A stretch of DNA of 64,000 nt from the NCBI GenBank assembly GCA_026129685.1, contig JAHCHO010000001.1, positions 248,001 through 312,000 of the forward strand, given 5' to 3'. The translations under genes were made by a program, and so were the position numbers. This document shows positions 1 through 64,000 of the stretch, in pieces. The stretch comes from Fimbriimonadaceae bacterium. GTDB lineage: Bacteria > Armatimonadota > Fimbriimonadia > Fimbriimonadales > Fimbriimonadaceae. The notes under the pieces were generated by a model that saw nothing but the letters and a program-made list of their open reading frames with translations, was not told where the DNA came from and made no database searches. Each line of letters begins with the position of its first letter. The first letter of the stretch is position 1.

Positions 1-1
1 C

Positions 2-1270
2 GCCCTCTACGCCTCCGCGATCGAACCGTGGTCGGAATATCTGACCAACGTGATGGGCACGCCGCCCAGTCCGCTCTACGATCCTCTGTCGTTCTGGATC
101 GACGAGGCTCACCGTCGCGGATTGGAACTCCACGCCTGGTTCAACCCCTACCGCGCGCTGAACTCATCGCATCGCAATGCGATCGCCTCGAACCACGTCA
201 GCGTCACCCATCCCGATTGGGTCAAGGACTACGGCAATGACAAGTGGCTCGACCCCGGGCGTTACGAGGTCCGCGAACACTCGTTGGGGGTCGTGATGGA
301 CGTCGTGAACCGCTACGACGTGGACGGGGTCCACTTCGACGATTACTTCTACCCCTACCCCATCAGCGGTACCCCGTTCCCCGACGACGATAGCTTCGCC
401 GCCTACCAAGCGGGGGGCGGGACGATGAGCCTCGCCAACTGGCGCCGATGGAACGTCGACACCTTCGTCTCGACCGTCTACCAAGCGATCAAGGCGGCCA
501 AACCGCGCGTCAAATTCGGCATCAGTCCGTTCGGCATCTGGCGGCCGGGAAACCCACCGGGCATCACCGGACTCGACGCCTACGCGTCCTTGTACGCCGA
601 TTCGCGCAAGTGGCTCAACCTCGGCTGGGTGGACTACCTCACTCCCCAGCTCTACTGGCAACTCGGCTCGACCGGCCAGAGCTACACCAAACTGTTGGAC
701 TGGTGGATCGGCGAGAACCACCAAGGTCGGCATCTCTGGCCCGGCAACTTCACGAGCAACATCGGCTCCCAGTTCGGCGACTGGCCCGCCACCGAGATCG
801 TCGGCCAGATCTACGAGACGCGTCGGCGTTCCGGCTCGACTGGCAACGTCCACTTCAGCGCCCGCGCCTTCATCGGCAACTACAAAGACATCGTCACCAT
901 CCTCAAGACGGGGATGTACTCGGATCAAGCGCTCGTGCCCGCCTCGCCCTGGCTCGACCGTCGGCCCCCCGCTGCTCCCGTGCTCGGCGCGACCCTATTC
1001 GGTGACCTTTTGCGTGTGTCGTTCGACGGCGGCGGCCACGAACCCGCCTTCCTCTGGATCGTTTCGGCCCGCTACGGACGGGAGTGGACAACCCGGGTGA
1101 TTCCCGCCGCCCAGCGGAGTTTCGACGTTTCCCGGACGCTCGACGGCGTCGTCTTGGCGGAGGTACGCGTCTCGGCCGTAGACCGCACGGGCAACGAGTC
1201 CGAACCCGCCCGATGGCCGGAACGCTCCCGGTGGGGTTCGGGTACTCTTTCGAACCGCTCGCGGACGTAG
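2..1270 (+). CDS. GHL10-type family 10-like glycosyl hydrolase, C-terminal part
   Basis: The gene is cut by the left window edge, so the N-terminus and any signal peptide are missing. The reading frame is open from base 2. It encodes a TIM-barrel glycosidase of the GHL10 (PF02638, DUF187) family; the family is thought to hydrolyse polysaccharides outside the cytoplasm. Visible signatures are the LHAWFNPYR strand, the VDGVHFDDYFYPYP strand with acidic barrel residues, KFGISPFGIW and DYLTPQLYW. A beta-sandwich-like tail follows from about base 950. The TAG stop at 1268-1270 lies inside the first ten bases of the tRNA-Arg gene that the downstream element has split. The family is clear; the substrate is not. 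Confidence 0.88.
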   Translation, partial: ALYASAIEPWSEYLTNVMGTPPSPLYDPLSFWIDEAHRRGLELHAWFNPYRALNSSHRNAIASNHVSVTHPDWVKDYGNDKWLDPGRYEVREHSLGVVMDVVNRYDVDGVHFDDYFYPYPISGTPFPDDDSFAAYQAGGGTMSLANWRRWNVDTFVSTVYQAIKAAKPRVKFGISPFGIWRPGNPPGITGLDAYASLYADSRKWLNLGWVDYLTPQLYWQLGSTGQSYTKLLDWWIGENHQGRHLWPGNFTSNIGSQFGDWPATEIVGQIYETRRRSGSTGNVHFSARAFIGNYKDIVTILKTGMYSDQALVPASPWLDRRPPAAPVLGATLFGDLLRVSFDGGGHEPAFLWIVSARYGREWTTRVIPAAQRSFDVSRTLDGVVLAEVRVSAVDRTGNESEPARWPERSRWGSGTLSNRSRT

Positions 1271-1303
1271 CTCAACGGATAGAGCATCAGTCTTCGGAAC
1301 TGA
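1261..1303 (+). pseudogene. 5' half of split tRNA-Arg(UCG) gene (attL side)
   Basis: This segment contains the acceptor 5' strand GCGGACG, the D-stem GCTC/GAGC with an AACGGATA loop, and the complete anticodon arm TCAGT-CTTCGGA-ACTGA with anticodon TCG. The variable loop, T-arm and acceptor 3' strand are absent: the sequence after 1303 neither pairs with GCGGACG nor forms a GGGGG/CCCTT T-stem. The missing part, ending CGTCCGCGCCA, is found at 7866-7899, 6.5 kb away. Joining 1261-1303 to 7867-7899 gives a standard 76-nt tRNA-Arg. The gene has therefore been cut by integration and should make no functional tRNA. Confidence 0.9.
1286..1303 (+). repeat. attL core repeat (18 bp, copy 1)
   Basis: An 18-bp exact direct repeat (ATCAGTCTTCGGAACTGA) shared with 7849-7866. 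It consists of the anticodon stem as an inverted repeat (TCAGT/ACTGA) around the 7-nt anticodon loop CTTCGGA. This is the layout expected for two inverted core-type recombinase sites around a 7-bp crossover region. It marks the left boundary of the integrated element. Confidence 0.9.
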
Positions 1304-1329
1304 CCCGATCAGGTTCAAACGGAGGCTTC

Positions 1330-1364
1330 ACCAGACTTTCCGAGGCCGATCACACCAGAGATTC
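1330..1364 (+). repeat. Left arm-type integrase sites (two direct copies)
   Basis: Two 11-bp copies of the pattern ACCAGA(C/G)(T/A)TTC lie in the same orientation: ACCAGACTTTC at 1330-1340 and ACCAGAGATTC at 1354-1364. The same two variants recur at the right end of the element (7741-7763). Short direct repeats at both ends, 25-110 bp from the crossover core, are the hallmark of arm-type sites bound by the N-terminal domain of lambda-like tyrosine integrases. That role is inferred from position and sequence. Confidence 0.72.
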
Positions 1365-1430
1365 CAAAATCAGAGCGTCAAGATCACGCCGCCGATCCGC
1401 TCGGGAGCCACCTTGCCCCTTACGGGAGGG

Positions 1431-1436
1431 TATCAT
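1431..1436 (+). promoter_or_regulatory. Possible -10 box for the intron-containing tRNA
   Basis: TATCAT, which matches five of six consensus bases, lies 12 nt before the mature tRNA 5' end at 1449. No good -35 box is seen at the usual spacing, so this is tentative. Confidence 0.35.
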
Positions 1437-1448
1437 CATCGGCGGCAA

Positions 1449-1741
1449 CCGCGCGTAGCTCAATGGATAGAGCATCAGTCTTGACCGTTGAACACAATCA
1501 GGAGTGCCCGAGGGGAAACCCTCGGTGTAGAACGACGTAAAGTCGGCGAACCCTTCACCTGGGAACGCCGAGCCAAGCCCCGCAAGGGGAAGGTGTAGAG
1601 ACTCGACACGTCGCGCCTACGTCGCTTCGGCGATATGGCGAAGGCAGAGTCCAGACCACGAACGGCCCGAGGGTCGGCGGCGAAAGTCGAAGTGGTAAGC
1701 GGAACTGAGGGTTGGGGGTTCGAGTCCCTTCGCGCGGGCCA
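1449..1741 (+). tRNA. tRNA-Arg(UCG) interrupted by a group I intron
   Basis: The exons are 1449-1482 and 1700-1741. The acceptor stem is CCGCGCG (1449-1455) paired with CGCGCGG (1731-1737), followed by G and an encoded CCA (1739-1741). The D-stem is GCTC/GAGC, the anticodon stem TCAGT (1475-1479)/ACTGA (1704-1708), and the T-arm GGGGG-TTCGAGT-CCCTT. After removal of 1483-1699 the loop reads CTTCGGA with anticodon TCG, the same as the tRNA the element has split. The anticodon and T-arms are nearly identical to the host gene, but the acceptor stem differs completely, so this is a related yet distinct tRNA. It probably supplies the decoding lost by the split. A T5 run at 1748-1752 may help termination. 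Confidence 0.92.
1483..1699 (+). ncRNA. Group I (IC3, Azoarcus-like) self-splicing intron in tRNA-Arg
   Basis: The 217-nt intron lies between anticodon bases 34 and 35. Pairings visible by eye: P1, exon CTT (1480-1482) with internal guide GAG (1502-1504) and the expected U-G at the splice site; P2, CCGAGGG-GAAA-CCCTCGG (1508-1525); P3, CGACGT (1533-1538) with ACGTCG (1608-1613); P4, TCGGCG (1543-1548) with CGCCGA (1566-1571); P5, CCC/GGG; P6, CCCC-GCAA-GGGG; P7, GACTC (1600-1604) with GAGTC (1647-1651); P8, CGCC/GGCG around a TTCG loop; P9, ACCAC/GTGGT. The intron ends in G1699. The J4/5, J6/7 and P7 regions read like the Azoarcus tRNA-Ile ribozyme as I remember it. No homing endonuclease is encoded. 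Confidence 0.93.
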
Positions 1742-1944
1742 TCCCACCTTTTTGTCGCCACCCCTATGTAAGGAGTAGGTGATCTTCCCGCCGACGCAGA
1801 AGAACACTTTGGGACAGGCGCGACGCGCCCGCAAGGGGGTCGGCCTCCCGAACCTGGGGACATCCGAACAGCGTGAACACGTCGGTGTACAAGCCGACGA
1901 CACCATGAAGGCCGTGCGCGACTCCCCAGGGTCGCGGCGGCCTT

Positions 1945-1962
1945 CTCCCTTGGCCCAGGGAG
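1945..1962 (+). promoter_or_regulatory. Hairpin sequestering the ribosome-binding site of the 81-aa gene
   Basis: CTCCCT (1945-1950) is a perfect complement of AGGGAG (1957-1962), with loop TGGCCC. AGGGAG is the Shine-Dalgarno sequence of the gene starting at 1970, seven nt upstream of its ATG. If the hairpin forms in the mRNA it would reduce initiation, and expression would depend on upstream transcription or an unfolding signal. The pairing is seen; the function is inferred. Confidence 0.4.
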
Positions 1963-1969
1963 TACCAAC

Positions 1970-2215
1970 ATGGTGAACTATGAAGATGAAGACGAACTGA
2001 CGCTCCACGAGCGTCTCCAGCAGGCCGACAAGGCCCTGCGCCGCGCCACCGACGATCTTGAGTCGGAGCGCATGTACTACTACGAAGACCCCTCGGACGC
2101 CAATCGCGAACGGATGAAGAAGGCGAAGAAGCACGTTCTGGAGGCCGCCGAGGAGCGCGACGCCGTTCTGGATGAGATCGCTGCCGAAGACGAAGGCGAA
2201 GCCATCGGCTGGTAG
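1970..2215 (+). CDS. Small acidic, probably coiled-coil protein of the element (81 aa)
   Basis: The product is not recognised. It is highly charged (rich in Asp, Glu, Lys and Arg) and its heptad-like stretches over most of its length suggest an alpha-helical coiled coil. The start is supported by AGGGAG seven nt upstream. The gene sits directly before the primase-like gene (15-nt gap, same strand), so the two are probably co-transcribed, and a role in replication or copy control of the element is possible. That role rests on position only. Confidence 0.6.
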   Translation: MVNYEDEDELTLHERLQQADKALRRATDDLESERMYYYEDPSDANRERMKKAKKHVLEAAEERDAVLDEIAAEDEGEAIGW

Positions 2216-2230
2216 GACAAACTGCTACCG

Positions 2231-4252
2231 ATGTGGTTCGATGCAAGCGAACCCCAGCGGGCCTTCGAGGACGGCATCTTCGGCTTCAACCCGTGGGGGT
2301 TCGCCTACTTTTTGGAGCCTGACGGCTTCCGCTCGATCCAGGCGCTCCGAGGCCCGCGCCTGGATCAGTACGAGAAGTTCGTGCCGAGGACGTTGGGGAT
2401 TGCCAGGGCCATGTACGGCACGATCCACCAGCGGCACACCTGGGGCACGCAGATTGCGCCTGGTCGCTGGTCTTACGAGCGTCTCAACGCCGAGATAAAG
2501 ACCCCAAAGGGCACCCGAAGAGGCAACATAATCCAACTCGGCGACGTGCTCAAGCACCTTTGCGGACGCAGCCGCTATGCCCGTGGCACGACCGACGTTC
2601 CTGTGCAGTTCTACTCGTGGAAAGCTCAGGAATCGGAGTGGAGGCCGAACTTCGTGCCGTGCTTGCGTCTGGACATCGACCTCGACCGAGCTTGGTTCGC
2701 CGAGGACGACAGCGAGGTGGTGCGGGAGCTTGTGTCACAGCGACAGGTCGTCGAGGCCACGAGCCTGCCCTACCGAGTCTTCAGGACGGGATCGCGTGGC
2801 GTACAGGTCGTAATCCCCCTTCCGCTGTCCGTCCCCCCAAGCCTCGCTTCGGCGCTCATGCACGGGATTAGGTCGGCGCTGGAAGAGCGCGGGCGAGGCT
2901 TCACCAATCCCGACAAGGATAATCTGCACAGCCTGATGCGGCTCCCTGGCGGGCTACACGCGTCGAGCGAAAACCTCGGCCTGTGGATCGACGTGGACGA
3001 GGGCAGGCTGTATCCGCTCGAAGTGCAGGCCGAGATGATGGCGGCGGGCTTCGGCTACCCCGACGACCAGGACGTGATGACGAAGGAGACGTTCCAGAAG
3101 GCGGGATCGGCGATGCTCAACCGCATCACGGCCTCGGGCGTCGCGATACACGAACTTCTCGACCGCGACGCCGCCATGCTCCACCTACGCGCCCGCCCCG
3201 CCAATCCCATCGCGCAGGCCATCGAGGCCGCGCACGAGGAGGCTCGGGTTATCCGTGCGGAGCGGGAGGCGATGATGGACGAGTGGCGGAAGACGTGGCT
3301 CGCTCCTTCACCGCCACCGACCGAGGCGGCGACCGAACAGCAGGAGAAGGAACACGCCTCCGAGGTCGCCGAGACGATCCTGGAAGGCAACGAGGAGGCC
3401 GTAGAAGTTCGTGCCGACGCCGCCGCCCCTGTGGGCACCGTCGAGTGGGCCAAGGCGGTGTGGCTGGAGGCGTACCCGCAGGGAGGCCACTGGGAGTGGG
3501 TGAACATGGGCGGCAGGAAGGGCATTCTCGCCGCCGTCATCCTTTTCGGTTCCGACCGCGCGGAGGAGGCGATGCTGACGCTCTCTCGGCAGATCGGCGC
3601 GAGGAGCGCCACCGAGATGCGGGAGCGCGAGTTCACGATACGACGCCTGTGGGAGACGTTCGGCATGAAGAACTTCGTGCCGTACAAGGAGCGGGAGGCG
3701 TTCGTGCCGCCGTTGGTTCTGGGGCCGTCCACCCCCGAGGTGGAGGAACTCGCCGACCGCATCCTGGCCCAGATGCTCGCGGCGCAGCCGAAGCCGCGTT
3801 GGAACACGGCGCTCGCGCGGAAGCTCGCGCTCGTGCTGCTCATCGGCATCAGGGACTCGGAGACGGGCAGGCTTAGAGCGTCTTTCGGCACCCTCTCCGC
3901 CAGCGTCAACGAGCGGTGGCCCGAGGTGCGGACGAACCGCCAACGGGTCTCGGAGATGATCCCGAGAATGACGCAGGGCAAGGCGACCCTGGTGAGGGGC
4001 TTCTTCAGGGCCAAGGGCCAGAAGTGGAAGTCGGAGGCCGACGAGTACGGCTGCGGACTATTCCTTCGGGGGACGCCCCTCCAGCAAGAGGCGTCGCGTA
4101 AGCTCGCCGAGATCATTGAGAGGCAGGCCGTCGAGTTCGGCGACGACGATCCCGTGATCGGGGAGCATGACGCTCCAGCAGAAGCTACGCCTGACGCTCT
4201 TGCCTGGGACGGGGCCGATGACGCCTCCGTAGAGGGGCCGCCTTCCCCCTAA
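2231..4252 (+). CDS. Primase-like (AEP superfamily) replication protein of the element
   Basis: A 673-aa protein with the three motifs of archaeo-eukaryotic primases in order: the metal-binding motif LRLDIDLD near residues 145-152, a motif-II-like segment SRGVQVVIPLP near 187-198, and RLPGGLHAS near 236-244. In classical members motif II contains a catalytic His (SxH); here Gln occupies that place, so the active site may be altered. The N-terminal 140 residues are not recognised. The C-terminal half has a charged linker (about residues 350-400) followed by helical regions that may bind DNA. It probably primes or initiates replication of the excised element. The ATG lacks a Shine-Dalgarno sequence, so coupling to the preceding gene is likely. 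Confidence 0.72.
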   Translation: MWFDASEPQRAFEDGIFGFNPWGFAYFLEPDGFRSIQALRGPRLDQYEKFVPRTLGIARAMYGTIHQRHTWGTQIAPGRWSYERLNAEIKTPKGTRRGNIIQLGDVLKHLCGRSRYARGTTDVPVQFYSWKAQESEWRPNFVPCLRLDIDLDRAWFAEDDSEVVRELVSQRQVVEATSLPYRVFRTGSRGVQVVIPLPLSVPPSLASALMHGIRSALEERGRGFTNPDKDNLHSLMRLPGGLHASSENLGLWIDVDEGRLYPLEVQAEMMAAGFGYPDDQDVMTKETFQKAGSAMLNRITASGVAIHELLDRDAAMLHLRARPANPIAQAIEAAHEEARVIRAEREAMMDEWRKTWLAPSPPPTEAATEQQEKEHASEVAETILEGNEEAVEVRADAAAPVGTVEWAKAVWLEAYPQGGHWEWVNMGGRKGILAAVILFGSDRAEEAMLTLSRQIGARSATEMREREFTIRRLWETFGMKNFVPYKEREAFVPPLVLGPSTPEVEELADRILAQMLAAQPKPRWNTALARKLALVLLIGIRDSETGRLRASFGTLSASVNERWPEVRTNRQRVSEMIPRMTQGKATLVRGFFRAKGQKWKSEADEYGCGLFLRGTPLQQEASRKLAEIIERQAVEFGDDDPVIGEHDAPAEATPDALAWDGADDASVEGPPSP

Positions 4253-4350
4253 CGTATAGGTGTAACGGTTCAGGGGGTGTCTGATGCCATTCTCTGGCGC
4301 AACCGCTTCACGATCTCGTCTTTGGACGGAACTCCGCCCACGTACAGCCT

Positions 4351-4689
4351 TCATCCAGGTTCGGCGCTCGGAGACGGTTTGGGCATCCCCATGAGATCGT
4401 TGCCGCCCAGGAGCACTGTAGGCGTCCCATAGCCTCGCCTCAAGTCAGAACGAGGCAGATCACCCACGTCGATCACCTTGTAGTCGGTGTCCCCCCTGAT
4501 CTCTCTCAATGCGGAATCGAGGTTGTGCCGCATCTTCGGGGTGTTCACGCAACCCTGCCGAGACAAGAACTCTAGGGACATCGCGCTTCGCTTGGTCATC
4601 CTATCCTCCGACCGCTCAGGCTGGCCCTTGCATCCGATCACGATCAGCCCGAGCAGTAGCCCGATCAGGGAGGCCGATCTGCTTGGCAT
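4351..4689 (-). CDS. Small lipoprotein, possibly thioredoxin-like fold (112 aa)
   Basis: The N-terminus has a hydrophobic segment ending in a lipobox (LIVIGC, Cys20), which predicts a membrane-anchored lipoprotein. The rest contains GCVNTPKMRHNL, a VIDVGDLP strand and GYGTPTVLLGGNDLMGMP. Such a pattern, with one Cys followed by a cis-Pro-like TPT, resembles thioredoxin-fold proteins of unknown function. Only one Cys remains after the lipobox, so it is unlikely to be a classical CxxC oxidoreductase. It lies alone, opposite in strand to the primase-like gene. TAGAAT lies six nt before the ATG (at 4696-4701), suggesting a leaderless transcript. Confidence 0.6.
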   Translation of the reverse strand: MPSRSASLIGLLLGLIVIGCKGQPERSEDRMTKRSAMSLEFLSRQGCVNTPKMRHNLDSALREIRGDTDYKVIDVGDLPRSDLRRGYGTPTVLLGGNDLMGMPKPSPSAEPG

Positions 4690-4814
4690 GGTGCCATTCT
4701 ACACCCCCTGTATCGAACACAAGGTTGAGATGGCTTCATGGAGTGTGGCTGCACCCCAACCTTGGCATGTGGAAGAACAGCGGGTTCCCATCTCGGTGGA
4801 ACGATCCACTACCC

Positions 4815-5042
4815 CTATGGAGAGTCCTCACCCGCGATTTGACCCCCACCCCCATCAAGCTCCTGCGCGAGGGAGGCGATGCGGTCGGAGAGTTCGAGCG
4901 CCTCAGCAACACTGAGCGTCACGCCGATGTGCCGCCCGTCGTGGAGAAGCTGGACGACCACTCGCGGTTCTCGGTCGCTGAAGATGTGGCCTACGACGAG
5001 TGCGGCGGTGCGGGCGACATGTGGGGGAATCTCTCGGCTCAT
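4815..5042 (-). CDS. Small unknown protein of the element (75 aa)
   Basis: I do not recognise this protein. It has a hydrophobic beta-like central part (VVVQLLHDGRHIGVTLSV) followed by a helix (AEALELSDRIASLAQEL) and a Gly-rich tail. The start is supported by a TATAAA box at 5049-5054, exactly six nt upstream of the ATG, the same leaderless arrangement as many genes in this window. It lies downstream of the integrase genes on the same strand, separated by a hairpin and about 190 nt. Confidence 0.5.
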   Translation of the reverse strand: MSREIPPHVARTAALVVGHIFSDREPRVVVQLLHDGRHIGVTLSVAEALELSDRIASLAQELDGGGGQIAGEDSP

Positions 5043-5227
5043 GCCGACTTTATACAGGACTACTCCACGACTGATACCGCAGGAATAGTAGACAAGTTTC
5101 TGCTTTCCTTAGGAGTTCATCCAGAGTGTGGTGCAGGTTCGGACGATGCACAGTCAGGTTCCCGCGCGGCGGCATCATCTACGACTTCTTATAATGGAAC
5201 AGGCGCTCTCGACCAAGCCCACCGAGT

Positions 5228-5248
5228 GCTCGGCCTTAAAGGCCGAGC
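5228..5248 (-). terminator. Hairpin at the 3' end of the first integrase gene
   Basis: GCTCGGCCT (5228-5236) and AGGCCGAGC (5240-5248) form a perfect 9-bp stem with a 3-nt loop. It overlaps the last codons and the stop of the integrase gene that ends at 5236. There is no long T-run on either side, so it is a terminator or mRNA-stabilising candidate only. Confidence 0.42.
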
Positions 5249-6210
5249 TTGCTCCCAGCGTTGTCGTCGAAGCGGCAGGCTGCGCGGATGTAGGAGCGGA
5301 GCACCTGGACGCTTCGATGGTTGCTCGTCTTGGCGATGCTGTGCTCGGACGCGCCGTTCGCCGCCGCCGAGGTGATGAAGCCCGCGCGGGTCGAGTGCGC
5401 TCCGAAGTCCTGCGGGTCGCGCCCCGTCCTCTCCACCGCTCGCTTGACAATCCGTCCCACCGAGCCGCCGTCCATCCTTCCATCCGACACGCGCCCGTGC
5501 CTATCCACCGAGCGGAACAGCGGGCCGCCTATCAGCCCAGCCGCCTCGATCCACGCGCGGAGCGCACGAATGGGACAGGTGCGTTCGGCATTGCCGTATG
5601 GGACGGCGACGACGTGCCCAACGCCCTCCTGATCGACCTTGCTCCTCCTCACGGTGATCTCCATGCCGCGTTCCACGTACCGAACGTCCTCGAAGTCGAG
5701 GCCAACGATCTCACTGCGTCGCATCGCGGTCGCGAACGCTACAAGTATGAGGGCACGGTCACGAACGCCGATCAGGCTATCGGGAAGCTCTTCGAGCATA
5801 GCTTTTACGACCTCGGTCGTGGCGGGGGCCTTCTGCTCTCTGGGAGCCACCCCGATGGTGCGGCGGATACCTCGCCAGACTTCTCGGAAAGCAGGCGTCT
5901 GAGTGGGACTCGCCAACCTTACTGCCTGATGCGCCTGCGAGATCGCCGCCACTGCGACGTTCATGCTTGCCACGCTTTGCGTCCGAGAAAGCGCCGTCAC
6001 GTACAGGGCGACGATTTCTGGATCGGCAGGGAGCGCGTCGAAGCCGCCCATCGAACACCAGCCGACGAACTTGCGCCACTCTCGACTGTACAGAGCGACC
6101 GTCCCGCTGCCCTTGCTCCGCCGCGCGTACTCCCTCGCTTCGTCCCGCAGACCACCAAGATCGAGCACGTCGAGCGGGCTTTCGGAGGTCTTCGCAAGGG
6201 TGCTTTCCAT
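5236..6210 (-). CDS. Tyrosine recombinase/integrase 1
   Basis: A 324-aa phage-integrase-family enzyme. Residues 30-125 form a core-binding SAM-like domain. The catalytic domain shows Arg in ATAMRRSEIVGL, Lys in RRSKVDQEG, the HxxR box HSTRAGF, a second His in TSNHRSVQ and the nucleophile Tyr in VLRSYIR, so the full R-K-H-R-H-Y set is present. It probably catalyses integration or excision at the tRNA-Arg core with the neighbouring recombinase. I chose the ATG at 6210 because TATCGT lies six nt upstream with TTGATT 18 nt further; a longer reading from 6276 would place this promoter inside the gene. It lies 49 nt downstream of recombinase 2 but has its own promoter. Confidence 0.9.
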   Translation of the reverse strand: MESTLAKTSESPLDVLDLGGLRDEAREYARRSKGSGTVALYSREWRKFVGWCSMGGFDALPADPEIVALYVTALSRTQSVASMNVAVAAISQAHQAVRLASPTQTPAFREVWRGIRRTIGVAPREQKAPATTEVVKAMLEELPDSLIGVRDRALILVAFATAMRRSEIVGLDFEDVRYVERGMEITVRRSKVDQEGVGHVVAVPYGNAERTCPIRALRAWIEAAGLIGGPLFRSVDRHGRVSDGRMDGGSVGRIVKRAVERTGRDPQDFGAHSTRAGFITSAAANGASEHSIAKTSNHRSVQVLRSYIRAACRFDDNAGSKLGL

Positions 6211-6216
6211 GTCAAA

Positions 6217-6246
6217 ACGATACCATTTCTGACGCCCGAAAATCAA
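6217..6246 (-). promoter_or_regulatory. Promoter of integrase 1 (leaderless)
   Basis: On the minus strand, TTGATT (6241-6246), an 18-nt spacer, then TATCGT (6217-6222), which lies six nt before the ATG. No ribosome-binding site is present, so the transcript probably begins at or next to the start codon. Confidence 0.65.
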
Positions 6247-6259
6247 CGCTTTTCGTGCG

Positions 6260-7720
6260 TCAGCATGGCAATACAACGTCAGCTCCGAAGGTGATCTTCT
6301 TCATGGCCTCCACCTTCGACTCGGTGCTCGCCTCCAGGTAATATTGCATGGTTGTTGCTACAGAAGTGTGGCCCGCTATGGACATCAACGTCTTCGGATC
6401 GGTGACGCGGCTGAGCGCAGTCAGGGCCGTCTTGCGGCAGCAGTAGATGGAGAACTCCTCGTAGACGGGCCGCTCCTTCTGCGCCATCGCCGCCTTCATC
6501 CGCACGATTATCTTGTCAAAGATGTCCTGCGCCCGTCCAGGGGACAGGCTCCCGTCGAGGTCGGTCTTCTTGCCGCTCTTCGAGCGGTAGCCGCCTTGGA
6601 GCACCCAGGCATCGCCCTTGGCGTTCTTGGGGCGCACCGCCTCGATGAACTTCGCGAGGTGGGGAGGGATCGGAACATCGCGCACGGTGCGCGTCTTCGT
6701 GTTGGTCATGATGAGCTTGCCGTTCTGGTCGCGGTGTTGTTTCTCAACCTGGATGATCCCGCCGCGTATGTTGCGCCACCTGACGGCGACGACCTCGCCA
6801 GGAGCGCGGAGAGAACAAAGACATAGAGCGACCAGGGCGCGTTCCTGGTCGTCCTCGCAGGCCAGGAACAACTCCCTCACAAGCTCATCTGAGAAGAGCG
6901 CCTTCACCTTGTGGACGGGCTTGGTGATGCGGATTCCGCCGCGACGTTGATCCCAGAGAATCGTCTTTACGGGCTTTCCAGCCGCCTGGGCCTGGTAGTA
7001 CACCATACGAACGAAGCTCCTCAAGAGCTTCTTCGTCTGCGCGGAGTACGGCTCTCCGTTCGGCTTCTTCCGACGATCCACGGAGTCGAGCCACTCCTGA
7101 ACGTGCTGCTGAGTCATCTCGCCAAGGAGTAGCTCGCCGATCACGAAGGGGGTGACTTCCTTCCCCCGCTCGGCGGTGACGGTGGGCAAGAGCATGTGGT
7201 TCTTGATGTAGCCGAGCGCGTTGTTGTACTGCCCGATGTACCCTGGGTCGGAGTTGAGCTTCGCGTCGATCACCTCCTGCCCGTAGGTCGCCCAGGTGAT
7301 GCCGCCGAGTTGGCGCTTCCGCTCCTCCTCCCAGGAATCCATTTCCACCGCCACGCGGTTGGTGTGGATGGTGCGCTCCTCGCTCTCTCCGAGCCGCTTC
7401 AGCTTCGCCTCGTCCTGCTTCTTGGCGATGTTCCTCTCGATGTTCTGCTCGCACTCGGTTCGGGTGCCTCCCCGCGCCCACACCTGCTCTTCCATCGGCG
7501 GCCCCATGAAGTACCAACTGATCTTCGTCCACCCATACCCCTCGAATAGCGTCTCCCTGATAGCCCCGAACGTCGCACTCGGGTTCTTCGCCTTGAAGTC
7601 CGAAACGAGGCGCTCGATTCCCTTGCGGGATTTGTGGGTGAGGGTCTTTCGCTCGCGGCCCACACGGGCCGTCACGGTATGTTCGATACACACAATAGAG
7701 CCTTGTTTCTTGCGTGGCAC
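6260..7720 (-). CDS. Tyrosine recombinase/integrase 2 with long N-terminal extension
   Basis: A 486-aa member of the phage-integrase family. The first 120 residues are basic and may bind the arm-type sites. A core-binding domain (about 140-260) and a catalytic domain follow. Visible catalytic positions are Arg in LCSLRAPGEVVAVRW, a Lys in TNTKTRTVRDV, the box-II Arg in YCCRKT (the usual His of HxxR is Tyr here), His in IAGHTSVATT and Tyr in MQYYLEA. It starts with GTG at 7720, preceded six nt upstream by CATAAT, and 20 bp further up lie the right arm sites. This makes it the best candidate for the integrase that recognises the ends, and it may be autoregulated. Confidence 0.88.
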   Translation of the reverse strand: MPRKKQGSIVCIEHTVTARVGRERKTLTHKSRKGIERLVSDFKAKNPSATFGAIRETLFEGYGWTKISWYFMGPPMEEQVWARGGTRTECEQNIERNIAKKQDEAKLKRLGESEERTIHTNRVAVEMDSWEEERKRQLGGITWATYGQEVIDAKLNSDPGYIGQYNNALGYIKNHMLLPTVTAERGKEVTPFVIGELLLGEMTQQHVQEWLDSVDRRKKPNGEPYSAQTKKLLRSFVRMVYYQAQAAGKPVKTILWDQRRGGIRITKPVHKVKALFSDELVRELFLACEDDQERALVALCLCSLRAPGEVVAVRWRNIRGGIIQVEKQHRDQNGKLIMTNTKTRTVRDVPIPPHLAKFIEAVRPKNAKGDAWVLQGGYRSKSGKKTDLDGSLSPGRAQDIFDKIIVRMKAAMAQKERPVYEEFSIYCCRKTALTALSRVTDPKTLMSIAGHTSVATTMQYYLEASTESKVEAMKKITFGADVVLPC

Positions 7721-7726
7721 CCCCGT

Positions 7727-7732
7727 ATTATG
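7727..7732 (-). promoter_or_regulatory. -10 box of integrase 2, next to the arm sites
   Basis: CATAAT on the minus strand, six nt before the GTG at 7720. The arm-type repeats at 7741-7763 overlap the region where a -35 box and polymerase would sit, so integrase binding could repress its own gene. No clear -35 hexamer is seen. Confidence 0.5.
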
Positions 7733-7740
7733 AACAGGTC

Positions 7741-7763
7741 ACCAGAGATTCGACCAGACTTTC
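7741..7763 (+). repeat. Right arm-type integrase sites (two direct copies)
   Basis: ACCAGAGATTC (7741-7751) and ACCAGACTTTC (7753-7763) are exact copies of the two variants at 1354-1364 and 1330-1340. The pair lies 86 bp inside the right core repeat. Together they give two arm sites on each side of the core, as in lambda-like integration systems. Confidence 0.72.
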
Positions 7764-7848
7764 AAAGTGGCTCTACAAGCGATTTGGAGGTGTTGAACCT
7801 ACCTATGCTCGATTCCAGTGGCTTCAAGACCCCTCTATGGGCTTTTCG

Positions 7849-7866
7849 ATCAGTCTTCGGAACTGA
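7849..7866 (+). repeat. attR core repeat (18 bp, copy 2)
   Basis: Exact copy of 1286-1303 (the tRNA-Arg anticodon arm). It marks the right boundary of the integrated element. Confidence 0.9.
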
Positions 7867-7899
7867 GGGTTGGGGGTTCGAATCCCTTCGTCCGCGCCA
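7849..7899 (+). pseudogene. 3' half of split tRNA-Arg(UCG) gene (attR side)
   Basis: The fragment holds the anticodon arm, the variable loop GGGTT, the T-arm GGGGG-TTCGAAT-CCCTT, the acceptor 3' strand CGTCCGC, a discriminator G and an encoded CCA ending at 7899. The acceptor 5' strand and D-arm are missing; the bases left of 7849 do not resemble them. It complements 1261-1303 exactly. Confidence 0.9.
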
Positions 7900-7944
7900 A
7901 CTCCCTCCCAAAAACCCATCCGCGCCATCGCGTATTCTGGGGAC

Positions 7945-9251
7945 GTGAAGCGTTCGATCTCCATCGCCCTGCTTGCCCTCGGCGGAGTCCTCGTTTCGGG
8001 CGCCCGCCCCGCCCAGGATTCGCCCCGGCTTGTGGTGACCCGTTCAAGGCGTCGGGCATCTACAAGATCGGAGAGCGGGTCGGGTGGAACGTCGCCTTTG
8101 CGGGAGGCATTACGGGCGGGTCCACCGCTTTCCCGCGCTACGCCTTCTCGCTCCGAAGGAACAACGAGGTCGTCCTCAAGTCCGGCGAACTGCCCGCCGA
8201 CGGAAGCGCCACGACCATCGAGACGACCCTCGCCGAGCCCGCGATGCTCTACCTCGAGCTCACGACGCGCAACGGCCGTCCCCTGGCCTATGGCGCGGCG
8301 GTCGCCCCGACCGATCTTCGGCCGGTCGCCCCGCGTCCCAAGGACTTCGACGCCTTCTGGGCCGCCAAGATTGCCGCGCTGCGCCAAATCCCGGCGAACC
8401 CCGTCCTTAGCCCGGCGGACAGTGGCAAGCCCGGAGTTGCGTACGCCACGGTTCGCATGGATCACGTCGACGGCACCCGCGTCTACGGGCAGATCGCCAA
8501 GCCCGCTAAGGTCGGCAAGTACCCGGCGGTCCTCGTGCTCCTGTGGGCGGGCAGCCCGTACCCGGTTCAGAAGCCATGGGTCACCGATCTCGCCGCTCAG
8601 GGTTGGCTGGCCCTCAACACCGAGCCGCACGACGTCCTCCCGAACGAGTCCCCGACTTACTACCAAAACCTGCCGGAGAGACTGCGGAACTACCACAACG
8701 TGGGGCAAGACGACCGTGACGAGTGCTACTTCGTCGAGATGTACCTCCGCGGCGTCCGCGCCGTGGACTACCTGGCCAAGCATCCGGAGTGGGACGGCAA
8801 GACGCTGCTCGTTATGGGCACCAGCATGGGCGGACAGCAGTCCCTGGCCGTCGCGGGTCTGCACCCAAAGGTCACGCACTTGATCGTCAACGTGCCTGCC
8901 GGATGCGACCTCAACGCGGGCCTGCACGGACGGCAACCCGGATACCCTAACTTCACAAAGGACAACCCGAAGGCGATGGAGACCGCCCGTTACGTGGATT
9001 GCGTGAACTTCGCATCGCGCATTCGCGCCACGTCGCTGGTCGCGATGGGGTTCGTGGACACCGTCACCCCGCCTGCGGGTATCTGGACGGCGTTCAACCT
9101 GATCAAAGGCCCCAAAGAGGTTGCGCCGATGCCTGAGTCGCCCCACAACCATCTCGCAACGCCCGAGCAGCAGCGTCCCTACACGCGACGCGCCGCCGAG
9201 TGGATGGACGCCCTCGTCCATGGCCGCAAAGTCGAGGTCCGGAAAGGCTAG
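7945..9251 (+). CDS. Secreted acetyl esterase (acetylxylan esterase/cephalosporin deacetylase-like) with one-base frameshift
   Basis: The GTG at 7945 opens a signal peptide (KRSISIALLALGGVLVSGARPAQ), six nt after a TATTCT -10 box. The mature protein continues in another frame: the switch falls at 8039-8041, where adding one C to the CCC run gives a continuous reading LVVT-PFKASGIYKIGE. The rest matches the AXE1/cephalosporin-C deacetylase family: a beta-sandwich N-domain (GIYKIGERVGWNV), then an alpha/beta-hydrolase core with the nucleophile elbow GTSMGGQQS, Asp in GFVDTVTPP and His in SPHNH. It probably removes acetyl groups from hemicellulose. The frameshift may be an assembly error or a real inactivating change. 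Confidence 0.8.
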
Positions 9252-9287
9252 TCCGGGCAGGGCCGAGCGCGCCGCATCGCGAACTCG

Positions 9288-12200
9288 GTGGCGATGCCGT
9301 TCGATGCCGTCCTCGCCCTGACCCTTGCCGCCTCGGTCGGCGGTGTGCCAACCGCTTGGACCCCGGACGAGCGCCGTCTCGACGAACGAGTCCGCCAACC
9401 CGGCCCCTACTACGAACTGCTGAACCTGGCCTATGAGCAAGACCCGGTGGCCCTTGGTCTTGTCTTCGCGACGCCGCAGCGCATTGCCGAGGCGAGTTTC
9501 GGGTTCTCGTCGCTGGGTGGGCGCGTGTACGAGCCAGGGCACGACAGCGCGTTCCTCGAGGTCCGCGTTGCCGGTCGGTGGCGCGCCGTGGTGGCGCACC
9601 GAACGCGGGACTACACGAGAATCGGTGAACTCGCGCCCGCCCAGGGCCGCGGCACGGCGTACTGGATCTACCGGTTCGCGCCGATGGCGGTCGAGGGTGT
9701 GCGACTCCGAGCGGACGCTCCCGCTCACCTCGACCCCGGGTACCGGTGCCTAGCCCTCGCGTACCTCGCGGCTGCGGATGGCCCCGCTCCGCGATCGCCC
9801 CGAGGCGAACGGGTCGTCGGCGACCCGCCGCGCGATGCCCCGGACTTCCTCCGCAACGGGGCGAACCTCCTTGCCAAAGAGACGGGGGCGCGATGGACGA
9901 GGAGCGGAATGAGCCGCGAAGTTAGGTGGCCGAGGCCGATGATCGTCAACCGAGTGGACGCCCGCGAAGGGACCTCCGGGCTGACCGTCCAGTACCGCAC
10001 CCGTAGCGGCTGGCGAGACGCGACCGTCACTGCCGAGCGCCCGCTCCGGTTTCTACCCGTGGCGACGGACGGGCTCCGCTTCAAAGGAGGCGAACCGGAC
10101 GCCGTCATGCTCGATACGGAAGGGGAGCGCTACTTCGAGCGACTGAGGGTTGGGCGAAGCGATCTCCTGGGCAGGCGGTTCCGGTCGAGCGAACGGCCCG
10201 ACCTGGCCGAGATGGAGTCCTACCTCCTCCCCATCGACTTCTCCATGGGCGCCGTCGGAAGGCCGGCCGACCTCCACGAAACGATGACGTTCTGGAACGG
10301 CATGTTCTTGATGGTCGAGGGCGGCGAAGGCGCTTACCCGCGCGACGGAGCCCCCGCCCCCGCCCAAGCCCTCGACCGCTGGTTTCTGCCCCTGACGAAC
10401 GGCCACGATTGGGGAGAGGACCTCAACCGCACGAAGGCCCGCCTCGCCGAGGGCGGGCTCCCTGCGGTCCGCACGACCCATGATCGAGACGGGATTCGGT
10501 GCGAGCAAACCCTGTTCGTGACCGCGCCGGACGATCCGTTCTACACCAACGTCACCCGCGTCACCGTCCGCAACTCAAGTCGCCGACGGAAGGCGGTGAC
10601 CTTTGGCTACGCGATGGGTCGCCGACCCGTCTGGCAACCCGAGTGGACCCCGTTCCTCCAGGATCCGTGGCCGACGGGCTACACGCTCGACCGTGATGGC
10701 TGTACGGTGCGGAACGCGAAGGGTGAGATCGTCTTCGCCTCGACGGCTCCGGGCGTCTGGGAGGGGACCGAACGCGAGAACAGGTTCCTCGTCCATCTTG
10801 ACCTGGCTCCCAACGAATCGAAAGAGCTGGCCTTCGCCTTTCCCAATGTGGACGCCCCGATCGCCACGATGCCCCCGTTCGACGCCGGATCCGCCGAGGG
10901 CCGTTTCGCCGCTTGGTGGACCAAGGCCCTCGGCGGGCCCGGGTCGATCTCCGTCCCCGAAGAACCGCTGAACGATGTGTTGCGGAACCTCGTCGCGCAG
11001 TCGCTGATCATCGCCCTGGACGGAGACGAGGTGCGCTATGGCGCCTACTTCTACGAGACGTACTTCGGGGTCGAAGAGGGCTGGCCGGCCGTCGCCCTCG
11101 CCCAGTACGGCCATCCTGAACCAGCCAAGAAGATCGCGGAGATCATGCTTTCCGACGTCCACATGGACAAGGCGAACCACCATCACCAGTACCGCAACGG
11201 TCTCGCGCCCTGGTACGCCGTCACCGTCGCGCGCATCACCCGCGACGATGACTGGTTACGCCGAATCTGGCCAAAGCTCGAAGCGGCCGCAGAGTGGACG
11301 ATCCGGGTCACCTCCGAGAACAAGGACCCCGCCTACGGCGGAATCCTGCCGCGCCACGTCTACGGCGGCGACATCGGCAACCCAGCCTACAGTTTCTACT
11401 CGAACGCGACCTGCTGGCGTGGCCTGTACGACACCGCTATCGCCGCGGAACGTCTCGGCTTGGCCGACAAGGCCGAGCGGTACCGCTCGGCCGCCGATCG
11501 CTACCGCACCCGCCTCCTCGAACTCGCCGACAACCTTGTGGACCGGAGCACCGGTCTGCCCTTTCTGCCGATGGCGTTCGAGGTGGGAGCCGGCGCGACC
11601 TACCGCAAGTCGGAACCTCCCTATGCCTTTCTTGCCGCCCACGTCCTCATCGGCGACCTCTGGACCTACCTCGGAAACTACTGGAACCTGTTTGCCCCCT
11701 TGCTGCTCGAGGTGCGCTTGTTCCCCGAGGGCGACCCCCGTGGGCGCTGGATTCCCGACTACATGGAACAACGGGCAGGCGTCTTGAACGGGCTGGTTCG
11801 CTTCGACCTCGGCTATGACAGCGTCTACGGCAAGGGCTACACCGAGAGCCTCCTCGAGCAGGGACGACGCGACGAGTTTCTGACCGCCCTCTACGGGTTG
11901 TTCGGGCACGCGCTGTCACGCAACTTCGCCGTGATGCCGGAGGTTTCGAAGGTCTTCGATCTGCGCACCGACAACGTCGCCATGTACCGGGAGTACCGGC
12001 GCATGCGCTGGAACTACTTCTACCGTTTTGTCGGTCCCTGGCTCGAAGGGTGGCAAGGCCAAGAGGGCGATCCCCTCGCGGCGGGCGCCGGTATGGCGTT
12101 ACAGGTCATGCGGATGGCGGTAGTTCGCGAGGACTACGTCACCGATCCGCCCGTTGCCCTTCGGCTGCTCGACGGCGCGCCCCTCCAATGGTTCGAACCG

Positions 12201-12452
12201 GGAAAGCGGATCGTTGTGAACGAGACGAACACCTTCTTCGGCCCCGTCAGTCTGGACTGCCGCGCCTCGGCCAGGGGGCTTGCGCTGGTCGTCACCGTGC
12301 CATCGGAAGTCCCTTATCGTCTTCGCCTGCCCTCCCCCGACGGAAGGCCGACGACGATCCGCGTCGACGGTGAAACCGTTCGCGCCGACGCGGACGACTC
12401 CGTCTCGCTCAAGGGGACCGGTGGTCCGACCAAGATCGCGGTCGCCTTCTGA
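9288..12452 (+). CDS. Large secreted six-hairpin ((alpha/alpha)6-barrel) glycosidase-like protein
   Basis: A 1054-aa protein beginning with a signal peptide (initiation at GTG 9288 or ATG 9294). The N-terminal half is mostly beta-structure. The C-terminal half, from about residue 550, has the six-hairpin glycosidase look: YGAYFYETYFGVEEGWP, NHHHQYRNGLAPWYA, WPKLEAAAEWTIR, YGGILPRHVYGGD and SNATCWRGLYDTAIAAERLG. Acidic residues in these segments are candidate catalytic groups. The assignment to a clan of alpha/alpha-barrel hydrolases is reasonably safe, but I cannot assign the exact GH family or substrate. It lies 36 nt downstream of the esterase gene on the same strand. Confidence 0.8.
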   Translation: MAMPFDAVLALTLAASVGGVPTAWTPDERRLDERVRQPGPYYELLNLAYEQDPVALGLVFATPQRIAEASFGFSSLGGRVYEPGHDSAFLEVRVAGRWRAVVAHRTRDYTRIGELAPAQGRGTAYWIYRFAPMAVEGVRLRADAPAHLDPGYRCLALAYLAAADGPAPRSPRGERVVGDPPRDAPDFLRNGANLLAKETGARWTRSGMSREVRWPRPMIVNRVDAREGTSGLTVQYRTRSGWRDATVTAERPLRFLPVATDGLRFKGGEPDAVMLDTEGERYFERLRVGRSDLLGRRFRSSERPDLAEMESYLLPIDFSMGAVGRPADLHETMTFWNGMFLMVEGGEGAYPRDGAPAPAQALDRWFLPLTNGHDWGEDLNRTKARLAEGGLPAVRTTHDRDGIRCEQTLFVTAPDDPFYTNVTRVTVRNSSRRRKAVTFGYAMGRRPVWQPEWTPFLQDPWPTGYTLDRDGCTVRNAKGEIVFASTAPGVWEGTERENRFLVHLDLAPNESKELAFAFPNVDAPIATMPPFDAGSAEGRFAAWWTKALGGPGSISVPEEPLNDVLRNLVAQSLIIALDGDEVRYGAYFYETYFGVEEGWPAVALAQYGHPEPAKKIAEIMLSDVHMDKANHHHQYRNGLAPWYAVTVARITRDDDWLRRIWPKLEAAAEWTIRVTSENKDPAYGGILPRHVYGGDIGNPAYSFYSNATCWRGLYDTAIAAERLGLADKAERYRSAADRYRTRLLELADNLVDRSTGLPFLPMAFEVGAGATYRKSEPPYAFLAAHVLIGDLWTYLGNYWNLFAPLLLEVRLFPEGDPRGRWIPDYMEQRAGVLNGLVRFDLGYDSVYGKGYTESLLEQGRRDEFLTALYGLFGHALSRNFAVMPEVSKVFDLRTDNVAMYREYRRMRWNYFYRFVGPWLEGWQGQEGDPLAAGAGMALQVMRMAVVREDYVTDPPVALRLLDGAPLQWFEPGKRIVVNETNTFFGPVSLDCRASARGLALVVTVPSEVPYRLRLPSPDGRPTTIRVDGETVRADADDSVSLKGTGGPTKIAVAF

Positions 12453-12455
12453 GTC

Positions 12456-13406
12456 CTACTTCGCCGCGAGCAGCCCCAGCGAGGTGCGTCCCTTCAACCG
12501 CGTCTCCAGGATGGGGTTCGTCTTCGAGTAGTCGGTCACGAAAAGCTGGAACCCGCCCTCCGAGGTCGCCCTCGCCGCGAGCGTCCGCCGTGTGGCAGGA
12601 TCCAGGTCGAACTCGATCCCCGCCTTAAGTCGCAACGGTAGCCGGAAAAGGCCGGACTCCTCGGGAGTCGTGCCGTAGAGTTGGTTGGCGAACGCCGCGA
12701 CGTCGGTGTCGAGGTCGAGGTCCGCCGTCACCCGCAGGACCGGCTTGCCGTTCGACGTGGTCGGGCCGCGATAGGTGTACGTCAGGTCGAGACGCTGGAC
12801 GGCGCTCTTGCCGGAGCCTAGACGCTGCGGTTGGTACCCAACGGTGCGCTTCCACGTCGCCCCCGGGGCGACGTCCTCGAAAGGTAGCTTGGGCGCGAAG
12901 TCCAGGGAGCTGTCGAGCGAACCCAAGAACAACGCGAGACGGTGGACCTCCAGGACGAAGTTCGCCACCATGTCCGGTTGCCGCATCAAGGGTCGGTCCG
13001 CGACGAGCCGGATCCCGTCTTTCGGTGGCGTCTTCTTGCCGAGGTCCTTTACGTTCAGCAACTCGTTGATCGGGCTCAGCCTGACTTCCAGGTCGAGGTT
13101 CACCTTCTCGACTTTGCGCTCGGGCTCGCCCTCGCCGTCCGACTCGGTGATCGTCATCGTAGGACGCTGGTATTTCGCGAGCGCGATCCCGTCCGCCAAG
13201 AGGTCCGTCACCTGATAGGCGAAGCGGTACTCGAAGTCGGTGTCTTCCGGCATGAAGGTGCTCAGTCCGCCCGCGCGCGTCTCCGCGAGAAGGTGCGAGT
13301 TCACCTCGTACTGCACCCTCTCACCCTTCCGGAACACGCGCGAAAGGTCGGTCGTGACCCCCGGCGAGTTCACGCAGAGAAGGGATGTGAGCACGGCGAG
13401 GACCAT
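12456..13406 (-). CDS. Secreted protein of unknown function (316 aa)
   Basis: The protein starts with a short hydrophobic signal-like segment (MVLAVLTSLLCVNSPG). The mature part is beta-rich: GERVQYEVNSHLLAETRAGG, then a VTDLLADGIALAKYQ segment and a QRLDLTYTYRGPTTSNGKPVL segment. This resembles secreted proteins that carry a repeated lipoprotein-like beta fold, but I do not recognise a named family. A TATAAA box lies ten nt before the ATG on the minus strand. It ends three nt from the glycosidase stop (convergent) and is divergent from the transhydrogenase operon. Confidence 0.65.
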   Translation of the reverse strand: MVLAVLTSLLCVNSPGVTTDLSRVFRKGERVQYEVNSHLLAETRAGGLSTFMPEDTDFEYRFAYQVTDLLADGIALAKYQRPTMTITESDGEGEPERKVEKVNLDLEVRLSPINELLNVKDLGKKTPPKDGIRLVADRPLMRQPDMVANFVLEVHRLALFLGSLDSSLDFAPKLPFEDVAPGATWKRTVGYQPQRLGSGKSAVQRLDLTYTYRGPTTSNGKPVLRVTADLDLDTDVAAFANQLYGTTPEESGLFRLPLRLKAGIEFDLDPATRRTLAARATSEGGFQLFVTDYSKTNPILETRLKGRTSLGLLAAK

Positions 13407-13638
13407 AGGAACGTTATTTATACGACCGGCAGACCGTCCTCGTCACGCTCGCCAACGTCAGAACCGGCCCGACGAGCGGGACCAAAGTCACACCGGGCGG
13501 CCCATCAATCTGCACGCGAAAGGAGAGCATCCCCGCACGTGGAAGTGCTTTTCCAGTCCACAGAGGCGGCGACCGCTCGAGGGTGCGCGGGTACGTTGCT
13601 CACGCCATATCGGAAGGTCCCACGCCTCGGACGACGAG

Positions 13639-14805
13639 GTGATTCGGTTGCGAGTGGGAATACCGTCGGAAACACGTCCCGGCGAACGTCGCGTCGCGCT
13701 CTCCCCGGAGGGCGTCGCCAGTCTGGTCGCGGTCGGCTTTCAGGTTGCCGTCCAGGCCGATGCCGGCCATCGGGCCTTCTATACGGACGAGGAGTACCGC
13801 CACGCCGGCGCCGAGATCGTCCCCGAACCTGGGGCGGTCTGCGGAGAGGCCGACATCGTGTTGCGGGTTCTCGGTCCGAGCGACACCGATTCGCCAACCG
13901 AGGTTTGTCGGTTCAAACCGGGAACGACGCTCGTCTCGTTCCTTGCCCCGGTCAGCAATCCGCGCACCGTCAAGGCCCTTGCCGACGGGGAGGTGACCGC
14001 GTTCTCGATGGACCTGGTTCCTCGCATCACGCGCGCCCAACGCATGGACGCCCTGAGCGCGATGAGCACGATCGCCGGCTACAAGGCGGCTCTGCTCGCC
14101 GCCTCGCGACTGCCGAAGTTCTACCCCCTCCTCATGACGGCGGCCGGCACGATTCCTCCCGCCCGGGTCCTTATCATCGGCGCGGGCGTCGCCGGTCTCC
14201 AGGCGATCGCCACCTGCCGAAGGTTGGGTGCCGTCGTCGAGGCCTTCGACGTCCGGCCGGCCGTGAAGGAACAGGTCGAGAGCCTCGGCGCCAAGTTCGT
14301 CGCGATGGACATCGTGACCGATGACGCGCAGGACGCGTCCGGCTACGCCAAGGAGGTCTCCGGAGACACCCACTCGAAGGAACTCGACCTGATCGGCAAC
14401 CGCATGGCGAAGAACGACGTGGTCATCACGACCGCCCTCATCCCGGGCCGCCCGGCGCCGAAGCTCATCACGCGGGACATGGTGCGCCGGATGCCGCCCG
14501 GCAGCGTGATCGTGGACCTGGCCGCCATGAACGGCGGCAACTGCGAGGCCACCGTGCCCGGCCAAGAGGTCGTCGTGGACGATGTCCTGATCGCCGGTCC
14601 TCTCGACCTGCTCTCCGACATGGCCCACGACGCCAGCCGGATGTACTCCAAGAACATCGTGGAGTTCCTGCTCAACCTGGCTCCCGAAGGCAACATGAAA
14701 CTCGATCTCGAAGACCCGATCCTGCGCGATACCCTGGTCACCCACCAGGGCAAGGTCGTCCACGAGCCCACGCGGCTGGCTCTTCAGCGGGAGGGACAGT
14801 CATGA
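13639..14805 (+). CDS. pntAA: NAD(P) transhydrogenase, subunit alpha part 1 (NAD-binding)
   Basis: A 388-aa soluble dI subunit of proton-translocating transhydrogenase, which exchanges hydride between NADH and NADP using the proton gradient. Typical segments are GIPSETRPGERRVALSPEGV at the N-terminus, RAQRMDALSAMSTIAGYKAAL, the Rossmann loop IIGAGVAGLQAIATCRRLGA, FDVRPAVKEQVESLGAKF and GSVIVDLAAMNGGNCEAT. I chose the GTG at 13639, just before the conserved start. A longer open frame upstream has no homology. The stop overlaps the next start (ATGA at 14802-14805), so the three subunits are translationally coupled. Confidence 0.93.
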   Translation: MIRLRVGIPSETRPGERRVALSPEGVASLVAVGFQVAVQADAGHRAFYTDEEYRHAGAEIVPEPGAVCGEADIVLRVLGPSDTDSPTEVCRFKPGTTLVSFLAPVSNPRTVKALADGEVTAFSMDLVPRITRAQRMDALSAMSTIAGYKAALLAASRLPKFYPLLMTAAGTIPPARVLIIGAGVAGLQAIATCRRLGAVVEAFDVRPAVKEQVESLGAKFVAMDIVTDDAQDASGYAKEVSGDTHSKELDLIGNRMAKNDVVITTALIPGRPAPKLITRDMVRRMPPGSVIVDLAAMNGGNCEATVPGQEVVVDDVLIAGPLDLLSDMAHDASRMYSKNIVEFLLNLAPEGNMKLDLEDPILRDTLVTHQGKVVHEPTRLALQREGQS

Positions 14806-15095
14806 CCCTGGTCGCCATCGCCACCGTGTTCATCCTCGCGGTCTTCGTCGGCCTCGAGGTGATCTCCAAGGTCCCCCAGACCCTCCACACGCCGCTCATG
14901 TCGGCGACGAACGCGATCCATGGGGTCATCCTCGTCGGCGGCATCCTGGTGCTCGGTTCCTCCGAGGCTCCGCCGATGCAGGTCATCGGGGTGACGGCGG
15001 TCCTGTTCGGAACCCTCAACGTCGTCGGCGGCTTCGCCGTCACCGACCGGATGCTCGAGATGTTCAAAGCGAAGAAGCGCGAGGTGAAGAAATGA
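14802..15095 (+). CDS. pntAB: NAD(P) transhydrogenase, subunit alpha part 2 (membrane)
   Basis: A 97-aa membrane subunit of the transhydrogenase with about three transmembrane helices. Characteristic are FVGLEVISKVPQTLHTPLMSATNAIHGVILVGG and GTLNVVGGFAVTDRMLEMFK. It forms part of the proton channel with the beta subunit. It overlaps both neighbours by four bases (ATGA at each junction), and a GGAGGGA ribosome-binding site lies upstream. Confidence 0.93.
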   Translation: MTLVAIATVFILAVFVGLEVISKVPQTLHTPLMSATNAIHGVILVGGILVLGSSEAPPMQVIGVTAVLFGTLNVVGGFAVTDRMLEMFKAKKREVKK

Positions 15096-16498
15096 ACGCC
15101 GAGCAGCTCAAACAGACGATCGATCTCGCCTATCTCTTCGGAGCGGTGTGCTTCATCCTGGCGATGAAGCTGATGAACTCCCCGGTGACGGCGCGGCGGG
15201 GTAACCGCCTCTCCATGCTCGGCATGGCCGTCGCGATCGGGGCGACCTTCTTCAACCCGGCGATCCGTCCGGAAAACCTGCTTCTGATCGGGGCGGCCGT
15301 GGGCGTCGGCGTCGTGGGCGGTCTCATCCCGGCATACCGCGTTCAGATGACCGCGATGCCGCAGATGGTCGCGCTCCTGAACGGTCTCGGCGGCGGCGCG
15401 GTCGCGCTGGTCGCGCTCTACGAGTTCCTCGACGCTCTTCAGAAGGCGCACGTGCCGGAGCCCGTCCAGCGCGTCACGACCGTCCTTAGCGCCATTATCG
15501 GCACCATCAGTTTCTCCGGAAGTCTGATCGCGTACGGAAAACTCCAAGAACTGCTCCCCGGGAGGGCGATCACCTTCAAGGGCCACGGAACGGTCAACAT
15601 TCTGCTCGGGGCGTTCACCCTGGCCCTCGCCGCGATGATCCTGATGATGGGGCAGGTGACCGCCGCCGCTTTCTTCGCTCTCATCGGCCTTTCCTTCGTA
15701 CTCGGAATCTCCGCCGTCCTCCCGATCGGCGGCGCCGACATGCCGGTCGTCATCTCGTTGCTGAACTCGTTCACCGGGTGCGCGGCGGGTCTGGCGGGCT
15801 TCGTCCTGATCAACAACTCGCTGCTGATCGGCGGCGCGTTGGTCGGCGCGAGCGGTCTCATCTTGACCCTCCTGATGTGCCGCGCGATGAACCGCACTCT
15901 CGGCCACGTCTTGTTCTCCTCGGCGGGCCACGTGCTCGTCGCTGGGACCTCGACCAAGGTGGCTAAGCAGCCCAAGAGTTACTCCGTTGAAGACGCCGCC
16001 ATCCTGATGTCGAACGCCAACCGCGTTATCGTCGTGCCCGGCTACGGCATGGCGGTCGCCCAGGCGCAGCACCAAGTCAAGGAGATGGCGGGCAAACTCG
16101 AAGCGATGGGGGTGGAGGTGATCTACGCCGTCCACCCCGTCGCCGGCCGCATGCCCGGCCACATGAACGTGCTCCTCGCCGAGGCCGACGTCGCCTACGA
16201 CAAGCTCTACGAGCTGGAACAAGCGAACCCGCTCTTCCCGGAATCTGACGTCGCCCTCGTGATCGGCGCGAACGACGTTGTGAACCCCGCCGCCCGCACC
16301 GACCCCAACAGCCCGATCTACGGCATGCCCATCCTGGACGTGGACAAGGCCCGGACCGTCATCGTCAGCAAGCGCAGCATGAACCCCGGCTTCGCCGGCA
16401 TCGAGAACGACCTGTTCCTCAACGACAACACCGTCATGGTCTTTGGCAACGCCAAAACCACCATCGGAAAGATCACGGCCGCGCTCGACAACTACTGA
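15092..16498 (+). CDS. pntB: NAD(P) transhydrogenase, subunit beta
   Basis: A 468-aa protein. The N-terminal half contains about eight transmembrane helices of the proton channel, with MPQMVALLNGLGGGAVALVAL and GADMPVVISLLNSFTGCAAG. The C-terminal half is the NADP-binding dIII domain, with VIVVPGYGMAVAQAQHQVKEM, HPVAGRMPGHMNVLLAEADV and VIGANDVVNPAAR. With the two alpha parts it makes NADPH for biosynthesis. A strong hairpin terminator follows at 16520-16553. Confidence 0.95.
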   Translation: MNAEQLKQTIDLAYLFGAVCFILAMKLMNSPVTARRGNRLSMLGMAVAIGATFFNPAIRPENLLLIGAAVGVGVVGGLIPAYRVQMTAMPQMVALLNGLGGGAVALVALYEFLDALQKAHVPEPVQRVTTVLSAIIGTISFSGSLIAYGKLQELLPGRAITFKGHGTVNILLGAFTLALAAMILMMGQVTAAAFFALIGLSFVLGISAVLPIGGADMPVVISLLNSFTGCAAGLAGFVLINNSLLIGGALVGASGLILTLLMCRAMNRTLGHVLFSSAGHVLVAGTSTKVAKQPKSYSVEDAAILMSNANRVIVVPGYGMAVAQAQHQVKEMAGKLEAMGVEVIYAVHPVAGRMPGHMNVLLAEADVAYDKLYELEQANPLFPESDVALVIGANDVVNPAARTDPNSPIYGMPILDVDKARTVIVSKRSMNPGFAGIENDLFLNDNTVMVFGNAKTTIGKITAALDNY

Positions 16499-16519
16499 TC
16501 TGCCGCTCCGACAACCGCC

Positions 16520-16553
16520 CGGGGTGCCGTTCTGCCATTGGGACGGCGCCCCG
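16520..16553 (+). terminator. Terminator of the transhydrogenase operon
   Basis: CGGGGTGCCGT (16520-16530) pairs with ACGGCGCCCCG (16543-16553), an 11-bp stem with one G-T pair. It is followed by TTCTTGGTTCT, 22 nt after the pntB stop. Confidence 0.7.
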
Positions 16554-16679
16554 TTCTTGGTTCTGGCTGGATGCGGTCGGCCCCGGAACCAAGCTTCGGT
16601 CGTCGCAAACCGTCGCGACCGGGTTAGCCAAGCGATCGCCTCCTGACCGAGAAAAAAAGTGAAACAAGCACCGGTTCAC

Positions 16680-16708
16680 TTGCAACAAGCGCTTGTTCAT
16701 TGTATCGT
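16680..16708 (+). promoter_or_regulatory. Promoter of the LacI-type regulator (leaderless)
   Basis: TTGCAA (16680-16685), a 17-nt spacer, then TATCGT (16703-16708), followed after six nt by the GTG start at 16715. The spacer contains the palindromic operator. Confidence 0.72.
16684..16697. promoter_or_regulatory. LacI-family operator between -35 and -10
   Basis: AACAAGCGCTTGTT is a perfect 14-bp palindrome with a central CG, the form typical of LacI-family operators. It lies between the promoter boxes of the regulator gene, so repression of the gene by its own product is likely. A weaker inverted repeat (AAGTGAA...TTCACTT) lies just upstream, around 16659-16681. Confidence 0.75.
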
Positions 16709-16714
16709 GACCCT

Positions 16715-17791
16715 GTGGACGCAAAGGAGCAGTCCCTGTTCGCGGCGACGCAGCGCAGATCGACGACCTTGAAGGACGTCGCGAAGGCCGTGGGCCTCAG
16801 CGAATCGACCGCGTCGGTCGTCCTGAACGGCGCCCGCTCGGGAACCCGCGTGTCCGAGCGGACGCGCAAGCGCGTGTTGGACGCCGCCGACCGCCTCGGC
16901 TACCACCCGAACGCCCATGCAAGGGGCCTCTCGACGGGGCGATCCAACCGAGTCGGCATCTACTCGGGGCGAGCCCGGGTGGACGCCCGGAACCACTTCT
17001 TCGCCTCCATCCTCGGCGGCGTCTTGGACGGGGCCGAGACCCTAGGACTCAATTGCCTGGTCCACGGATCGAGCTCAACCCCCGCCGACCTCAGGGATCT
17101 GGTCTCGAGCCAGTCGGTGGACGGACTGCTCGTCCACCTGCGGCCGAACGACCCGATGCGGTCCATCCTCGCCGACCTCGGGGTCCCGGCCATCACCTTG
17201 GCGGACCGCTTTCCGGAACTTCCCGCCGTCTGCGTGGACGACGAAGCGGGCGGGCGGCTGCAGGCGCAACACCTCGCCCGTCTGGGGCACCGGCGCGTCC
17301 TTTTGCGCGAGCCCACCGCGTTCGCCCAGTCGGCGCGAGACCGAATGGACTCCTTCCGCCGGGTCGCCGAGAACCATGGAATCGAAGTCGTGTCCTTCGT
17401 GTCGCCCCATTCCGATTCGCCGAGCGCCGACGAGATCGAAGAGATCACCCGACCGAGAGATCGCGCCACCGCCGTCGTTTGCTGGAACGACGCGACCGCC
17501 GAACTCACCTGTCGCGCGCTGAGCGCGATCGGTCTGCGGGTGCCGGAAGACGTCTCCGTCGTCGGATTTGACGGGTTTCAGACGCGGTTTGCCCTCCGGT
17601 GGGACCTCACCACCATCCGCGCGCCCTGGGAAGAGGTCGGTGCGACCGCCGTTCGCGTGCTGCACCAGTTGATCCATGGCGAGCCGGTACCCCGCCTGAC
17701 CGTTCTCCCCGTCGAGTTCCACCGGGGAGCCACCACCGATGTTGCGTTCTGTCCGGCCGACCGCCGGAACCGGGCCGAAGGAGGCCATTGA
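16715..17791 (+). CDS. LacI-family transcriptional regulator
   Basis: A 358-aa repressor. The HTH domain is residues 15-70 (TLKDVAKAVGLSESTASVVLNG, then a hinge helix near YHPNAHARGLSTGRSN). The rest is a periplasmic-binding-protein-like sensor domain that binds a small effector, probably a sugar (for example SVVGFDGFQTRFALRWDLTTI). I chose the GTG at 16715, six nt after a -10 box; a TTG at 16700 would overlap the operator and promoter. The pseudopilin gene follows after only three bases, so both are probably controlled together. Confidence 0.9.
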   Translation: MDAKEQSLFAATQRRSTTLKDVAKAVGLSESTASVVLNGARSGTRVSERTRKRVLDAADRLGYHPNAHARGLSTGRSNRVGIYSGRARVDARNHFFASILGGVLDGAETLGLNCLVHGSSSTPADLRDLVSSQSVDGLLVHLRPNDPMRSILADLGVPAITLADRFPELPAVCVDDEAGGRLQAQHLARLGHRRVLLREPTAFAQSARDRMDSFRRVAENHGIEVVSFVSPHSDSPSADEIEEITRPRDRATAVVCWNDATAELTCRALSAIGLRVPEDVSVVGFDGFQTRFALRWDLTTIRAPWEEVGATAVRVLHQLIHGEPVPRLTVLPVEFHRGATTDVAFCPADRRNRAEGGH

Positions 17792-17794
17792 CAC

Positions 17795-18733
17795 ATGAAA
17801 AAGCAAGCCTTTACCCTCATCGAACTCCTCGTTGTGATCGCGATCATCGCGATCCTTGCCGCCATCCTGTTCCCGGTCTTCGCGCAGGCCAAGGTCGCCG
17901 CCAAGAGTGCGGGCGACCTCTCGAACATCAAGCAGATCGGCACGTCCATGGCCATGTACGCCGCCGACTACGATGATCGGTTCACCTACGGCATTCCGGA
18001 CGTATGGTCCGGCGCCCCGGCGTGGGGCAGCCCGTCCCTCGGATGGTCGCTGAACCTCCAGCCGTACTGCAAGTCGCTCGCCCTGCATCGCAGCCCGCTG
18101 GAGACCGACCCCACCATCGGCAGTTGGGGCGACTGGATGGGCATCGCGGTCAGCTACGGCATCAACGCGTTCACCGTTCCCAACGCGGCCGCCGCCGTGA
18201 ACTTCGTCGGCATTCCCCCGTCGGCGTGGCAGGGCCGGTGCCAGGCCGATTCGTTCACCAACAGTCCGGACTGCACCGTCCGCGGCATCGCCGCGCCCTA
18301 CGCGCAGGTGTACGGCGAGAACGGCGGCGGGCAGCACAACACCGCCTCGCTGTCCGTCACCCAGGTCACCAACCCGGCGGACACGATCGCGCTGGCGACC
18401 AAGTTCAACGGCGACGCGAAGCGCTACAGCGGAGGCGGTACCGGGAACGTCACCCAGTTCCAGTGCGGCGGCATCTTCGAAGCGGTTCCGGCGACGGACG
18501 GGTCCGATGTGTACGACATCGACTGGTGCGGCGGCGCCCAAATCCCCAACGGTCTTCGCGCGATCGACCGCAACAGCCCGCAGGGTCGCTACGGAGCGGT
18601 GAGCCAGACCGGCGACGGCAAGTCCAACTTCTCGTTCGTGGACACGCACGCCAAGTCCCTGGCGATCGCCGCCACCAACCCGAACCCGGATTCGGACTTC
18701 GCCAAGAACAAGTGGGACGCGTTGCGCCCCTGA
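17795..18733 (+). CDS. Type II/IV pseudopilin-like protein (DUF1559-like, H-X9-DG type)
   Basis: A 312-aa protein with a canonical prepilin peptidase site and hydrophobic helix ([20 protein letters not shown], then FPVFAQAK). The large beta-rich C-terminal domain includes a terminal [13 protein letters not shown] segment, the local version of the H-X9-DG motif. Such proteins are numerous in Armatimonadota, Planctomycetota and Lentisphaerota. They are thought to be surface or secretion-related minor pilins; their targets are unknown. AAGGAGG lies ten nt upstream of the ATG. Its position behind a LacI regulator suggests induction by a carbohydrate. A hairpin follows at 18744-18770. Confidence 0.88.
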
Positions 18734-18743
18734 CTTCCCGCGA

Positions 18744-18770
18744 CCAGGACCCGTCCGGTACGGGTCCTGG
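18744..18770 (+). terminator. Hairpin after the pseudopilin gene
   Basis: CCAGGACCCGT and ACGGGTCCTGG form a perfect 11-bp stem with loop CCGGT, starting 10 nt after the stop codon. The following bases (CGCTTCATCC) are only moderately T-rich. Confidence 0.6.
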
Positions 18771-18783
18771 CGCTTCATCCGCC

Positions 18784-19059
18784 ATGAACAAAACGACCGT
18801 AGCGCTGGTCCTTCTCGTCCTGATGGGCCTCGTCGGGTGTGGCAACGACCCGGGGATGACTCAGAAGGAGATCGACGACATGAAGAACTCGCCCCGAATG
18901 ACGGAGGCCGATCGCGCGAAGGTCGCCGAAGGCTTCCGCAAGGGCGCCGAGGCGACAAGAGCGCAGCAATCCGAATGGGCCGCCGGCAAGAGTCCCGAGG
19001 AAGTCGCGCGGATCAACGCCGAGCGAGCGAAGTTGGGCCGCCCGCCTTTGGGCCAGTAA
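18784..19059 (+). CDS. Small lipoprotein (91 aa)
   Basis: A signal sequence with lipobox LVGC (Cys at residue 19) predicts a lipid-anchored envelope protein. The mature part is short, charged and helical (KEIDDMKNSPRMTEADRAKV, PEEVARINAERAKLGRPP). No known domain is recognised. It follows the pseudopilin after a hairpin, so it is probably transcribed separately or at lower level. Confidence 0.7.
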   Translation: MNKTTVALVLLVLMGLVGCGNDPGMTQKEIDDMKNSPRMTEADRAKVAEGFRKGAEATRAQQSEWAAGKSPEEVARINAERAKLGRPPLGQ

Positions 19060-19185
19060 GTCTCTGAGCGATGAACGCAAGAAGTTGGGGCGCGGTCGAA
19101 AGGCCGTGCTCCTTCTTCACTTTGCGCCAGATTCGGTTTGACCGTGACATCGACGGGGTTCCGTCGAACAGAATGGTGCACGATC

Positions 19186-22100
19186 ATGCTCGTTCCGTTG
19201 GCCCTCGTCCTCGCCTCGGAAGCCCCGGCCGCCATCCTGCGCGAGCCCGACGTGTTCGGCGACAAGGTCGCGTTCCGTTGCGAGGGTGACCTGTGGATCG
19301 GCGACCGGACCACCGGAAACGCGACGCGGCTCACTCGCCACGAAGGTCTGGAACGCTTTCCGCGGTTTTCGCCGGACGGCAAATGGCTCGCCTTCACCGC
19401 CGAGTACGATGGCCCCCGCGAGGCGTACGTCATGCCCGTCGAAGGCGGACCTCCCCGACGCCTGACCTTCACCGGCGATTACGCCCAAGTGCTGGATTGG
19501 ACCCCGGATGGAAAAGGCGTCCTGGTCCAGACCCGCTCTTTCCCCCGGAGCTTCGCGCTCAAGATGATCCCGCTGGACGGTGGCCCGCCAACCCGCCTGC
19601 CCCTTGAGTTCGCTTCGCACGGGTCCCTCGCCCCGGACGGAAACCGACTCGCCTTCACCCGTTTCAACCGCTACGAGGACGCCTGGTTCCGTTACCAAGG
19701 TGGCCTCAAGAACGACGTGTGGGTCGGCGACCTCTCGCGGAAATCCTTCCGCAAGGTCGTTTCGACCCGCTTCACCAACGAGTTCCCGGTCTGGGTCGGC
19801 GACCGCGTCGCCTACGTCGCGGCGAGCGACCGAGGTTTCTCCGTCGCGACCGTCGGCGCGGCGGGCGGTTCGCCCCGACGTCTCGCCGGTCCTTTCGATC
19901 TCGAAGTCCGCCACCTACAGACCGACGGCACCCGCCTGGTTTTCGAACTCGGGTTCGGCGTCGCCATCGTCGATGCCCGAACGGGGGCGCGAAGCGACCT
20001 TCGGTTCGACCTGGGGTCGGACCGCATCCACGCCCGTCCGTTTTCGGTGACGGTCGGTTCGGGCGTCACCGCCCCCACCATCGGCGGAACGGGAGCACGG
20101 CTCTTCGGCGAGGCCCGGGGTCGCATCGTCTCCTTTCCGGTCAAGCAGGGGGAGGCGCGAGTCCTCCTCGGGAAGGACGGCGTCCGCTACCGTTATCCCG
20201 CCCTATCGCCCAACGGCAAATCGCTTGCGTACTTTGGCGACGAATCGGGCGAACCGCGCCTCTACGTGGCGGACGCCGAGGGCACGAACCCGACTCCGAT
20301 CACGCCCGCTCTACCGCGCCAGCTTCGCCGAGTCGCCTGGTCGCCCGACTCGAAGTGGCTGTCCTATTCCGATAGCACGTACACCCTGCGCATCGTGAGG
20401 CCGGACGGGACCGACGAGCGCACCGTCCATCAGGGGGGCGGTTCGCGTCCGTGGGAGGGCATGGCCTACGACTGGTCGCCCGATGCCAAGTGGCTCGTGT
20501 TCGAGAAACTGAACCCGAAAACCTACTTCACCTCCCTCGCGCTCTACTACGTCGAGACCAAGGCGACCACCGACCTCTTGGGACCTGCCGCCGACCGCGC
20601 TCCCGTGTTCAGCCGGGACGGCAAGTGGCTCGCCTTCGCCTCGATGCGCGAGGCGGCGCCCCGTTGGGACGCCTGGATGAACCAGCTTTTCACCGAAAAG
20701 CCCTGGAAGGTGTGCCTCCTCTCCCTCCGCAAGGCCGAGGCCTCGCCTTTCGCCGCCAAAGACGACGAGGAGGAGCCCGCCAAGAAGCCGGACGAGACGA
20801 AGCCCACGTTCACCATCGAACTGGACGGCTTGGCGGACCGCATCATCGAGGTCCCGCTACCCGCCGGCGACGCGAACCACGTCGAAGTCGTCGGCGATCG
20901 CGTTCTCGTCCAAGACGGTCCGACGATCCGGTTCTTCGATCTCAAGGCCAAGCAGGGCGGCGTCCTAACGACCGGCCCCGAATTCGAGGTGAGCGCCGAC
21001 GGGAAAAAGGTCCTGATTCGCGGCAACCCTCCCCGCGTCGTCGATCCGACGTCCGCCGACCTTCCTCCGACGGCGGGAGCCGTTGCTTTCCCCAACCTGC
21101 GCTTCACGGTGGACCCAATCGCCGAATGGCGCCAAATCTACTGGGACGCTTGGCGCCACCTTCGCGACTACTTCTACGTCCCGAACATGCACGGGCTGAA
21201 CTGGCGCGCCGTCGGCGACAAGTACGCGCAGTACCTTCCCGCCGTGCGCGAAAGGAGCGAACTGACCGAACTGATCCGCTGGCTCCAGGCCGAACTCGGC
21301 ACGAGCCATATGTACCGCGACGACGGCGATACCCGGCGCAACGTTCCCCCGATGCCGATGGGCTACCTAGGATGGGATCTCGCCCCCGATCCCTCCGGTT
21401 TCCCGAAGATCGCCCGGCTCTTCCGTGGCGACGGCTTCAACCTCACCGATCGCTCGCCCCTCCTCGAGGCCGGCCTTGAGGTCAGAGAGGGCCAGTTCGT
21501 GATCGAAGTTGGAGGCGTCTTCGCCAAGAGCCCGGAGTTCCCCGCCGCCCTCATCGGCAAGGTTGGCGCGACCGTCTCCGTCACCGTGAACGACAAGCCA
21601 ACCGCCGAGGGTGCCCGAAAGATCTACGTCAAGCCCGTCGCCAACGAGAACACCATGCGCTACCGCGAGTGGGTTCGCGGCAATCGGGACGCCGTCGCCA
21701 AGGCCTCCGCCGGACGCGTCGGCTACCTCCATGTTCGCGCGATGGTCGAGCCCGATATGGCCGACTTCGTCCGGCAGTACTTCCCGCAACGCGACAAGGA
21801 GGCGCTGATCGTGGACGTCCGCTTCAACAACGGTGGCAACGTATCGAACAACATCGCCGCCATCCTGAAGCAAAGGCCCGTCGCCTTCTTCAACCAACGC
21901 AACCTGCCGGACTGGACGCGCCAAGGCGAGTTCTTCCCCGGCCCGATGGCCTGCCTGATCAACGAGTTCTGCATCTCCAACGGCGAGGAGTTCCCCCACC
22001 AGTTCCGCGCCCTGGGGCTCGGTCCCCTGATCGGGCGTCGCACGACGGGCGGCGAGGTCGGCTCGGACCCCGGCTGGCCGCTGATCGATGGCGGATCGAT

Positions 22101-22323
22101 CTCCGTGCCGAACTATGGCGCCTGGACACCGAAGAACGGCTGGATCATCGAAGGACCCGGGGTGTCGCCTGATCTCGATGTCGAAAGCGACCCCAACCTT
22201 TGGGCGCGAGGCGAGGACGCCCAACTCAAGAAGGCCGTGGACGTCCTTCTCTCGAAACTGGCCAAGAAGCCGACGCTGTGGCCGAAGACGCCTCCGCCGC
22301 CCGTCCGAACGGGCAAGGGCTAG
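19186..22323 (+). CDS. Tricorn protease homolog (S41 family, secreted)
   Basis: A 1045-aa peptidase of the tricorn type. After a short signal peptide (MLVPLALVLASEAPA) come two beta-propellers with PD40-type repeats (FPRFSPDGKWLAF, VAWSPDSKWLSY, VFSRDGKWLAF), a helical C1 domain around residues 650-730, a PDZ domain (about 760-820) and a C-terminal S41 serine protease domain. The catalytic His is in GTSHMYRD near residue 706 and the Ser in FCISNGEEF near 931; GRRTTGGEVGSDPGWP follows. It trims oligopeptides, here probably in the periplasm. ATG 19186 was chosen because an upstream frame start at 19138 would put 16 residues before the signal peptide. The stop overlaps the convergent esterase by four bases. 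Confidence 0.88.
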   Translation: MLVPLALVLASEAPAAILREPDVFGDKVAFRCEGDLWIGDRTTGNATRLTRHEGLERFPRFSPDGKWLAFTAEYDGPREAYVMPVEGGPPRRLTFTGDYAQVLDWTPDGKGVLVQTRSFPRSFALKMIPLDGGPPTRLPLEFASHGSLAPDGNRLAFTRFNRYEDAWFRYQGGLKNDVWVGDLSRKSFRKVVSTRFTNEFPVWVGDRVAYVAASDRGFSVATVGAAGGSPRRLAGPFDLEVRHLQTDGTRLVFELGFGVAIVDARTGARSDLRFDLGSDRIHARPFSVTVGSGVTAPTIGGTGARLFGEARGRIVSFPVKQGEARVLLGKDGVRYRYPALSPNGKSLAYFGDESGEPRLYVADAEGTNPTPITPALPRQLRRVAWSPDSKWLSYSDSTYTLRIVRPDGTDERTVHQGGGSRPWEGMAYDWSPDAKWLVFEKLNPKTYFTSLALYYVETKATTDLLGPAADRAPVFSRDGKWLAFASMREAAPRWDAWMNQLFTEKPWKVCLLSLRKAEASPFAAKDDEEEPAKKPDETKPTFTIELDGLADRIIEVPLPAGDANHVEVVGDRVLVQDGPTIRFFDLKAKQGGVLTTGPEFEVSADGKKVLIRGNPPRVVDPTSADLPPTAGAVAFPNLRFTVDPIAEWRQIYWDAWRHLRDYFYVPNMHGLNWRAVGDKYAQYLPAVRERSELTELIRWLQAELGTSHMYRDDGDTRRNVPPMPMGYLGWDLAPDPSGFPKIARLFRGDGFNLTDRSPLLEAGLEVREGQFVIEVGGVFAKSPEFPAALIGKVGATVSVTVNDKPTAEGARKIYVKPVANENTMRYREWVRGNRDAVAKASAGRVGYLHVRAMVEPDMADFVRQYFPQRDKEALIVDVRFNNGGNVSNNIAAILKQRPVAFFNQRNLPDWTRQGEFFPGPMACLINEFCISNGEEFPHQFRALGLGPLIGRRTTGGEVGSDPGWPLIDGGSISVPNYGAWTPKNGWIIEGPGVSPDLDVESDPNLWARGEDAQLKKAVDVLLSKLAKKPTLWPKTPPPPVRTGKG

Positions 22324-23054
22324 ATTCCGAGATTCCGGCGGTGAAAGGAAAGGGACTCGCGGATGTGCTCGTCCCAGTAGCTCCACTCGTGCGAACCCGG
22401 AAACTCTTCGTACTCGTGAGGAACCTCGTTGGCGACGAGGTGGTCGCGGAACGCCCGGTTCGCCTCGAGCAGGAAGTCCTCCTGTCCGCAGTCGAAGCGC
22501 AAGGCGGGAAGCGGCTCGGCTCGAAGCACCAAATCCAGGAGGTCGTTGGCGCCGCCCGCCGGCTCGGGGCCGACGATCCGTGCGAATTCCCGCGTCGTGG
22601 GCTGGGAGAGGTCTCGGAACGGGTGGTGGCCAAAGAGCAGCGCCCCCGAGTGGGACGTGGCGGATAGGAATCGGTCCGGATGATCCAACGCGAGGCGAAA
22701 CGCGCCGTACCCACCCATCGACAGGCCGCTGACGCACCAACCGGGTCGCGTCGAAAACCAGTGCTCGACCAACGTCGGCAACTCGTCGCCGAGAGCGGTC
22801 GCGTAGGCGTACCCTTCGATCGCGTCGCAGTAGAACCCGCGTCCGCCGTCCGGCATCACCACGATCAAAGGCAAGCCGTCCACGTACCGCTCGATGCTCG
22901 TTCGCCGCAACCAGATCGAGTGGTCGTCGGACAACCCGTGCAACAGGAACATGACGCGGTAAGGCCCGGGAACGCTCGGATCGGGGAGGATCGCGAACAC
23001 GGACGTCTGTTTCTCGAGCGCATTGGAGAAGTACCGGACTTCGCACAGGGCCAT
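22320..23054 (-). CDS. Esterase D/tributyrin-esterase-like alpha/beta hydrolase
   Basis: A 244-aa cytosolic esterase. It shows the early strand RVMFLLHGLSDDHSIWLRR with the oxyanion HG, the nucleophile elbow GLSMGGYGA (Ser), an acid region around LRFDCGQEDFLLEANR and His in FPGSHEWSYWDEH. Members cleave short acyl esters, S-formylglutathione or acetylated sugars; the substrate here is unknown. TAGCGT lies six nt before the ATG, predicting a leaderless mRNA. Confidence 0.85.
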   Translation of the reverse strand: MALCEVRYFSNALEKQTSVFAILPDPSVPGPYRVMFLLHGLSDDHSIWLRRTSIERYVDGLPLIVVMPDGGRGFYCDAIEGYAYATALGDELPTLVEHWFSTRPGWCVSGLSMGGYGAFRLALDHPDRFLSATSHSGALLFGHHPFRDLSQPTTREFARIVGPEPAGGANDLLDLVLRAEPLPALRFDCGQEDFLLEANRAFRDHLVANEVPHEYEEFPGSHEWSYWDEHIRESLSFHRRNLGI

Positions 23055-23221
23055 GACCGCACGCTACCCGGTGACCCGACCGGCCCGCGTCCGCGACAGG
23101 ACGCTGGGACGTTCGTCCCGGGTGCTCGCACCCTCCGGCTCAACACGAACCTCTCCTGAATTATGCGGATCGACGCGACCGCCCTGACCCAGACCCGGCA
23201 AGAACCCGCCAGGTGCGGCCG

Positions 23222-23655
23222 GTGAGCAGGTTTCCCCTTCTGATCCTCGCCCTTGGGTTCGTCGCCATGGTGGTCAGCGCAACCCTGTCGACCAAGTCCA
23301 CGGAAGACGCTCCCCTCGCGAAGCTCAAAGCGGAATTCGCCGCAAGACCATCCGTCCCCGTCAACCATTCGAAGTGCTCGGCGTCCTGATTGGCGGGTTC
23401 CTGTCCGGGCTGGTCGCCAACCGTCTTCAAGTCGCAACCGAGAAGGGCCCGCGCATCGGAACCAAGACCCGATGGGTGTTCGCCATGATCGGCGGCGCGC
23501 TCTTCGGCATCGGCGCCCAGTTTGCGCGCGGCTGCACGAGCGGCGCGGCGTTGAGCGGCATGGCGGTGCTCTCGACCGCCGGCTTCGTCACGATGCTCGC
23601 GATCTTCGGATCGGGCTACGCGTTCGCCTACTTCGCGCGGAGGCTCTGGCTATGA
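23222..23655 (+). CDS. YeeE/YedE-family membrane protein, first half, with one-base frameshift
   Basis: A GTG at 23222 begins a hydrophobic N-terminus (SRFPLLILALGFVAMVVSATL) whose frame stops at 23390. The family-typical part (RQPFEVLGVLIGGFLSGLVA, GPRIGTKTRWVFAMIGGALF, ARGCTSGAALSG) is in another frame and runs to 23655. Adding one C to the CCCC run at 23356-23359 joins the two as FAARPSVPRQPFEVLG, so one C is probably missing in the assembly or the gene. The GCTSG Cys motif is the conserved thiosulfate/sulfur-transport site of this family. The stop overlaps the ATG of the next gene (ATGATG at 23652). Confidence 0.72.
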
Positions 23656-24848
23656 TGGGTCCCTTTGTTCCCGAGCCGATCACCGACCAGCTGAACCTTG
23701 TGGTCGCGCTCGTCCTCGGTGTCGCCTTCGGCTATGTTCTCGAACAGGCCGGCTTCAGCTCGTCCCGCCGTCTGGCCGGGCTGTTCTATGGCTACGACTT
23801 CACCGTTCTGCGCGTGTTTTTCACGGCGGCGATCACCACGATGGCCGGCGTCGCCTTGCTCGGCTACTTTGGCTTCCTAGACCTCTCCGCGATCTTCGTC
23901 AACCCCACCTGGCTCTGGCCCGCCGTTGTCGGCGGGATCGTGATGGGACTCGGCTTCGTCCTTGGGGGCTACTGCCCGGGAACAAGCGTGGCGGCCCTTT
24001 CGATCGGCAAAGTGGACGCGCTCTTCTTCGTCCTCGGCGGACTCCTCGGCGTCTTTGCCTTTGGGGAGGCGTACCCGCTCGTGGCCTCCTTCAACGATTC
24101 GTCCTCCCTCGGTCCGCAAAAGGTGTACGAGGCGCTCGGGATGTCGGCGGGAGCGTTCGCGTTCCTGCTGATCGTCGTCGCCCTCGCGGCTTTCGCCGCC
24201 ACCGGCTGGATCGAACGGCGCGTCAACCCGCAAGCGCCCTCCAAATCCCACGCCGTCCTCCCTCACCGTTTGGCGGCGGCAGGTCTGCTCGCGCTAGGCT
24301 TGGTCTTGCTGGTCCTTCCCGAGCGCAAGGCCGCCGTTCTCGCCTCGGTCGCGCGACCCGAGTACGCCGCCGCGCACCCCCTCGATTCGATCGACGGGGA
24401 CGAACTGGCGTACCGACTGATGGACCGCGACCCGAACCTCGCCGTCTACGATCTTCGGTCCGAGGACCGCGCGAAGGCCCGCCCTTTGCCTCGGGCGACC
24501 GCATTGACCATGGACGCCCTCTTTCAACGGGACCTCGTCCCCGCACTCTCCCGCCGACACGTGACCAAGGTCGTGGTGGGGGAGACTGCCGACGACGCCG
24601 CCAACGCCGTGCGCGTGATGCTCAAGTTAGGCTACGTGAACGTCCGGCCCCTGTCCGAGGGGTTCGACGCCTTTGCACGGGACATCCTCGCCGCACCGGA
24701 CGCCCCCCCGACCCGCGAGATGCGCGGCCCCGCCCTCGTCGCGTCCTTCCGGAGCCAAGCCCGCCAAGCGATCCTCGCCCAGTTGGAGGAGGAGAAGAAG
24801 CGCGGGACGGTCAAGAAGGCGACGAAGAAGATCGCCGGCGGTTGCTGA
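23652..24848 (+). CDS. YeeE/YedE-family sulfur transporter with C-terminal rhodanese-like domain
   Basis: A 398-aa protein (start at 23652 or 23655). It has about seven hydrophobic segments, with the conserved LEQAGFSSSRRLAGLFYG and the Cys site GGYCPGTSVAA. After the membrane part, residues 245-350 look like a rhodanese fold (DELAYRLMDRDPNLAVYDLR...). The position where the catalytic Cys would be expected (KVVVGETADDAA) has none, so this domain may bind rather than transfer sulfur. With the preceding half-transporter it probably imports thiosulfate or another sulfane-sulfur compound. A basic Lys-rich tail ends the protein. Confidence 0.83.
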   Translation: MMGPFVPEPITDQLNLVVALVLGVAFGYVLEQAGFSSSRRLAGLFYGYDFTVLRVFFTAAITTMAGVALLGYFGFLDLSAIFVNPTWLWPAVVGGIVMGLGFVLGGYCPGTSVAALSIGKVDALFFVLGGLLGVFAFGEAYPLVASFNDSSSLGPQKVYEALGMSAGAFAFLLIVVALAAFAATGWIERRVNPQAPSKSHAVLPHRLAAAGLLALGLVLLVLPERKAAVLASVARPEYAAAHPLDSIDGDELAYRLMDRDPNLAVYDLRSEDRAKARPLPRATALTMDALFQRDLVPALSRRHVTKVVVGETADDAANAVRVMLKLGYVNVRPLSEGFDAFARDILAAPDAPPTREMRGPALVASFRSQARQAILAQLEEEKKRGTVKKATKKIAGGC

Positions 24849-24861
24849 CGGGGGAGCCCCG

Positions 24862-26205
24862 CTAGATCGCTCGACCTCGGATCGGACCCGGGTCGGCAGG
24901 CATCACGAAGCCGCAGTTCCCTTCCACCTTCATCGTCACTGCGTCGCCGTCGAGGGTCAGGACGAGGGTCGGATGGAACGGCGTCTCGTCGTAGCACAGG
25001 GTCGCTCGAAACTCGTTCTCCGAAACCCATCCCCCCCGTGCCCGCAACCGCTTCTCGCCGCGCATGCGGAACCAGGACCGACCTTCGCACCATTCCTTCG
25101 CCCCGATCTCGATCCGTTGGTCGCCGCGCTTGTCGGTGAACTCGAAGGCGAAACCGCACTCCGCCGTCCGAAGCCCGATCTTCGTGATGCCGAGCGGATT
25201 CCCGTCCATCGCGTAAGCCCGCGCGAAGCCCGGACGAAGGGCGGAATTCCCGGCCGCAAACGGAATCGAACGCGGGGCGAAGAACTCCCAAACCGTGTTG
25301 AGCGGCCGCTGCATGTCCGGCGTGTTCGAGAAGATCGCCACCACCGTTTCGCGCTCCGGCATCACGATGCAGTACTGGCCGAACGCCCCGTCCCCCCGGA
25401 AGGCGCCGTGCTTGCATCGCCAGAACTGAAACCCGTAGCCCTGGTTCCAGTCGCTGTTCGGATCGGTGCCGTTCGAAACGTGGGACGACGAGGCCAAAGA
25501 CACCCAACCCTCCGGCAGAATCCGTCGGCCCTCGAACACCCCGTCCTGGAGCAGAGTCTGGCCGAACTTCGCGACGTCCTCCAGCACCAGGCTCAACCCG
25601 AAGCCACCCATGTCCACCCCGCCCGGCGACTTCTCCCACTCGGTCGAGGCGAAGCCGAGCGGCTCGAACAGGCGCGGGGTGAGGTACTCCGTCAGCGTCT
25701 TGCCCGTCAACTTCTGCACGAGCGCCGAAAGGACGAAGGTCGCGCTCGTGTTGTAGAGGAAGTGGGTCCCGGGCTTGTGCGGAACGGGACGCGCGAGGAA
25801 CCCCGCCACCATGTCCCCAGTCGGGTGGTTCCACAAGTCGTTCATGTCGTCCGCCTCGTGGCCCGTCGCCATCGCGAGAAGATCCTGGACGCGCATGGCT
25901 TTCAGGTTGTCCGACGGGGACGGCGGGACCGAACCCGGGAAATACTCAACGATCGGCCGATCCAGCGAAACCAGCCCTTCCGAAACCGCGAAACCCACCG
26001 CCGACGATGTGAAGCTCTTGCTCAAGGAGTACAGTTCGTGCGGCTTGTCGGGGGCGTAAGGGTGCCAGTACGCCTCGCCCGTCACCATCCCGCGTTCGAC
26101 CACGATCGCGCCATGGGGCAGGTCGCCGCGCCGCTCGAGTTCCTCGATCATGCGCTGGGCGGCATAAGTGGACTGTCCTCGCGGAAGCCGTTTCACGCCC
26201 TCCAT
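24862..26205 (-). CDS. Serine hydrolase, beta-lactamase class C/penicillin-binding-like
   Basis: A 447-aa protein of the serine beta-lactamase-like superfamily. It contains the SxxK motif in LYSLSKSFTSSAVGF (nucleophile Ser), the YxN motif in LYNTSATFVLSAL and the typical surroundings MRVQDLLAMATGHEADD and GFASTEWEKSPGG. Family members are esterases, D-aminopeptidases or beta-lactamases; the substrate here cannot be told. A C-terminal beta domain begins near residue 330. There is no clear signal peptide. I used the ATG at 26205; a GTG at 26196, seven nt after CATAAT, is an equally good leaderless start. It is divergent from the pullulanase. Confidence 0.85.
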   Translation of the reverse strand: MEGVKRLPRGQSTYAAQRMIEELERRGDLPHGAIVVERGMVTGEAYWHPYAPDKPHELYSLSKSFTSSAVGFAVSEGLVSLDRPIVEYFPGSVPPSPSDNLKAMRVQDLLAMATGHEADDMNDLWNHPTGDMVAGFLARPVPHKPGTHFLYNTSATFVLSALVQKLTGKTLTEYLTPRLFEPLGFASTEWEKSPGGVDMGGFGLSLVLEDVAKFGQTLLQDGVFEGRRILPEGWVSLASSSHVSNGTDPNSDWNQGYGFQFWRCKHGAFRGDGAFGQYCIVMPERETVVAIFSNTPDMQRPLNTVWEFFAPRSIPFAAGNSALRPGFARAYAMDGNPLGITKIGLRTAECGFAFEFTDKRGDQRIEIGAKEWCEGRSWFRMRGEKRLRARGGWVSENEFRATLCYDETPFHPTLVLTLDGDAVTMKVEGNCGFVMPADPGPIRGRAI

Positions 26206-26278
26206 TATGCCGAGCCGTCCCCCGAAACGCCCGGACCGAACCGTCGGATCATTCGGGCGCGACGGTAACCTGGAAACC

Positions 26279-28828
26279 GTGGGAGTCCCCCTCTTCATCG
26301 CCCTTGCCCTTCCTTTCCTAAACGCTTCGTCCCAGGAGACGTGGCGGGGGCCGGCCTTCCTCGACGCCTTGGACACGGTGACCGTTTGGCTCCCAAAACC
26401 CCAACCCGATGGCTTCCTGGCAGGGGTCCAGTCTCACGTGACCGTGGACGGCAGTCCGGTGGCGGTCGCACGAGTCGAACCTGGTGCCCTCGCCGAGGGT
26501 CAGGACGGCTCCGTCTACTTTCCCGGAACCTTCGCCGCCGCCCTCGGCGGCCGCAACTGGGATCCCGCCGAGTCCCACGTTCGCGCCACTTACGTGCGCG
26601 ACGACGTCTACGAGCTGATCGTCCCCCTGCCGAAGGGCCGCTACGAATACAAGGTCGCGCGCGGAGGGACGTGGGCGCTGAACTACGGCACCGGTTTCGA
26701 ATCCGGCGGCGCAAACCTGTCACTCGGCGTGCCACGGGATCAGCCCGTGAGGTTCGTCGTGGACTTCGCCGCGCGGACAATCCGAAACTCCGTCGAGCAT
26801 CCGACCGAGGTGCCAAAGCCGACGACCGTTCCGCCTCGCCCGCCCGACGTACCGCAAACGGAGCGCTCGCTGTACCAGACGTTCCGTGTCCGGCTCAAAT
26901 CGCCGCTCAAGCCCGCGCAGATCTCCGTTCCGATCCATGTTCGGCTTCGCGGCGGACCCGAACGACCGGTGATCGCTCGTGGCGCTCTCGACGACCCCGC
27001 CTTTCGATACGAGACGAACGATTTGGGACCCGCGTGGTCTCGCGATCGGACCGTCTTCAAGGTCTGGAGCCCCGTCGCCGCGCGGGGGGAGATCGTGTTC
27101 TTCGCGACGGCGACCGGACCCGAAACCCGGCGCCTCCCTCTGCGCCGGGGAGCGAAGGGAGTCTGGTTCGCGACCGTCCCCGGCAACCTTGACGGCGTCT
27201 TCTACCGCTACGAGTTCGAGTCCTACGGTCAAAGGCGCGTTGTCGCCGACGTCTACGCCCGGGCCGCGAGCGCCGATTCGTCACGCTCGATGGTCCTCGA
27301 CCTCGCGCGGACGAACCCGCCTCGATGGCCCGCTCCTCGTCCGTTCCTCGGCCGGCCCACCGACGCCGTCGTCTACGAAGCCCATATCCGCGATTTGACC
27401 ATTGATCCCTCCTCCGGGGTCCCGAACGCCCTTCGAGGCAAGTACCTCGGGGTCGCGCACGGCGGGTCCAGGGTCCCCGCCTCCGAATTCCCTACCGGCT
27501 TGGATCACCTGAAGCGCCTTGGTGTCACCCACCTTCACCTGCTGCCGTTCCAGGATTTCAACCCCGCCCACTCGATGAACTACAACTGGGGCTACGAGAC
27601 CACCCTCTTCAACGTGCCCGAGGAGCAGTACGCCACCAACCCGACCGACCCGATCGCCCGCATCCGCGAGGTTAAGAGGATGGTGAGCGGCCTTCAACGC
27701 GCGGGCATCGGCGTCGTGCTCGACGTGGTCTACAACCACTCCGTCCCCAGTCAGGGCGAGGGATCCGCTTTCTGGGAGACCGTCCCCTACTACTGGTTCC
27801 GCACCAACGACCGAGGCGACGTGTTGAACGAGTCGGGCGTCGGCAACGCCCTCCACGACGGTCGCTTCATGGTCCGCAAGTTCGTCCGGGAGAGCCTCCG
27901 CTATTGGGCTCGCGAATTCCGCTTGGACGGCTTTCGCTTCGACCTGCTGGGCATGTTCACCAAGGAGACGGTTGCCGACCTTGCCAAGGCGATCCGCGCC
28001 GAGAATCCGTCCGCCCTCGTCTACGGCGAGCCCTGGACCGGGGGCGGTCCCCTGCGCTTCGGCAAGGGCGACCAGCAAGGCCTCGGGGTCGCGGTGTTCA
28101 ACGACGGGTTCCGAAATCTCGTTCGCGGCGATCTCGACGGCACCGCGCCTGGGTTCGCGATGGGCGGCCCGGTCGACCGCGCCGCCCTCGAACGAGCCCT
28201 ATCCGGCTCGATCGCCGACTTCGCGGCCACCCCCGCCGAGTCGGTGAACTACGTTTCCGCCCATGACAACCTCTCTTTCTGGGATCGGGTCGCCCGTTCG
28301 CTTCCCGAGGCCGGCCGCGCGACGCGTGCGGGCGCCGTCGTCCTCGCCCACGCGATGGTCCTGCTCTCGCCGGGAATCCCGTTCATCGAGGGCGGCGTCG
28401 AGATCGGACGCACCAAGGGAAGCAACCACAACAGCTACAACGCCGGAGACCCCGCGAACCGCTTCGACTGGCGGCGCGGCCTCGAGTACGCCGACGTTCG
28501 CGACCGGTTCAAAGCGCTGATCGCCCTTCGGAAGGCCCACCCGGCATTTCGGTTGCCGACGGCCGAGTCGGTGCGCGCCACCCAGACCTTCCTTCCTGGC
28601 CAAGCTCTGCCGCCGAACTCCGTCGCGTACCGATTGCGCGGGGATCGGGTGGGCGATCCATGGCGAGAAATCCTCGTCGTCTTCCACGGGGGTATCCGGC
28701 CGGCGTCCCTGAACCTGCCGGGCGGGCCCTGGAAGCGATGGCGCGACGGAGTTCCGAACCGGCCGATACCGGTAGATGGTGTCGCGATCCTCGAGCCCCT
28801 CTCGGCCAACGTGTTCTTCCGAACTTAG
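26279..28828 (+). CDS. pulA: Pullulanase/alpha-1,6-glucan debranching enzyme (GH13), secreted
   Basis: An 849-aa type I pullulanase-like enzyme that cleaves alpha-1,6 branches of pullulan, starch or glycogen. A signal peptide (GVPLFIALALPFLNASS) is followed by N-terminal beta domains (CBM-like) and a GH13 barrel. Landmarks are VYEAHIRDLT near residue 364, NYNWGYE near 433, DVVYNHS, the nucleophile Asp in DGFRFDLLG near 551, the acid/base Glu in YGEPWTGG near 583 and the transition-state Asp in SAHDNLSFWD near 661. The GTG at 26279 was chosen because TAACCT lies seven nt upstream and it begins the signal peptide. It overlaps the convergent HAD gene by four bases. Confidence 0.9.
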   Translation: MGVPLFIALALPFLNASSQETWRGPAFLDALDTVTVWLPKPQPDGFLAGVQSHVTVDGSPVAVARVEPGALAEGQDGSVYFPGTFAAALGGRNWDPAESHVRATYVRDDVYELIVPLPKGRYEYKVARGGTWALNYGTGFESGGANLSLGVPRDQPVRFVVDFAARTIRNSVEHPTEVPKPTTVPPRPPDVPQTERSLYQTFRVRLKSPLKPAQISVPIHVRLRGGPERPVIARGALDDPAFRYETNDLGPAWSRDRTVFKVWSPVAARGEIVFFATATGPETRRLPLRRGAKGVWFATVPGNLDGVFYRYEFESYGQRRVVADVYARAASADSSRSMVLDLARTNPPRWPAPRPFLGRPTDAVVYEAHIRDLTIDPSSGVPNALRGKYLGVAHGGSRVPASEFPTGLDHLKRLGVTHLHLLPFQDFNPAHSMNYNWGYETTLFNVPEEQYATNPTDPIARIREVKRMVSGLQRAGIGVVLDVVYNHSVPSQGEGSAFWETVPYYWFRTNDRGDVLNESGVGNALHDGRFMVRKFVRESLRYWAREFRLDGFRFDLLGMFTKETVADLAKAIRAENPSALVYGEPWTGGGPLRFGKGDQQGLGVAVFNDGFRNLVRGDLDGTAPGFAMGGPVDRAALERALSGSIADFAATPAESVNYVSAHDNLSFWDRVARSLPEAGRATRAGAVVLAHAMVLLSPGIPFIEGGVEIGRTKGSNHNSYNAGDPANRFDWRRGLEYADVRDRFKALIALRKAHPAFRLPTAESVRATQTFLPGQALPPNSVAYRLRGDRVGDPWREILVVFHGGIRPASLNLPGGPWKRWRDGVPNRPIPVDGVAILEPLSANVFFRT

Positions 28829-29430
28829 CCTCTCACAAACCTGACTAGGGAGGGAAGGTCGGTGAACCGGTGCGCCTCCAGCCCCGCCGCCCGCGCGCCC
28901 GCCACGTTCGCCTCGCGGTCGTCCACCATCAGGGTCCGTTCGGGCGGCGTGCCGAGGAGTTCGCAAGCGGCGACGAACACGCGAGGATCGGGCTTGCGAG
29001 CGCCGAACCGCGAGGAGCACCACAGATTGCCGCCGAACACCGGACCCAACTCGGGGAACACGACGCCGAACTCCCTCTCCAACAAGGGGCCGTTGTTCGT
29101 CAGGACCCCAATCCGACATCGGTCGGCGAGCCGCGAGGCGAAAGCGAGCACATCGCCGTGCGCCGTCATCCCCGAGGACCGGTAGGCACACCACTCCTCG
29201 ACCGTGATCGGCCAGCCCGCCCGGACTCCGAACTCGAAAAGGTACGTCTCGGCGTCGTAGCGCCCCTCGTCCGCTTCGTCCTCGAATCCCGATCCCCAGA
29301 TGGCCTGCCGCAACGTTTCCCGGTCGCGCCCTCCCCGCGCAATGAGATAGTCCAACCGCGCCTCGTCGTCAAGATCGCAGAGGACCCCGTCCATGTCGAA
29401 CAGGACGCCGTCGTACCTCAAGGCGCTCAT
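28825..29430 (-). CDS. HAD-family hydrolase
   Basis: A 201-aa haloacid-dehalogenase-superfamily phosphatase. Motif I is FDMDGVLCDLDDE (nucleophile Asp), motif II VLTNNG, motif III Lys in RFGARKPDPRVF and motif IV MVDDREANVAGARAAG. A helical cap sits between motifs I and II, as in phosphoglycolate phosphatase-like enzymes or YihX-type sugar phosphatases. A G-run eight nt before the ATG may act as ribosome-binding site. The substrate is unknown. Confidence 0.88.
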   Translation of the reverse strand: MSALRYDGVLFDMDGVLCDLDDEARLDYLIARGGRDRETLRQAIWGSGFEDEADEGRYDAETYLFEFGVRAGWPITVEEWCAYRSSGMTAHGDVLAFASRLADRCRIGVLTNNGPLLEREFGVVFPELGPVFGGNLWCSSRFGARKPDPRVFVAACELLGTPPERTLMVDDREANVAGARAAGLEAHRFTDLPSLVRFVRG

Positions 29431-29520
29431 CGAACGGACCCCCCGATCTCGTGGATGCCGGGACGGCGCCTCCTCATGTGTTCGGTGGTTTTCAACGGCA
29501 TCGCCTGTCGGAACGCCCAA

Positions 29521-29550
29521 TTGTACGCCGAAGCGGCTCGAGTGTACGAT
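29521..29550 (+). promoter_or_regulatory. Promoter of the GNAT gene (leaderless)
   Basis: TTGTAC (29521-29526), an 18-nt spacer, TACGAT (29545-29550), then six nt to the GTG start at 29557. Confidence 0.6.
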
Positions 29551-29556
29551 TGGGTC

Positions 29557-30051
29557 GTGCCGCCGCATGCGCCGAATCCCCTTGCCGTTCGACTTCGGCC
29601 GGTTCAAGACGAAGACCTGCCGGTCTTCTTCGACCAACAGCGCGACCCGGAAGCCGTCTGGATGGTCGCCTTCACCGCCAAGGACCCGTCCGACCGAGGC
29701 GCCTTCGATGCGCACTGGGCTAAGATTCGCGCCGATGACGCTAACCACAACCGTACGATCGTCGTCGGCGAAACGGTGGTCGGAAGCGCGGCGAGTTACG
29801 TGATGTTCGGCGAACGCCAGGTGTGTTACGGCATCGGTCGCGAGTTCTGGGGCCGAGGCTATGCGACCCAAGCCCTCGTCGCGCTGCTCGCAGAAGTGAC
29901 CGAACGCCCCCTGTTCGCCCGCGTCGTCGCCGACAACGCCGGCTCGATCCGAGTCCTCGAGAAGTGCGGGTTCCGGGTCATCGGGCACGAGCGAGGGTTC
30001 GCCGAAGGACGCGGCGAGGAGGTGGACGAGGTCGTCTTCCGTCTCGACTAG
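29557..30051 (+). CDS. GNAT-family N-acetyltransferase (RimJ/RimL-like)
   Basis: A 164-aa GCN5-related acetyltransferase. It begins LAVRLRPVQDEDLPVFFDQQ, has beta strands TIVVGETVVGSAASYVMFG, the acetyl-CoA loop EFWGRGYATQALVALL, and ARVVADNAGSIRVLEKCGFRVIG at the C-terminus. The substrate may be a protein N-terminus, an amino acid or a small amine. The start is set by the -10 box six nt upstream; open frame upstream of it shows no homology. Confidence 0.86.
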   Translation: MPPHAPNPLAVRLRPVQDEDLPVFFDQQRDPEAVWMVAFTAKDPSDRGAFDAHWAKIRADDANHNRTIVVGETVVGSAASYVMFGERQVCYGIGREFWGRGYATQALVALLAEVTERPLFARVVADNAGSIRVLEKCGFRVIGHERGFAEGRGEEVDEVVFRLD

Positions 30052-30058
30052 CCCGTCC

Positions 30059-31072
30059 CTATCGGCCAGCCAGATTGGGATCGGCGGTGTTCGGCTCCGA
30101 CGGCAGTCCCGCGACCCCCGAGCAACCCGTCCCGTCGCGGTCCAGCCAGTCCAGCATCCGGCGGATGCTCCCGGTGGCGACGCAAATCGTGGTGTCCGCC
30201 GCGCCGTAGTAGACGCGAATCGTGTCGCCGTCTTCCGCGATCGTGGTGCCGCAGGGAAACACCGCGTTGCTCACGTCGCCGCTCGTCTCATAGGGTTCTT
30301 CTGGTCCGAACATCCACGTCTGGCCCCGGCTGATGCACACGCGAGGATCCTCCAACTCGAACAGCGCGAGCCCAAGCCGGTAGAGCGAGCCCGACGCGTG
30401 GTGCCGAACCCCGTGGTACATCACCAGCCAACCCCGGTCGGTCGCGATCGGAGGAGGCGAAAGGCCGATTTTGTTGGCGTCCCACCACGCCCCTCGGCGC
30501 GCGGGCATCAGCAGCATGTGCCCGCCCCAGTTGCGTAGGTCCGGCGAGAACGACACCCACATGTGCGCGCCCGACTCGGTCGAGGGTCGGTGGATCAGCG
30601 CCCAGTCGCCGTGAATCCGATGCGGAAACAGGGCCGCGTCCTTGTCGTCCGCCTGCATGATCAAACCGAGACGTTCGAAGCTCCGGAAGTCCTTGGTTGA
30701 GGCGAGGGCGACGCCCGGCCCTGACTTGCCGAACGCGGTGTACACGATGATGTACTTCTCGAGTTCGGGCACGTAGGTGATGCGCGGGTCCTCGATTCCC
30801 CAAAGCTCCTCGGGGCAGTTCAGAGGGTCCGACACGAACGTCGGCTCGGCGTCAATCACCCAGCCGTCAATCCCGTTCACCGATCGCGCCGCGCATAGGT
30901 GCGAAATGCCGCGACGATCCTCCGCCCGGCAGAGCAACAGTGTGGAGCCGTCCTCGAGCAAGGTCGCCCCCGGGTTGAACACGGTGTGAACCGGATAGGG
31001 CCAGTCCTCCGCCGTGAGGATCGGGTTCTTCGGGTGGCGATCCAGCAGCACCTCAAACTTCGTTGATTTCAT
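30059..31072 (-). CDS. GH130 family glycoside phosphorylase/hydrolase
   Basis: A 337-aa five-bladed propeller enzyme of family GH130, which acts on beta-mannosides by phosphorolysis or hydrolysis. Seen are NPILTAEDWPYPVHTVFNPGA, LLLCRAEDRRGISHL, GIEDPRITYVPELEKYIIVYTAFG, DKDAALFPHRI and WWDANKIGLSPPPIATDRGWL with its conserved acidic and His/Arg residues. It overlaps the upstream glycosyltransferase gene by 20 bp, so both are co-expressed. That pairing suggests synthesis and turnover of a mannose-containing surface or storage glycan. Confidence 0.88.
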   Translation of the reverse strand: MKSTKFEVLLDRHPKNPILTAEDWPYPVHTVFNPGATLLEDGSTLLLCRAEDRRGISHLCAARSVNGIDGWVIDAEPTFVSDPLNCPEELWGIEDPRITYVPELEKYIIVYTAFGKSGPGVALASTKDFRSFERLGLIMQADDKDAALFPHRIHGDWALIHRPSTESGAHMWVSFSPDLRNWGGHMLLMPARRGAWWDANKIGLSPPPIATDRGWLVMYHGVRHHASGSLYRLGLALFELEDPRVCISRGQTWMFGPEEPYETSGDVSNAVFPCGTTIAEDGDTIRVYYGAADTTICVATGSIRRMLDWLDRDGTGCSGVAGLPSEPNTADPNLAGR

Positions 31073-33320
31073 GGACTCCTGCCTTTGCCGTCGCGGGCTC
31101 GACCCGCGTTCCTGCTAGCCGTAGCTCTGCGAGCGCGCAGAGGAACGAAAGCGTTGATTCGGCCCCCTGGTTGCGGTTGACGCGCTTTTCGTGCAACCCA
31201 TCGTAGCAACCGCCCGTCGTCGGATCGTAGAGCGCCTCGCCCAAGGAATTCTCGCCGAGGAACCAGGCGAAGACCCGATTGGCTTCCCTGAGCCACTGCT
31301 TGTCGCCCGTGGCACGGTGAGCCGCCAGACATGCGGACACTCCGGAGGCCGCCTCGACGGGTTGCTGATCGAAAAGGGCGCGCGACTGGCCGCGCGCGTA
31401 GAAACCGTTCGTGCCGATCGGAGAGAACGCGCCTCCGCAACCCGTCTGGACCCCCATCAACCAGGATAGCGACTTCAGCCCCACCTCGAGCATCGCGGGA
31501 CTCCCAAGGGCGGCGCCCGCCACGATGAGAGCTTGGGGAAGGCGGGCGTTCGCGTAAGTCAGACTTTCCTCGAACCAGGGCCAGTCGTCGCGTTGAACCG
31601 CTTCGTACGCGTGCAAGAGCCGAGACGCCATCGTCTGCTCCAACACCCTCACCGCAACCCCATGCGGCGAGCCTAGGAGATACTCGTCCGCCGCCAGAAC
31701 CCCATAGGCCCAGGTCCGAGGACTCGTGGTCGCGAACATCCCGGCGGCGGCCTTATCGAACAGCATTTTCGCGACTCCACGGCGTCCACGGTTGTGACAA
31801 CGGTGGATCATCGCCCCCAGCGACCACAGCGAGCGACCGTGAGAGTCCTCCGACCCCGCGTCCTCTAGCCAGGCTCTCCCATAGCTCATAAAGTTACGGA
31901 ATCTGCCCGTCTCCGGATTGTAGGCGTCCAGCACAAAGCTAAGGTAGCGGCTCTGCAACAGCGCCAAGTTTCCCCCCGTGATGCCGAGACTCTCGTCGTA
32001 CGCCGTGAACAGCAACGACCGGGCGTTGTCGTCCACGCAATACCCTTCCGAGCGATTGGGCACCGTATAGGTCGCGTGCTGCAGGATGCCCGTATCGTCG
32101 CTAAGGTCGAAAAGGTGATCGAGCCGCGGTTCGGGCAACGCGTCTACCGGCGGAACGAACGGGGACACCCCGCCGACCAAAGCTCGCAATCGTACCGCAC
32201 TGTCCCTTTTGGCGCGCGCGAACGAACTCAGGTAGCTCTTACCCACCTCGGGCCAGAGCATCTGCCTACCGTATTCCGCGGCGCGCCGGCCCATTTCGAG
32301 CATGGCTTCCGGCTCCGACTGCACGTCCAGAATCGCGTCGGCGATCGCTTCGGCGTCCCGGAACGGCACCAGCCGCCCGCGGCCCTCGGCGAGCAGTTCC
32401 TCCGCGTACCAGTAGGGGGTCGAAATCACCGCTTTGCCGGCGGCGACCGAATAGGCGAGCGTTCCCGAAGTGATCTGGTGGGGGTTCAGGTACGGCGTCA
32501 CGTACACGTCCATCGCCGCCAAATACGCCACCAACTCCTCCGTGGCGACGAACCGATCCACGAAGCGAACGCTTCCCGATACGCCAAGGTCTCGCGCCAA
32601 CGCGACGAGACTCTCGCGATACGCCTCCCCCGCCGCCGCGCGCACGTGGGGATGGGTCGCCCCGACGACCACGTAGGTCGCTCCCGGATACTGCCGCAGA
32701 ATCTTGGGCATCGCGGCGATCACGTACTGAATGCCCTTGTCCGGCGAGAGCAGGCCGAACGTCAGAATCATCGGCCCCTCGATCCCCAGTTGCTCGCGGA
32801 ACTCCGTTCCGACGCACTGAGGAATGTCCGGCACCCCGTGCGGGATCAGGTCCACCTTCTCCGCGGGGACGCCGTGAGCCTCCGCCAAGAACCCGACCGC
32901 CATCTCGCTCATCACGACGATGCGCTCAGAAAGCTCCAACAGCTCGTCCAGCACGAGTTTCTGGGCAACCGAGGGTTCCCGCAAGACGGTATGGAGCGTG
33001 GTCACGATCGGCATCGCCGCCTCGCGCACCAACTTTAACAGGTAAGCGCCCGCTTCCCCGCCGAAGATGCCGTATTCGTGTTGAACGGACAACACGTCGT
33101 AGCCGCGACGATTGATGAACTTGGCGGCCGATTCGTACGCCTCGTGATCGTGCGCCGCTATCTCGTAACACACGCGTCCCGAATAAACGTAGTCGTCTCG
33201 ATCGCTCATCGCGATCGCGTCTATCGTAAGCTCGGGATCCAGGTCGCAAATCGCTTGCGATAGATCGGAACCAAAGGTTGCGATACCGCACTGCCGTGGA
33301 AGACAGCTACCAAGGATCAC
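31053..33320 (-). CDS. GT4 glycosyltransferase fused to a C-terminal alpha-helical barrel domain
   Basis: A 755-aa protein. Residues 1-385 form a GT-B glycosyltransferase of family 4: VILGSCLPRQCGIATFGSDL at the N-terminus, DVLSVQHEYGIFGGEAG, LTFGLLSPDKGIQYVIAAMP and the nucleotide-sugar site YLNPHQITSGTLAYSVAAGK. Residues 400-755 are helical repeats with EGYCVDDNARSLLFTAYDE, NFMSYGRAWLEDAGSEDSHG, SFEE/SLTYANARLPQALI-type segments and FSPIGTNGFY, like an (alpha/alpha)6 toroid. The donor and acceptor are unknown; the GH130 partner hints at mannosides. The start is uncertain: GTG 33320 is the only standard start between the promoter and the conserved beta strand. Confidence 0.85.
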   Translation of the reverse strand: MILGSCLPRQCGIATFGSDLSQAICDLDPELTIDAIAMSDRDDYVYSGRVCYEIAAHDHEAYESAAKFINRRGYDVLSVQHEYGIFGGEAGAYLLKLVREAAMPIVTTLHTVLREPSVAQKLVLDELLELSERIVVMSEMAVGFLAEAHGVPAEKVDLIPHGVPDIPQCVGTEFREQLGIEGPMILTFGLLSPDKGIQYVIAAMPKILRQYPGATYVVVGATHPHVRAAAGEAYRESLVALARDLGVSGSVRFVDRFVATEELVAYLAAMDVYVTPYLNPHQITSGTLAYSVAAGKAVISTPYWYAEELLAEGRGRLVPFRDAEAIADAILDVQSEPEAMLEMGRRAAEYGRQMLWPEVGKSYLSSFARAKRDSAVRLRALVGGVSPFVPPVDALPEPRLDHLFDLSDDTGILQHATYTVPNRSEGYCVDDNARSLLFTAYDESLGITGGNLALLQSRYLSFVLDAYNPETGRFRNFMSYGRAWLEDAGSEDSHGRSLWSLGAMIHRCHNRGRRGVAKMLFDKAAAGMFATTSPRTWAYGVLAADEYLLGSPHGVAVRVLEQTMASRLLHAYEAVQRDDWPWFEESLTYANARLPQALIVAGAALGSPAMLEVGLKSLSWLMGVQTGCGGAFSPIGTNGFYARGQSRALFDQQPVEAASGVSACLAAHRATGDKQWLREANRVFAWFLGENSLGEALYDPTTGGCYDGLHEKRVNRNQGAESTLSFLCALAELRLAGTRVEPATAKAGVHEINEV

Positions 33321-33362
33321 GATCCGTCTGGGCGAACTCCTTGGCCCGGGATCATCAAGAGG

Positions 33363-33383
33363 TTTATACGTAACGCTATTGTA
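33363..33383 (-). promoter_or_regulatory. -10 boxes upstream of the GT4/GH130 operon
   Basis: Two candidate boxes lie on the minus strand: TACAAT (33378-33383) and TATAAA (33363-33368), the latter 42 nt before the GTG. An AAGGAG lies 16 nt before the GTG, too far for normal spacing. The 295-bp gap 33321-33615 otherwise holds only a GC-rich hairpin. Confidence 0.45.
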
Positions 33384-33563
33384 CCACCTTTCGCGGCGAT
33401 CGCCTTGTCCGTAGGATTGTGGACAGCGTTGCTCGGACGCGCGCCATGGTGGCGATCCGGGCACGAAAAGCCGGACAACGACCGGGCCTGCACGGTTTCG
33501 GAAAGCGTTCGCTTACGATCGGGGGCCGACCAAGGAACCCGAGGCGCGCGGCGGGCTTTTGGG

Positions 33564-33595
33564 GCCTTCCCCCCGTCCCCCAGGGAGGGGAAGGC
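33564..33595. terminator. GC-rich hairpin downstream of the ferritin-like gene
   Basis: GCCTTCCCC (33564-33572) and GGGGAAGGC (33587-33595) form a perfect 9-bp stem, 20 nt after the ferritin-like stop on the minus strand. No T-run follows, so its role is uncertain. Confidence 0.4.
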
Positions 33596-33615
33596 GAGCG
33601 ACCGACGAGCCTCCC

Positions 33616-34038
33616 CTACTCCCAGCCCTTCAGAATCTTCAGCGTCTCCTCGTAGTGCGTCGTTTCGTCCTCGACGATCGTCTCGAGCCGGGTCGAGAGG
33701 CCCTTGTCGCCAAACTCCGAAGCCTGTTCGGCGCGCTTCTTGTAGTCGCTTATGGCCTGCGCCTCCGCCTTGAGAACGTTTTCGAGCATCTGGCGAGACG
33801 TCTCCGCCGCCGGAACCTTGCGCGGCGCGGACGTGGGCTCGCCCCCCAGACTGCAGATTTTGTCCGCCAAGAATTGGGCGTGACCCGTTTCGTCCGGGAT
33901 TTCCGCCATAAAGAACTGCCGCAACGCGGGCCGGTGCGGTCCCGAGACCTTCGCCGCGTATGTGAGGTACATGACGACCGCCTGCAACTCGCCCGCCAAG
34001 TCGTCGTTGAGGCCCTGGATCAGTTTCGCTTTGTCCAT
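33616..34038 (-). CDS. Ferritin-like/bacterioferritin-type diiron protein
   Basis: A 140-aa four-helix protein of the ferritin-like superfamily. The iron ligands are visible as Glu in AGELQAVVMYLTYA, ExxH in EIPDETGHAQFLADK, Glu in VLKAEAQAISDYKKR and ExxxH in IVEDETTHYEETL. It probably stores or oxidises iron or protects against peroxide. It starts 69 bases upstream of a tiny basic-protein gene on the same strand; CACAAT lies five nt before the ATG. Confidence 0.88.
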   Translation of the reverse strand: MDKAKLIQGLNDDLAGELQAVVMYLTYAAKVSGPHRPALRQFFMAEIPDETGHAQFLADKICSLGGEPTSAPRKVPAAETSRQMLENVLKAEAQAISDYKKRAEQASEFGDKGLSTRLETIVEDETTHYEETLKILKGWE

Positions 34039-34106
34039 GCCCTATTGTGGGCATGGCGGCGGGCTCCCCGGCGGGCCACCCGTCCGGCGTCTCGAACCGT
34101 CAGGAG

Positions 34107-34241
34107 CTACTTCTTCCGGTCTTTCCCTTTGGGCGCGTCTCGTGCCGGCGTTGGCGGTCGCTCCGCCCGGTCCTTTGCCTGTTTCGCCTTGTGCGCGTCG
34201 CTGTTGCCCGACGAGGTTTTCTTCGGTTTCTTGTCGCCCAT
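34107..34241 (-). CDS. Tiny Lys-rich protein (44 aa)
   Basis: The 44-residue reading frame begins MGDKKPKKTSSGNSDAHKAK and ends KGKDRKK. It is strongly basic and probably disordered. Codon use resembles its neighbours, and the frame fits exactly between the ferritin-like gene and the next small gene on the same strand. The function is unknown; similar short Lys-rich proteins can bind nucleic acid. Confidence 0.55.
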   Translation of the reverse strand: MGDKKPKKTSSGNSDAHKAKQAKDRAERPPTPARDAPKGKDRKK

Positions 34242-34246
34242 GCTGT

Positions 34247-34393
34247 CTAGACCCCCTGCTTGCGAATTCGCAGACTGGATTTCTTGTCCGAGAGTTGACC
34301 GGTGGCGGGTTCGTTGAACCGGGACTCACCGACCGTCTTATCCTTCAGTTTGTCGACCGCCGCCTTGATCTCTTTGTTGGTGGGACGCTTCAC
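34247..34393 (-). CDS. Small basic protein (48 aa)
   Basis: A 48-residue frame beginning with GTG: MKRPTNKEIKAAVDKLKDKT, then ESRFNEPATGQLSDKKSSLR and a short basic end. It is preceded five nt upstream by TACCTT, so a leaderless start is likely. It ends five nt before the 44-aa gene on the same strand, which suggests a two-gene unit. I do not recognise the family. Confidence 0.55.
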   Translation of the reverse strand: MKRPTNKEIKAAVDKLKDKTVGESRFNEPATGQLSDKKSSLRIRKQGV

Positions 34394-34398
34394 GGTTC

Positions 34399-34437
34399 AA
34401 GGTACTCCATTCTCGCCTCGCCCGTCCGTGCTACGAT
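34399..34437. promoter_or_regulatory. Back-to-back leaderless -10 boxes
   Basis: TACCTT on the minus strand (34399-34404) serves the 48-aa gene, and TACGAT on the plus strand (34432-34437) serves the galactanase. Only 50 bp separate the two start codons, so polymerases would compete for the region. Confidence 0.5.
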
Positions 34438-34443
34438 CCAAGC

Positions 34444-35523
34444 ATGATGGTCAGCCTTGCCCTCGCGGGCGCGATCGCCGCCGTCTCGGCCCCCGTCGCC
34501 CCGTTCTTCTACGCCGGCGGCGACCCCTCCGAAATCCCGGAGGTCGAGGCGAGCGGCGCCGTCTTCCGGGTCAAGGGCAAGTCGGCCGACCCCCTCAAGG
34601 CGATGAAGGAAGCGGGGTGGACCGCCATCCGCCTCCGGGTCTGGAACGAGCCAAAGGACGGCTACTGCGACATGGCGCACACCCTCGCCCTCGCCAAGAG
34701 GGTCCACGCCCTCGGCATGAAGCTGATGATCGACTTCCACTACTCCGACTGGTGGGCCGATCCCGGCAAGCAGCACAAGCCGGCCGCCTGGCGAGACCTG
34801 CCCTTCCCCGAACTCAAAGCGGCGGTACGCAACTACAGCCGCGACGTCATCAAGGCCCTTGTGGACCAGGGCACCCCTCCCGACGTCGTTCAGGCGGGCA
34901 ACGAGGTCGTCGACGGCATGCTCTGGCCGGATGGACGCATCCACGGCCAAACCAACGGCTGGCCCAAGTTTGTCGAGCTGACCAACGCCGCCATCGAGGG
35001 CATTCGCGAGGGGGCCGGCAAGACCAAGCCCAAGATCATGGCGCACATCGACCGGGGCGGCAAGATCGAGGTTTCGAAGTACTGGTTCGAAAACTACTTC
35101 GCCCATGGAGGAGAAGCGGACATCCTCGGCCTGAGCTACTACCCCTTCTGGCACGGCACGCTCGACGATCTGAAGGCGAACCTGGAGTTCCTCGCCAAGA
35201 CCTACAAGAAGCCGATCCTCGTCGCGGAGACGGCCTACCCCTACGTCGGCTGGAACGAGAAGACCCGCCAAGCCGACGAGAACGCCGTCCCGATCCCCGA
35301 GTACAAAGCGACCCCCGAGGGTCAGGCCGCGTACTTCCGCAAACTCATCGAAGTGGTCAAAGCGACCCCGGATGGCCTTGGCGTCGGTGTCCTCTGGTGG
35401 GCCCCCGCGTGGATCGGCGAACCTGGACGCAAGGGCGGTTGGAGCCGCAACCTCCTCTTCGACAGTGACACGGGCGAGGCGCTCCCGGCGCTGTGGGCGT
35501 TCCAGAAACGGCCGCCAAAGTAG
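34444..35523 (+). CDS. Arabinogalactan endo-beta-1,4-galactanase (GH53), secreted
   Basis: A 359-aa enzyme with a signal peptide (MMVSLALAGAIAAVSAPVA). The GH53 TIM barrel shows WTAIRLRVWNEPKDGYCDM, LMIDFHYSDWWADPGKQ, the acid/base Glu in VVQAGNEVVDGMLWPDG near residue 154 and the nucleophile Glu in LVAETAYPYVGW near 262. It hydrolyses beta-1,4-galactan side chains of pectin. TACGAT six nt upstream of the ATG predicts a leaderless mRNA. The length is usual for the family. Confidence 0.93.
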   Translation: MMVSLALAGAIAAVSAPVAPFFYAGGDPSEIPEVEASGAVFRVKGKSADPLKAMKEAGWTAIRLRVWNEPKDGYCDMAHTLALAKRVHALGMKLMIDFHYSDWWADPGKQHKPAAWRDLPFPELKAAVRNYSRDVIKALVDQGTPPDVVQAGNEVVDGMLWPDGRIHGQTNGWPKFVELTNAAIEGIREGAGKTKPKIMAHIDRGGKIEVSKYWFENYFAHGGEADILGLSYYPFWHGTLDDLKANLEFLAKTYKKPILVAETAYPYVGWNEKTRQADENAVPIPEYKATPEGQAAYFRKLIEVVKATPDGLGVGVLWWAPAWIGEPGRKGGWSRNLLFDSDTGEALPALWAFQKRPPK

Positions 35524-35539
35524 TTTGGCCGCACCACCG

Positions 35540-36265
35540 TCAGTCGGCAGACCGAACCCAGATCCGTAACAGACCGGCTTCCTCGAAGCCCGCCGAGACG
35601 GCGCGTTCCAGGTCCTCTCCCCGCTCGTAGCCGACCACCGGCCGTCCCGGCCAGACCGTCGCGATCGCCGAGGAGAACTCCGGCCAGGGATCGAGTTCGT
35701 CGCGCAACGCGAAGGCGTTGGACAGCCCGACCACCCGCCCGGTCGCGTTCAGCGCGCATCCGGCCACGGGCACCGCGCCGTCGAATCCGAACAAGAAAGC
35801 GACGCCGCAATCCTCGAGCAAGCTTGGGGGAAACTGGCGCGGATGGTGCGCCGCCTCGTCGTCCCCGGCGCCCCAGCCGCGCTCCCACTCGAGCAACTCC
35901 TCGTCCGACCTGACGCGGCGCCAATCGAGGCGCGTGTTCCCGGGCTCCGGTGCTTCGCCCCAAATCCAGGAAGCACGAAACAACTCACGGTACCCGAGCG
36001 CTTCGCCGTCCACGTCAAAGAAGCTATCCTTGAACCCGGTAGGGCCAAGCCTCTCGATGGCATCGCCTGCCCCCGGGCGCAAGGTCGTTGCCGAAGGGTA
36101 GAAGCGTGGCGGACGACCCCGACAGACCCAGAGGTCCTCCGTCGTTTCCGTGTCCCGTCCGTGCGCGCGGCAGACCGCCTCGCACCAGAGGGCACTGTTC
36201 CTCGCCGCCAGGGTGACCCGAGCGAACCGAGCCAACGGATTGGGAGTCGTGTTCCATGAGGTCAC
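35540..36265 (-). CDS. GNAT-like acetyltransferase-fold protein (241 aa)
   Basis: The protein has an N-terminal segment with an RFYPSATTLRPGAGDAIERL pattern, a middle helix and a C-terminal acetyltransferase-like part (VAFLFGFDGAVPVAGCALNA, VGLSNAFA, VVGYERGEDLERAVSAGFEEAGLLRIWVR). The fold assignment rests on this pattern and is moderate. GTG 36265 was chosen because it overlaps the stop of the preceding SIMPL gene (GTGA), giving translational coupling. The function is unknown. Confidence 0.65.
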   Translation of the reverse strand: MTSWNTTPNPLARFARVTLAARNSALWCEAVCRAHGRDTETTEDLWVCRGRPPRFYPSATTLRPGAGDAIERLGPTGFKDSFFDVDGEALGYRELFRASWIWGEAPEPGNTRLDWRRVRSDEELLEWERGWGAGDDEAAHHPRQFPPSLLEDCGVAFLFGFDGAVPVAGCALNATGRVVGLSNAFALRDELDPWPEFSSAIATVWPGRPVVGYERGEDLERAVSAGFEEAGLLRIWVRSAD

Positions 36266-37230
36266 TTCTTGCCCGGCTTCGGGCCGGCCTTCTTGGCCGG
36301 GGCCGTTGGTCGATCCAAAGTGGCCACCGACTCCGCCCGAACCTTCAGGTACAGCGTGAACTGCACGACCGGCTCCAGGACGACCGGGTTGACCACCGCG
36401 TCGAACCCTCCACCGTCCAGGGGGTTGTAGTAGAACGTCCGTGGCTTGCGCGCGCTCTGAACCATGCGATTCTGTCGGTAGTACGACGTCGACACGTCTT
36501 CCGACTCCTGCGCCACGTACGAATCGTACATCTCCGTCGGGTAGTACGCATGGTGCCGCTCCGCGAGCACCTGGGGCGCGGGCCGGAGCGTAACCCCCAG
36601 CAACCGCGCATAGTCCCCCGATTTGCGCCGAACCACTCGCGTTGCTTCCTCCATGAGCCTCGACTGGATCGCACCGATGTTCTTGACGACGTAGTCCACC
36701 TTGACCAGGTCGAACACCTCGACCGCCGAGGCCGCTTCGATGCAACGCTCCATCAGCGCGCGCGACCCACAACGAACGGACACGTTCTTCTTCAGTTCGT
36801 AACCCGTCATCTTCTCCCGGGCCAGATCCCCGGTCACCTCGAACCCGTAAACCCGGTTCTGGACGACGAAGTCCACCGTCACGTCCCTCTCCGGAATCAC
36901 CAATCGGGCGAACGCCTCCCTCACCTTGGCGACGCGCGCCTCAACCTTGGCCCCGCACTCGGCGACGGTGGGCGCTTCCTCGGCGATGGCGAACACCGCC
37001 ACCATCTCGTCCGCCTTAACGTTCATCAGAACGCTCGCGTCCAGAAACACCGACGTGGGCGAGGCCGGCAACTCGGCGGAGGAAAACGACCGCTTGGCCT
37101 TCTCGTTCGCCTCGGCCTTCTCCCGGCCGCTCTCGCGGCGTCCGTAACCCGCCGAACCTCCGGCTACTTGGGACGACCCAACGGACGCGCAAAGCGTCGC
37201 CACGACGAGAGCCGCGATCAGTTTTCTCAT
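36262..37230 (-). CDS. SIMPL (DUF541) domain protein, secreted
   Basis: A 322-aa protein with a signal peptide (MRKLIAALVVATLCASVGSS). The mature part has the SIMPL pattern: VLMNVKADEMVAVFAIAEEAPTVAECG, then VFARL..VIPERDVTVDFVVQNRVYGFEVTG, TGYELKKNVSVRC and a Y-rich segment before VVQFTLYLKVRAES. Such proteins form periplasmic or outer-membrane assemblies of unclear function. It ends in a Lys-Pro rich tail. A GGTGGAAGC ribosome-binding site precedes the ATG. Confidence 0.8.
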   Translation of the reverse strand: MRKLIAALVVATLCASVGSSQVAGGSAGYGRRESGREKAEANEKAKRSFSSAELPASPTSVFLDASVLMNVKADEMVAVFAIAEEAPTVAECGAKVEARVAKVREAFARLVIPERDVTVDFVVQNRVYGFEVTGDLAREKMTGYELKKNVSVRCGSRALMERCIEAASAVEVFDLVKVDYVVKNIGAIQSRLMEEATRVVRRKSGDYARLLGVTLRPAPQVLAERHHAYYPTEMYDSYVAQESEDVSTSYYRQNRMVQSARKPRTFYYNPLDGGGFDAVVNPVVLEPVVQFTLYLKVRAESVATLDRPTAPAKKAGPKPGKK

Positions 37231-37270
37231 GCTTCCACCGGATGCGGGTCTGGTTCCGACCCGTTCCCGG

Positions 37271-38263
37271 TCAAGCTGACGTGTTCGGCGAGGACGACGT
37301 TACAGGCGCGGCCCGACCGCGACGCTTGAGCGCCAACGCACCGAGGCCAAACGCAACGAGGGTGGAAGGTTCGGGCACCGGCAACACCTGGAAGTCCGTA
37401 AACGGATTCCCGTTCTGGTCGAGGGCCCGGAACTCGAAACCGCCCGTTCCGCTGAAGTCGGCGATCGCCATCAGGCCGTCGGGCGATGGGATCACTGCCG
37501 AGGTCTCCAATCGGTAGAGCACTTGGAAATTCAGGACGGTATCGGTCGGAATCCAGCCCAGATCCAGAATGTCGAAGCTGTTGAGTTCGACCCCTGCTCC
37601 CGACCTTGCTTCGCCCGTCGGCAGTTGCAGCGTCGTTTCCTGAACGTCGCCCGCCCAGTCGCCCGTCGCGCTCCACGTGAAGGCGCCGAAGCCGTTGCCG
37701 TCCACCTGCAAATCCGCGGAACTCCCGTCCAGAAGCGCGCCACCGGCGTCGAAGACGCTCACGTCGAGCCCCGCCGAAGCGGAGCCGTTGGCACTGGTAC
37801 CCCCGGACGCGGCCAAGAGTCCGTGCATGGGTACCGCGAGCTGCATGTTAACCAGGAAACCGGGGAGATAACCCGTCCGCACCGCGACGTTCTGGGAGAG
37901 CACGAACGTCGATTTCGCCTCGTACCCCAGGCTCGAGCCGGTCCCGCTGTAATCCGACAGCACGAAGCTTATCGCCCGGAGGGTCGCATCGCCCAAGTTG
38001 CTGGGTTGGGTGAATGCCGACGATGCGGTGGCGATGTTGATCGGCGGATCCCAAGGGTGGCTCTCGGACGTCGAAAACACGCTCGAGACCTGGCCCGCGC
38101 TCTGCCAGTCGGCCCAGGTTGGGATGAGCTCCCAGTCCTGGTCCCACGCGGGATCGTAGGCCTGCGCGTAAGTGAGGTTGGAGATCAGGAGTTGTGCCGG
38201 AGCCACGGCGGCCGTCACCAACGTGAGGGCAAGGGCAAGGATGCGGTGGATTCGGTGAGTCAT
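37271..38263 (-). CDS. PEP-CTERM sorted exported protein
   Basis: A 330-aa protein with an N-terminal signal peptide (ILALALTLVTAAVAPAQ) and a C-terminal PEP-CTERM signal: VPEPSTLVAFGLGALAL, then KRRGR. Exosortase/archaeosortase systems cut such signals and attach the protein to the surface or export it with polysaccharide. The body is beta-rich, Ser/Gly/Thr-rich and low in Lys, as usual. No exosortase gene is in the window. A GAAGG site precedes the ATG. Confidence 0.88.
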   Translation of the reverse strand: MTHRIHRILALALTLVTAAVAPAQLLISNLTYAQAYDPAWDQDWELIPTWADWQSAGQVSSVFSTSESHPWDPPINIATASSAFTQPSNLGDATLRAISFVLSDYSGTGSSLGYEAKSTFVLSQNVAVRTGYLPGFLVNMQLAVPMHGLLAASGGTSANGSASAGLDVSVFDAGGALLDGSSADLQVDGNGFGAFTWSATGDWAGDVQETTLQLPTGEARSGAGVELNSFDILDLGWIPTDTVLNFQVLYRLETSAVIPSPDGLMAIADFSGTGGFEFRALDQNGNPFTDFQVLPVPEPSTLVAFGLGALALKRRGRAAPVTSSSPNTSA

Positions 38264-38355
38264 GGCCTTCTTGCGAAACAGTGTGCGACGGCACCGTTAC
38301 ACATTCGTCACAGAACCCTGCCGCGTCGTAGAACCCCCTCGGTAAGCTGGAGTCT

Positions 38356-39129
38356 ATGCTCGTAGCCCGCTTCGCGACCGAGCCCCCGGTCCTGGACGGT
38401 TCCCTCGACAATCCCGCGTGGCGGTCGGCCGATCGCTCGGACGCCTTCGTGGACATGGCGACCGGTGCGCCCGCCATCCTAAAGACCGAAGCCGCCGTGC
38501 TCTGGGACGACGTCCGCCTCTACGTCGGGTTCTGGATCGAGGACCCCTTCCCCACCGCCCACCAAACCGAGCGGAATTCCCTCGTCTTCCGCGAGAACGA
38601 TGTGGAGCTGTTTGTCGACGGCGGCGACTGCTACTACGAGTTCGAGGTGAACGCCCTCGGAACGACTTACGAGGTGTTCTTCATCTGGCGCGACGCCTAC
38701 CACCGCTTCGACCCCGCCGAGTTCGACGTTCACCGTCGACGCGCCTACACCTTCGGCGGCGACTTCGACCGAACCCCCGAGTGGTTCTGGGACGGCAACC
38801 ACCCGCGCGGCACGCGCTGGGCTTTCCGGGACTGGGACATGCCCGGGCTGGAGTGCCGAGTGAACGTTCAGGGCGTCCTTAACAAGCCGACGGTACGGAG
38901 CACCGGCTGGACGGTCGAGTTGTCGATCCCCTGGGCGAGCCTCGCCATCCTCGCCAACGGACGGACCGTGCCTCCGAAGGAAGGGGACGTCTGGAACCTG
39001 TTCTTCGGCCGCTTCCAGAAGATTGCGGTCGGCGACCGAGAGGTCCAAGCCGCGTGGTGTGTCACCCCCCACGGACGGTACGACACGCATATGCCCGAGC
39101 GGTTCACCCCCGTCGTGTTCCGCCGGTAA
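38356..39129 (+). CDS. CBM9-like carbohydrate-binding domain protein
   Basis: A 257-aa protein made of a single CBM9-like domain: PPVLDGSLDNPAWRSADRSD, AAVLWDDVRLYVGFWIEDPF, ENDVELFVDGGDCYYEFEVN and WTVELSIPWASLA. No signal peptide is present, so it may act in the cytosol or leave by another route. Such stand-alone domains occur near glycosidases in Armatimonadota and Planctomycetota. TAAGCT lies seven nt upstream of the ATG. Confidence 0.82.
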   Translation: MLVARFATEPPVLDGSLDNPAWRSADRSDAFVDMATGAPAILKTEAAVLWDDVRLYVGFWIEDPFPTAHQTERNSLVFRENDVELFVDGGDCYYEFEVNALGTTYEVFFIWRDAYHRFDPAEFDVHRRRAYTFGGDFDRTPEWFWDGNHPRGTRWAFRDWDMPGLECRVNVQGVLNKPTVRSTGWTVELSIPWASLAILANGRTVPPKEGDVWNLFFGRFQKIAVGDREVQAAWCVTPHGRYDTHMPERFTPVVFRR

Positions 39130-39155
39130 CCACGGCTCAGGCCACGCGGTTGAGG

Positions 39156-39185
39156 TTGACGCGGGCACCATTCCCCCGGTACCGT
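39156..39185 (+). promoter_or_regulatory. Promoter of the DUF1801 gene (leaderless)
   Basis: TTGACG (39156-39161), an 18-nt spacer and TACCGT (39180-39185), followed by seven nt and the ATG at 39193. It is one of the clearest promoters in the window. Confidence 0.75.
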
Positions 39186-39192
39186 GCGGCCT

Positions 39193-39591
39193 ATGAGGAA
39201 AGGCGGCCCCACGACCGTGGACGAGTATCTGGCCGAAGTGCCCTCCGAAGACGCGCGCCGCACCCTCGAACGCCTCCGAGCGATCGTGCGCGACGAGGCC
39301 CCGGATGCCGAGGAGACGATGAGCTACGGCATGCCCGCCTACACGCAGAACGGGCCGGTGGTCTACTTCGCCGCCTTCAAGAACCACTGTTCCCTCTTCC
39401 CCGGAACGACCACCGAGGAGTTCGCGGACGCCCTCGCCGGCTACAAGACCTCCAAGGGCACCATTCAGTTCACTCCCGACCGGCCGCTTCCCGAGGACCT
39501 CGTCCGCACGATCGTACGTCGGCGCCTCGAGGTGAACGCCGAAGCCGCCGCCAAACGACCGGCTAGGCGGTCTCGCGGCCCCGCCCGGTAG
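39193..39591 (+). CDS. DUF1801 (YdhG-like) small protein
   Basis: A 132-aa protein of the DUF1801/YdhG family: TVDEYLAEVPSEDARRTLERLR, ETMSYGMPAYTQNGPVVYFAAFKNH, LFPGTTTEEFADAL and GTIQFTPDRPLPEDLVRTIVR. The role is unknown; relatives are often linked to metal or iron homeostasis, with weak evidence. The basic tail is KRPARRSRGPAR. ATG 39193 is set by the leaderless promoter. Confidence 0.85.
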   Translation: MRKGGPTTVDEYLAEVPSEDARRTLERLRAIVRDEAPDAEETMSYGMPAYTQNGPVVYFAAFKNHCSLFPGTTTEEFADALAGYKTSKGTIQFTPDRPLPEDLVRTIVRRRLEVNAEAAAKRPARRSRGPAR

Positions 39592-39704
39592 CGCGACCTG
39601 GCCTTCCGCGACGGAACAGGGGAGCGCCTTCTCGTTTCCGGACCGCTTGCGCGGCCCGATCGATATGCTGGTCGAGCATTTCCCGACGCCTTGACCACGA
39701 TCTT

Positions 39705-40241
39705 TCACCCGGCCAAGACCAGGTCGAGGATCGCGTCCGCCCGTTGTTCGGGCGAACCGAACGACACGGCCACCGGCGTGAACCCCAGCGCCTCGTACCA
39801 ATCTCGAACCGCCGAACCCACTCGGACCGCCTCCTCGAACGACTGGTCCCGCTCCTCGTCGCGCGCGTAGATCGCTTGCCAGGGCGGGAAGTACAACACC
39901 CGGCGGTCCATCGGGCGGGCGCGAAAGTGCCGCAAGGTCTCGTGCCGGCTGACCGCGCCCACCTCCCAGAGCATGCCAAGCACGTCGCCATACCCACGGT
40001 CGTAGAAAACCGGGCCGCCCTTTCCCCGATGGCGGTCGTATTCGCGGACGTCCGCCTGGTAGATCGCTCGCGCGAACGCGTACGGTCCGGGACGCGGACT
40101 CAATCCTTGCTCGCGTCGCTTTCGGATGATCGCCCGGGCCGAATCCGGCGCCACCGAAAAACCTCGCTCGGCGAGCACGCCCAGAACGGTCGTCTTGCCG
40201 GCACCGGGGCCGCCCGTTAGGACGAAGCGTCGTGGTCTCAC
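39705..40241 (-). CDS. P-loop NTPase/kinase (AAA_28-like)
   Basis: A 178-aa P-loop protein with Walker A GGPGAGKTT, a ...SVAPDSARAIIRKR segment and DRGYGDVLG as the probable Walker-B/lid region. Members of the AAA_28 group, which resemble NadR-type kinases, phosphorylate small molecules. The substrate is unknown. It starts with GTG, and no -10 box is seen close to it. It is divergent from the GNAT gene, with a 129-bp gap. Confidence 0.8.
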   Translation of the reverse strand: MRPRRFVLTGGPGAGKTTVLGVLAERGFSVAPDSARAIIRKRREQGLSPRPGPYAFARAIYQADVREYDRHRGKGGPVFYDRGYGDVLGMLWEVGAVSRHETLRHFRARPMDRRVLYFPPWQAIYARDEERDQSFEEAVRVGSAVRDWYEALGFTPVAVSFGSPEQRADAILDLVLAG

Positions 40242-40370
40242 TGGCTCGTCTTGGTGGTTCGAGATTGCCCAATCTACCCCCGCCGATTGACAGCCAGATT
40301 GTCGGCTTGTACACTTTCTTGACGGCTGGGGCAACCTGCCCAGGGGCCCCCAAAGACGGCCCGACGAGAC

Positions 40371-40850
40371 ATGAGGAACCCTGCGACGGTCGAGGTCCGC
40401 ATCGCCAGCGACGATGAGCTGCCGCTGGTCTACGAGATCATGCGGGCGGCGTTCGAGGAGTACCGTGGCGTCCTCGACCCGCCGTCCGGTGCGCTCGTCG
40501 AGACGCTGGACGACGCCCGTCGAAGCACGGCTAAGGGCGGGGCAGTCTTGGGCTTTGTCGAGGATAGAGCGGTCGGGTCCGCGCGGTTCGAGCGGCGAAC
40601 CGGCCACGTCTACTGCTGGCGAATCGCCGTGCTTCCGGTCGCCCGAGGTCGGGGGGTCGCCACCGCGATGCTGGAACACATTCACGGCGAGGCCCGGCGC
40701 CTCGGCTACCGCGAAGTGCGGCTCGCCACCCGTGAGGTCATGGAGTCGAACTTGCGGTACTACCGGAAGCTCGGCTACGAGGTCGTCTCCCGGGCACCGC
40801 ACCCGAGCGGTGGCGGGATCGTCGTGGAGTTGGCCAAGCGGCTGCTCTGA
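40371..40850 (+). CDS. GNAT-family acetyltransferase
   Basis: A 159-aa GNAT: EVRIASDDELPLVYEIMRAAFEEY at the N-terminus, beta strand GAVLGFVEDRAVGSARF, the acetyl-CoA loop VLPVARGRGVATAMLEH and NLRYYRKLGYEVVSR. The substrate is unknown. Three other GNAT or GNAT-like genes are in this window, the nearest directly downstream and convergent. Confidence 0.87.
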   Translation: MRNPATVEVRIASDDELPLVYEIMRAAFEEYRGVLDPPSGALVETLDDARRSTAKGGAVLGFVEDRAVGSARFERRTGHVYCWRIAVLPVARGRGVATAMLEHIHGEARRLGYREVRLATREVMESNLRYYRKLGYEVVSRAPHPSGGGIVVELAKRLL

Positions 40851-40868
40851 TCGACCGGCGTCGCGCAA

Positions 40869-41330
40869 TTACGTCAACCCGTAACGCATCTTCCTAAGCC
40901 GCCAACCCGGCATCATCGGCGGCTCCCAATCGTGTTCGCTCACCGTCACGGCACCCATGTGAAGATAGAACGCCTCCGCGTTGGGGTCGGCGTCCAGCAC
41001 AAGGGACGAAGCCCCCAACCGAGCGGCGGTGTCGACGGCGTGACTCCAAAGCTGGCGACCAAGACCTGCGCCGAGCGCGTCCGGCTCCACGAACATCCTT
41101 GAGAGCTCCAGCTCGGGCGGCTCGCCGCTCAAGACGTAGAAGCCGAGGAATCGGCCTTCTTCCACGAGCACCCTAACCGTGGTCCCCGCGATCATGCCCG
41201 GCGAAACGGCGATGGCTTCCGGTTCCCACGCCATGAACTCGTCAGAGTAGCCCCAGCATTGCCGAGCGGATCGGAACGCCAGATCCGTCAAGTCCACCTG
41301 CTCGCCCTCGCGGGCCGGCCGGATTTCCAT
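40869..41330 (-). CDS. GNAT-family acetyltransferase
   Basis: A 153-aa GNAT: MEIRPAREGEQVDLTDLAFRS, VRVLVEEGRFLGFYVLSG, the acetyl-CoA loop VEPDALGAGLGRQLWSHAV, and DPNAEAFYLHMGAVTVSEHD. TACTAT six nt before the ATG marks a leaderless start. It shares a 61-bp divergent promoter region with the DUF1905 gene. Confidence 0.87.
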   Translation of the reverse strand: MEIRPAREGEQVDLTDLAFRSARQCWGYSDEFMAWEPEAIAVSPGMIAGTTVRVLVEEGRFLGFYVLSGEPPELELSRMFVEPDALGAGLGRQLWSHAVDTAARLGASSLVLDADPNAEAFYLHMGAVTVSEHDWEPPMMPGWRLRKMRYGLT

Positions 41331-41336
41331 CTCGCG

Positions 41337-41385
41337 ATAGTATGCCGTCGCGACCCGTGCTGGAACACCGAACGCGCGCTACAAT
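41337..41385. promoter_or_regulatory. Divergent leaderless promoters (GNAT and DUF1905)
   Basis: TACTAT on the minus strand (41337-41342) lies six nt before the GNAT ATG, and TACAAT on the plus strand (41380-41385) lies six nt before the DUF1905 ATG. The -35 regions are not clear. Confidence 0.55.
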
Positions 41386-41391
41386 GCCGCG

Positions 41392-41682
41392 ATGACCTTG
41401 GAGTTCGACGCCGTGACGATCGAATGGCGCGGACCGGCCCCCTTCCTCTTCGCGCCCGTCCCTCCGGAGCGGTGCGCCGACATAAGGGCGATCGCCCCGC
41501 GAGCGAGCTATGGTTGGGGTGTCGTTCCGGTGACGCTCCGGGTCGGTCAGACGACCTGCACGACCTCCCTCTTCCCCCGCGACGGCATCTACCTCGTACC
41601 CATCAAGGTTGCGGTTCAGCGCGCCGAAGGTGTCGCACTTGGCGACCTCGTGAGAATCCGCTTGGAAATCGTCGTCCCGTGA
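41392..41682 (+). CDS. DUF1905 domain protein
   Basis: A 96-aa protein: TLEFDAVTIEWRGPAPFLFAPVP, then YGWGVVPVTLRVGQTTCTTSLFP and YLVPIKVAVQRAEGVALGD, the DUF1905 beta-barrel pattern. The function is unknown. TACAAT, a near-consensus -10 box, is six nt before the ATG. Its 3' end overlaps a truncated DinB gene on the other strand by 67 bp. Confidence 0.82.
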   Translation: MTLEFDAVTIEWRGPAPFLFAPVPPERCADIRAIAPRASYGWGVVPVTLRVGQTTCTTSLFPRDGIYLVPIKVAVQRAEGVALGDLVRIRLEIVVP

Positions 41683-41927
41683 CCTAACGGACCGCTTCCC
41701 GCAACTCCCAGAGCGTAAGGGTTTCCCAGGCTGGCGGCTTGCACAGGAGCGACCTGCGACAACCAGAACTTGCGCGTCCCGTGCATATGGGCCAAGTGCC
41801 TGTCCAGCGACCAACCGTCCTCCGAAGGCTTCGCGTGGCGGTTCGACTCGTCGATCCGCGACGCGACCGCCTCCACGATCCGACATTGGCGGTCCCAGGA
41901 ATCGAGCAAGGCCTCGGTGACGTTCAT
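41616..41927 (-). pseudogene. Truncated DinB-family gene
   Basis: The first 75 residues match the DinB fold start (LLDSWDRQCRIVEAVASRID, then WSLDRHLAHMHGTRKFWLSQ). After this the frame runs into sequence with no DinB character and overlaps the DUF1905 gene. In an adjacent frame the segment LWELREAVR ends with TAG at 41684-41686, just short of that gene, so a one-base shift is also possible. In either case the usual 150-residue fold is not complete. A TAGTAT box seven nt before the ATG is intact. Confidence 0.55.
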
Positions 41928-41959
41928 CGCGCGGATACTACCGCCTGGCGGCGTACCCC

Positions 41960-42373
41960 CTAACCTTCAAGAGACGTGAGATCCAGCAGATCCTGGGGCC
42001 GGCCGCTCGCCCGCTTGGCTCGGATCAGCCACTCCTTCGATATACAGGAAGCGATGTAGTCGCCCAAGGGCAACCCCACCCGATCTGCGTAAGCCGACTC
42101 GAAGTCCACGCCCGGAACCGAGGTCAGGACGTCCACCCGCCACGGTGGCGAACCGAAATGGAACACGAAGTCCTCGTCGAGGAACTCCTCGGGCGCAACC
42201 AGCCAAACCGGGGCGCCGAATCGTCGGAGGGCCTCGAACAGCCGTGTATGGTCGGGTGGAGCGACCGTGATCAGGAGATCGAGGTCCTTCGTGTAGCGCG
42301 GTTCACCATGGAACGCCACCGCGATGCCGCCGACGACCAGGTACCTAATCCCGGAGGCGTCGAGTTCCGCCAA
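41960..42373 (-). CDS. Nucleotidyltransferase (DUF6036/AbiEii-like)
   Basis: A 137-aa protein with the minimal nucleotidyltransferase pattern: YLVVGGIAVAFHGEPRYTKDLDLLI (GG motif and DxD), a helix, VWLVAPEEFLDEDFVFHFGSPPWRVDVLTSVPG and SKEWLIRAKRASGRPQDLLD. It starts with TTG (CTG just upstream is also possible), overlapping the 70-aa partner by 29 nt. Such proteins pair with a small upstream protein and resemble toxin-antitoxin modules. The partner family is not identified here with certainty. Confidence 0.75.
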   Translation of the reverse strand: MAELDASGIRYLVVGGIAVAFHGEPRYTKDLDLLITVAPPDHTRLFEALRRFGAPVWLVAPEEFLDEDFVFHFGSPPWRVDVLTSVPGVDFESAYADRVGLPLGDYIASCISKEWLIRAKRASGRPQDLLDLTSLEG

Positions 42374-42557
42374 CAGATCGATCCAGTCTTGTAGGCCAGT
42401 TCCCAGGGCGGATCACCTCGTGATAGAGCTCGCGCAACTCGAAAAACGCCCGCACCCGCTCCTCGGGGGTTGCCGCACGCCAGAACGCGAGATCGAAAGC
42501 TCGGTCTCCTTCGGAGACCTTGCCCTTGGCGCCGAACATCCGATCCGGGCTCCTCAC
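42345..42557 (-). CDS. Small partner protein of the nucleotidyltransferase (70 aa)
   Basis: The protein has the pattern AFDLAFWRAATPEERVRAFFELRELYHEVI and ends with RRLRD, typical of short proteins encoded next to DUF6036-type nucleotidyltransferases. Its start, GTG 42557, is preceded by a perfect TATAAT six nt upstream. The overlap with the next gene implies coupled translation. The antitoxin role is inferred. Confidence 0.7.
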   Translation of the reverse strand: MRSPDRMFGAKGKVSEGDRAFDLAFWRAATPEERVRAFFELRELYHEVIRPGNWPTRLDRSVGGTRRLRD

Positions 42558-42563
42558 CGAAAC

Positions 42564-42569
42564 ATTATA
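42564..42569 (-). promoter_or_regulatory. -10 box (perfect consensus) of the partner/nucleotidyltransferase unit
   Basis: TATAAT on the minus strand, six nt before the GTG at 42557; TTGGGG lies 19 nt further upstream as a weak -35. Confidence 0.6.
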
Positions 42570-42616
42570 CGCGGACGGGCAGAGGTTCCCCCAACCTTCG
42601 GCATCGGGACCGGACC

Positions 42617-42645
42617 GTGACGATCCCGGGCGCAAACGGTAGCCT
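42617..42645 (+). promoter_or_regulatory. Promoter of the GH39 gene (leaderless)
   Basis: GTGACG (42617-42622), a 17-nt spacer and TAGCCT (42640-42645), six nt before the ATG at 42652. Confidence 0.6.
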
Positions 42646-42651
42646 AGGACC

Positions 42652-44229
42652 ATGCTGATCGCCTCGGTCGTTTGCCTGGTCGCCCTCGGCACCCTTGCCT
42701 GTGTAACCAACGAAGCGAACCCCACCCGTACCATCTCCGTGGACGCGAAGGCGGTGGTCGGACCTCTCGGTAACCTTCACAATCACTGTGTCGGTGCCGG
42801 CCGCGCCAACGAGGGTCTGCGCGCCGATTGGCAGAGTCAACTCCGCCGGGCCAAGCAAGCCTGCGGATTCGAGTACGTGCGCATGCACGGACTTCTGTGC
42901 GACGACATGGGCGTGTACCGCGAGGAACGCGGCAAACCTGTCTACAACTGGCAATACATCGACGCGCTCTACGACTTCCTCGTCGAAGTCAAGGTCAGAC
43001 CTTTCGTCGAGTTCGGCTTCATGCCCGGCGCCTTGGCGAGCGGTGACAAGACCATCTTCTGGTGGCGAGGCAATGTCACGCCGCCCAAGGACTACCAGAA
43101 GTGGTCCGAACTCATCGGCTCCCTGGTAAGACACTGGGTACAACGCTACGGCATAGCCGAGGTCCAGAAGTGGTACTTCGAGGTCTGGAACGAGCCCAAT
43201 CTGGACGGCTTCTGGGCGGCGGACCAGAAGGAATACTTCCGACTCTACTCCGTAACCGCCAACGCGGTCAAAGGCGTCTCACCGAAGCTCCGAGTCGGCG
43301 GACCCGCGACCGCCGGGAACGCGTGGATTCCCGAGTTTCTCCGGTACTGCCAGGAGTCCCGATCACCCGTGGACTTCGTTTCGACCCACACCTATGGCGT
43401 GGACGTCGGCTTCCTGGACGAATATGGCGGAAGAGGAACGGTTCTCAGCCGGAACCCGGATTCCGTCGTGGGCGACGTGAGGACGGCCCGCGAGCAGATC
43501 GCGGCGTCTGCGACGCCGAAGTTGCCCTTGTGCTACACCGAATGGAGTTCGTCCTATACTCCCGCCGATCCCGTACACGACAGCTATGTGAGCGCACCGT
43601 ACATCCTGGAGAAACTGAAGGGATCCATGGGCAAAGCCGATTCGATGTCCTACTGGACGTTCACGGACATCTTCGAGGAGGCGGGACCAAGATTCACCCC
43701 CTTTCATGGCGGTTTCGGGCTGATCAACACGCAGGGCATCGAAAAGCCGGCCTTTCGCGCGTACGAGTTCCTGAATCGCCTCGGCCCGACCCGTCTCGCC
43801 TGCGCCGACGATCGGACGTTGGCCGCCACGAATCGGCAAGGAGGCGTCCAGGCCCTCTTCTGGAACTTCACCAACGATATCCCGAAGGACACCAACAACC
43901 AAACGTACTATATTGGCGACAACAAGCCTCGAAACAAGGAAACCGCGACGTTGAGCGTGACGAACCTTGCGCCCGGCCGGTACCGCATCGACGTGTATCG
44001 CGTCGGTTACCGGATCAACGATCCGTTCGCCCTGTACTATGACATGGGCCGTCCCGACCAACTGACCCGCGAGCAGGTCGCCCGGATCAAGAAGCTCTGT
44101 GACGGCCGTCCCGTGCATACCGAGACAATATCGGTCGCCAAGGGTAAGCCGCTTTCGAGACCGTACGAGGTGCGGGACAACGATGTCTACCTTGTGACGA
44201 TCGAGCGATTATCGGCCCGAACGAAATAG
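42652..44229 (+). CDS. GH39-family glycosidase (beta-xylosidase type), secreted
   Basis: A 525-aa enzyme with a hydrophobic leader (MLIASVVCLVALGTLACV) that may carry a lipobox (TLAC). The GH39 barrel shows NHCVGAGRANEGL, YVRMHGLLCDDMGVY, the acid/base Glu in YFEVWNEPNLDGFW near residue 180, FVSTHTYGVD and the nucleophile Glu in LCYTEWSSSY near 296. A beta-sandwich C-terminal domain follows from about residue 390. The known activities are beta-xylosidase and alpha-iduronidase. TAGCCT lies six nt upstream of the ATG. Confidence 0.9.
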   Translation: MLIASVVCLVALGTLACVTNEANPTRTISVDAKAVVGPLGNLHNHCVGAGRANEGLRADWQSQLRRAKQACGFEYVRMHGLLCDDMGVYREERGKPVYNWQYIDALYDFLVEVKVRPFVEFGFMPGALASGDKTIFWWRGNVTPPKDYQKWSELIGSLVRHWVQRYGIAEVQKWYFEVWNEPNLDGFWAADQKEYFRLYSVTANAVKGVSPKLRVGGPATAGNAWIPEFLRYCQESRSPVDFVSTHTYGVDVGFLDEYGGRGTVLSRNPDSVVGDVRTAREQIAASATPKLPLCYTEWSSSYTPADPVHDSYVSAPYILEKLKGSMGKADSMSYWTFTDIFEEAGPRFTPFHGGFGLINTQGIEKPAFRAYEFLNRLGPTRLACADDRTLAATNRQGGVQALFWNFTNDIPKDTNNQTYYIGDNKPRNKETATLSVTNLAPGRYRIDVYRVGYRINDPFALYYDMGRPDQLTREQVARIKKLCDGRPVHTETISVAKGKPLSRPYEVRDNDVYLVTIERLSARTK

Positions 44230-44287
44230 CCCGGCTCCCTTCCGGGCACAACACGATCATAGGTCGGTTGCGCACGACGGCAGCACT

Positions 44288-44758
44288 CTAGTTGTCCACC
44301 GTCTCGTGCCCGAGCAAGTGACGTGCGGAGTAGATTTGACCCGTGTGGTAGGCGACGTGGAACACCATGTACTCGAGCGTTTGGCGCCAATTCCAATCGG
44401 GCCGGTGAGGGTTCACCGCGTCGCCGTCCGGTGGGTTCGCCGCCAAGATGGCCTTCACCGCCGCGTGCACCTCCTCGACCGCTCGATAGAGCGCCTCCGC
44501 CCCAAAGTCCATCACGAGCGGCTCGTCCTCGAACGGCTCGTAATACCGTGCCGACCGGTACCGAAACGGGTTGCCCTCGCTTCCGCCCGTCACGTTCGTG
44601 TCCTCTCCGTACGCAATGTGCGCCGCCAATTCGCCCACGCTCCAGAGCCGGGGGTGAGGCCGCCGCCAAACGTCCTCGTCCGGAAGACCCTTGAACGCCT
44701 CCCCCAACTCCCAATGCGCCATGTCGAGCGCCGCGACCAGCAGATCCAGGTTCGCCAT
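44288..44758 (-). CDS. DinB-family protein
   Basis: A 156-aa DinB/YfiT-like four-helix protein: LLVAALDMAHWELGEAFKGLPDED, LWSVGELAAHIAYGEDTN, and LEYMVFHVAYHTGQIYSARHLLGHET with the metal-binding His residues. Relatives are metal-dependent thiol S-transferases or damage-inducible proteins of unclear role. ATG 44758 was chosen at the first helix; a longer frame begins upstream without homology. Confidence 0.83.
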   Translation of the reverse strand: MANLDLLVAALDMAHWELGEAFKGLPDEDVWRRPHPRLWSVGELAAHIAYGEDTNVTGGSEGNPFRYRSARYYEPFEDEPLVMDFGAEALYRAVEEVHAAVKAILAANPPDGDAVNPHRPDWNWRQTLEYMVFHVAYHTGQIYSARHLLGHETVDN

Positions 44759-44804
44759 CGCCGAATCATGGCACGGCCGCTCGTCCCCCGCCGCGTCCCC
44801 CGGG

Positions 44805-44810
44805 TACCGT
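44805..44810 (+). promoter_or_regulatory. -10 box of the P-loop kinase gene (leaderless)
   Basis: TACCGT, six nt before the ATG at 44817. Confidence 0.5.
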
Positions 44811-44816
44811 CGCTGC

Positions 44817-45398
44817 ATGTCCGAAGGACCGGTGATCTTCCTGACGGGCGCGCCCGGGGTGGGCAAGAACACCGCCGGACGCGCCCTCGCCGACCGCTTC
44901 GAGCGCGCGGTGTTCCTCGACCTCGACGCCTTCCGGGCGAACGTCGTGAAGGGCGTCGCTCAACCCAGCGCCGGTTGGTCCGAGGAGACCACCCGCCAGT
45001 TCAACCTGGCCCACGTCGCGGCCGGTCGCGTGGCCAAGCTCTACTCGGACGCGGGTTTCGCCGTCGTGATCGCCCACTGCTCCAACGTGGACATGGTGAC
45101 GTTGTTCCTCTCCGAGTTTCCCGAGGCGAAGGTCGTTTGCCTGCGCGCCGATCTGGACACAAATCGGGAGCGCAACAACACCCGGACGAACAAGAGCTTC
45201 GATCCCCGCGAAATCGAGTACCTCGTTGTTGAACTGGGAAAGGTGTTGCCCGATGCGTTCGCCCAAGCCGGATACCCCGTCCTCGACACCACTCGCCAGA
45301 CCGTCGCCGAGACACTGTCCGCCCTCGTGAACATGCTAGCCTTGGGGACGAGGCACGATCCCGACAGCGACCTTCCGATTCACAACCGGCTTCAGTGA
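44817..45398 (+). CDS. P-loop kinase-like protein
   Basis: A 193-aa P-loop protein with Walker A FLTGAPGVGKNTAGRAL, the strand RAVFLDLDAFRANV, a gluconate-kinase/shikimate-kinase-like helix pattern, and the strand AKVVCLRADLDTNRERNNTR with a lid-like Arg segment. It is probably a small-molecule kinase. TACCGT six nt upstream of the ATG marks the start. It overlaps the convergent YCII gene by seven bp. Confidence 0.8.
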   Translation: MSEGPVIFLTGAPGVGKNTAGRALADRFERAVFLDLDAFRANVVKGVAQPSAGWSEETTRQFNLAHVAAGRVAKLYSDAGFAVVIAHCSNVDMVTLFLSEFPEAKVVCLRADLDTNRERNNTRTNKSFDPREIEYLVVELGKVLPDAFAQAGYPVLDTTRQTVAETLSALVNMLALGTRHDPDSDLPIHNRLQ

Positions 45399-45733
45399 AA
45401 CGCACGGACCTCGACCGGCGCTCTGCAGGCGATCGCGGCCTTTCTCCCCCACGCCAGCGCTTCGGTCCGGTCGGCCACGTCCAGCACCCAAAAGCCACCG
45501 ACGTGCGCGCTCGTCTTTAGGTAGGGCCCGTCCGTGCCAAGCACCTCACCCCCTGGTTGCGGGACCAGCGACATCGCGCTCCTTGCCGGATGGAGGCCGC
45601 CGACGAAAACCCGGACCCCGGCCGCCACCATCTCGTCGTTCAGCGCGTCGATGTCGCGTCCCATCGCCTCGTCCTCGGCGACAAAGGGATCGTAGTCCTG
45701 GGGGTGATGAATGGCGATCAGATACCGTGCCAT
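45392..45733 (-). CDS. YCII-related (DGPF domain) protein
   Basis: A 113-aa protein: MARYLIAIHHPQDYDPFVAE, LNDEMVAAGVRVFVGGLHPA, the GTDGPYLKTSAHVGGFWVLD segment (DGPF domain) and the final VEVRAFH. This family is related to muconolactone isomerase-like dimeric folds and is often near sigma-70 family ECF factors, which are not present here. The function is unknown. Confidence 0.84.
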   Translation of the reverse strand: MARYLIAIHHPQDYDPFVAEDEAMGRDIDALNDEMVAAGVRVFVGGLHPARSAMSLVPQPGGEVLGTDGPYLKTSAHVGGFWVLDVADRTEALAWGRKAAIACRAPVEVRAFH

Positions 45734-45880
45734 AGCGCTTCATTGGGCAACCTTCGCCCGGCGATCAGCGTACCAGTCACGTTCCCTCCGGTGACCCTTG
45801 CCGCACTCCCTTACGGACACCCGATCTCGCCAAGCATCGCGTCGCCGGCCATAGACCGATTCGGCTATATTGTTGGAGCG

Positions 45881-46363
45881 ATGGAACCGATCGAGTCGGC
45901 AAAGCGGGCGGCCGTGGGCGGCATGGAGTACTTTCTGCGCAACTTCTCCCACGTGCCCGACGACAAGTTGCACTGGACCCCGACTCCCACCGCTAAGTCG
46001 GCGATCCGGATCGCGGCTCACACGGCTCTCTATGCGGCGCGCTTCGCTCGCATGATTCGTGATCGTCGGCTGCCTGCCACCGGCAACCTGACGGAATGGC
46101 TGGCGCAACGGGACGCCGAGGAAAAGGCGGTCACGACCCGCGAGGAGATGGAGAGGGCCTTCCGCGAAGGCACCGCCGAGGTGCTTGCCGCCCTGGACAC
46201 CTGGAAGCCCGAAGACCTCGAGGGGTCTCTCGACTCCGGCCAGGGATGGTCCATGCCGTTGACGCAGTTGATCGCCTTGCCCGGCTGGCACGCCACCCTC
46301 CATGCCGGCCAAATCGACTACCTTCAGACCTGCTGGAACGATCAGCAAGTGTACGTCGGCTGA
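45881..46363 (+). CDS. DinB-family protein
   Basis: A 160-aa DinB-like protein: AVGGMEYFLRNFSHVPDDKLHWTPTP, then KSAIRIAAHTALYAARFARMI, MPLTQLIALPGWHATLHAGQIDYLQT with the metal-ligand His residues. Start ATG 45881 is preceded by TATATT (45866-45871) and by GGAG, so both leaderless and ribosome-binding-site initiation are possible. Confidence 0.84.
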   Translation: MEPIESAKRAAVGGMEYFLRNFSHVPDDKLHWTPTPTAKSAIRIAAHTALYAARFARMIRDRRLPATGNLTEWLAQRDAEEKAVTTREEMERAFREGTAEVLAALDTWKPEDLEGSLDSGQGWSMPLTQLIALPGWHATLHAGQIDYLQTCWNDQQVYVG

Positions 46364-46678
46364 ATCCGGGCTGCCAGATCGTGATTCTACGCGCGCTCCG
46401 TGCGGAAACGCGGGGCCCCGCCACCAAGTCCATTGGGTCCCGCTCTACCTTTCCGAACATGGACTTGCGGACGGACCCTACCGATGAATCGGCGTCGGAC
46501 TATGGAGCGACCCGGACTCGGTACTGCACACGAATACCTGACTTAGTCCGCTGTGTGCGCGAACTTCGAACCGAGAACCTGTCGCGCGTCGGGCAAGCCG
46601 AGAAGGCCGTTCGCGTCGATTCGCGGGTGAGGAGCCGAGCACAAAGGACCAAACGCCTAACCGAACCTGGGGTGGGGC
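46364..46678. other. Intergenic stretch of 315 bp without a recognisable gene
   Basis: I see no convincing coding frame, hairpin or RNA gene here. It separates the DinB gene from the tRNA-Glu gene. A 13-bp stretch, CCATTGGGTCCCG (46430-46442), recurs at 50472-50484 near another gene start, probably by chance. Confidence 0.5.
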
Positions 46679-46754
46679 TGGTACTCCGGATGGGATTCGA
46701 ACCCACGATCTTCGCCGTGAGAGGGCGATGTCCTGACCGCTAGACGACCGGAGC
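46679..46754 (-). tRNA. tRNA-Glu(CUC)
   Basis: On the minus strand: acceptor GCTCCGG paired with CCGGAGT, D-arm with TCTAGCGGTCAGGA, anticodon arm TCGCC-CTCTCAC-GGCGA with anticodon CTC, T-arm GTGGG-TTCGAAT-CCCAT, discriminator A, and an encoded CCA at 46679-46681. Confidence 0.93.
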
Positions 46755-46792
46755 GACCGAGTGCGAAATGTACCCCGCCGAACTCGCCAGGG

Positions 46793-48934
46793 TCAAGCCG
46801 CGCGCCGCTCGGGAAGGGCCCTTCGCATCATGCGAACGAACTGCGGAGCCAACTCGGGGTCGAACTGCGTGCCCGCGCATCGCTCGATCTCCGCCAGTGC
46901 CCGCTCGGGGTTCATCCCCGGCCGGTACGGCCGGTCGCTCGTCATCGCGTCGTAGGTGTCCGCCAGCGCCAGATACCGCGCGGTCAGCGGAATCGCCTCC
47001 CCCGCCAGCCCGTCCGGATAGCCGCCCCCGTCCCAATGCTCGTGGTGGTGGCGAACGCCCGGCAGGGTGTCCGCCAGTTTCGGCACCTTGCGCACGATCA
47101 CTTCTCCCAGGACCGGATGGGTCTCCATGACCGAGCGCTCCTCCTCCGTCAACTTGTCCGTCTTCTTCAGAATCGCGTCCGGAACCCCGATCTTGCCGAC
47201 GTCGTGAAGCGTGCCCGTCGTGTAGACCAGTTCCACGAAGTCGGTGTCCCGTCCGGTTTCACGGGCAAGGTCGGCGGCGATCTCCGCCACTCGCAGGCTG
47301 TGGCCTCGCGTGTACGAGTCCTTCGCGTCCACCGCCGCCGCGAGCGCCTGCACCGCCGCCAGGCTTTGGTCGCCGTTCAGCAATCGACTCAGACGAAACG
47401 GATCGCTCGTCTCGTCGGCGCCCGGCACGTTGTCGAACCGGCACACCGTGTTCCGTCCCAGTTGCTTCGCCCGTGACAGGGCGAGTTCGGCGGCCAGAAT
47501 CAGCCCCTCGGCTTCCCCGGTTCCGACCCCAAGCGCCGCAAAGCCGACGCTCACCGTCGCCGGCGAACCCGCCTTCAGCGAGGACGCCTCGAACAGCCGC
47601 CGCAGTCCCTCGGCGTACTTCTCGACGAACTCGACCGCCACGTTGGGCAGCAGGATCGCGAACTCCTCGCCGCCGTACCGAGACGCGACGGAGAGGTTCG
47701 GCGCGGTCTCCCGGATGATCTCCGCCAACTCGGTGAGCAGCCGGTCCCCCTCCCCGTGACCCCGCCTTTCGTTGAAGTCCTTGAAGCGGTCGACGTCCAC
47801 GATGAGGAGGGCGAGGGCGCTCCCCAACTCGTGGCTCCGTTGACACTCCTCCTTGACCCGCTCGTGGAACTTGCGGTGGTTCAGCAGCCCGGTCAACGGG
47901 TCCCGGTCGAGCAAGCCGAGCAACCGATCCTGGCTCTTCCGCAAGGATTCCGACATCTCGTTGAAGACGAGCTGCAACAGGCCCAGTTCGTCGTTCCGCG
48001 TGATCGCGATCGGCTCCGGCCATTTCCCGCCCCGGAGCGCTTGAGCCGCCTGAACGACCTTGTCCAAGGGCTTGGAAAGCCCGTTGGCCACCGCCCTCCC
48101 CCCCGCGAGGGCAACCAGGAGCCCCACGACGAACAGCGCCAGCACCGCGTACCGCAGCGGAACGTAGACGGACTGGGCGCTCTCGTACGATCGGAGGGTA
48201 ACGAGTTCGAGGCGGTCGCCCGGTCTGGCGTTGGGCATCGGCGCGGATTGGGCGTAGTAGGCTTCGCCCGCGATGCGGATGATCGCCGGGTGGTCCGAGG
48301 GCGCCTCGACCCGTTCGACCCCCCGCAATGACCCCTCCAAAACCGACTTCGCCTCCGTGAAAAGAACGTCCACGTTGAGCACGCTCTGCAGCTTGGCGGC
48401 CAGCCGAACGTCCACGATGCGGAAGGCGTGCAACGAACCCTCCAGATTGCCGAACGGTCGGTAAGGGACCGCCACGCCGAGCCAAAGTCGGCCTCCTCGC
48501 ACGAAGAGACCGACCCAATCCTCCGCCCTCTGAAGGACCTGCCGTACCCCGGGGGGGTCGCCCCCGATGTCGCCGTGTTTCGCCACCACCGTTCCGGTGT
48601 AGTCGGTGATCCGGAAGGCGTCGAACTGAAGTTGCCGGCACAGGTCTTCCGCGTAGGCGTTCCGCGTGCTGGCCGAGGCCGGGTCCGACCGCAGATTCAT
48701 GATGACGTTGGGACCGCCGACCGTCGCGAGAATCCGGATCTGCGAGCGCATCGAATCGCCTTCGCTCTGAATCAATTCGCGCGACATCTCGGCGTTGCGC
48801 GCCACATCGTCGCGGAGGCGGCGGTCGATCTCGAGGTTCCCCAACAGCACCAGTCCCACGAAGATGAGCGCGGACAGGCCGGTCACCGTGCCCGCGATCA
48901 GCGCCAGTATCTTGGTCCGGAGGGTCACCCGCAT
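46793..48934 (-). CDS. Membrane sensor with HAMP, GGDEF and HD-GYP domains
   Basis: A 713-aa c-di-GMP enzyme with both synthesis and degradation domains. It has an N-terminal membrane helix (residues 8-32), an extracytoplasmic sensor domain to about 265, a second membrane helix, a HAMP region, a GGDEF domain with intact SRYGGEEFAIL near 420, and an HD-GYP domain with LHDVGKIGVPDAIL near 577 and HHHEHWDGGGYPDGL near 630. Both active sites look complete. It lies one base after the cupredoxin-like gene and is the last gene of the three-gene operon starting at 50474. Confidence 0.92.
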   Translation of the reverse strand: MRVTLRTKILALIAGTVTGLSALIFVGLVLLGNLEIDRRLRDDVARNAEMSRELIQSEGDSMRSQIRILATVGGPNVIMNLRSDPASASTRNAYAEDLCRQLQFDAFRITDYTGTVVAKHGDIGGDPPGVRQVLQRAEDWVGLFVRGGRLWLGVAVPYRPFGNLEGSLHAFRIVDVRLAAKLQSVLNVDVLFTEAKSVLEGSLRGVERVEAPSDHPAIIRIAGEAYYAQSAPMPNARPGDRLELVTLRSYESAQSVYVPLRYAVLALFVVGLLVALAGGRAVANGLSKPLDKVVQAAQALRGGKWPEPIAITRNDELGLLQLVFNEMSESLRKSQDRLLGLLDRDPLTGLLNHRKFHERVKEECQRSHELGSALALLIVDVDRFKDFNERRGHGEGDRLLTELAEIIRETAPNLSVASRYGGEEFAILLPNVAVEFVEKYAEGLRRLFEASSLKAGSPATVSVGFAALGVGTGEAEGLILAAELALSRAKQLGRNTVCRFDNVPGADETSDPFRLSRLLNGDQSLAAVQALAAAVDAKDSYTRGHSLRVAEIAADLARETGRDTDFVELVYTTGTLHDVGKIGVPDAILKKTDKLTEEERSVMETHPVLGEVIVRKVPKLADTLPGVRHHHEHWDGGGYPDGLAGEAIPLTARYLALADTYDAMTSDRPYRPGMNPERALAEIERCAGTQFDPELAPQFVRMMRRALPERRAA

Positions 48935-48935
48935 G

Positions 48936-49505
48936 TCATTGGCGGCGCGGCAGGTCGATCTGAAGCTTCGACTCGCCGTTGCCGATCGTCACCCTTGCCT
49001 CGTGCGTCGCCCCCGACTCGTGCCAAGCCTTCAGCGTGTACTCGCCCGGAGGGACGTCCTTGATCCGCATCCGTCCCTGCCCGTCGGTGACGGCATAGTG
49101 CCGCGAGGCGACGACCACCAGGTAGGCGTTCATTTCCGAGTGAATGCGACAGAGGAATCGCGCGATCCCCGGTTCTACAAATCGGTACTGTCGACTCTGC
49201 CCACGAGGGTAAGTCCCCAAATCGATCGTACGTTCGTTGAACAGGAAGAACACGTTGTGGAACAGCTGATCGCTGTTCGGAAACCGGACGGTCGTTCCGA
49301 CCGGCACGACCGATACGTGCGGCGTGAACGCCCGATCCCGCTGGTCGATCATGGCTTTGGTCGAGGCGGGTCGTCCCTCGCCGACCAACCAGACGGCGAC
49401 GTTCGAAACCGGGCGCCCGCCCATCGTGACCACCCCCACCGCCTCCCCCCCGAACGACCGGAGAGCGAGGGACAACGCCAGCAGCGAGAGACACGACTTC
49501 AGCAC
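48936..49505 (-). CDS. Secreted cupredoxin-like protein
   Basis: A 189-aa exported protein: a signal peptide (SCLSLLALSLALRSFG), then VGTTVRFPNSDQLFHNVFFLF and FLCRIHSEMNAYLVVVAS, which contains the His...Cys-x-x-His-x-x-Met copper-site pattern of plastocyanin-like proteins (methylamine-utilisation type), plus a C-terminal regulatory-like beta domain (DVPPGEYTLKAWHE). It probably binds copper or transfers electrons in the periplasm. It starts three bases after the beta-barrel gene and ends one base before the GGDEF/HD-GYP gene. Confidence 0.82.
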   Translation of the reverse strand: MLKSCLSLLALSLALRSFGGEAVGVVTMGGRPVSNVAVWLVGEGRPASTKAMIDQRDRAFTPHVSVVPVGTTVRFPNSDQLFHNVFFLFNERTIDLGTYPRGQSRQYRFVEPGIARFLCRIHSEMNAYLVVVASRHYAVTDGQGRMRIKDVPPGEYTLKAWHESGATHEARVTIGNGESKLQIDLPRRQ

Positions 49506-49508
49506 GGT

Positions 49509-50474
49509 TCAGAACCTCACAAAGGACACGATCTGGAAGCTCCAGCCCCGCAGCGGAGCGGCGGGGCCGGATGAAGGACCCCAGGTGTGGTTGGCCTCGA
49601 GCACGAGGTCGCGATGCACCGCCACGCGCAGACCCGCGGTGAAAAGGGTGGCGCGCACCGTCTTGGACGCGGCGAACTCCTCCCAGCGTCCGAGCAACGT
49701 CGCTTGGCGCGCGAACGCCGGGAAGTAAAACCCGTCCAGGTAGTGTCCGCGCGTCTTGGATCCCCGCGCCTCTCCCCAGACGTATTCGCCCCGAACGCTC
49801 GTGTTCGGACCGCTCCATCGCACGTCTAGCCCGTTCATCGCCGTCCGATCCTTGGGATCGCGATCGGGACGGTGAAAGCCGCTATAGCCGAGCGTGGCCT
49901 TGCCCACCGGGATCGCGAGGTGCAGGGACAGGTGATCGAGGCGCTTCGGTCCGACCTGCCGGTTCGTGCTCGCCGCGTCCAGCAGTCCCGCCTGAATCGT
50001 CGCCCCGTGGCCCAAAGGTGCCAGCACGTCGAAACCCGTGTCCATCCGGCTTAGGCTCAGGCCGGGCGCGTAGTTCCTCGTTCGCACCTGGGCGCCCCGA
50101 ACGAACCCGGTGTACCAGTTCTCCGACCAGTCCCAGAAACCAAACGCCTTTCGAACACGACCCGCCCGCACCTCGGTGCCGCGTGAGGCATCGGTGTAGG
50201 TGGCATAGGTCTCGTCGAGCATCTCCCGATCGGGGCGATCGAACGCCGGTCCGCCCATCGTGAGCCACCCCGTGGTCAGCTTCCACTGCTCGCTCAACCG
50301 ACCGTCCACCCACACCCACCACGCGCGGTTCCGCAGCCGGCTCGGAGTTAGGTTCGGGACCGACCAATGGTAGTTCTCGACCACCCCCGTGATCTGCGGG
50401 TAAGGCCGTGCGGCGGCGGCCTGATCGGCTTGGATCAGGGCGAGGCACATCGGCAGAACTGGCGCAAATCCCAT
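49509..50474 (-). CDS. Outer-membrane beta-barrel-type protein
   Basis: A 321-aa protein with a signal peptide (GFAPVLPMCLALIQADQAAAA). The remainder alternates aromatic and polar residues in strands (RAWWVWVDGRLSEQWKLTTGW, FGFWDWSENWYTGFVRGAQV, LEANHTWGP) and ends with F (SFVRF), typical of outer-membrane barrels. It is the first gene of the operon, so its function may be linked to the cupredoxin-like protein. No family name can be given. Confidence 0.75.
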   Translation of the reverse strand: MGFAPVLPMCLALIQADQAAAARPYPQITGVVENYHWSVPNLTPSRLRNRAWWVWVDGRLSEQWKLTTGWLTMGGPAFDRPDREMLDETYATYTDASRGTEVRAGRVRKAFGFWDWSENWYTGFVRGAQVRTRNYAPGLSLSRMDTGFDVLAPLGHGATIQAGLLDAASTNRQVGPKRLDHLSLHLAIPVGKATLGYSGFHRPDRDPKDRTAMNGLDVRWSGPNTSVRGEYVWGEARGSKTRGHYLDGFYFPAFARQATLLGRWEEFAASKTVRATLFTAGLRVAVHRDLVLEANHTWGPSSGPAAPLRGWSFQIVSFVRF

Positions 50475-50572
50475 TGGGTCCCGGTCAATCTTTACAAAGA
50501 TTTCCAGGCAATAGTGTTGGCAACGGTAAGCGCGATCCTCAGTCTCGCGCGAGGATTCACCCCGCAACAGGC

Positions 50573-51859
50573 CTAGCCGGCGACGGCGTTGCGGAACGTC
50601 GGCACGTATCCGGGGAACACCGACCCGAGGTTCGTGTTGTGAAGCCGCTTCAGAACGATCTCGGCCAGGATATCGCGGTAGTCGATCGTGATCGCCAAGT
50701 CCCGCTGTTCGAACAACTGCTCCGTCTGCAATCCGGGCCAGTTCCGGATCACTTGACCCCCGTTCACGCCGCCGCCCATCAGCATCAACGCGCCACCGTG
50801 ACCGTGATCCGTTCCCATGCTTCCGTTCTCCGCGACGACGCGCCCGAACTCCGTCAAAACCACCACGATCACCCGGCCGATGTGGCCCGAGGCGTTCATG
50901 TCGGTATAGAAGGCGAGCAGTCCGGCGGCAAGGTCTTCCATCAAGAGCGCCATCGTTCCCCCAAGCACCCCTTGCCCCGCGTGGGTGTCCCAACCGTTCT
51001 TGTCGACGTGGACCGCCTCGACCCCCACGTTCGCACGAACAAGAGCCGCCGTCGCCTCCAAGGCCTGGCCAAAAGTCGAAGCGGGGTAGCTCGCTCCGCC
51101 CGCCGGCGAATAGCCGGCGAAATCGATCGCCTCGAGCAACGCGATCGTGTTCATCGTGTTCTGAACGGTGGCCCGGAGCGCCGTTTCGTCCGCATAGAGG
51201 TCGAGCAGTACCTGCGACCGTTCGTCGGTCGAAGACGGAGTGCCGCTCAGTCCGAATGCGCCAGGGTCCTGGATCGGCAGCGTGAGGGGTGCGCCGATCA
51301 TCGTCACCGCCATCGCCGAGCCGAGCGACACCCCGCGCAACACCGCGTTCGAGTCCATGGGCGACACCGTCGCCAAGTGCCTTCCGAGCCACCCGGAAAT
51401 GTTGGTCGTCACCCCAACGTTACCGACCTCCATCCACCTCTGCGCGTCAAAGTGCGATCGGCTGGTCGAAGTGAGTCCGGTTGCATGGACGAACGACAGA
51501 TGCCCCGCCGCGTAGACCGGCGCCAAGGGCGACAGAGCGGGCGGCAGGCCGAAAAAGCCGTCGAGATCCGTCGCCGCGCTCGAACCGGCGCCAGGAGGGG
51601 CGATCGCGAGCCCAGGGCGCTGGGAGTAGTACGCCGCATCGCCGTGGGGGACGCACAATGTCAGGCCGTCGGCGCCGCCCCGGAGGTACACCGATACGAC
51701 AATGTCGCGATCCGAGTCGTCCGCCGCCGCGTAGGCGACCTTGGGCAACCAAGCGGGGGCGAGGGTCGCCAGCGCCGCCATGGCGCCTCCCTGTTTGAGG
51801 AGGGAGCGACGCGAGAGCGACCGGTATTCCGAACATCCGTTGGCTTCGATGAGGGCCAT
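50573..51859 (-). CDS. DUF1501 family protein (Tat-exported)
   Basis: A 428-aa protein of the DUF1501 sulfatase-like family. Its N-terminus carries a twin-arginine signal (SRRSLLKQGGAMAALATLAP). Family landmarks are VVSVYLRGGADGLTLCVPHG, SRSHFDAQRWME, NGWDTHAGQG, VVVLTEFGRVVAENGSMGTDHGHG. A strong AAGGAG lies eight nt before the ATG. It follows the DUF1800 gene by 26 bases on the same strand, the usual pairing, and both are probably envelope or surface enzymes of unknown substrate. Confidence 0.92.
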   Translation of the reverse strand: MALIEANGCSEYRSLSRRSLLKQGGAMAALATLAPAWLPKVAYAAADDSDRDIVVSVYLRGGADGLTLCVPHGDAAYYSQRPGLAIAPPGAGSSAATDLDGFFGLPPALSPLAPVYAAGHLSFVHATGLTSTSRSHFDAQRWMEVGNVGVTTNISGWLGRHLATVSPMDSNAVLRGVSLGSAMAVTMIGAPLTLPIQDPGAFGLSGTPSSTDERSQVLLDLYADETALRATVQNTMNTIALLEAIDFAGYSPAGGASYPASTFGQALEATAALVRANVGVEAVHVDKNGWDTHAGQGVLGGTMALLMEDLAAGLLAFYTDMNASGHIGRVIVVVLTEFGRVVAENGSMGTDHGHGGALMLMGGGVNGGQVIRNWPGLQTEQLFEQRDLAITIDYRDILAEIVLKRLHNTNLGSVFPGYVPTFRNAVAG

Positions 51860-51885
51860 CGTAGAAACTCCTTGGTGTGGGGGGG

Positions 51886-53391
51886 TCAGAACCAGTGGAA
51901 CTGGGGGGAAGCGACAGCCAGGGCGAACGCCTCCTGAACGCGGTTGGCGTCCATCCGGCCGCCGCGCAGGTACTCGACGATCCGTGACGCGTCCACCCGA
52001 TCCAACGTGCCGTGGAACAGGTTGTGGTCCAGACGCGCGACGATCTGCCGACCGTCGCGCATTCGCCCGCCAAGGTCGTTCACGTTCGCCGAAAGCCCGG
52101 CGATCTGCCCTTTCACCAGCAAAAACGAGAAGTTCCAGCGTGGCAGAAGCAGCCCGGACCAGTATTCGAAGCGATCCGGGTAACCATCGGGTGAGGGCCA
52201 CCGGTAGGGCTCCTGTCCCGTCTGGCCAAGGTAACTCCCCGCCACCGCGTTGACGCTGGTGACCGAGGCGTTCAGCGCCCGCAACACGGAGGCGAAGTAG
52301 TGGAGAGGCCGCTTGTACTTGAGGGGCGCCGACGGCAGGTTCCCAGGGGTCAAGATCGCCCGGATCACCGACTTGATGTCGCCTTGCGTCGCGGTGAACA
52401 CCGCGGCCACGCTCGTAACGAGCGCGTCGGACGGGTTCTCGTCCAGCAACCAACGGATCAGCTTGCGGCTGACGAATCGAGCGGTGCTGGGGTGGTTCGC
52501 CAGGATGTCCACGACCGTCAATCCGTCCTGCATCCCGCCGCCCGCCGCGATGGGGTGCCCGAGTACCACCTTAGAACCGTTGTCGTGGCGGTTCGCGCGG
52601 TACCGGAAGGTCCCGACGAGATTGCCGTCCGACGGGGAGTTGTAGATGGTCCAACCGGTGAAACAGCGCGCGACCTCCGTGACGTCTTGTTGCGTGTAAC
52701 CGCCGTCGACCCCAAGGGTATGAAGCTCCAGCAGCTCGCGCGCGTAGTTCTCGTTCGGCCGACCGACGACATTGGTGTTGCCGTCCAGGTAAACGATCAT
52801 CGCCGGACTCGTCGCCGAAGCGGTCAGCAGGCTCTTGAAGTCCCCCAAGGCGTTCGCGCGGATCACGTCGCGATCGTCGATCGTTTTCAGGCCGGCGACG
52901 TCGTCGTTGGTAATGTTGAAGTGGTCGGTCCAGAACTCGACGACCCGCTCGAAGAACTGCCGGTTCGTCAGCACTGCCCGCGCCACGCAAGCGCGCTGCA
53001 ACTGGATTCTGGCCTCTCCCGACAGTATCTGGTAGATCTCGTGAGGTTGCTGAAAAAGGGTCGGGTACTGAAGCAGGAACGCGTCGCAAGCGTCGTCGGC
53101 GATCGCCCCCGGGTTCAACTGGTACTCGAGGTAGCCATCGTGGCCAAGCGCGTTGAAACGTGAAAGGTCGGCCTTCGTTGGCCATAGGTTCGTGCGCCAT
53201 AGCAGACGCTGCGACGCTTTGATCGAGACGGGAAGCGGACCCGTTCGTCCTCCGTTCGACTGGGCCGTGCCTGTCGCGGCGCCCGCCCATAGCCCTGCCA
53301 AGACGGCGTTACGGAGAAACGCGCGTCGCGATGGGGCCGCCCAACCGTCCTGGGCTTCCGAGCCCTCACTCGTCCTATGCTTTGGGGTCAT
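51886..53391 (-). CDS. DUF1800 family protein (Tat-exported)
   Basis: A 501-aa protein with a twin-arginine signal (SRRAFLRNAVLAGLWAGAA). The body shows VEFWTDHFNITNDD, VIRANALGDFKSLLTASATSPAM, MIVYLDGNTN, NENYARELLELHTLGVDGGYTQQDV and FVSRKLIRWLL, all typical of DUF1800. It lies directly upstream of DUF1501. ATG 53391 was chosen as the start nearest the signal; an earlier in-frame ATG at 53427 is possible. Confidence 0.92.
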   Translation of the reverse strand: MTPKHRTSEGSEAQDGWAAPSRRAFLRNAVLAGLWAGAATGTAQSNGGRTGPLPVSIKASQRLLWRTNLWPTKADLSRFNALGHDGYLEYQLNPGAIADDACDAFLLQYPTLFQQPHEIYQILSGEARIQLQRACVARAVLTNRQFFERVVEFWTDHFNITNDDVAGLKTIDDRDVIRANALGDFKSLLTASATSPAMIVYLDGNTNVVGRPNENYARELLELHTLGVDGGYTQQDVTEVARCFTGWTIYNSPSDGNLVGTFRYRANRHDNGSKVVLGHPIAAGGGMQDGLTVVDILANHPSTARFVSRKLIRWLLDENPSDALVTSVAAVFTATQGDIKSVIRAILTPGNLPSAPLKYKRPLHYFASVLRALNASVTSVNAVAGSYLGQTGQEPYRWPSPDGYPDRFEYWSGLLLPRWNFSFLLVKGQIAGLSANVNDLGGRMRDGRQIVARLDHNLFHGTLDRVDASRIVEYLRGGRMDANRVQEAFALAVASPQFHWF

Positions 53392-53539
53392 GGGTTCTGC
53401 GTCCGTTGTTCCGACAGACGCCACCAAAGCGCACTTCTCGTCGTAACGGGTCGCTGGGCGTTTTGTTCAGTCGCCTTCCAAGCCGCGTTCCCGCCCCACG
53501 GGCAGGACCGAACGCCTCCCCGACGAACCAAGATCGAAC

Positions 53540-56500
53540 ATGAGCGAGATCGATCGCCTCCTCGTCCGCCGTCGGGATGTCTTGCGTTACCTGGGCGTCG
53601 GTGCGGCGACCGTGCTCCTCACCGATGCCCGCGCCGTCGCCGGCCCCTTCGCGCCCCAAGACGCGACCGACCACTTCGTGCCCGCCGACAAGAGGCTGAA
53701 CCCGGACTGGGTGAAGGGTCTCTACGCCTCGAGCGGCCAATGGACGCATACCGGTCCGACCCCTTGGGTCGGAATGCCCGTGGGTGGGCTGGCGGCCGGT
53801 CAGGTTTACGCCCTGAACGGATCCTTCTGCTTCTGGGACGTGACCAACCAGGAGATCAACAGCGGGTACGGCGGCGACAGCTACCGGCGCGAGCGCCGCC
53901 CCGAAGAGGTTCGACACGCCGGTGTGCCGCGCACCCCCGCCCGAACCGGGTCCGTGTACCTGGCGGAAGGCGACGCGCCCCTGCCGATCGAAGACCGAAC
54001 CCGTCGGTTCTGCGGCGAATACCCCTTCGCCGATTCCCGTTGGGAGGCGGGCAACTGCACCGTCGAAACCCGCGCCTTCTCCCCTCATGTCCCCCTCCGG
54101 CCCGAGGACTCGAGCTACCCCGGCGTGGTCATCGAGGTCACCGTCCGTCGTCGCCCCGGCCGGGTCGACGGGAGGAACCTGCGCCTTGGGCTGTCGATCC
54201 CCGCCCTCATCGGCCAGTCCTCCCACGAACGCTATGGCGATCGACTCGAGACGAGGACGTCCCGGTTCGCCACGTCGGGCTCCCAAGGGGTGTCGTTCCA
54301 CGTGGTGGAGAAGGCGCCGCCCAGGAACGACGTCCGTCCCCCACGCGTGATCGCCGACTTCGAGGGCGCCGACTATGGCGAATGGCGGGTCGAGGGCGAG
54401 GCGTTCGGACGCGGACCGGCCAAGGGCGCCCTCCCCAACCAGCAGGTCGTCTCGGGTTTTCGCGGGAAGGCCCTGGTCAACTCGTTTCTGGGCGGCAACG
54501 ACGGTCTGCGCGGGCGACTGGTCTCCCCCGAGTTCGTTCTCGATCGACCCTATCTGGGCTTTCTCGTCGGAGGTGGGGAGCGCGACGTCGCGATCGAACT
54601 CTGGGTGGACGGCAAGTTGGTTCGAACCGCGGCCGGGAAGAACAGCGAGAAGTTGGACCCCACGACCTGGGACGTTCGGGATCTTGCCGGCAAGGCCGCT
54701 CGCATCGTGATCCGCGACGACTCCTCCGACGGCTGGGGCCACATCAATGTCGACCAGATCGAGTTGCGCGACGAGCCAATGGCGGACGAACTCGGCCCCT
54801 TCTCCTCCCAGCCCGACGCGGGCACCATCGCCGTTCTCGGGTCCCTCCCCGGCGAGCCTTCGGTGCGCGCAAGCGGTTCGGTCGGCGAGGGCCGTTTCGA
54901 CGTCGAGTGGCCCCTTCCCATGAAGCCGGGAGAGGCCATGACGTGCCGATTCGTCGTGGCTTGGCACTTTCCGAACCTGACGTCGATCGGAAGACCGGTC
55001 GGCCGTCGTTACGCCGCCCGCTTCAACGACGCGCAGGCGGTCGCGACCCACCTTGCCCGCCACGCCGAACGGCTGACCCGCGATACCCGCGCCTGGCACG
55101 AGGCCTTCTACGACTCGACCCTTCCCCGCTGGCTCCTCGACCGCATCGGCTCGACCGTCAGCATCCTCTCCACGAACACTTGCCAGTGGTGGCGCGAGGG
55201 TCGATTCTGGGCCTGGGAAGGCGTCGGATGTTGCCACGGCACCTGCGGCCACGTATGGAACTACGCCCACGCGCTGGCCCGGCTCTTCCCGTCCCTGGAG
55301 CGCAACGTCCGCGAGCGTCAGGACTTCGCCCCTGGCGTCGGTTTCCAGGAATCCGGCGCCATCGGCTTTCGCGGCGAAGGTTGGTCCCTTTGGGCGGGCG
55401 ACAGCCAAGGCGGCTACATTCTCAAGGCATACCGCGAACACCTCACGAGTCCGGACGACGCCTTCCTCAAACGGGTTTGGCCCCGCGTGATGAAGGCGAC
55501 CGAGTTCCTGATCGAGCAGGACGGAAACGCGGACGGCCTCATCGAGGGCGTCCAGCACCAGACCTACGACGAGAACTACTTCGGCGCGAACACCTTCGTC
55601 GGCTCGATGTACCTCGGCGCCCTCCGCGCCGCCGAGGAAATGGCGAAGCTCATGGACGACGATGCCTTTGCCAAGCGGTGCCGCGCCATCTTCGAGGCCG
55701 GCTCCCTTCGTTCGATGGAGACGCTCTTCAACGGCGAGTACTTCGAGCAGCGAGTGGACCTTGCCAAGCACCCCGACTGGCAGTATGCCAATGGCTGCCT
55801 CGCCGACCAGCTGTTCGGCCAGACCTGGGCGCACCAGGTCGGCCTAGGTTACCTCTACCCGAAGTACGCCGTCGTCGATGCCCTTCGCTCGATCTGGAAG
55901 TACAACTGGGCGCCCGACGTTGGCCCGCAAAACAAGGCGCACGCCCCCGAACGCTGGTTCGCCTATCCCGGCGAGGCGGGCCTCTTCACCTGCACCTGGC
56001 CCAAGAGCAAGCACATGGGACCACGGTCCACCCGCTACCGCGACGAGATCTGGACGGGCATCGAGTACCAGGTGGCGAGCCACATGGCCCACGAGGGAAT
56101 GGTCGAGGAGTGCCTCGCGATCTGTCGCGCGATCCACGAACGTTACGACGCAGACAAGCGCAACCCCTACAACGAGGTCGAGTGCGGCGACCACTACGCC
56201 CGAGCCCTCGCCTCGTGGGGCGTCCTCCTTGGCCTCAGTGGATTCGAATTCGACGGACCCGCCGGTCACCTCGGCTTCGCGCCGCGAATGAACGAGGAGT
56301 CGTTCCGGTGCGTCTTCACCGCCGCCGAAGGCTGGGGCACGCTCGCTCAGACTCGAACGGCCGGACGACAGACCAACGAAACGATCGTCCGCTTCGGCAA
56401 GGTCCGCCTTCGGTCCTTCGCCACCCAGGTCCCTTTCCACGTCTCTCGCGCGACCGCGCGGGTCGGTCGTCGTGCAATGCCCTGCGAGCACCGTCAGGAA

Positions 56501-56578
56501 GGCGACCGAGTGATCGTGAACCTCGAGGACAACATCGTGATCGCGAAGGGCTCGACCTTTCGGGTCGAGCTAGCGTAG
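53540..56578 (+). CDS. GH116-type glycosidase (glucosylceramidase-like) with inserted beta-sandwich domain
   Basis: A 1012-aa Tat-exported enzyme (RRRDVLRYLGVGAATVLL). Regions matching GH116/GBA2 flank an insertion: N-terminal VGMPVGGLAAGQVYALNGSF, C-terminal SILSTNTCQWWREGRFWAWEG, CCHGTCGHVWNYAHALARLFP, DGNADGLIEGVQHQTYDENYFG, GCLADQLFGQTWAHQVGLGYL. The insert, residues about 266-413 (VIADFEGADYGEWRVEGEAFG through HINVDQIELRD), resembles the beta-sandwich module found before GH32 levanase domains. Candidate catalytic acids lie in GNADGLIEG and the TYDENYF region. The substrate may be a beta-glucoside or glucosylceramide-like glycan. Confidence 0.85.
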   Translation: MSEIDRLLVRRRDVLRYLGVGAATVLLTDARAVAGPFAPQDATDHFVPADKRLNPDWVKGLYASSGQWTHTGPTPWVGMPVGGLAAGQVYALNGSFCFWDVTNQEINSGYGGDSYRRERRPEEVRHAGVPRTPARTGSVYLAEGDAPLPIEDRTRRFCGEYPFADSRWEAGNCTVETRAFSPHVPLRPEDSSYPGVVIEVTVRRRPGRVDGRNLRLGLSIPALIGQSSHERYGDRLETRTSRFATSGSQGVSFHVVEKAPPRNDVRPPRVIADFEGADYGEWRVEGEAFGRGPAKGALPNQQVVSGFRGKALVNSFLGGNDGLRGRLVSPEFVLDRPYLGFLVGGGERDVAIELWVDGKLVRTAAGKNSEKLDPTTWDVRDLAGKAARIVIRDDSSDGWGHINVDQIELRDEPMADELGPFSSQPDAGTIAVLGSLPGEPSVRASGSVGEGRFDVEWPLPMKPGEAMTCRFVVAWHFPNLTSIGRPVGRRYAARFNDAQAVATHLARHAERLTRDTRAWHEAFYDSTLPRWLLDRIGSTVSILSTNTCQWWREGRFWAWEGVGCCHGTCGHVWNYAHALARLFPSLERNVRERQDFAPGVGFQESGAIGFRGEGWSLWAGDSQGGYILKAYREHLTSPDDAFLKRVWPRVMKATEFLIEQDGNADGLIEGVQHQTYDENYFGANTFVGSMYLGALRAAEEMAKLMDDDAFAKRCRAIFEAGSLRSMETLFNGEYFEQRVDLAKHPDWQYANGCLADQLFGQTWAHQVGLGYLYPKYAVVDALRSIWKYNWAPDVGPQNKAHAPERWFAYPGEAGLFTCTWPKSKHMGPRSTRYRDEIWTGIEYQVASHMAHEGMVEECLAICRAIHERYDADKRNPYNEVECGDHYARALASWGVLLGLSGFEFDGPAGHLGFAPRMNEESFRCVFTAAEGWGTLAQTRTAGRQTNETIVRFGKVRLRSFATQVPFHVSRATARVGRRAMPCEHRQEGDRVIVNLEDNIVIAKGSTFRVELA

Positions 56579-56606
56579 CCGGCGAACCCATCATAACCCG
56601 TTGCGC

Positions 56607-57125
56607 CTATCCTTGGGTGCCCTGGCGATGGCTATGCCCCGACGCAGGATCGTACTCCACGATGTCGAGCCGACGATCCGCGCGAACTTCGCAGAACAGG
56701 GTCCGCACCTTCAGCCGGCGAAACCCGAACGCCCGCCGCAGAACCTCGTCCGCATCCTCCTCTTGCTGCGCTCGGACTCGCCCCGCGTCGCATTGACCGA
56801 GCTTTCGGACGTAGTCGGCGCACACCGCGTCTATGGGACCGCCCTCGCCCGGGCCGTGGAACAAGAGCAGGACCTCCTCGATCCGGTGCGCGTCGAGCAA
56901 GAACGACAACTCCGCGATTGCCCGGTCCGCTCGCGAGTAATCCAACCCGCTCGTCGCCAAGGCCCCCGGACCCCCCGGCAGGTACAGCCGGTCGTACTCC
57001 GTCACCCCCAGACCCTGCGCCAGGAACTCGTCGATCTGCATCTGCAGACGCCCGTCCGAGCAGGCCACCACCAGAACTCGGGGCCGTTCGATCCTCCACT
57101 CTGACCCGGTCGAGAAGATTGGCAT
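56607..57125 (-). CDS. Carbonic-anhydrase-like protein
   Basis: A 172-aa protein with the beta-carbonic-anhydrase-like pattern: RVLVVACSDGRLQMQIDEFLAQ, then YLPGGPGAL and EEVLLLFHGPGEGGP. Normal enzymes have zinc ligands C-x-D and H-x-x-C; here the first Cys and the His are present but the last Cys (HGPG) is absent, so it may be a non-enzymatic relative. TATGCT lies eight nt before the ATG on the minus strand. Confidence 0.72.
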   Translation of the reverse strand: MPIFSTGSEWRIERPRVLVVACSDGRLQMQIDEFLAQGLGVTEYDRLYLPGGPGALATSGLDYSRADRAIAELSFLLDAHRIEEVLLLFHGPGEGGPIDAVCADYVRKLGQCDAGRVRAQQEEDADEVLRRAFGFRRLKVRTLFCEVRADRRLDIVEYDPASGHSHRQGTQG

Positions 57126-57189
57126 CGCGCCAAAGCATACGCCGACCGAGAGGAGGGAAACCGGTCCTCGCCGCTGAACCGGAGTTGTC

Positions 57190-58668
57190 GTGCGCGTCCT
57201 CTACCTCGACGTTGACTCCCTGCGCCCCGACCACCTCGGCTGCTACGGATACCACCGCAACACAAGCCCGAACCTGGACGCCCTCGCCCGGACGGGCGTT
57301 CGTTTCGAAAACCTCTACGCCACGGACACGCCCTGCCTTCCGAGCCGAACCGCTTTCTTCCTCGGCGACTTCGGCACCACGACCGGCGTCGTGAACCATG
57401 GTGGGCGTTTCGCCGACCTCGCGCCGACCGGTGATCGGGACTTCCGCTCGACCCACGGTGCGAATGCCCTTGCCGCCGTGCTGCGCCGAGCGGGAGTCAG
57501 TACCTGTTCGATCAGCCCTTTCCCGTTCCGCCACACCGCCTACCAGGTCTGGTACGGCTTCGAGGAAACCCACGACACCGGCAAGGGCGGGCTCGAAAAC
57601 GCGGACGAGATGTGGGTTCCCGTCGAGCGCTGGCTCCGCTCCAACGGCGAGCGAGACGACTGGTTCCTCCACGTCAATTTCTGGGACCCCCACACGCCCT
57701 ACGACACGCCAACCGAGTTCGGCAACCCCTTCGAAGGCGACGACATCGACCCCTGGATCACCGACGACGTCCTCGCCCGGCAGAACGAGTCCTTCGGACC
57801 CCACAGCGCCGCCGAAGTCCCCGGATACGACGATCGCCTGCCCGCCCGTTGGCGAATGGGGACGGGTCGCCTCCAGAACCGCGCCGACGCCAAACTCCAC
57901 ATGGACGGCTACGATACCGGCATCCGTTACGCCGACGCCTACCTCGGCCGGATTCTCGACCTCCTCGATTCGCTCGGTGTGCGCGACGAAACCGCCATCG
58001 TCGTCAGCGCCGATCACGGCGAAAGCCAAGGAGAGCTCAACGTCTGGGGCGACCACCAGACCGCCGACCAGAGCTGCAACCGACTCCCCCTCGTCATGGT
58101 CTGGCCCGGCGTCACCGACGGTCTTGCCGGACGCGCCTTCTCCGGCCTTCACTACCACTTCGACCTGGCCGCCTCGTTCGTCGAGTGGCTCGGCGGCTCC
58201 TTGCCCGAAACCCATCAAGGCGTTCCCCTGACCGAGACCCTTCGGGGCGGTCCCGGAAGGCCGTACCTGGTCCTCAGCCACGGCGCCTGGAGCTGTCAAC
58301 GATCCGTCCGTTGGGGCAACTGGCTCTTCTGCCGCACGTACCACACCGGCCTAAAGGACCTCCCCACCTGGATGCTGTTCGACCTTGAGGCCGACCCGCA
58401 CGAGACGACCAACCTTGCGGGCAAACGACGCGAAGCAATGGGCGAGGGGCTGCGCCTGATGGACAAGTGGCTGGGCGATCAGATGCCGCGCGCACCCCGC
58501 GGCGATCCGCTATGGGGCGTCGTCCAGGAGGACGGACCCCTTCACGCCAACGAGCGATCCCCCGAATGGGCCGCCTATCTGGATCGCCTTCGCCATACCG
58601 GCCGCGCCTATCACGCCGATCGCCTCGCCACGTTCGGCGGTCGGCCGATGCGGTCGGGCCTAGAGTGA
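57190..58668 (+). CDS. Arylsulfatase-family sulfatase
   Basis: A 492-aa enzyme: the metal site VLYLDVDSLRPDHLGCYGY, the sulfatase signature TPCLPSRTAFFLGDF with Cys near residue 49 (converted to formylglycine), WFLHVNFWDPHTPYD and IVVSADHGESQGE. It hydrolyses sulfate esters, probably of sulfated polysaccharides. The GTG start has no -10 box close by. No signal peptide is visible. The stop overlaps the convergent EI24 gene. Confidence 0.92.
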   Translation: MRVLYLDVDSLRPDHLGCYGYHRNTSPNLDALARTGVRFENLYATDTPCLPSRTAFFLGDFGTTTGVVNHGGRFADLAPTGDRDFRSTHGANALAAVLRRAGVSTCSISPFPFRHTAYQVWYGFEETHDTGKGGLENADEMWVPVERWLRSNGERDDWFLHVNFWDPHTPYDTPTEFGNPFEGDDIDPWITDDVLARQNESFGPHSAAEVPGYDDRLPARWRMGTGRLQNRADAKLHMDGYDTGIRYADAYLGRILDLLDSLGVRDETAIVVSADHGESQGELNVWGDHQTADQSCNRLPLVMVWPGVTDGLAGRAFSGLHYHFDLAASFVEWLGGSLPETHQGVPLTETLRGGPGRPYLVLSHGAWSCQRSVRWGNWLFCRTYHTGLKDLPTWMLFDLEADPHETTNLAGKRREAMGEGLRLMDKWLGDQMPRAPRGDPLWGVVQEDGPLHANERSPEWAAYLDRLRHTGRAYHADRLATFGGRPMRSGLE

Positions 58669-59340
58669 CTCGCCCCGTTCCCCGTCCAGCACCATCCGCG
58701 TGCCCCCGATCACGAACGCCGGCAGCAGCAACAGATTGAGGAACGGCACGAGTGAAAGCAGGCCGACCCCGGTCGCAAACCCCAAAGCCCCCGGTAGCCG
58801 ACACACCCGCCGAAACTGCGGCCCCAGCGTCAGGCCTCGACGCGACAGCGCACTCGACGTGGTGTCCAGCAACGCCATCGTCCCCGCAACCGCCACCGCG
58901 AGCGCCCCCGCGAACGCCCACCCGAACAGGGTTCCGAACAGCCCCATCGTGAACCCCACGACGATCCGCGCCACCAAATCCAAGCGTTGCCGACCCCTGG
59001 ACAGCGGGCATCGAGCCGGCGTATGACCCAGCGACCGCTCCGTCTCCTCGCTCAGCCGATCCCAGAGCAACGACGAGAAGAAGAAGCAGAGGGTCACGAA
59101 GATCATCCCCGAAGCAAGAACCCAAATCAGGCCGAACGCCAACCCCCCGATCAACAGCCCCCAGCCCTGAGCCACCCCCCAACCCGCCAGCAACGTGGAC
59201 ACGAGTGGCGCGACCACGAGCAATCCTACAACGAACGCAACCGCGTACAGCCCCGCCGCGCGGATCAACGGCCCCACCGCGAAAGGCCAGAGCCGGTGAT
59301 CCGTGAACAGACGTCCGAGGCCGAAGGCGAGGTACCGCAT
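58660..59340 (-). CDS. EI24/CysZ-like integral membrane protein
   Basis: A 226-aa protein with about five or six membrane segments (for example PFAVGPLIRAAGLYAVAFVVGLL, IWVLASGMIFVTLCFFF, LVPFLNLLLLPAFVIGG) and the EI24 domain pattern SSLLWDRLSEETERSLGH. CysZ members transport sulfate. The placement next to a sulfatase makes a sulfate role plausible, but it is only a guess. ATG 59340 was chosen at the start of the domain. Confidence 0.8.
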   Translation of the reverse strand: MRYLAFGLGRLFTDHRLWPFAVGPLIRAAGLYAVAFVVGLLVVAPLVSTLLAGWGVAQGWGLLIGGLAFGLIWVLASGMIFVTLCFFFSSLLWDRLSEETERSLGHTPARCPLSRGRQRLDLVARIVVGFTMGLFGTLFGWAFAGALAVAVAGTMALLDTTSSALSRRGLTLGPQFRRVCRLPGALGFATGVGLLSLVPFLNLLLLPAFVIGGTRMVLDGERGESL

Positions 59341-59376
59341 GGCGCACGGGTAGGAACGGTCCCGCTCCGCGTCCGG

Positions 59377-59404
59377 TTGCGGTTCGAACCCCAAGCAGTA
59401 ACAT
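59377..59404 (+). promoter_or_regulatory. Promoter of the GH2 gene (leaderless)
   Basis: TTGCGG (59377-59382), a 16-nt spacer and TAACAT (59399-59404), six nt before the ATG at 59411. Confidence 0.6.
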
Positions 59405-59410
59405 AGGCCC

Positions 59411-61660
59411 ATGCCGCTCGCGCTGATCGTATGCGCCGCGCTCGGACTCGCCATGGCCGACGATTGGAAACCCGTCCCCGGACGCATCATGACGCGGTGG
59501 GCCGCCCAGGTCCGCCCCGAAGCCCCCCTTCCCGAACACCCCCGGCCCCAGTTGGTGCGCGAGAAGTGGCGGAGCCTGAACGGACTCTGGGACTACGCGA
59601 TCCGCCCCCCGGCGACTCCGCCCAACGACGCCTACGACGGCAAGATCCTGGTCCCCTACCCCGTCGAGTCCGCCCTGTCCGGCGTCGGGCGGGCCGTCGG
59701 CCCCGGCGATCTCCTCGTCTATCGCCGAACCTTCGACCTTCCCAAAGGTTGGGAGGACGACCGTACGCTCCTCCACTTCGGCGCGGTGGACTGGGAAGCG
59801 CGCGTCCTCCTCAACGGCCGCGAAGTGGGCCGCCACACCGGCGGGTACGACCCTTTCACCTTCGACCTCACTCCCTTCCTCACGAGCGGTCCCCAGACGA
59901 TCGAAGTCCGGGTCACCGATCCCACCGACACGGGCTACCAGCCTCGGGGCAAACAGACCCTCCGCCCTCAGGGCATCTTCTACACCGCCGTCACCGGCAT
60001 CTGGCAGACCGTCTGGCTCGAGAGCGTTCCGAAGGAAGCGCACCTCACCGCCCTCAAGCCCGTCGCCGACCTCGATGCCAAGGTCCTCCGTCTCCGCCCC
60101 ATCGCCGAAGGACTCCGTCCCGGCGACGTGCTCGAAGCCACCCTCCTCGAAGGCAAGGCCGTGGTTGCCGAAGCAAAGGGTGCCCCATTCTCCGAACTCG
60201 TCCTCGCCGTAAAGGAACCCAAGCTCTGGTCGCCAGATCACCCGTTCCTCTACGACCTGAACGTCCGCGTCCTTCGCGGCGGCAAAACCCTGGACGAGGT
60301 CAAGAGCTACGCCGCGATGCGTTCCGTCGGCCTCGCGAAGGACGACCAGGGCGTCCCGCGCCTCACCCTCAACGGCAATCCGATCTTCCACCTCGGGCCC
60401 CTCGACCAAGGCTGGTGGCCGGACGGCCTCTACACCGCCCCCACCGACGAAGCCCTCCGTTTCGACGTCGAGGTCACCCGCCGCATGGGCTTCAACATGG
60501 CGCGCAAGCACGTCAAGGTCGAGCCCGCCCGCTGGTACTACCACTGCGACCGCCTCGGCCTCATGGTCTGGCAGGATATGCCGAGCGGCTGGGAAGCCCA
60601 CGTGCCGACCGGCGGCGCCGACTCCCTCCGCTACCACCACTCGGACGCCTTTCGCGCGAACTACGCCGCCGAACTCCGCGCAATGGTGGACGCCCTCTTC
60701 CCCTTCCCCAGCATCGTCATGTGGGTCCCCTACAACGAGGGCTGGGGCCAAGCCGAGACCAAGCCGATCGCCGCCTGGCTCAAAGCCTACGACCCCTCCC
60801 GCACCGTCGACTCCTGTAGCGGATGGGACGACCACGGCGTCGGCGACGTCCACGACGTCCACGTTTACCCCGGCCCCGGCATGCCGCCCGTTTCGGCTTC
60901 ACGCGCCGCCGTATTGGGGGAGTTCGGAGGACTCGGCTTCCCCGTGAGGGGCCACCTCTGGAAGGACGACGGCAACTGGGGCTACCAGACCTTCGCCACC
61001 GCCGCCGACCTTGAGGCCAGGTACCGCGAGATTCTCGAGCGCCTCCTGCTCCTCAAGGGCAAGGGCCTTTCCGCCGGAATCTACACCCAGACCACCGACG
61101 TCGAGGTCGAAACCAACGGCCTCCTGACCTACGACCGCGCCGTTGAAAAGATGCCCGCCGCCACCCTCAAGGCGATCAACGAACGGCTCTACGGTCCCGC
61201 GCCGACGCTGACCTACGTCGTGCCGACGAGCGAGGCCGAGCCCCAGACCTGGCGCTACACGATCAACGAACCACCCGCAGGTTGGGAAACGCTCGACTTC
61301 CGTGACGCGGCCTGGAAGTCCGGTCCAGGCGTGATCGGGAGCGAAGGCACCCCCGGCGCGAACGTCCGCACGCCCTGGACCACCGACCGCGTCTGGCTGC
61401 GCCGCGAGTTCACCCTCGCCGCCAAGCCCGCCGCCGACCTGCGCCTCTACGTCCACCACGACGAGGACGCCGACGTCTATCTCAACGGGGTGCGCATCGC
61501 GTCGCTCAAGGGTTATACGACCGACTACATCGCCGTTCCCCTGCCACCCGACGCGCTGGCCGCATTCCGGACCCGCCGCAATGTCCTCGCCGCTCACGTC
61601 CGCAACACGCGCGGCGGGCAGTGCTTCGACGCGGGCTTCGTGCGCATCGTCGCGAAGTGA
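59411..61660 (+). CDS. GH2-family glycosidase (beta-galactosidase-type), secreted
   Basis: A 749-aa enzyme: signal peptide (PLALIVCAALGLAMA), sugar-binding jelly roll with SLNGLWDYAIRPP, immunoglobulin-like domain, then a TIM barrel with NMARKHVKVEPARWYYHCDRLG, the acid/base Glu in WVPYNEGWGQ near residue 442, and the nucleophile Glu in VLGEFGGLGFPV near 504. A C-terminal beta domain (YVHHDEDADVYLNGV) ends it. GH2 enzymes include beta-galactosidase, beta-mannosidase and beta-glucuronidase; which one cannot be told. TAACAT six nt upstream marks a leaderless start. Confidence 0.92.
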   Translation: MPLALIVCAALGLAMADDWKPVPGRIMTRWAAQVRPEAPLPEHPRPQLVREKWRSLNGLWDYAIRPPATPPNDAYDGKILVPYPVESALSGVGRAVGPGDLLVYRRTFDLPKGWEDDRTLLHFGAVDWEARVLLNGREVGRHTGGYDPFTFDLTPFLTSGPQTIEVRVTDPTDTGYQPRGKQTLRPQGIFYTAVTGIWQTVWLESVPKEAHLTALKPVADLDAKVLRLRPIAEGLRPGDVLEATLLEGKAVVAEAKGAPFSELVLAVKEPKLWSPDHPFLYDLNVRVLRGGKTLDEVKSYAAMRSVGLAKDDQGVPRLTLNGNPIFHLGPLDQGWWPDGLYTAPTDEALRFDVEVTRRMGFNMARKHVKVEPARWYYHCDRLGLMVWQDMPSGWEAHVPTGGADSLRYHHSDAFRANYAAELRAMVDALFPFPSIVMWVPYNEGWGQAETKPIAAWLKAYDPSRTVDSCSGWDDHGVGDVHDVHVYPGPGMPPVSASRAAVLGEFGGLGFPVRGHLWKDDGNWGYQTFATAADLEARYREILERLLLLKGKGLSAGIYTQTTDVEVETNGLLTYDRAVEKMPAATLKAINERLYGPAPTLTYVVPTSEAEPQTWRYTINEPPAGWETLDFRDAAWKSGPGVIGSEGTPGANVRTPWTTDRVWLRREFTLAAKPAADLRLYVHHDEDADVYLNGVRIASLKGYTTDYIAVPLPPDALAAFRTRRNVLAAHVRNTRGGQCFDAGFVRIVAK

Positions 61661-61850
61661 CCCCGCGCCGACGGGAAGTGAGGGCCGAGGCCGCAACTTG
61701 ACCTGGGCCACCGGGCGTCCCCGAAAGGGAAGAAATCACAGGGCCGCCCTCTCAACGAGAGGACCGGCGGCTTGTCGGGGCTGGTGACTTCACCAAGGCG
61801 TAGAGTCGGAGGAGCGGTCCGGTTCGCTGCCGGGCGTCGTGCCTTGCGCC

Positions 61851-63479
61851 TTAACGGTCTTTCGGGGTGACTCTCCAACCTTGCCGGGTGACGATCGGCA
61901 CGTAGCCAACCTCCAGCCCCCGGGGAGGCTTTACCAGAAGGGCCGGATCGAGACTCGCCAACCGGCCAACTGAATTCGGAGGCAGGTAATTGCGATTCGG
62001 CTTCCATCTTCGGTGAATCTGTTCGACGCGTTTCTGTATCGCTTCGCGCTCGGCTCGCGTCATGTCGGCGTTTTGGAGAGCAGGCTGGTCGGCGAACCGG
62101 TACCAGAAGTAAGTGACTTCGCTGCCATCGCCCAGAACACGCTTGAAGGGTCCGGCGACGGGTCCGGGTTTCTTCCAGGATGAATCGGGTTCGTTAGGCG
62201 TCACATAGGGATCCGTCGTCCGTTTCGGCACCGGAAACTTGGCATCGCGCAACCCAGTCTCGGCGGGAACCTCGCCTGGTGTCACAACCACCCAGCGTTC
62301 TGGGCCGTTCGCGTTGGTGGTCAGTCGATAAAACTCGGGCAGGGTCACGAGCGAGGCTGATGCCCCGGAACGGCTGAGTAACCCGCGATTCCACCGAATC
62401 CCATAGGTCGAGTCATTGAGGGCGACCGGCGTCGCGTAGGATGCCCAATCAACTTCGGGAGCCTTCGCTCGGTCTTCTCCTGGCAGGTAGATCTTCCATG
62501 TCGAATAGCCGCCACCCTTGAACGTATGGACGCTCGAGGACGATTCCGAAACCAACCCCGATGCCGCCGGTCCACCACGGAACCACCGGTCGACGGAGTG
62601 CCAGAGGGCGTCTTTCGAGTAAGCCGTGATTCGGTGGATGAGCGGAGCCTCCTTTCCGATCGCACCGGGGAATTGTGTCGGTGCGATGCGGGCGTAGGTT
62701 ATCCCGGCTCGATCCTGGGCGACCATCGCCGGGATGTGCTGAGTCTCCATCTGCACGGCTTTGTTGGGCTCGGAAGGACGCGTATCCAGAAACTGACCGG
62801 CTAGTTTCGGGTTCTCCGCCGACGCCTTCGCCCAGAAATGGGGCAGGAAGAACGCGACGGGACCCTTGAAGTTCGCCGAGTTCAAGAACAGAGTCCAGGA
62901 GTGGTTGCCCGTCGGCACTTCTCTTCCGGCGGTCCTGGTCTTAGGATCGGTCAAAGGTAAGGGCAGGTATCCATAGCCAAAGAGTTCACCTTGGGTCCCT
63001 TGCTTAAGGTTTAGACCATCGGGTGGCCAAAGCACCCACGGGCTGAGTTGGGCCACACCGTAGAGTCCCGTCGGGTTTTTCCAATCTCTTCCCTTGCCCG
63101 CGCCGGGGCCGTTCGCCCACTCGCTAAAGTTGAGTGCGACGCCCCCCATGATGAACTTGGGCGTCTCCGTCGCGAAGCGCGTGTCTCGCCACCAGCCGAG
63201 ACCGCCTTCAATGTCGGTGTAATGATCCTTTGGGGCCTCTCCGTCGAACTGAGGGAACATCCAGGTTCCGAACAAGCCGCTTTGGAAATCCTGGCCCGGG
63301 TAGGACCTTAGCATCGGCCATGCCGCGACGTACATCGAGAATCCTCCGTTGTAGCTCCTGTCCACCCGTTCGTGCGGCACGATGAGGTAGCCCGCCATCT
63401 CGGTGAGTTGGGGAGTTTGCGCATGTGCGAACATCGTCGCCGCTAGAATCACGTGGGAAGAGAGGAGGAGGGAGGTCAT
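61851..63479 (-). CDS. Conserved secreted protein of unknown function (542 aa)
   Basis: The signal peptide (TSLLLSSHVILAATMFAHAQ) is followed by a large aromatic-rich domain with PHERVDRSYNGGFSMYVAAWP, GLFGTWMFPQFDGEAPKDHYTD and FYRLTTNANGPERWVVVTPG, and a C-terminal part with EVTYFWYRFADQPAL. I do not recognise a named domain. It overlaps the CE6-type esterase gene by ATGA, so the two work together, perhaps in deacetylation of a polysaccharide. Confidence 0.72.
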   Translation of the reverse strand: MTSLLLSSHVILAATMFAHAQTPQLTEMAGYLIVPHERVDRSYNGGFSMYVAAWPMLRSYPGQDFQSGLFGTWMFPQFDGEAPKDHYTDIEGGLGWWRDTRFATETPKFIMGGVALNFSEWANGPGAGKGRDWKNPTGLYGVAQLSPWVLWPPDGLNLKQGTQGELFGYGYLPLPLTDPKTRTAGREVPTGNHSWTLFLNSANFKGPVAFFLPHFWAKASAENPKLAGQFLDTRPSEPNKAVQMETQHIPAMVAQDRAGITYARIAPTQFPGAIGKEAPLIHRITAYSKDALWHSVDRWFRGGPAASGLVSESSSSVHTFKGGGYSTWKIYLPGEDRAKAPEVDWASYATPVALNDSTYGIRWNRGLLSRSGASASLVTLPEFYRLTTNANGPERWVVVTPGEVPAETGLRDAKFPVPKRTTDPYVTPNEPDSSWKKPGPVAGPFKRVLGDGSEVTYFWYRFADQPALQNADMTRAEREAIQKRVEQIHRRWKPNRNYLPPNSVGRLASLDPALLVKPPRGLEVGYVPIVTRQGWRVTPKDR

Positions 63480-64000
63480 CTTGAAGCTCGCTTCAGAAGA
63501 CCCGCCATCGCACGCCCCATCCCGTCGCCGATGAGATAGTAGGTCTCGGCGTTGCTGTTCCAGTGGTAGCCCTGATCGCTGGGAGAGACTTCGGTAGGTC
63601 GCCAAAAGGCGCGGGTACCGACAAAGGCCACGTTCCCTTTGAACTCCTTGTACTGGGCAACGGCTGCCTGTGCCTTCATCAGTTGAAGCGCGAGCTCGTT
63701 CTCTTCGGCTTCGCCGCCCATACCGGTCTCAGCGATCACGAAGGGCAAGTTCGGCTTGCGCAGATCCTTCCTCACGTCTCGGATGAAGTTGGCCATGTTC
63801 TGCTCGTACTCCTGCACAAAAGCAGCGTTGATGCGGTCATTCCACCCCTGGTGCCAACCGAACCCGACCAGTTGAACGGGGCGTCCTCTCAACTCGGGGA
63901 AATGGGTGCCCAGGTTTGCCATGACGTCCTGAGCCTGTCGAACCACCTCCGTGTAGAAGGGGCCCACTTTCCCGCCCGAGCTTGGTGGTCGGAAGTCCTC
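63476..64000 (-). CDS. CE6-type acetylesterase/sialate O-acetylesterase, C-terminal part
   Basis: Only the C-terminal 175 residues lie in the window; the start is beyond the right edge. Visible are VQLVGFGWHQGWNDRINAAF (block with the WHQG motif) and YHWNSNAETYYLIGDGMGRAM with the catalytic His region. The family belongs to SGNH hydrolases that remove acetyl groups from xylan or sialic acid. The stop (TGA) overlaps the start of the next gene, implying coupled translation. Confidence 0.82.
   Translation of the reverse strand, partial: EDFRPPSSGGKVGPFYTEVVRQAQDVMANLGTHFPELRGRPVQLVGFGWHQGWNDRINAAFVQEYEQNMANFIRDVRKDLRKPNLPFVIAETGMGGEAEENELALQLMKAQAAVAQYKEFKGNVAFVGTRAFWRPTEVSPSDQGYHWNSNAETYYLIGDGMGRAMAGLLKRASR

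Follow-up and report, generated by a model that had tools for sequence, protein, structure and literature searches.

The window, a 64,000-nt stretch of a Fimbriimonadaceae genome, contains a tyrosine-recombinase element of 6.6 kb that splits the host tRNA-Arg(UCG) gene at an 18-bp core (Table 1). The core is present at both junctions and is composed of the stems TCAGT and ACTGA around the loop CTTCGGA, corresponding to the anticodon arm of tRNA-Arg(UCG). By our own estimate, an exact repeat of 18 nt is expected about 1e-7 times within 6.6 kb; because, in addition, the same anatomy recurs in two related elements, we do not regard the repeat as a chance match. Allowing up to two mismatches, the uninterrupted core was found in the whole genome at the two junctions only. 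Candidate arm-type repeats flank the core at both ends of the element and are kept in the relatives. The anatomy of the element is real and well supported.

Table 1 Features of the element and of the split host gene, numbered from the first nucleotide of the window.
Feature	Position	Strand	Evidence or remark
Host tRNA-Arg(UCG) gene, 5′ part, nt 1–43	1261..1303	+	Sequence; broken by the element
attL core ATCAGTCTTCGGAACTGA, whole anticodon arm	1286..1303	+	Core shared by the related elements G074 and G076
Candidate arm-type integrase sites, left end: CACCAGACTTTCC (1329–1341), CACCAGAGATTCC (1353–1365)	1329..1365	+	Direct repeat, conserved in G074; putative role
Element tRNA-Arg(UCG), 5′ exon, nt 1–34	1449..1482	+	ARAGORN with introns; counterpart in G074 95% identical
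Group I (IC3-like) intron, 217 nt, between U34 and C35	1483..1699	+	ARAGORN, alignment, covariation
Intron landmarks: guide GAG; P7 strands; terminal G	1502–1504; 1600–1604, 1647–1651; 1699
Element tRNA-Arg(UCG), 3′ exon, nt 35–76, CCA encoded	1700..1741	+	Sequence, ARAGORN with introns
81-aa ORF	1970..2215	+	Conserved in G074, 86% aa
Protein of 673 aa, a possible primase-polymerase (replication)	2231..4252	+	Conserved in G074, 81% aa; LigD Prim-Pol similarity sub-threshold only
Tyrosine recombinase A, 346 aa	5236..6276	-	Pfam Phage_integrase 5.9e-17; part in G076 with 77% identity
Tyrosine recombinase B, 486 aa, adjoins attP	6260..7720	-	PHROG integrase 9.1e-33, Pfam 4.5e-6; 88% identical in G076
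Candidate arm-type sites, right end: CACCAGAGATTC, CCAGACTTTC	7740..7763	+	Conserved in G076; putative role
attR core, second copy of ATCAGTCTTCGGAACTGA	7849..7866	+	Sequence
Host tRNA-Arg(UCG) gene, 3′ part, nt 44–76	7867..7899	+	Sequence

Joined to each other, the two parts of the host gene (1261–1303 and 7867–7899) are identical at 76/76 positions to the intact gene of a genome from the same genus (G067). Neither junction of the element restores this gene. The left junction, tried as a rebuilt tRNA, reached 21.9 bits with the Rfam tRNA model against a cut-off of 29, with acceptor and T stem unpaired, and was rejected on these grounds. In another genus, the genome G075 has an uninterrupted tRNA-Arg(UCG) gene at the syntenic site, and G074 and G076, contigs of sister species of G075, are occupied by related elements. 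In G074 the left flank is shared (73.5%) and leads into the broken 5′ part and then an element with the intron tRNA. In G076 the right flank is shared (79%), and the 3′ part and the two recombinases lie before it. A 25-nt pattern of the intact arm, searched in five genomes, was found in G067 and G075 and in G074 as the broken junction copy only; it had no match in G076 and G010. In total, the related elements belong to three species in two genera. The preliminary description of this locus had proposed a tRNA gene split and unrepaired at either junction, a core equal to the anticodon arm, and a replacement tRNA-Arg of the same anticodon with an intron between bases 34 and 35, and had named the empty site in relatives as a check; all of these points hold, here and in the analysis of the replacement gene below, and the empty site does exist in relatives.

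Between its ends, the element encodes two recombinases, a large protein and a small ORF. Recombinase B is likely the integrase, and we would take it to be the active one. Judged by the integrase, the nearest named relative of the genome is a Fimbriimonadaceae MAG. The 673-aa protein gave no match, or sub-threshold matches only, in viral contigs, plasmids, Pfam and PDB, and its AlphaFold model, computed without an alignment, had a pLDDT of 35, too low for use in a fold search. We recognized no virion or repressor gene and identified no excisionase within the 6.6 kb.

In its usual mode, ARAGORN detects in the window just a distant tRNA-Glu. With introns allowed, it reports a complete tRNA-Arg(TCG) at 1449–1741 with a 217-nt intron at 34/35, whose exons fold as a full tRNA. 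Between nt 17 and nt 58, this substitute and the host tRNA do not differ at all, and the anticodon arm of the substitute, once spliced, matches the recombination core over all 18 nt. Besides the intron-bearing gene, the host genome (3.94 Mb, 99% complete, 18 contigs) has 44 intact tRNA genes. The Arg anticodons among these are CCG, CCT, GCG and TCT only, and no other tRNA-Arg with UCG or ACG is present among the 44 genes of this 99% complete genome. By the standard wobble rules, the anticodons CCG, CCT, GCG and TCT cannot read CGA. Because of this, and because there is no further UCG or ACG gene, the intron-bearing gene is predicted to be the sole decoder of CGA. CGA accounts for 301 of 12,281 codons (2.5%) and occurs in 18 of the 19 long host ORFs of the window; each recombinase gene contains at least two. 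We infer from these data that the substitute tRNA is expressed and functional.

The assignment of the intron to group I is based on homology, covariation and a relative that passes the Rfam threshold. In an alignment of 20 homologs from Fimbriimonadaceae, phage Daredevil and viral contigs, the core motifs are invariant, as is the terminal G. We drew up a group I fold from P2 to P9, in which P3 and P7 cross, on the window sequence and applied it to every row of the alignment; 94.4% of the cells are paired, compared to 72.8% in shuffles and 26–41% in slid controls. Two-sided changes occur at 34 pairs, P3 and P7 covary, and a compensatory change from A-U to C-G in P7 is common to the three Arg introns. 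The guide GAG at 1502–1504 faces CUU at tRNA positions 32–34, with the U of the 5′ exon paired U-G, and the last nucleotide of the intron is G, as in the IC3 introns of tRNA genes. The Rfam group I model (RF00028) did not match the window intron even at an E of 10, and its threshold is passed by the alignable relative in G010 (67.7 bits), which makes a sensitivity limit of the model the probable cause of the miss. With this correction, the group I claim of the preliminary description stands. Judging from the conserved fold, the intron should splice and thereby restore a working tRNA.

Like the group IC3 introns of tRNA-Leu(UAA) in cyanobacteria, plastids and phages, the intron lies at 34/35 after C32-U33-U34 and has the same core motifs and terminal G; unlike those, it resides in tRNA-Arg(UCG) and on an element that targets this tRNA. 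The CUU at positions 32–34 can be shared by Leu(UAA), Arg(UCG), Lys(UUU), Arg(UCU) and Thr(UGU), and a search for viral members of the family recovered introns at 34/35 of several of these tRNA types; because it required CTT, this gives the range of the family and not its exclusivity. Homologous introns also occur in the tRNA-Leu(UAA) genes of two further Fimbriimonadaceae (G011 and G034). The intron is rare in the phylum, with five of 291 genomes recovered by a pattern search. It was probably derived from the tRNA-Leu(UAA)-type family; the intron tree has poor resolution as to a single origin of the Arg introns.

Between the two genera, the tRNA exons are conserved at 74/76 positions (97%) and the intron at 203/216, compared with 68.5% identity at third codon positions of the gene for the 673-aa protein. 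The conservation of the intron is not unique, since the spacer downstream of the tRNA gene likewise shows 92% conservation. The preliminary description had implied that relatives lacking the element would lack an intron-bearing tRNA-Arg(UCG) as well. This expectation is contradicted in part by one genome, G010, which has such a gene on its chromosome, adjoining smc, a position not common to the relatives checked. The G010 gene is divergent (71% identity), including its intron, and may be a native gene or the relic of an element. It bears on where the substitute may have come from but, being divergent, does not overturn the reading of the locus.

The principle of breaking and replacing a tRNA gene has been published and is shared by this element: in tRNA-dependent lysogeny, actinobacteriophages break a host tRNA gene and carry a substitute (Guerrero-Bustamante & Hatfull, mBio 2024, PMC10865867). 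The element has a tyrosine integrase with an attP/attB core overlapping a host tRNA gene, leaves this gene unreconstructed at both junctions and encodes the cognate tRNA of the same isotype. The disrupted gene was single-copy and the sole predicted reader of CGA, and hence presumably essential. Compared to the phages (PMC10865867), the element is found in a different phylum, uses a different tRNA (Arg UCG), has a core of 18 bp rather than ~8–17 and a substitute tRNA whose core is interrupted by a group I intron, and its four identified genes include no virion genes. In place of a temperate phage with lysogeny functions we find two recombinases, a primase-like protein and a small ORF; by this evidence, the element works like tRNA-dependent lysogeny but is not a phage. 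Canonical tRNA-targeting islands likewise use a tyrosine integrase and a tRNA target but restore the target with their own 3′ part, which this element does not (PMC4383910). The new part is the intron, as no intron was described in any phage tRNA of the lysogeny study (PMC10865867).

Starting from the observed anatomy, the empty sites, the absence of another decoder and the conserved intron fold, we consider it probable that the locus holds a tRNA-dependent integrative element with an intron-shielded substitute tRNA-Arg(UCG), the best explanation of these data. The host has a single tRNA-Arg(UCG) gene, and the tyrosine integrase would recombine the anticodon arm of that gene with attP. Integration splits this presumably essential gene, without rebuilding it, at a presumed 7-bp overlap corresponding to the anticodon loop, and the complete tRNA-Arg(UCG) of the element would take over and keep CGA codons readable. 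With an anticodon arm that equals the core, an uninterrupted substitute would be a perfect attB beside attP. The intron, lying inside the presumed overlap, sets the half-sites 217 bp apart and destroys the core in the DNA, and self-integration, internal rearrangement and integration of a second copy at the substitute should therefore be blocked. In the RNA, the intron would be spliced out and the tRNA would work. The intron has a plausible and testable role in a variant of the published break-and-replace scheme.

A second, independent case of this arrangement is the Gordonia phage Daredevil, reported to integrate into tRNA-Lys-TTT without rebuilding the gene, to lack a tRNA and to form clear plaques (PMC10865867). 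In its genome (NC_048021), a tRNA-Lys(UUU) split by an intron lies about 150 bp away from the attP core; its arm is identical to this core at 16/17 positions, and its intron, again at position 34/35, belongs to the same family as the window intron. This tRNA has a T arm identical to that of Wintermute, a phage of the Fionnbharth species, for which a requirement for the tRNA has been demonstrated. The gene was likely overlooked because, according to PMC8450103, tRNAscan-SE was not built to find introns of this kind. Daredevil thus resembles the element in its integrase, its attP core approximating an anticodon arm and its adjacent intron-split cognate tRNA, and differs in being a 90-kb tailed phage with a different integrase, clear plaques and a published description as lacking a tRNA. 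Among viral intron tRNAs surveyed for a matching attP, Daredevil was the only case, in stretches of at most ~15 kb, so that more distant attP sites would be missed. When viral contigs were searched for more Arg(UCG) introns, 43 loci fitted the pattern, none of them with an intron-bearing tRNA.

We compared these genes with the uninterrupted substitutes of 11 phages (OneUp, Bantam, SpeedDemon, BrutonGaster, Mollymur, DatBoi, Wintermute, Faith1, Baudelaire, JoeDirt and Gaia). Relative to the attP core, the uninterrupted substitutes match at 6–7 of 7 loop positions but at only 3–5 of 10 stem positions, whereas the intron-bearing ones match in the stem at 10/10 (window element) and 9/10 (Daredevil), a contrast drawn from two intron cases and from phages related to each other. 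It is softened by the uninterrupted tRNAs of four mycobacteriophages, which match the mycobacterial host arm at ~6–7 of 10 stem positions (by eye, with the host arm deduced from Amohnition, a phage that reconstructs the gene). The contrast in stem matches to attP is what one would expect if an identical arm without protection were not tolerated; it fits shielding without proving it, so that the shield proposed in the preliminary description gains support from both Daredevil and the uninterrupted substitutes and falls short of proof. In constructs of cluster L phages, the authors of the lysogeny study suspect tandem integration into a plasmid-borne tRNA gene (PMC10865867), which would be the very risk that an intron should remove. 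Whether substitutes are generally hidden by one of two routes, a diverged anticodon stem or a kept stem with a self-splicing intron, here a domesticated shield, is to us an evenly balanced question; the same applies to the idea that intron-split systems are under-counted because tRNA finders miss them. According to a hypothesis of Randau and Soll on archaeal hosts, as quoted in PMC4390854 and PMC4033280, the disruption of tRNA genes protects against integration. In that quoted form, too, an interrupted anticodon loop hides an integration target, but the genes are those of the host, whereas here a mobile element's own gene would be protected. If shielding is true, a self-splicing intron gains a testable benefit for the DNA carrying it, the hiding of an essential gene from a site-specific recombinase with the RNA left intact. 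The finding also extends tRNA-dependent integration beyond actinobacteriophages, reopens the published reading of Daredevil as lacking a tRNA and makes the old idea of protective tRNA interruptions testable with laboratory phages and plasmids.

The break-and-replace arrangement could also be real and the intron a passenger without protective effect, captured together with tRNA-Arg(UCG) or invading later. As the intron family sits in many phage tRNAs with no attP link in the stretches surveyed, a chance passenger is conceivable, and the Fimbriimonadaceae tRNA-Leu(UAA) introns and the chromosomal gene of the element-free G010 point the same way. Against this, the intron has hit precisely the tRNA with an arm equal to the attP core, twice independently, the intron-less phage substitutes have diverged stems and the intron is rare in the phylum; we judge the passenger somewhat unlikely. 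We regard it as highly improbable that the substitute is a copy in decay or without function, with CGA read otherwise and the element a tolerated damaging insertion. The clear plaques of Daredevil, which has the same anatomy, suggest that its tRNA may not work (PMC10865867). This is countered by the frequent use of CGA with no other tRNA to read it by the wobble rules given above, by exons that fold as a full tRNA and are conserved across genera, and by the covarying intron pairs.

The preliminary description had further suggested a toxin-free addiction, in which loss of the element without clean excision also costs the host an essential tRNA; as a rival reading, this would be the main benefit to the element. 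The element does carry the sole predicted decoder of CGA. This proposal is weakened because an excision that is precise would give back an intact host gene, leaving only imprecise loss to be penalized, and we find it doubtful as an account of the element's main benefit. Under the shielded-substitute reading, dependence of the host after imprecise loss is a modest consequence rather than a demonstrated function.

The tRNA set of the host genome uses tRNA-Arg(GCG) and lacks the ACG anticodon, and inosine therefore appears not to be used for Arg codons. As a consequence of this apparent absence, the UCG tRNA would be indispensable for reading CGA. On the element side of attL, a T-loop-like GGTTCAA is kept at the spacing that it has in the tRNA, likewise in the related element of genome G074. 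This motif is possibly the decayed 3′ half left by an ancestor that rebuilt the tRNA.

Coordinates of element features and of intron-bearing tRNA genes in other replicons
Feature	Position	Remark
T-loop-like GGTTCAA, element side of attL	1304-1336	
Two different tyrosine recombinase genes	5236-7720	17-bp overlap; pair kept together in G076 (relative's genome with attR)
tRNA-Arg(UCG), G010 chromosome	L080:10499-10800	flanked by smc and a sugar-kinase-like gene
tRNA-Leu(UAA), G011	L049:1458-1743	group I intron
tRNA-Leu(UAA), G034	L051:1459-1750	group I intron
tRNA-Lys(UUU), Gordonia phage Daredevil (NC_048021)	L269:6179-6490; L163:3211-3522	close to attP
tRNA-Leu(UAA)-like gene, plasmid pCTX-M3 (NC_004464)	L268:2959-3257	contains relative of the window intron

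Fimbriimonadaceae are, to our knowledge, not among the groups commonly cited for tRNA introns. Nevertheless, tRNA-Leu(UAA) is interrupted by a group I intron in G011 and G034 of this family. An intron-bearing tRNA-Arg(UCG) lies on the G010 chromosome, and in the G010 genome neither the element nor an uninterrupted copy of tRNA-Arg(UCG) was found.

The intron-split tRNA of Daredevil belongs to a phage from which phage tRNAs were reported absent (PMC10865867). Further phage tRNAs with introns between positions 34 and 35 occur in viral contigs (L414-L512) for Arg(UCU), Thr(UGU), Lys(UUU), and Ser(UGA). One such tRNA, in contig L512, carries a UCA anticodon and is possibly a stop suppressor.

The PLSDB gene table has no entry for the intron-bearing gene of pCTX-M3, near which lies the resistance gene aac(3)-IId. 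A relative of the window intron (75%) is present in ~1,276 plasmids, most of which come from Enterobacteriaceae and Acinetobacter.
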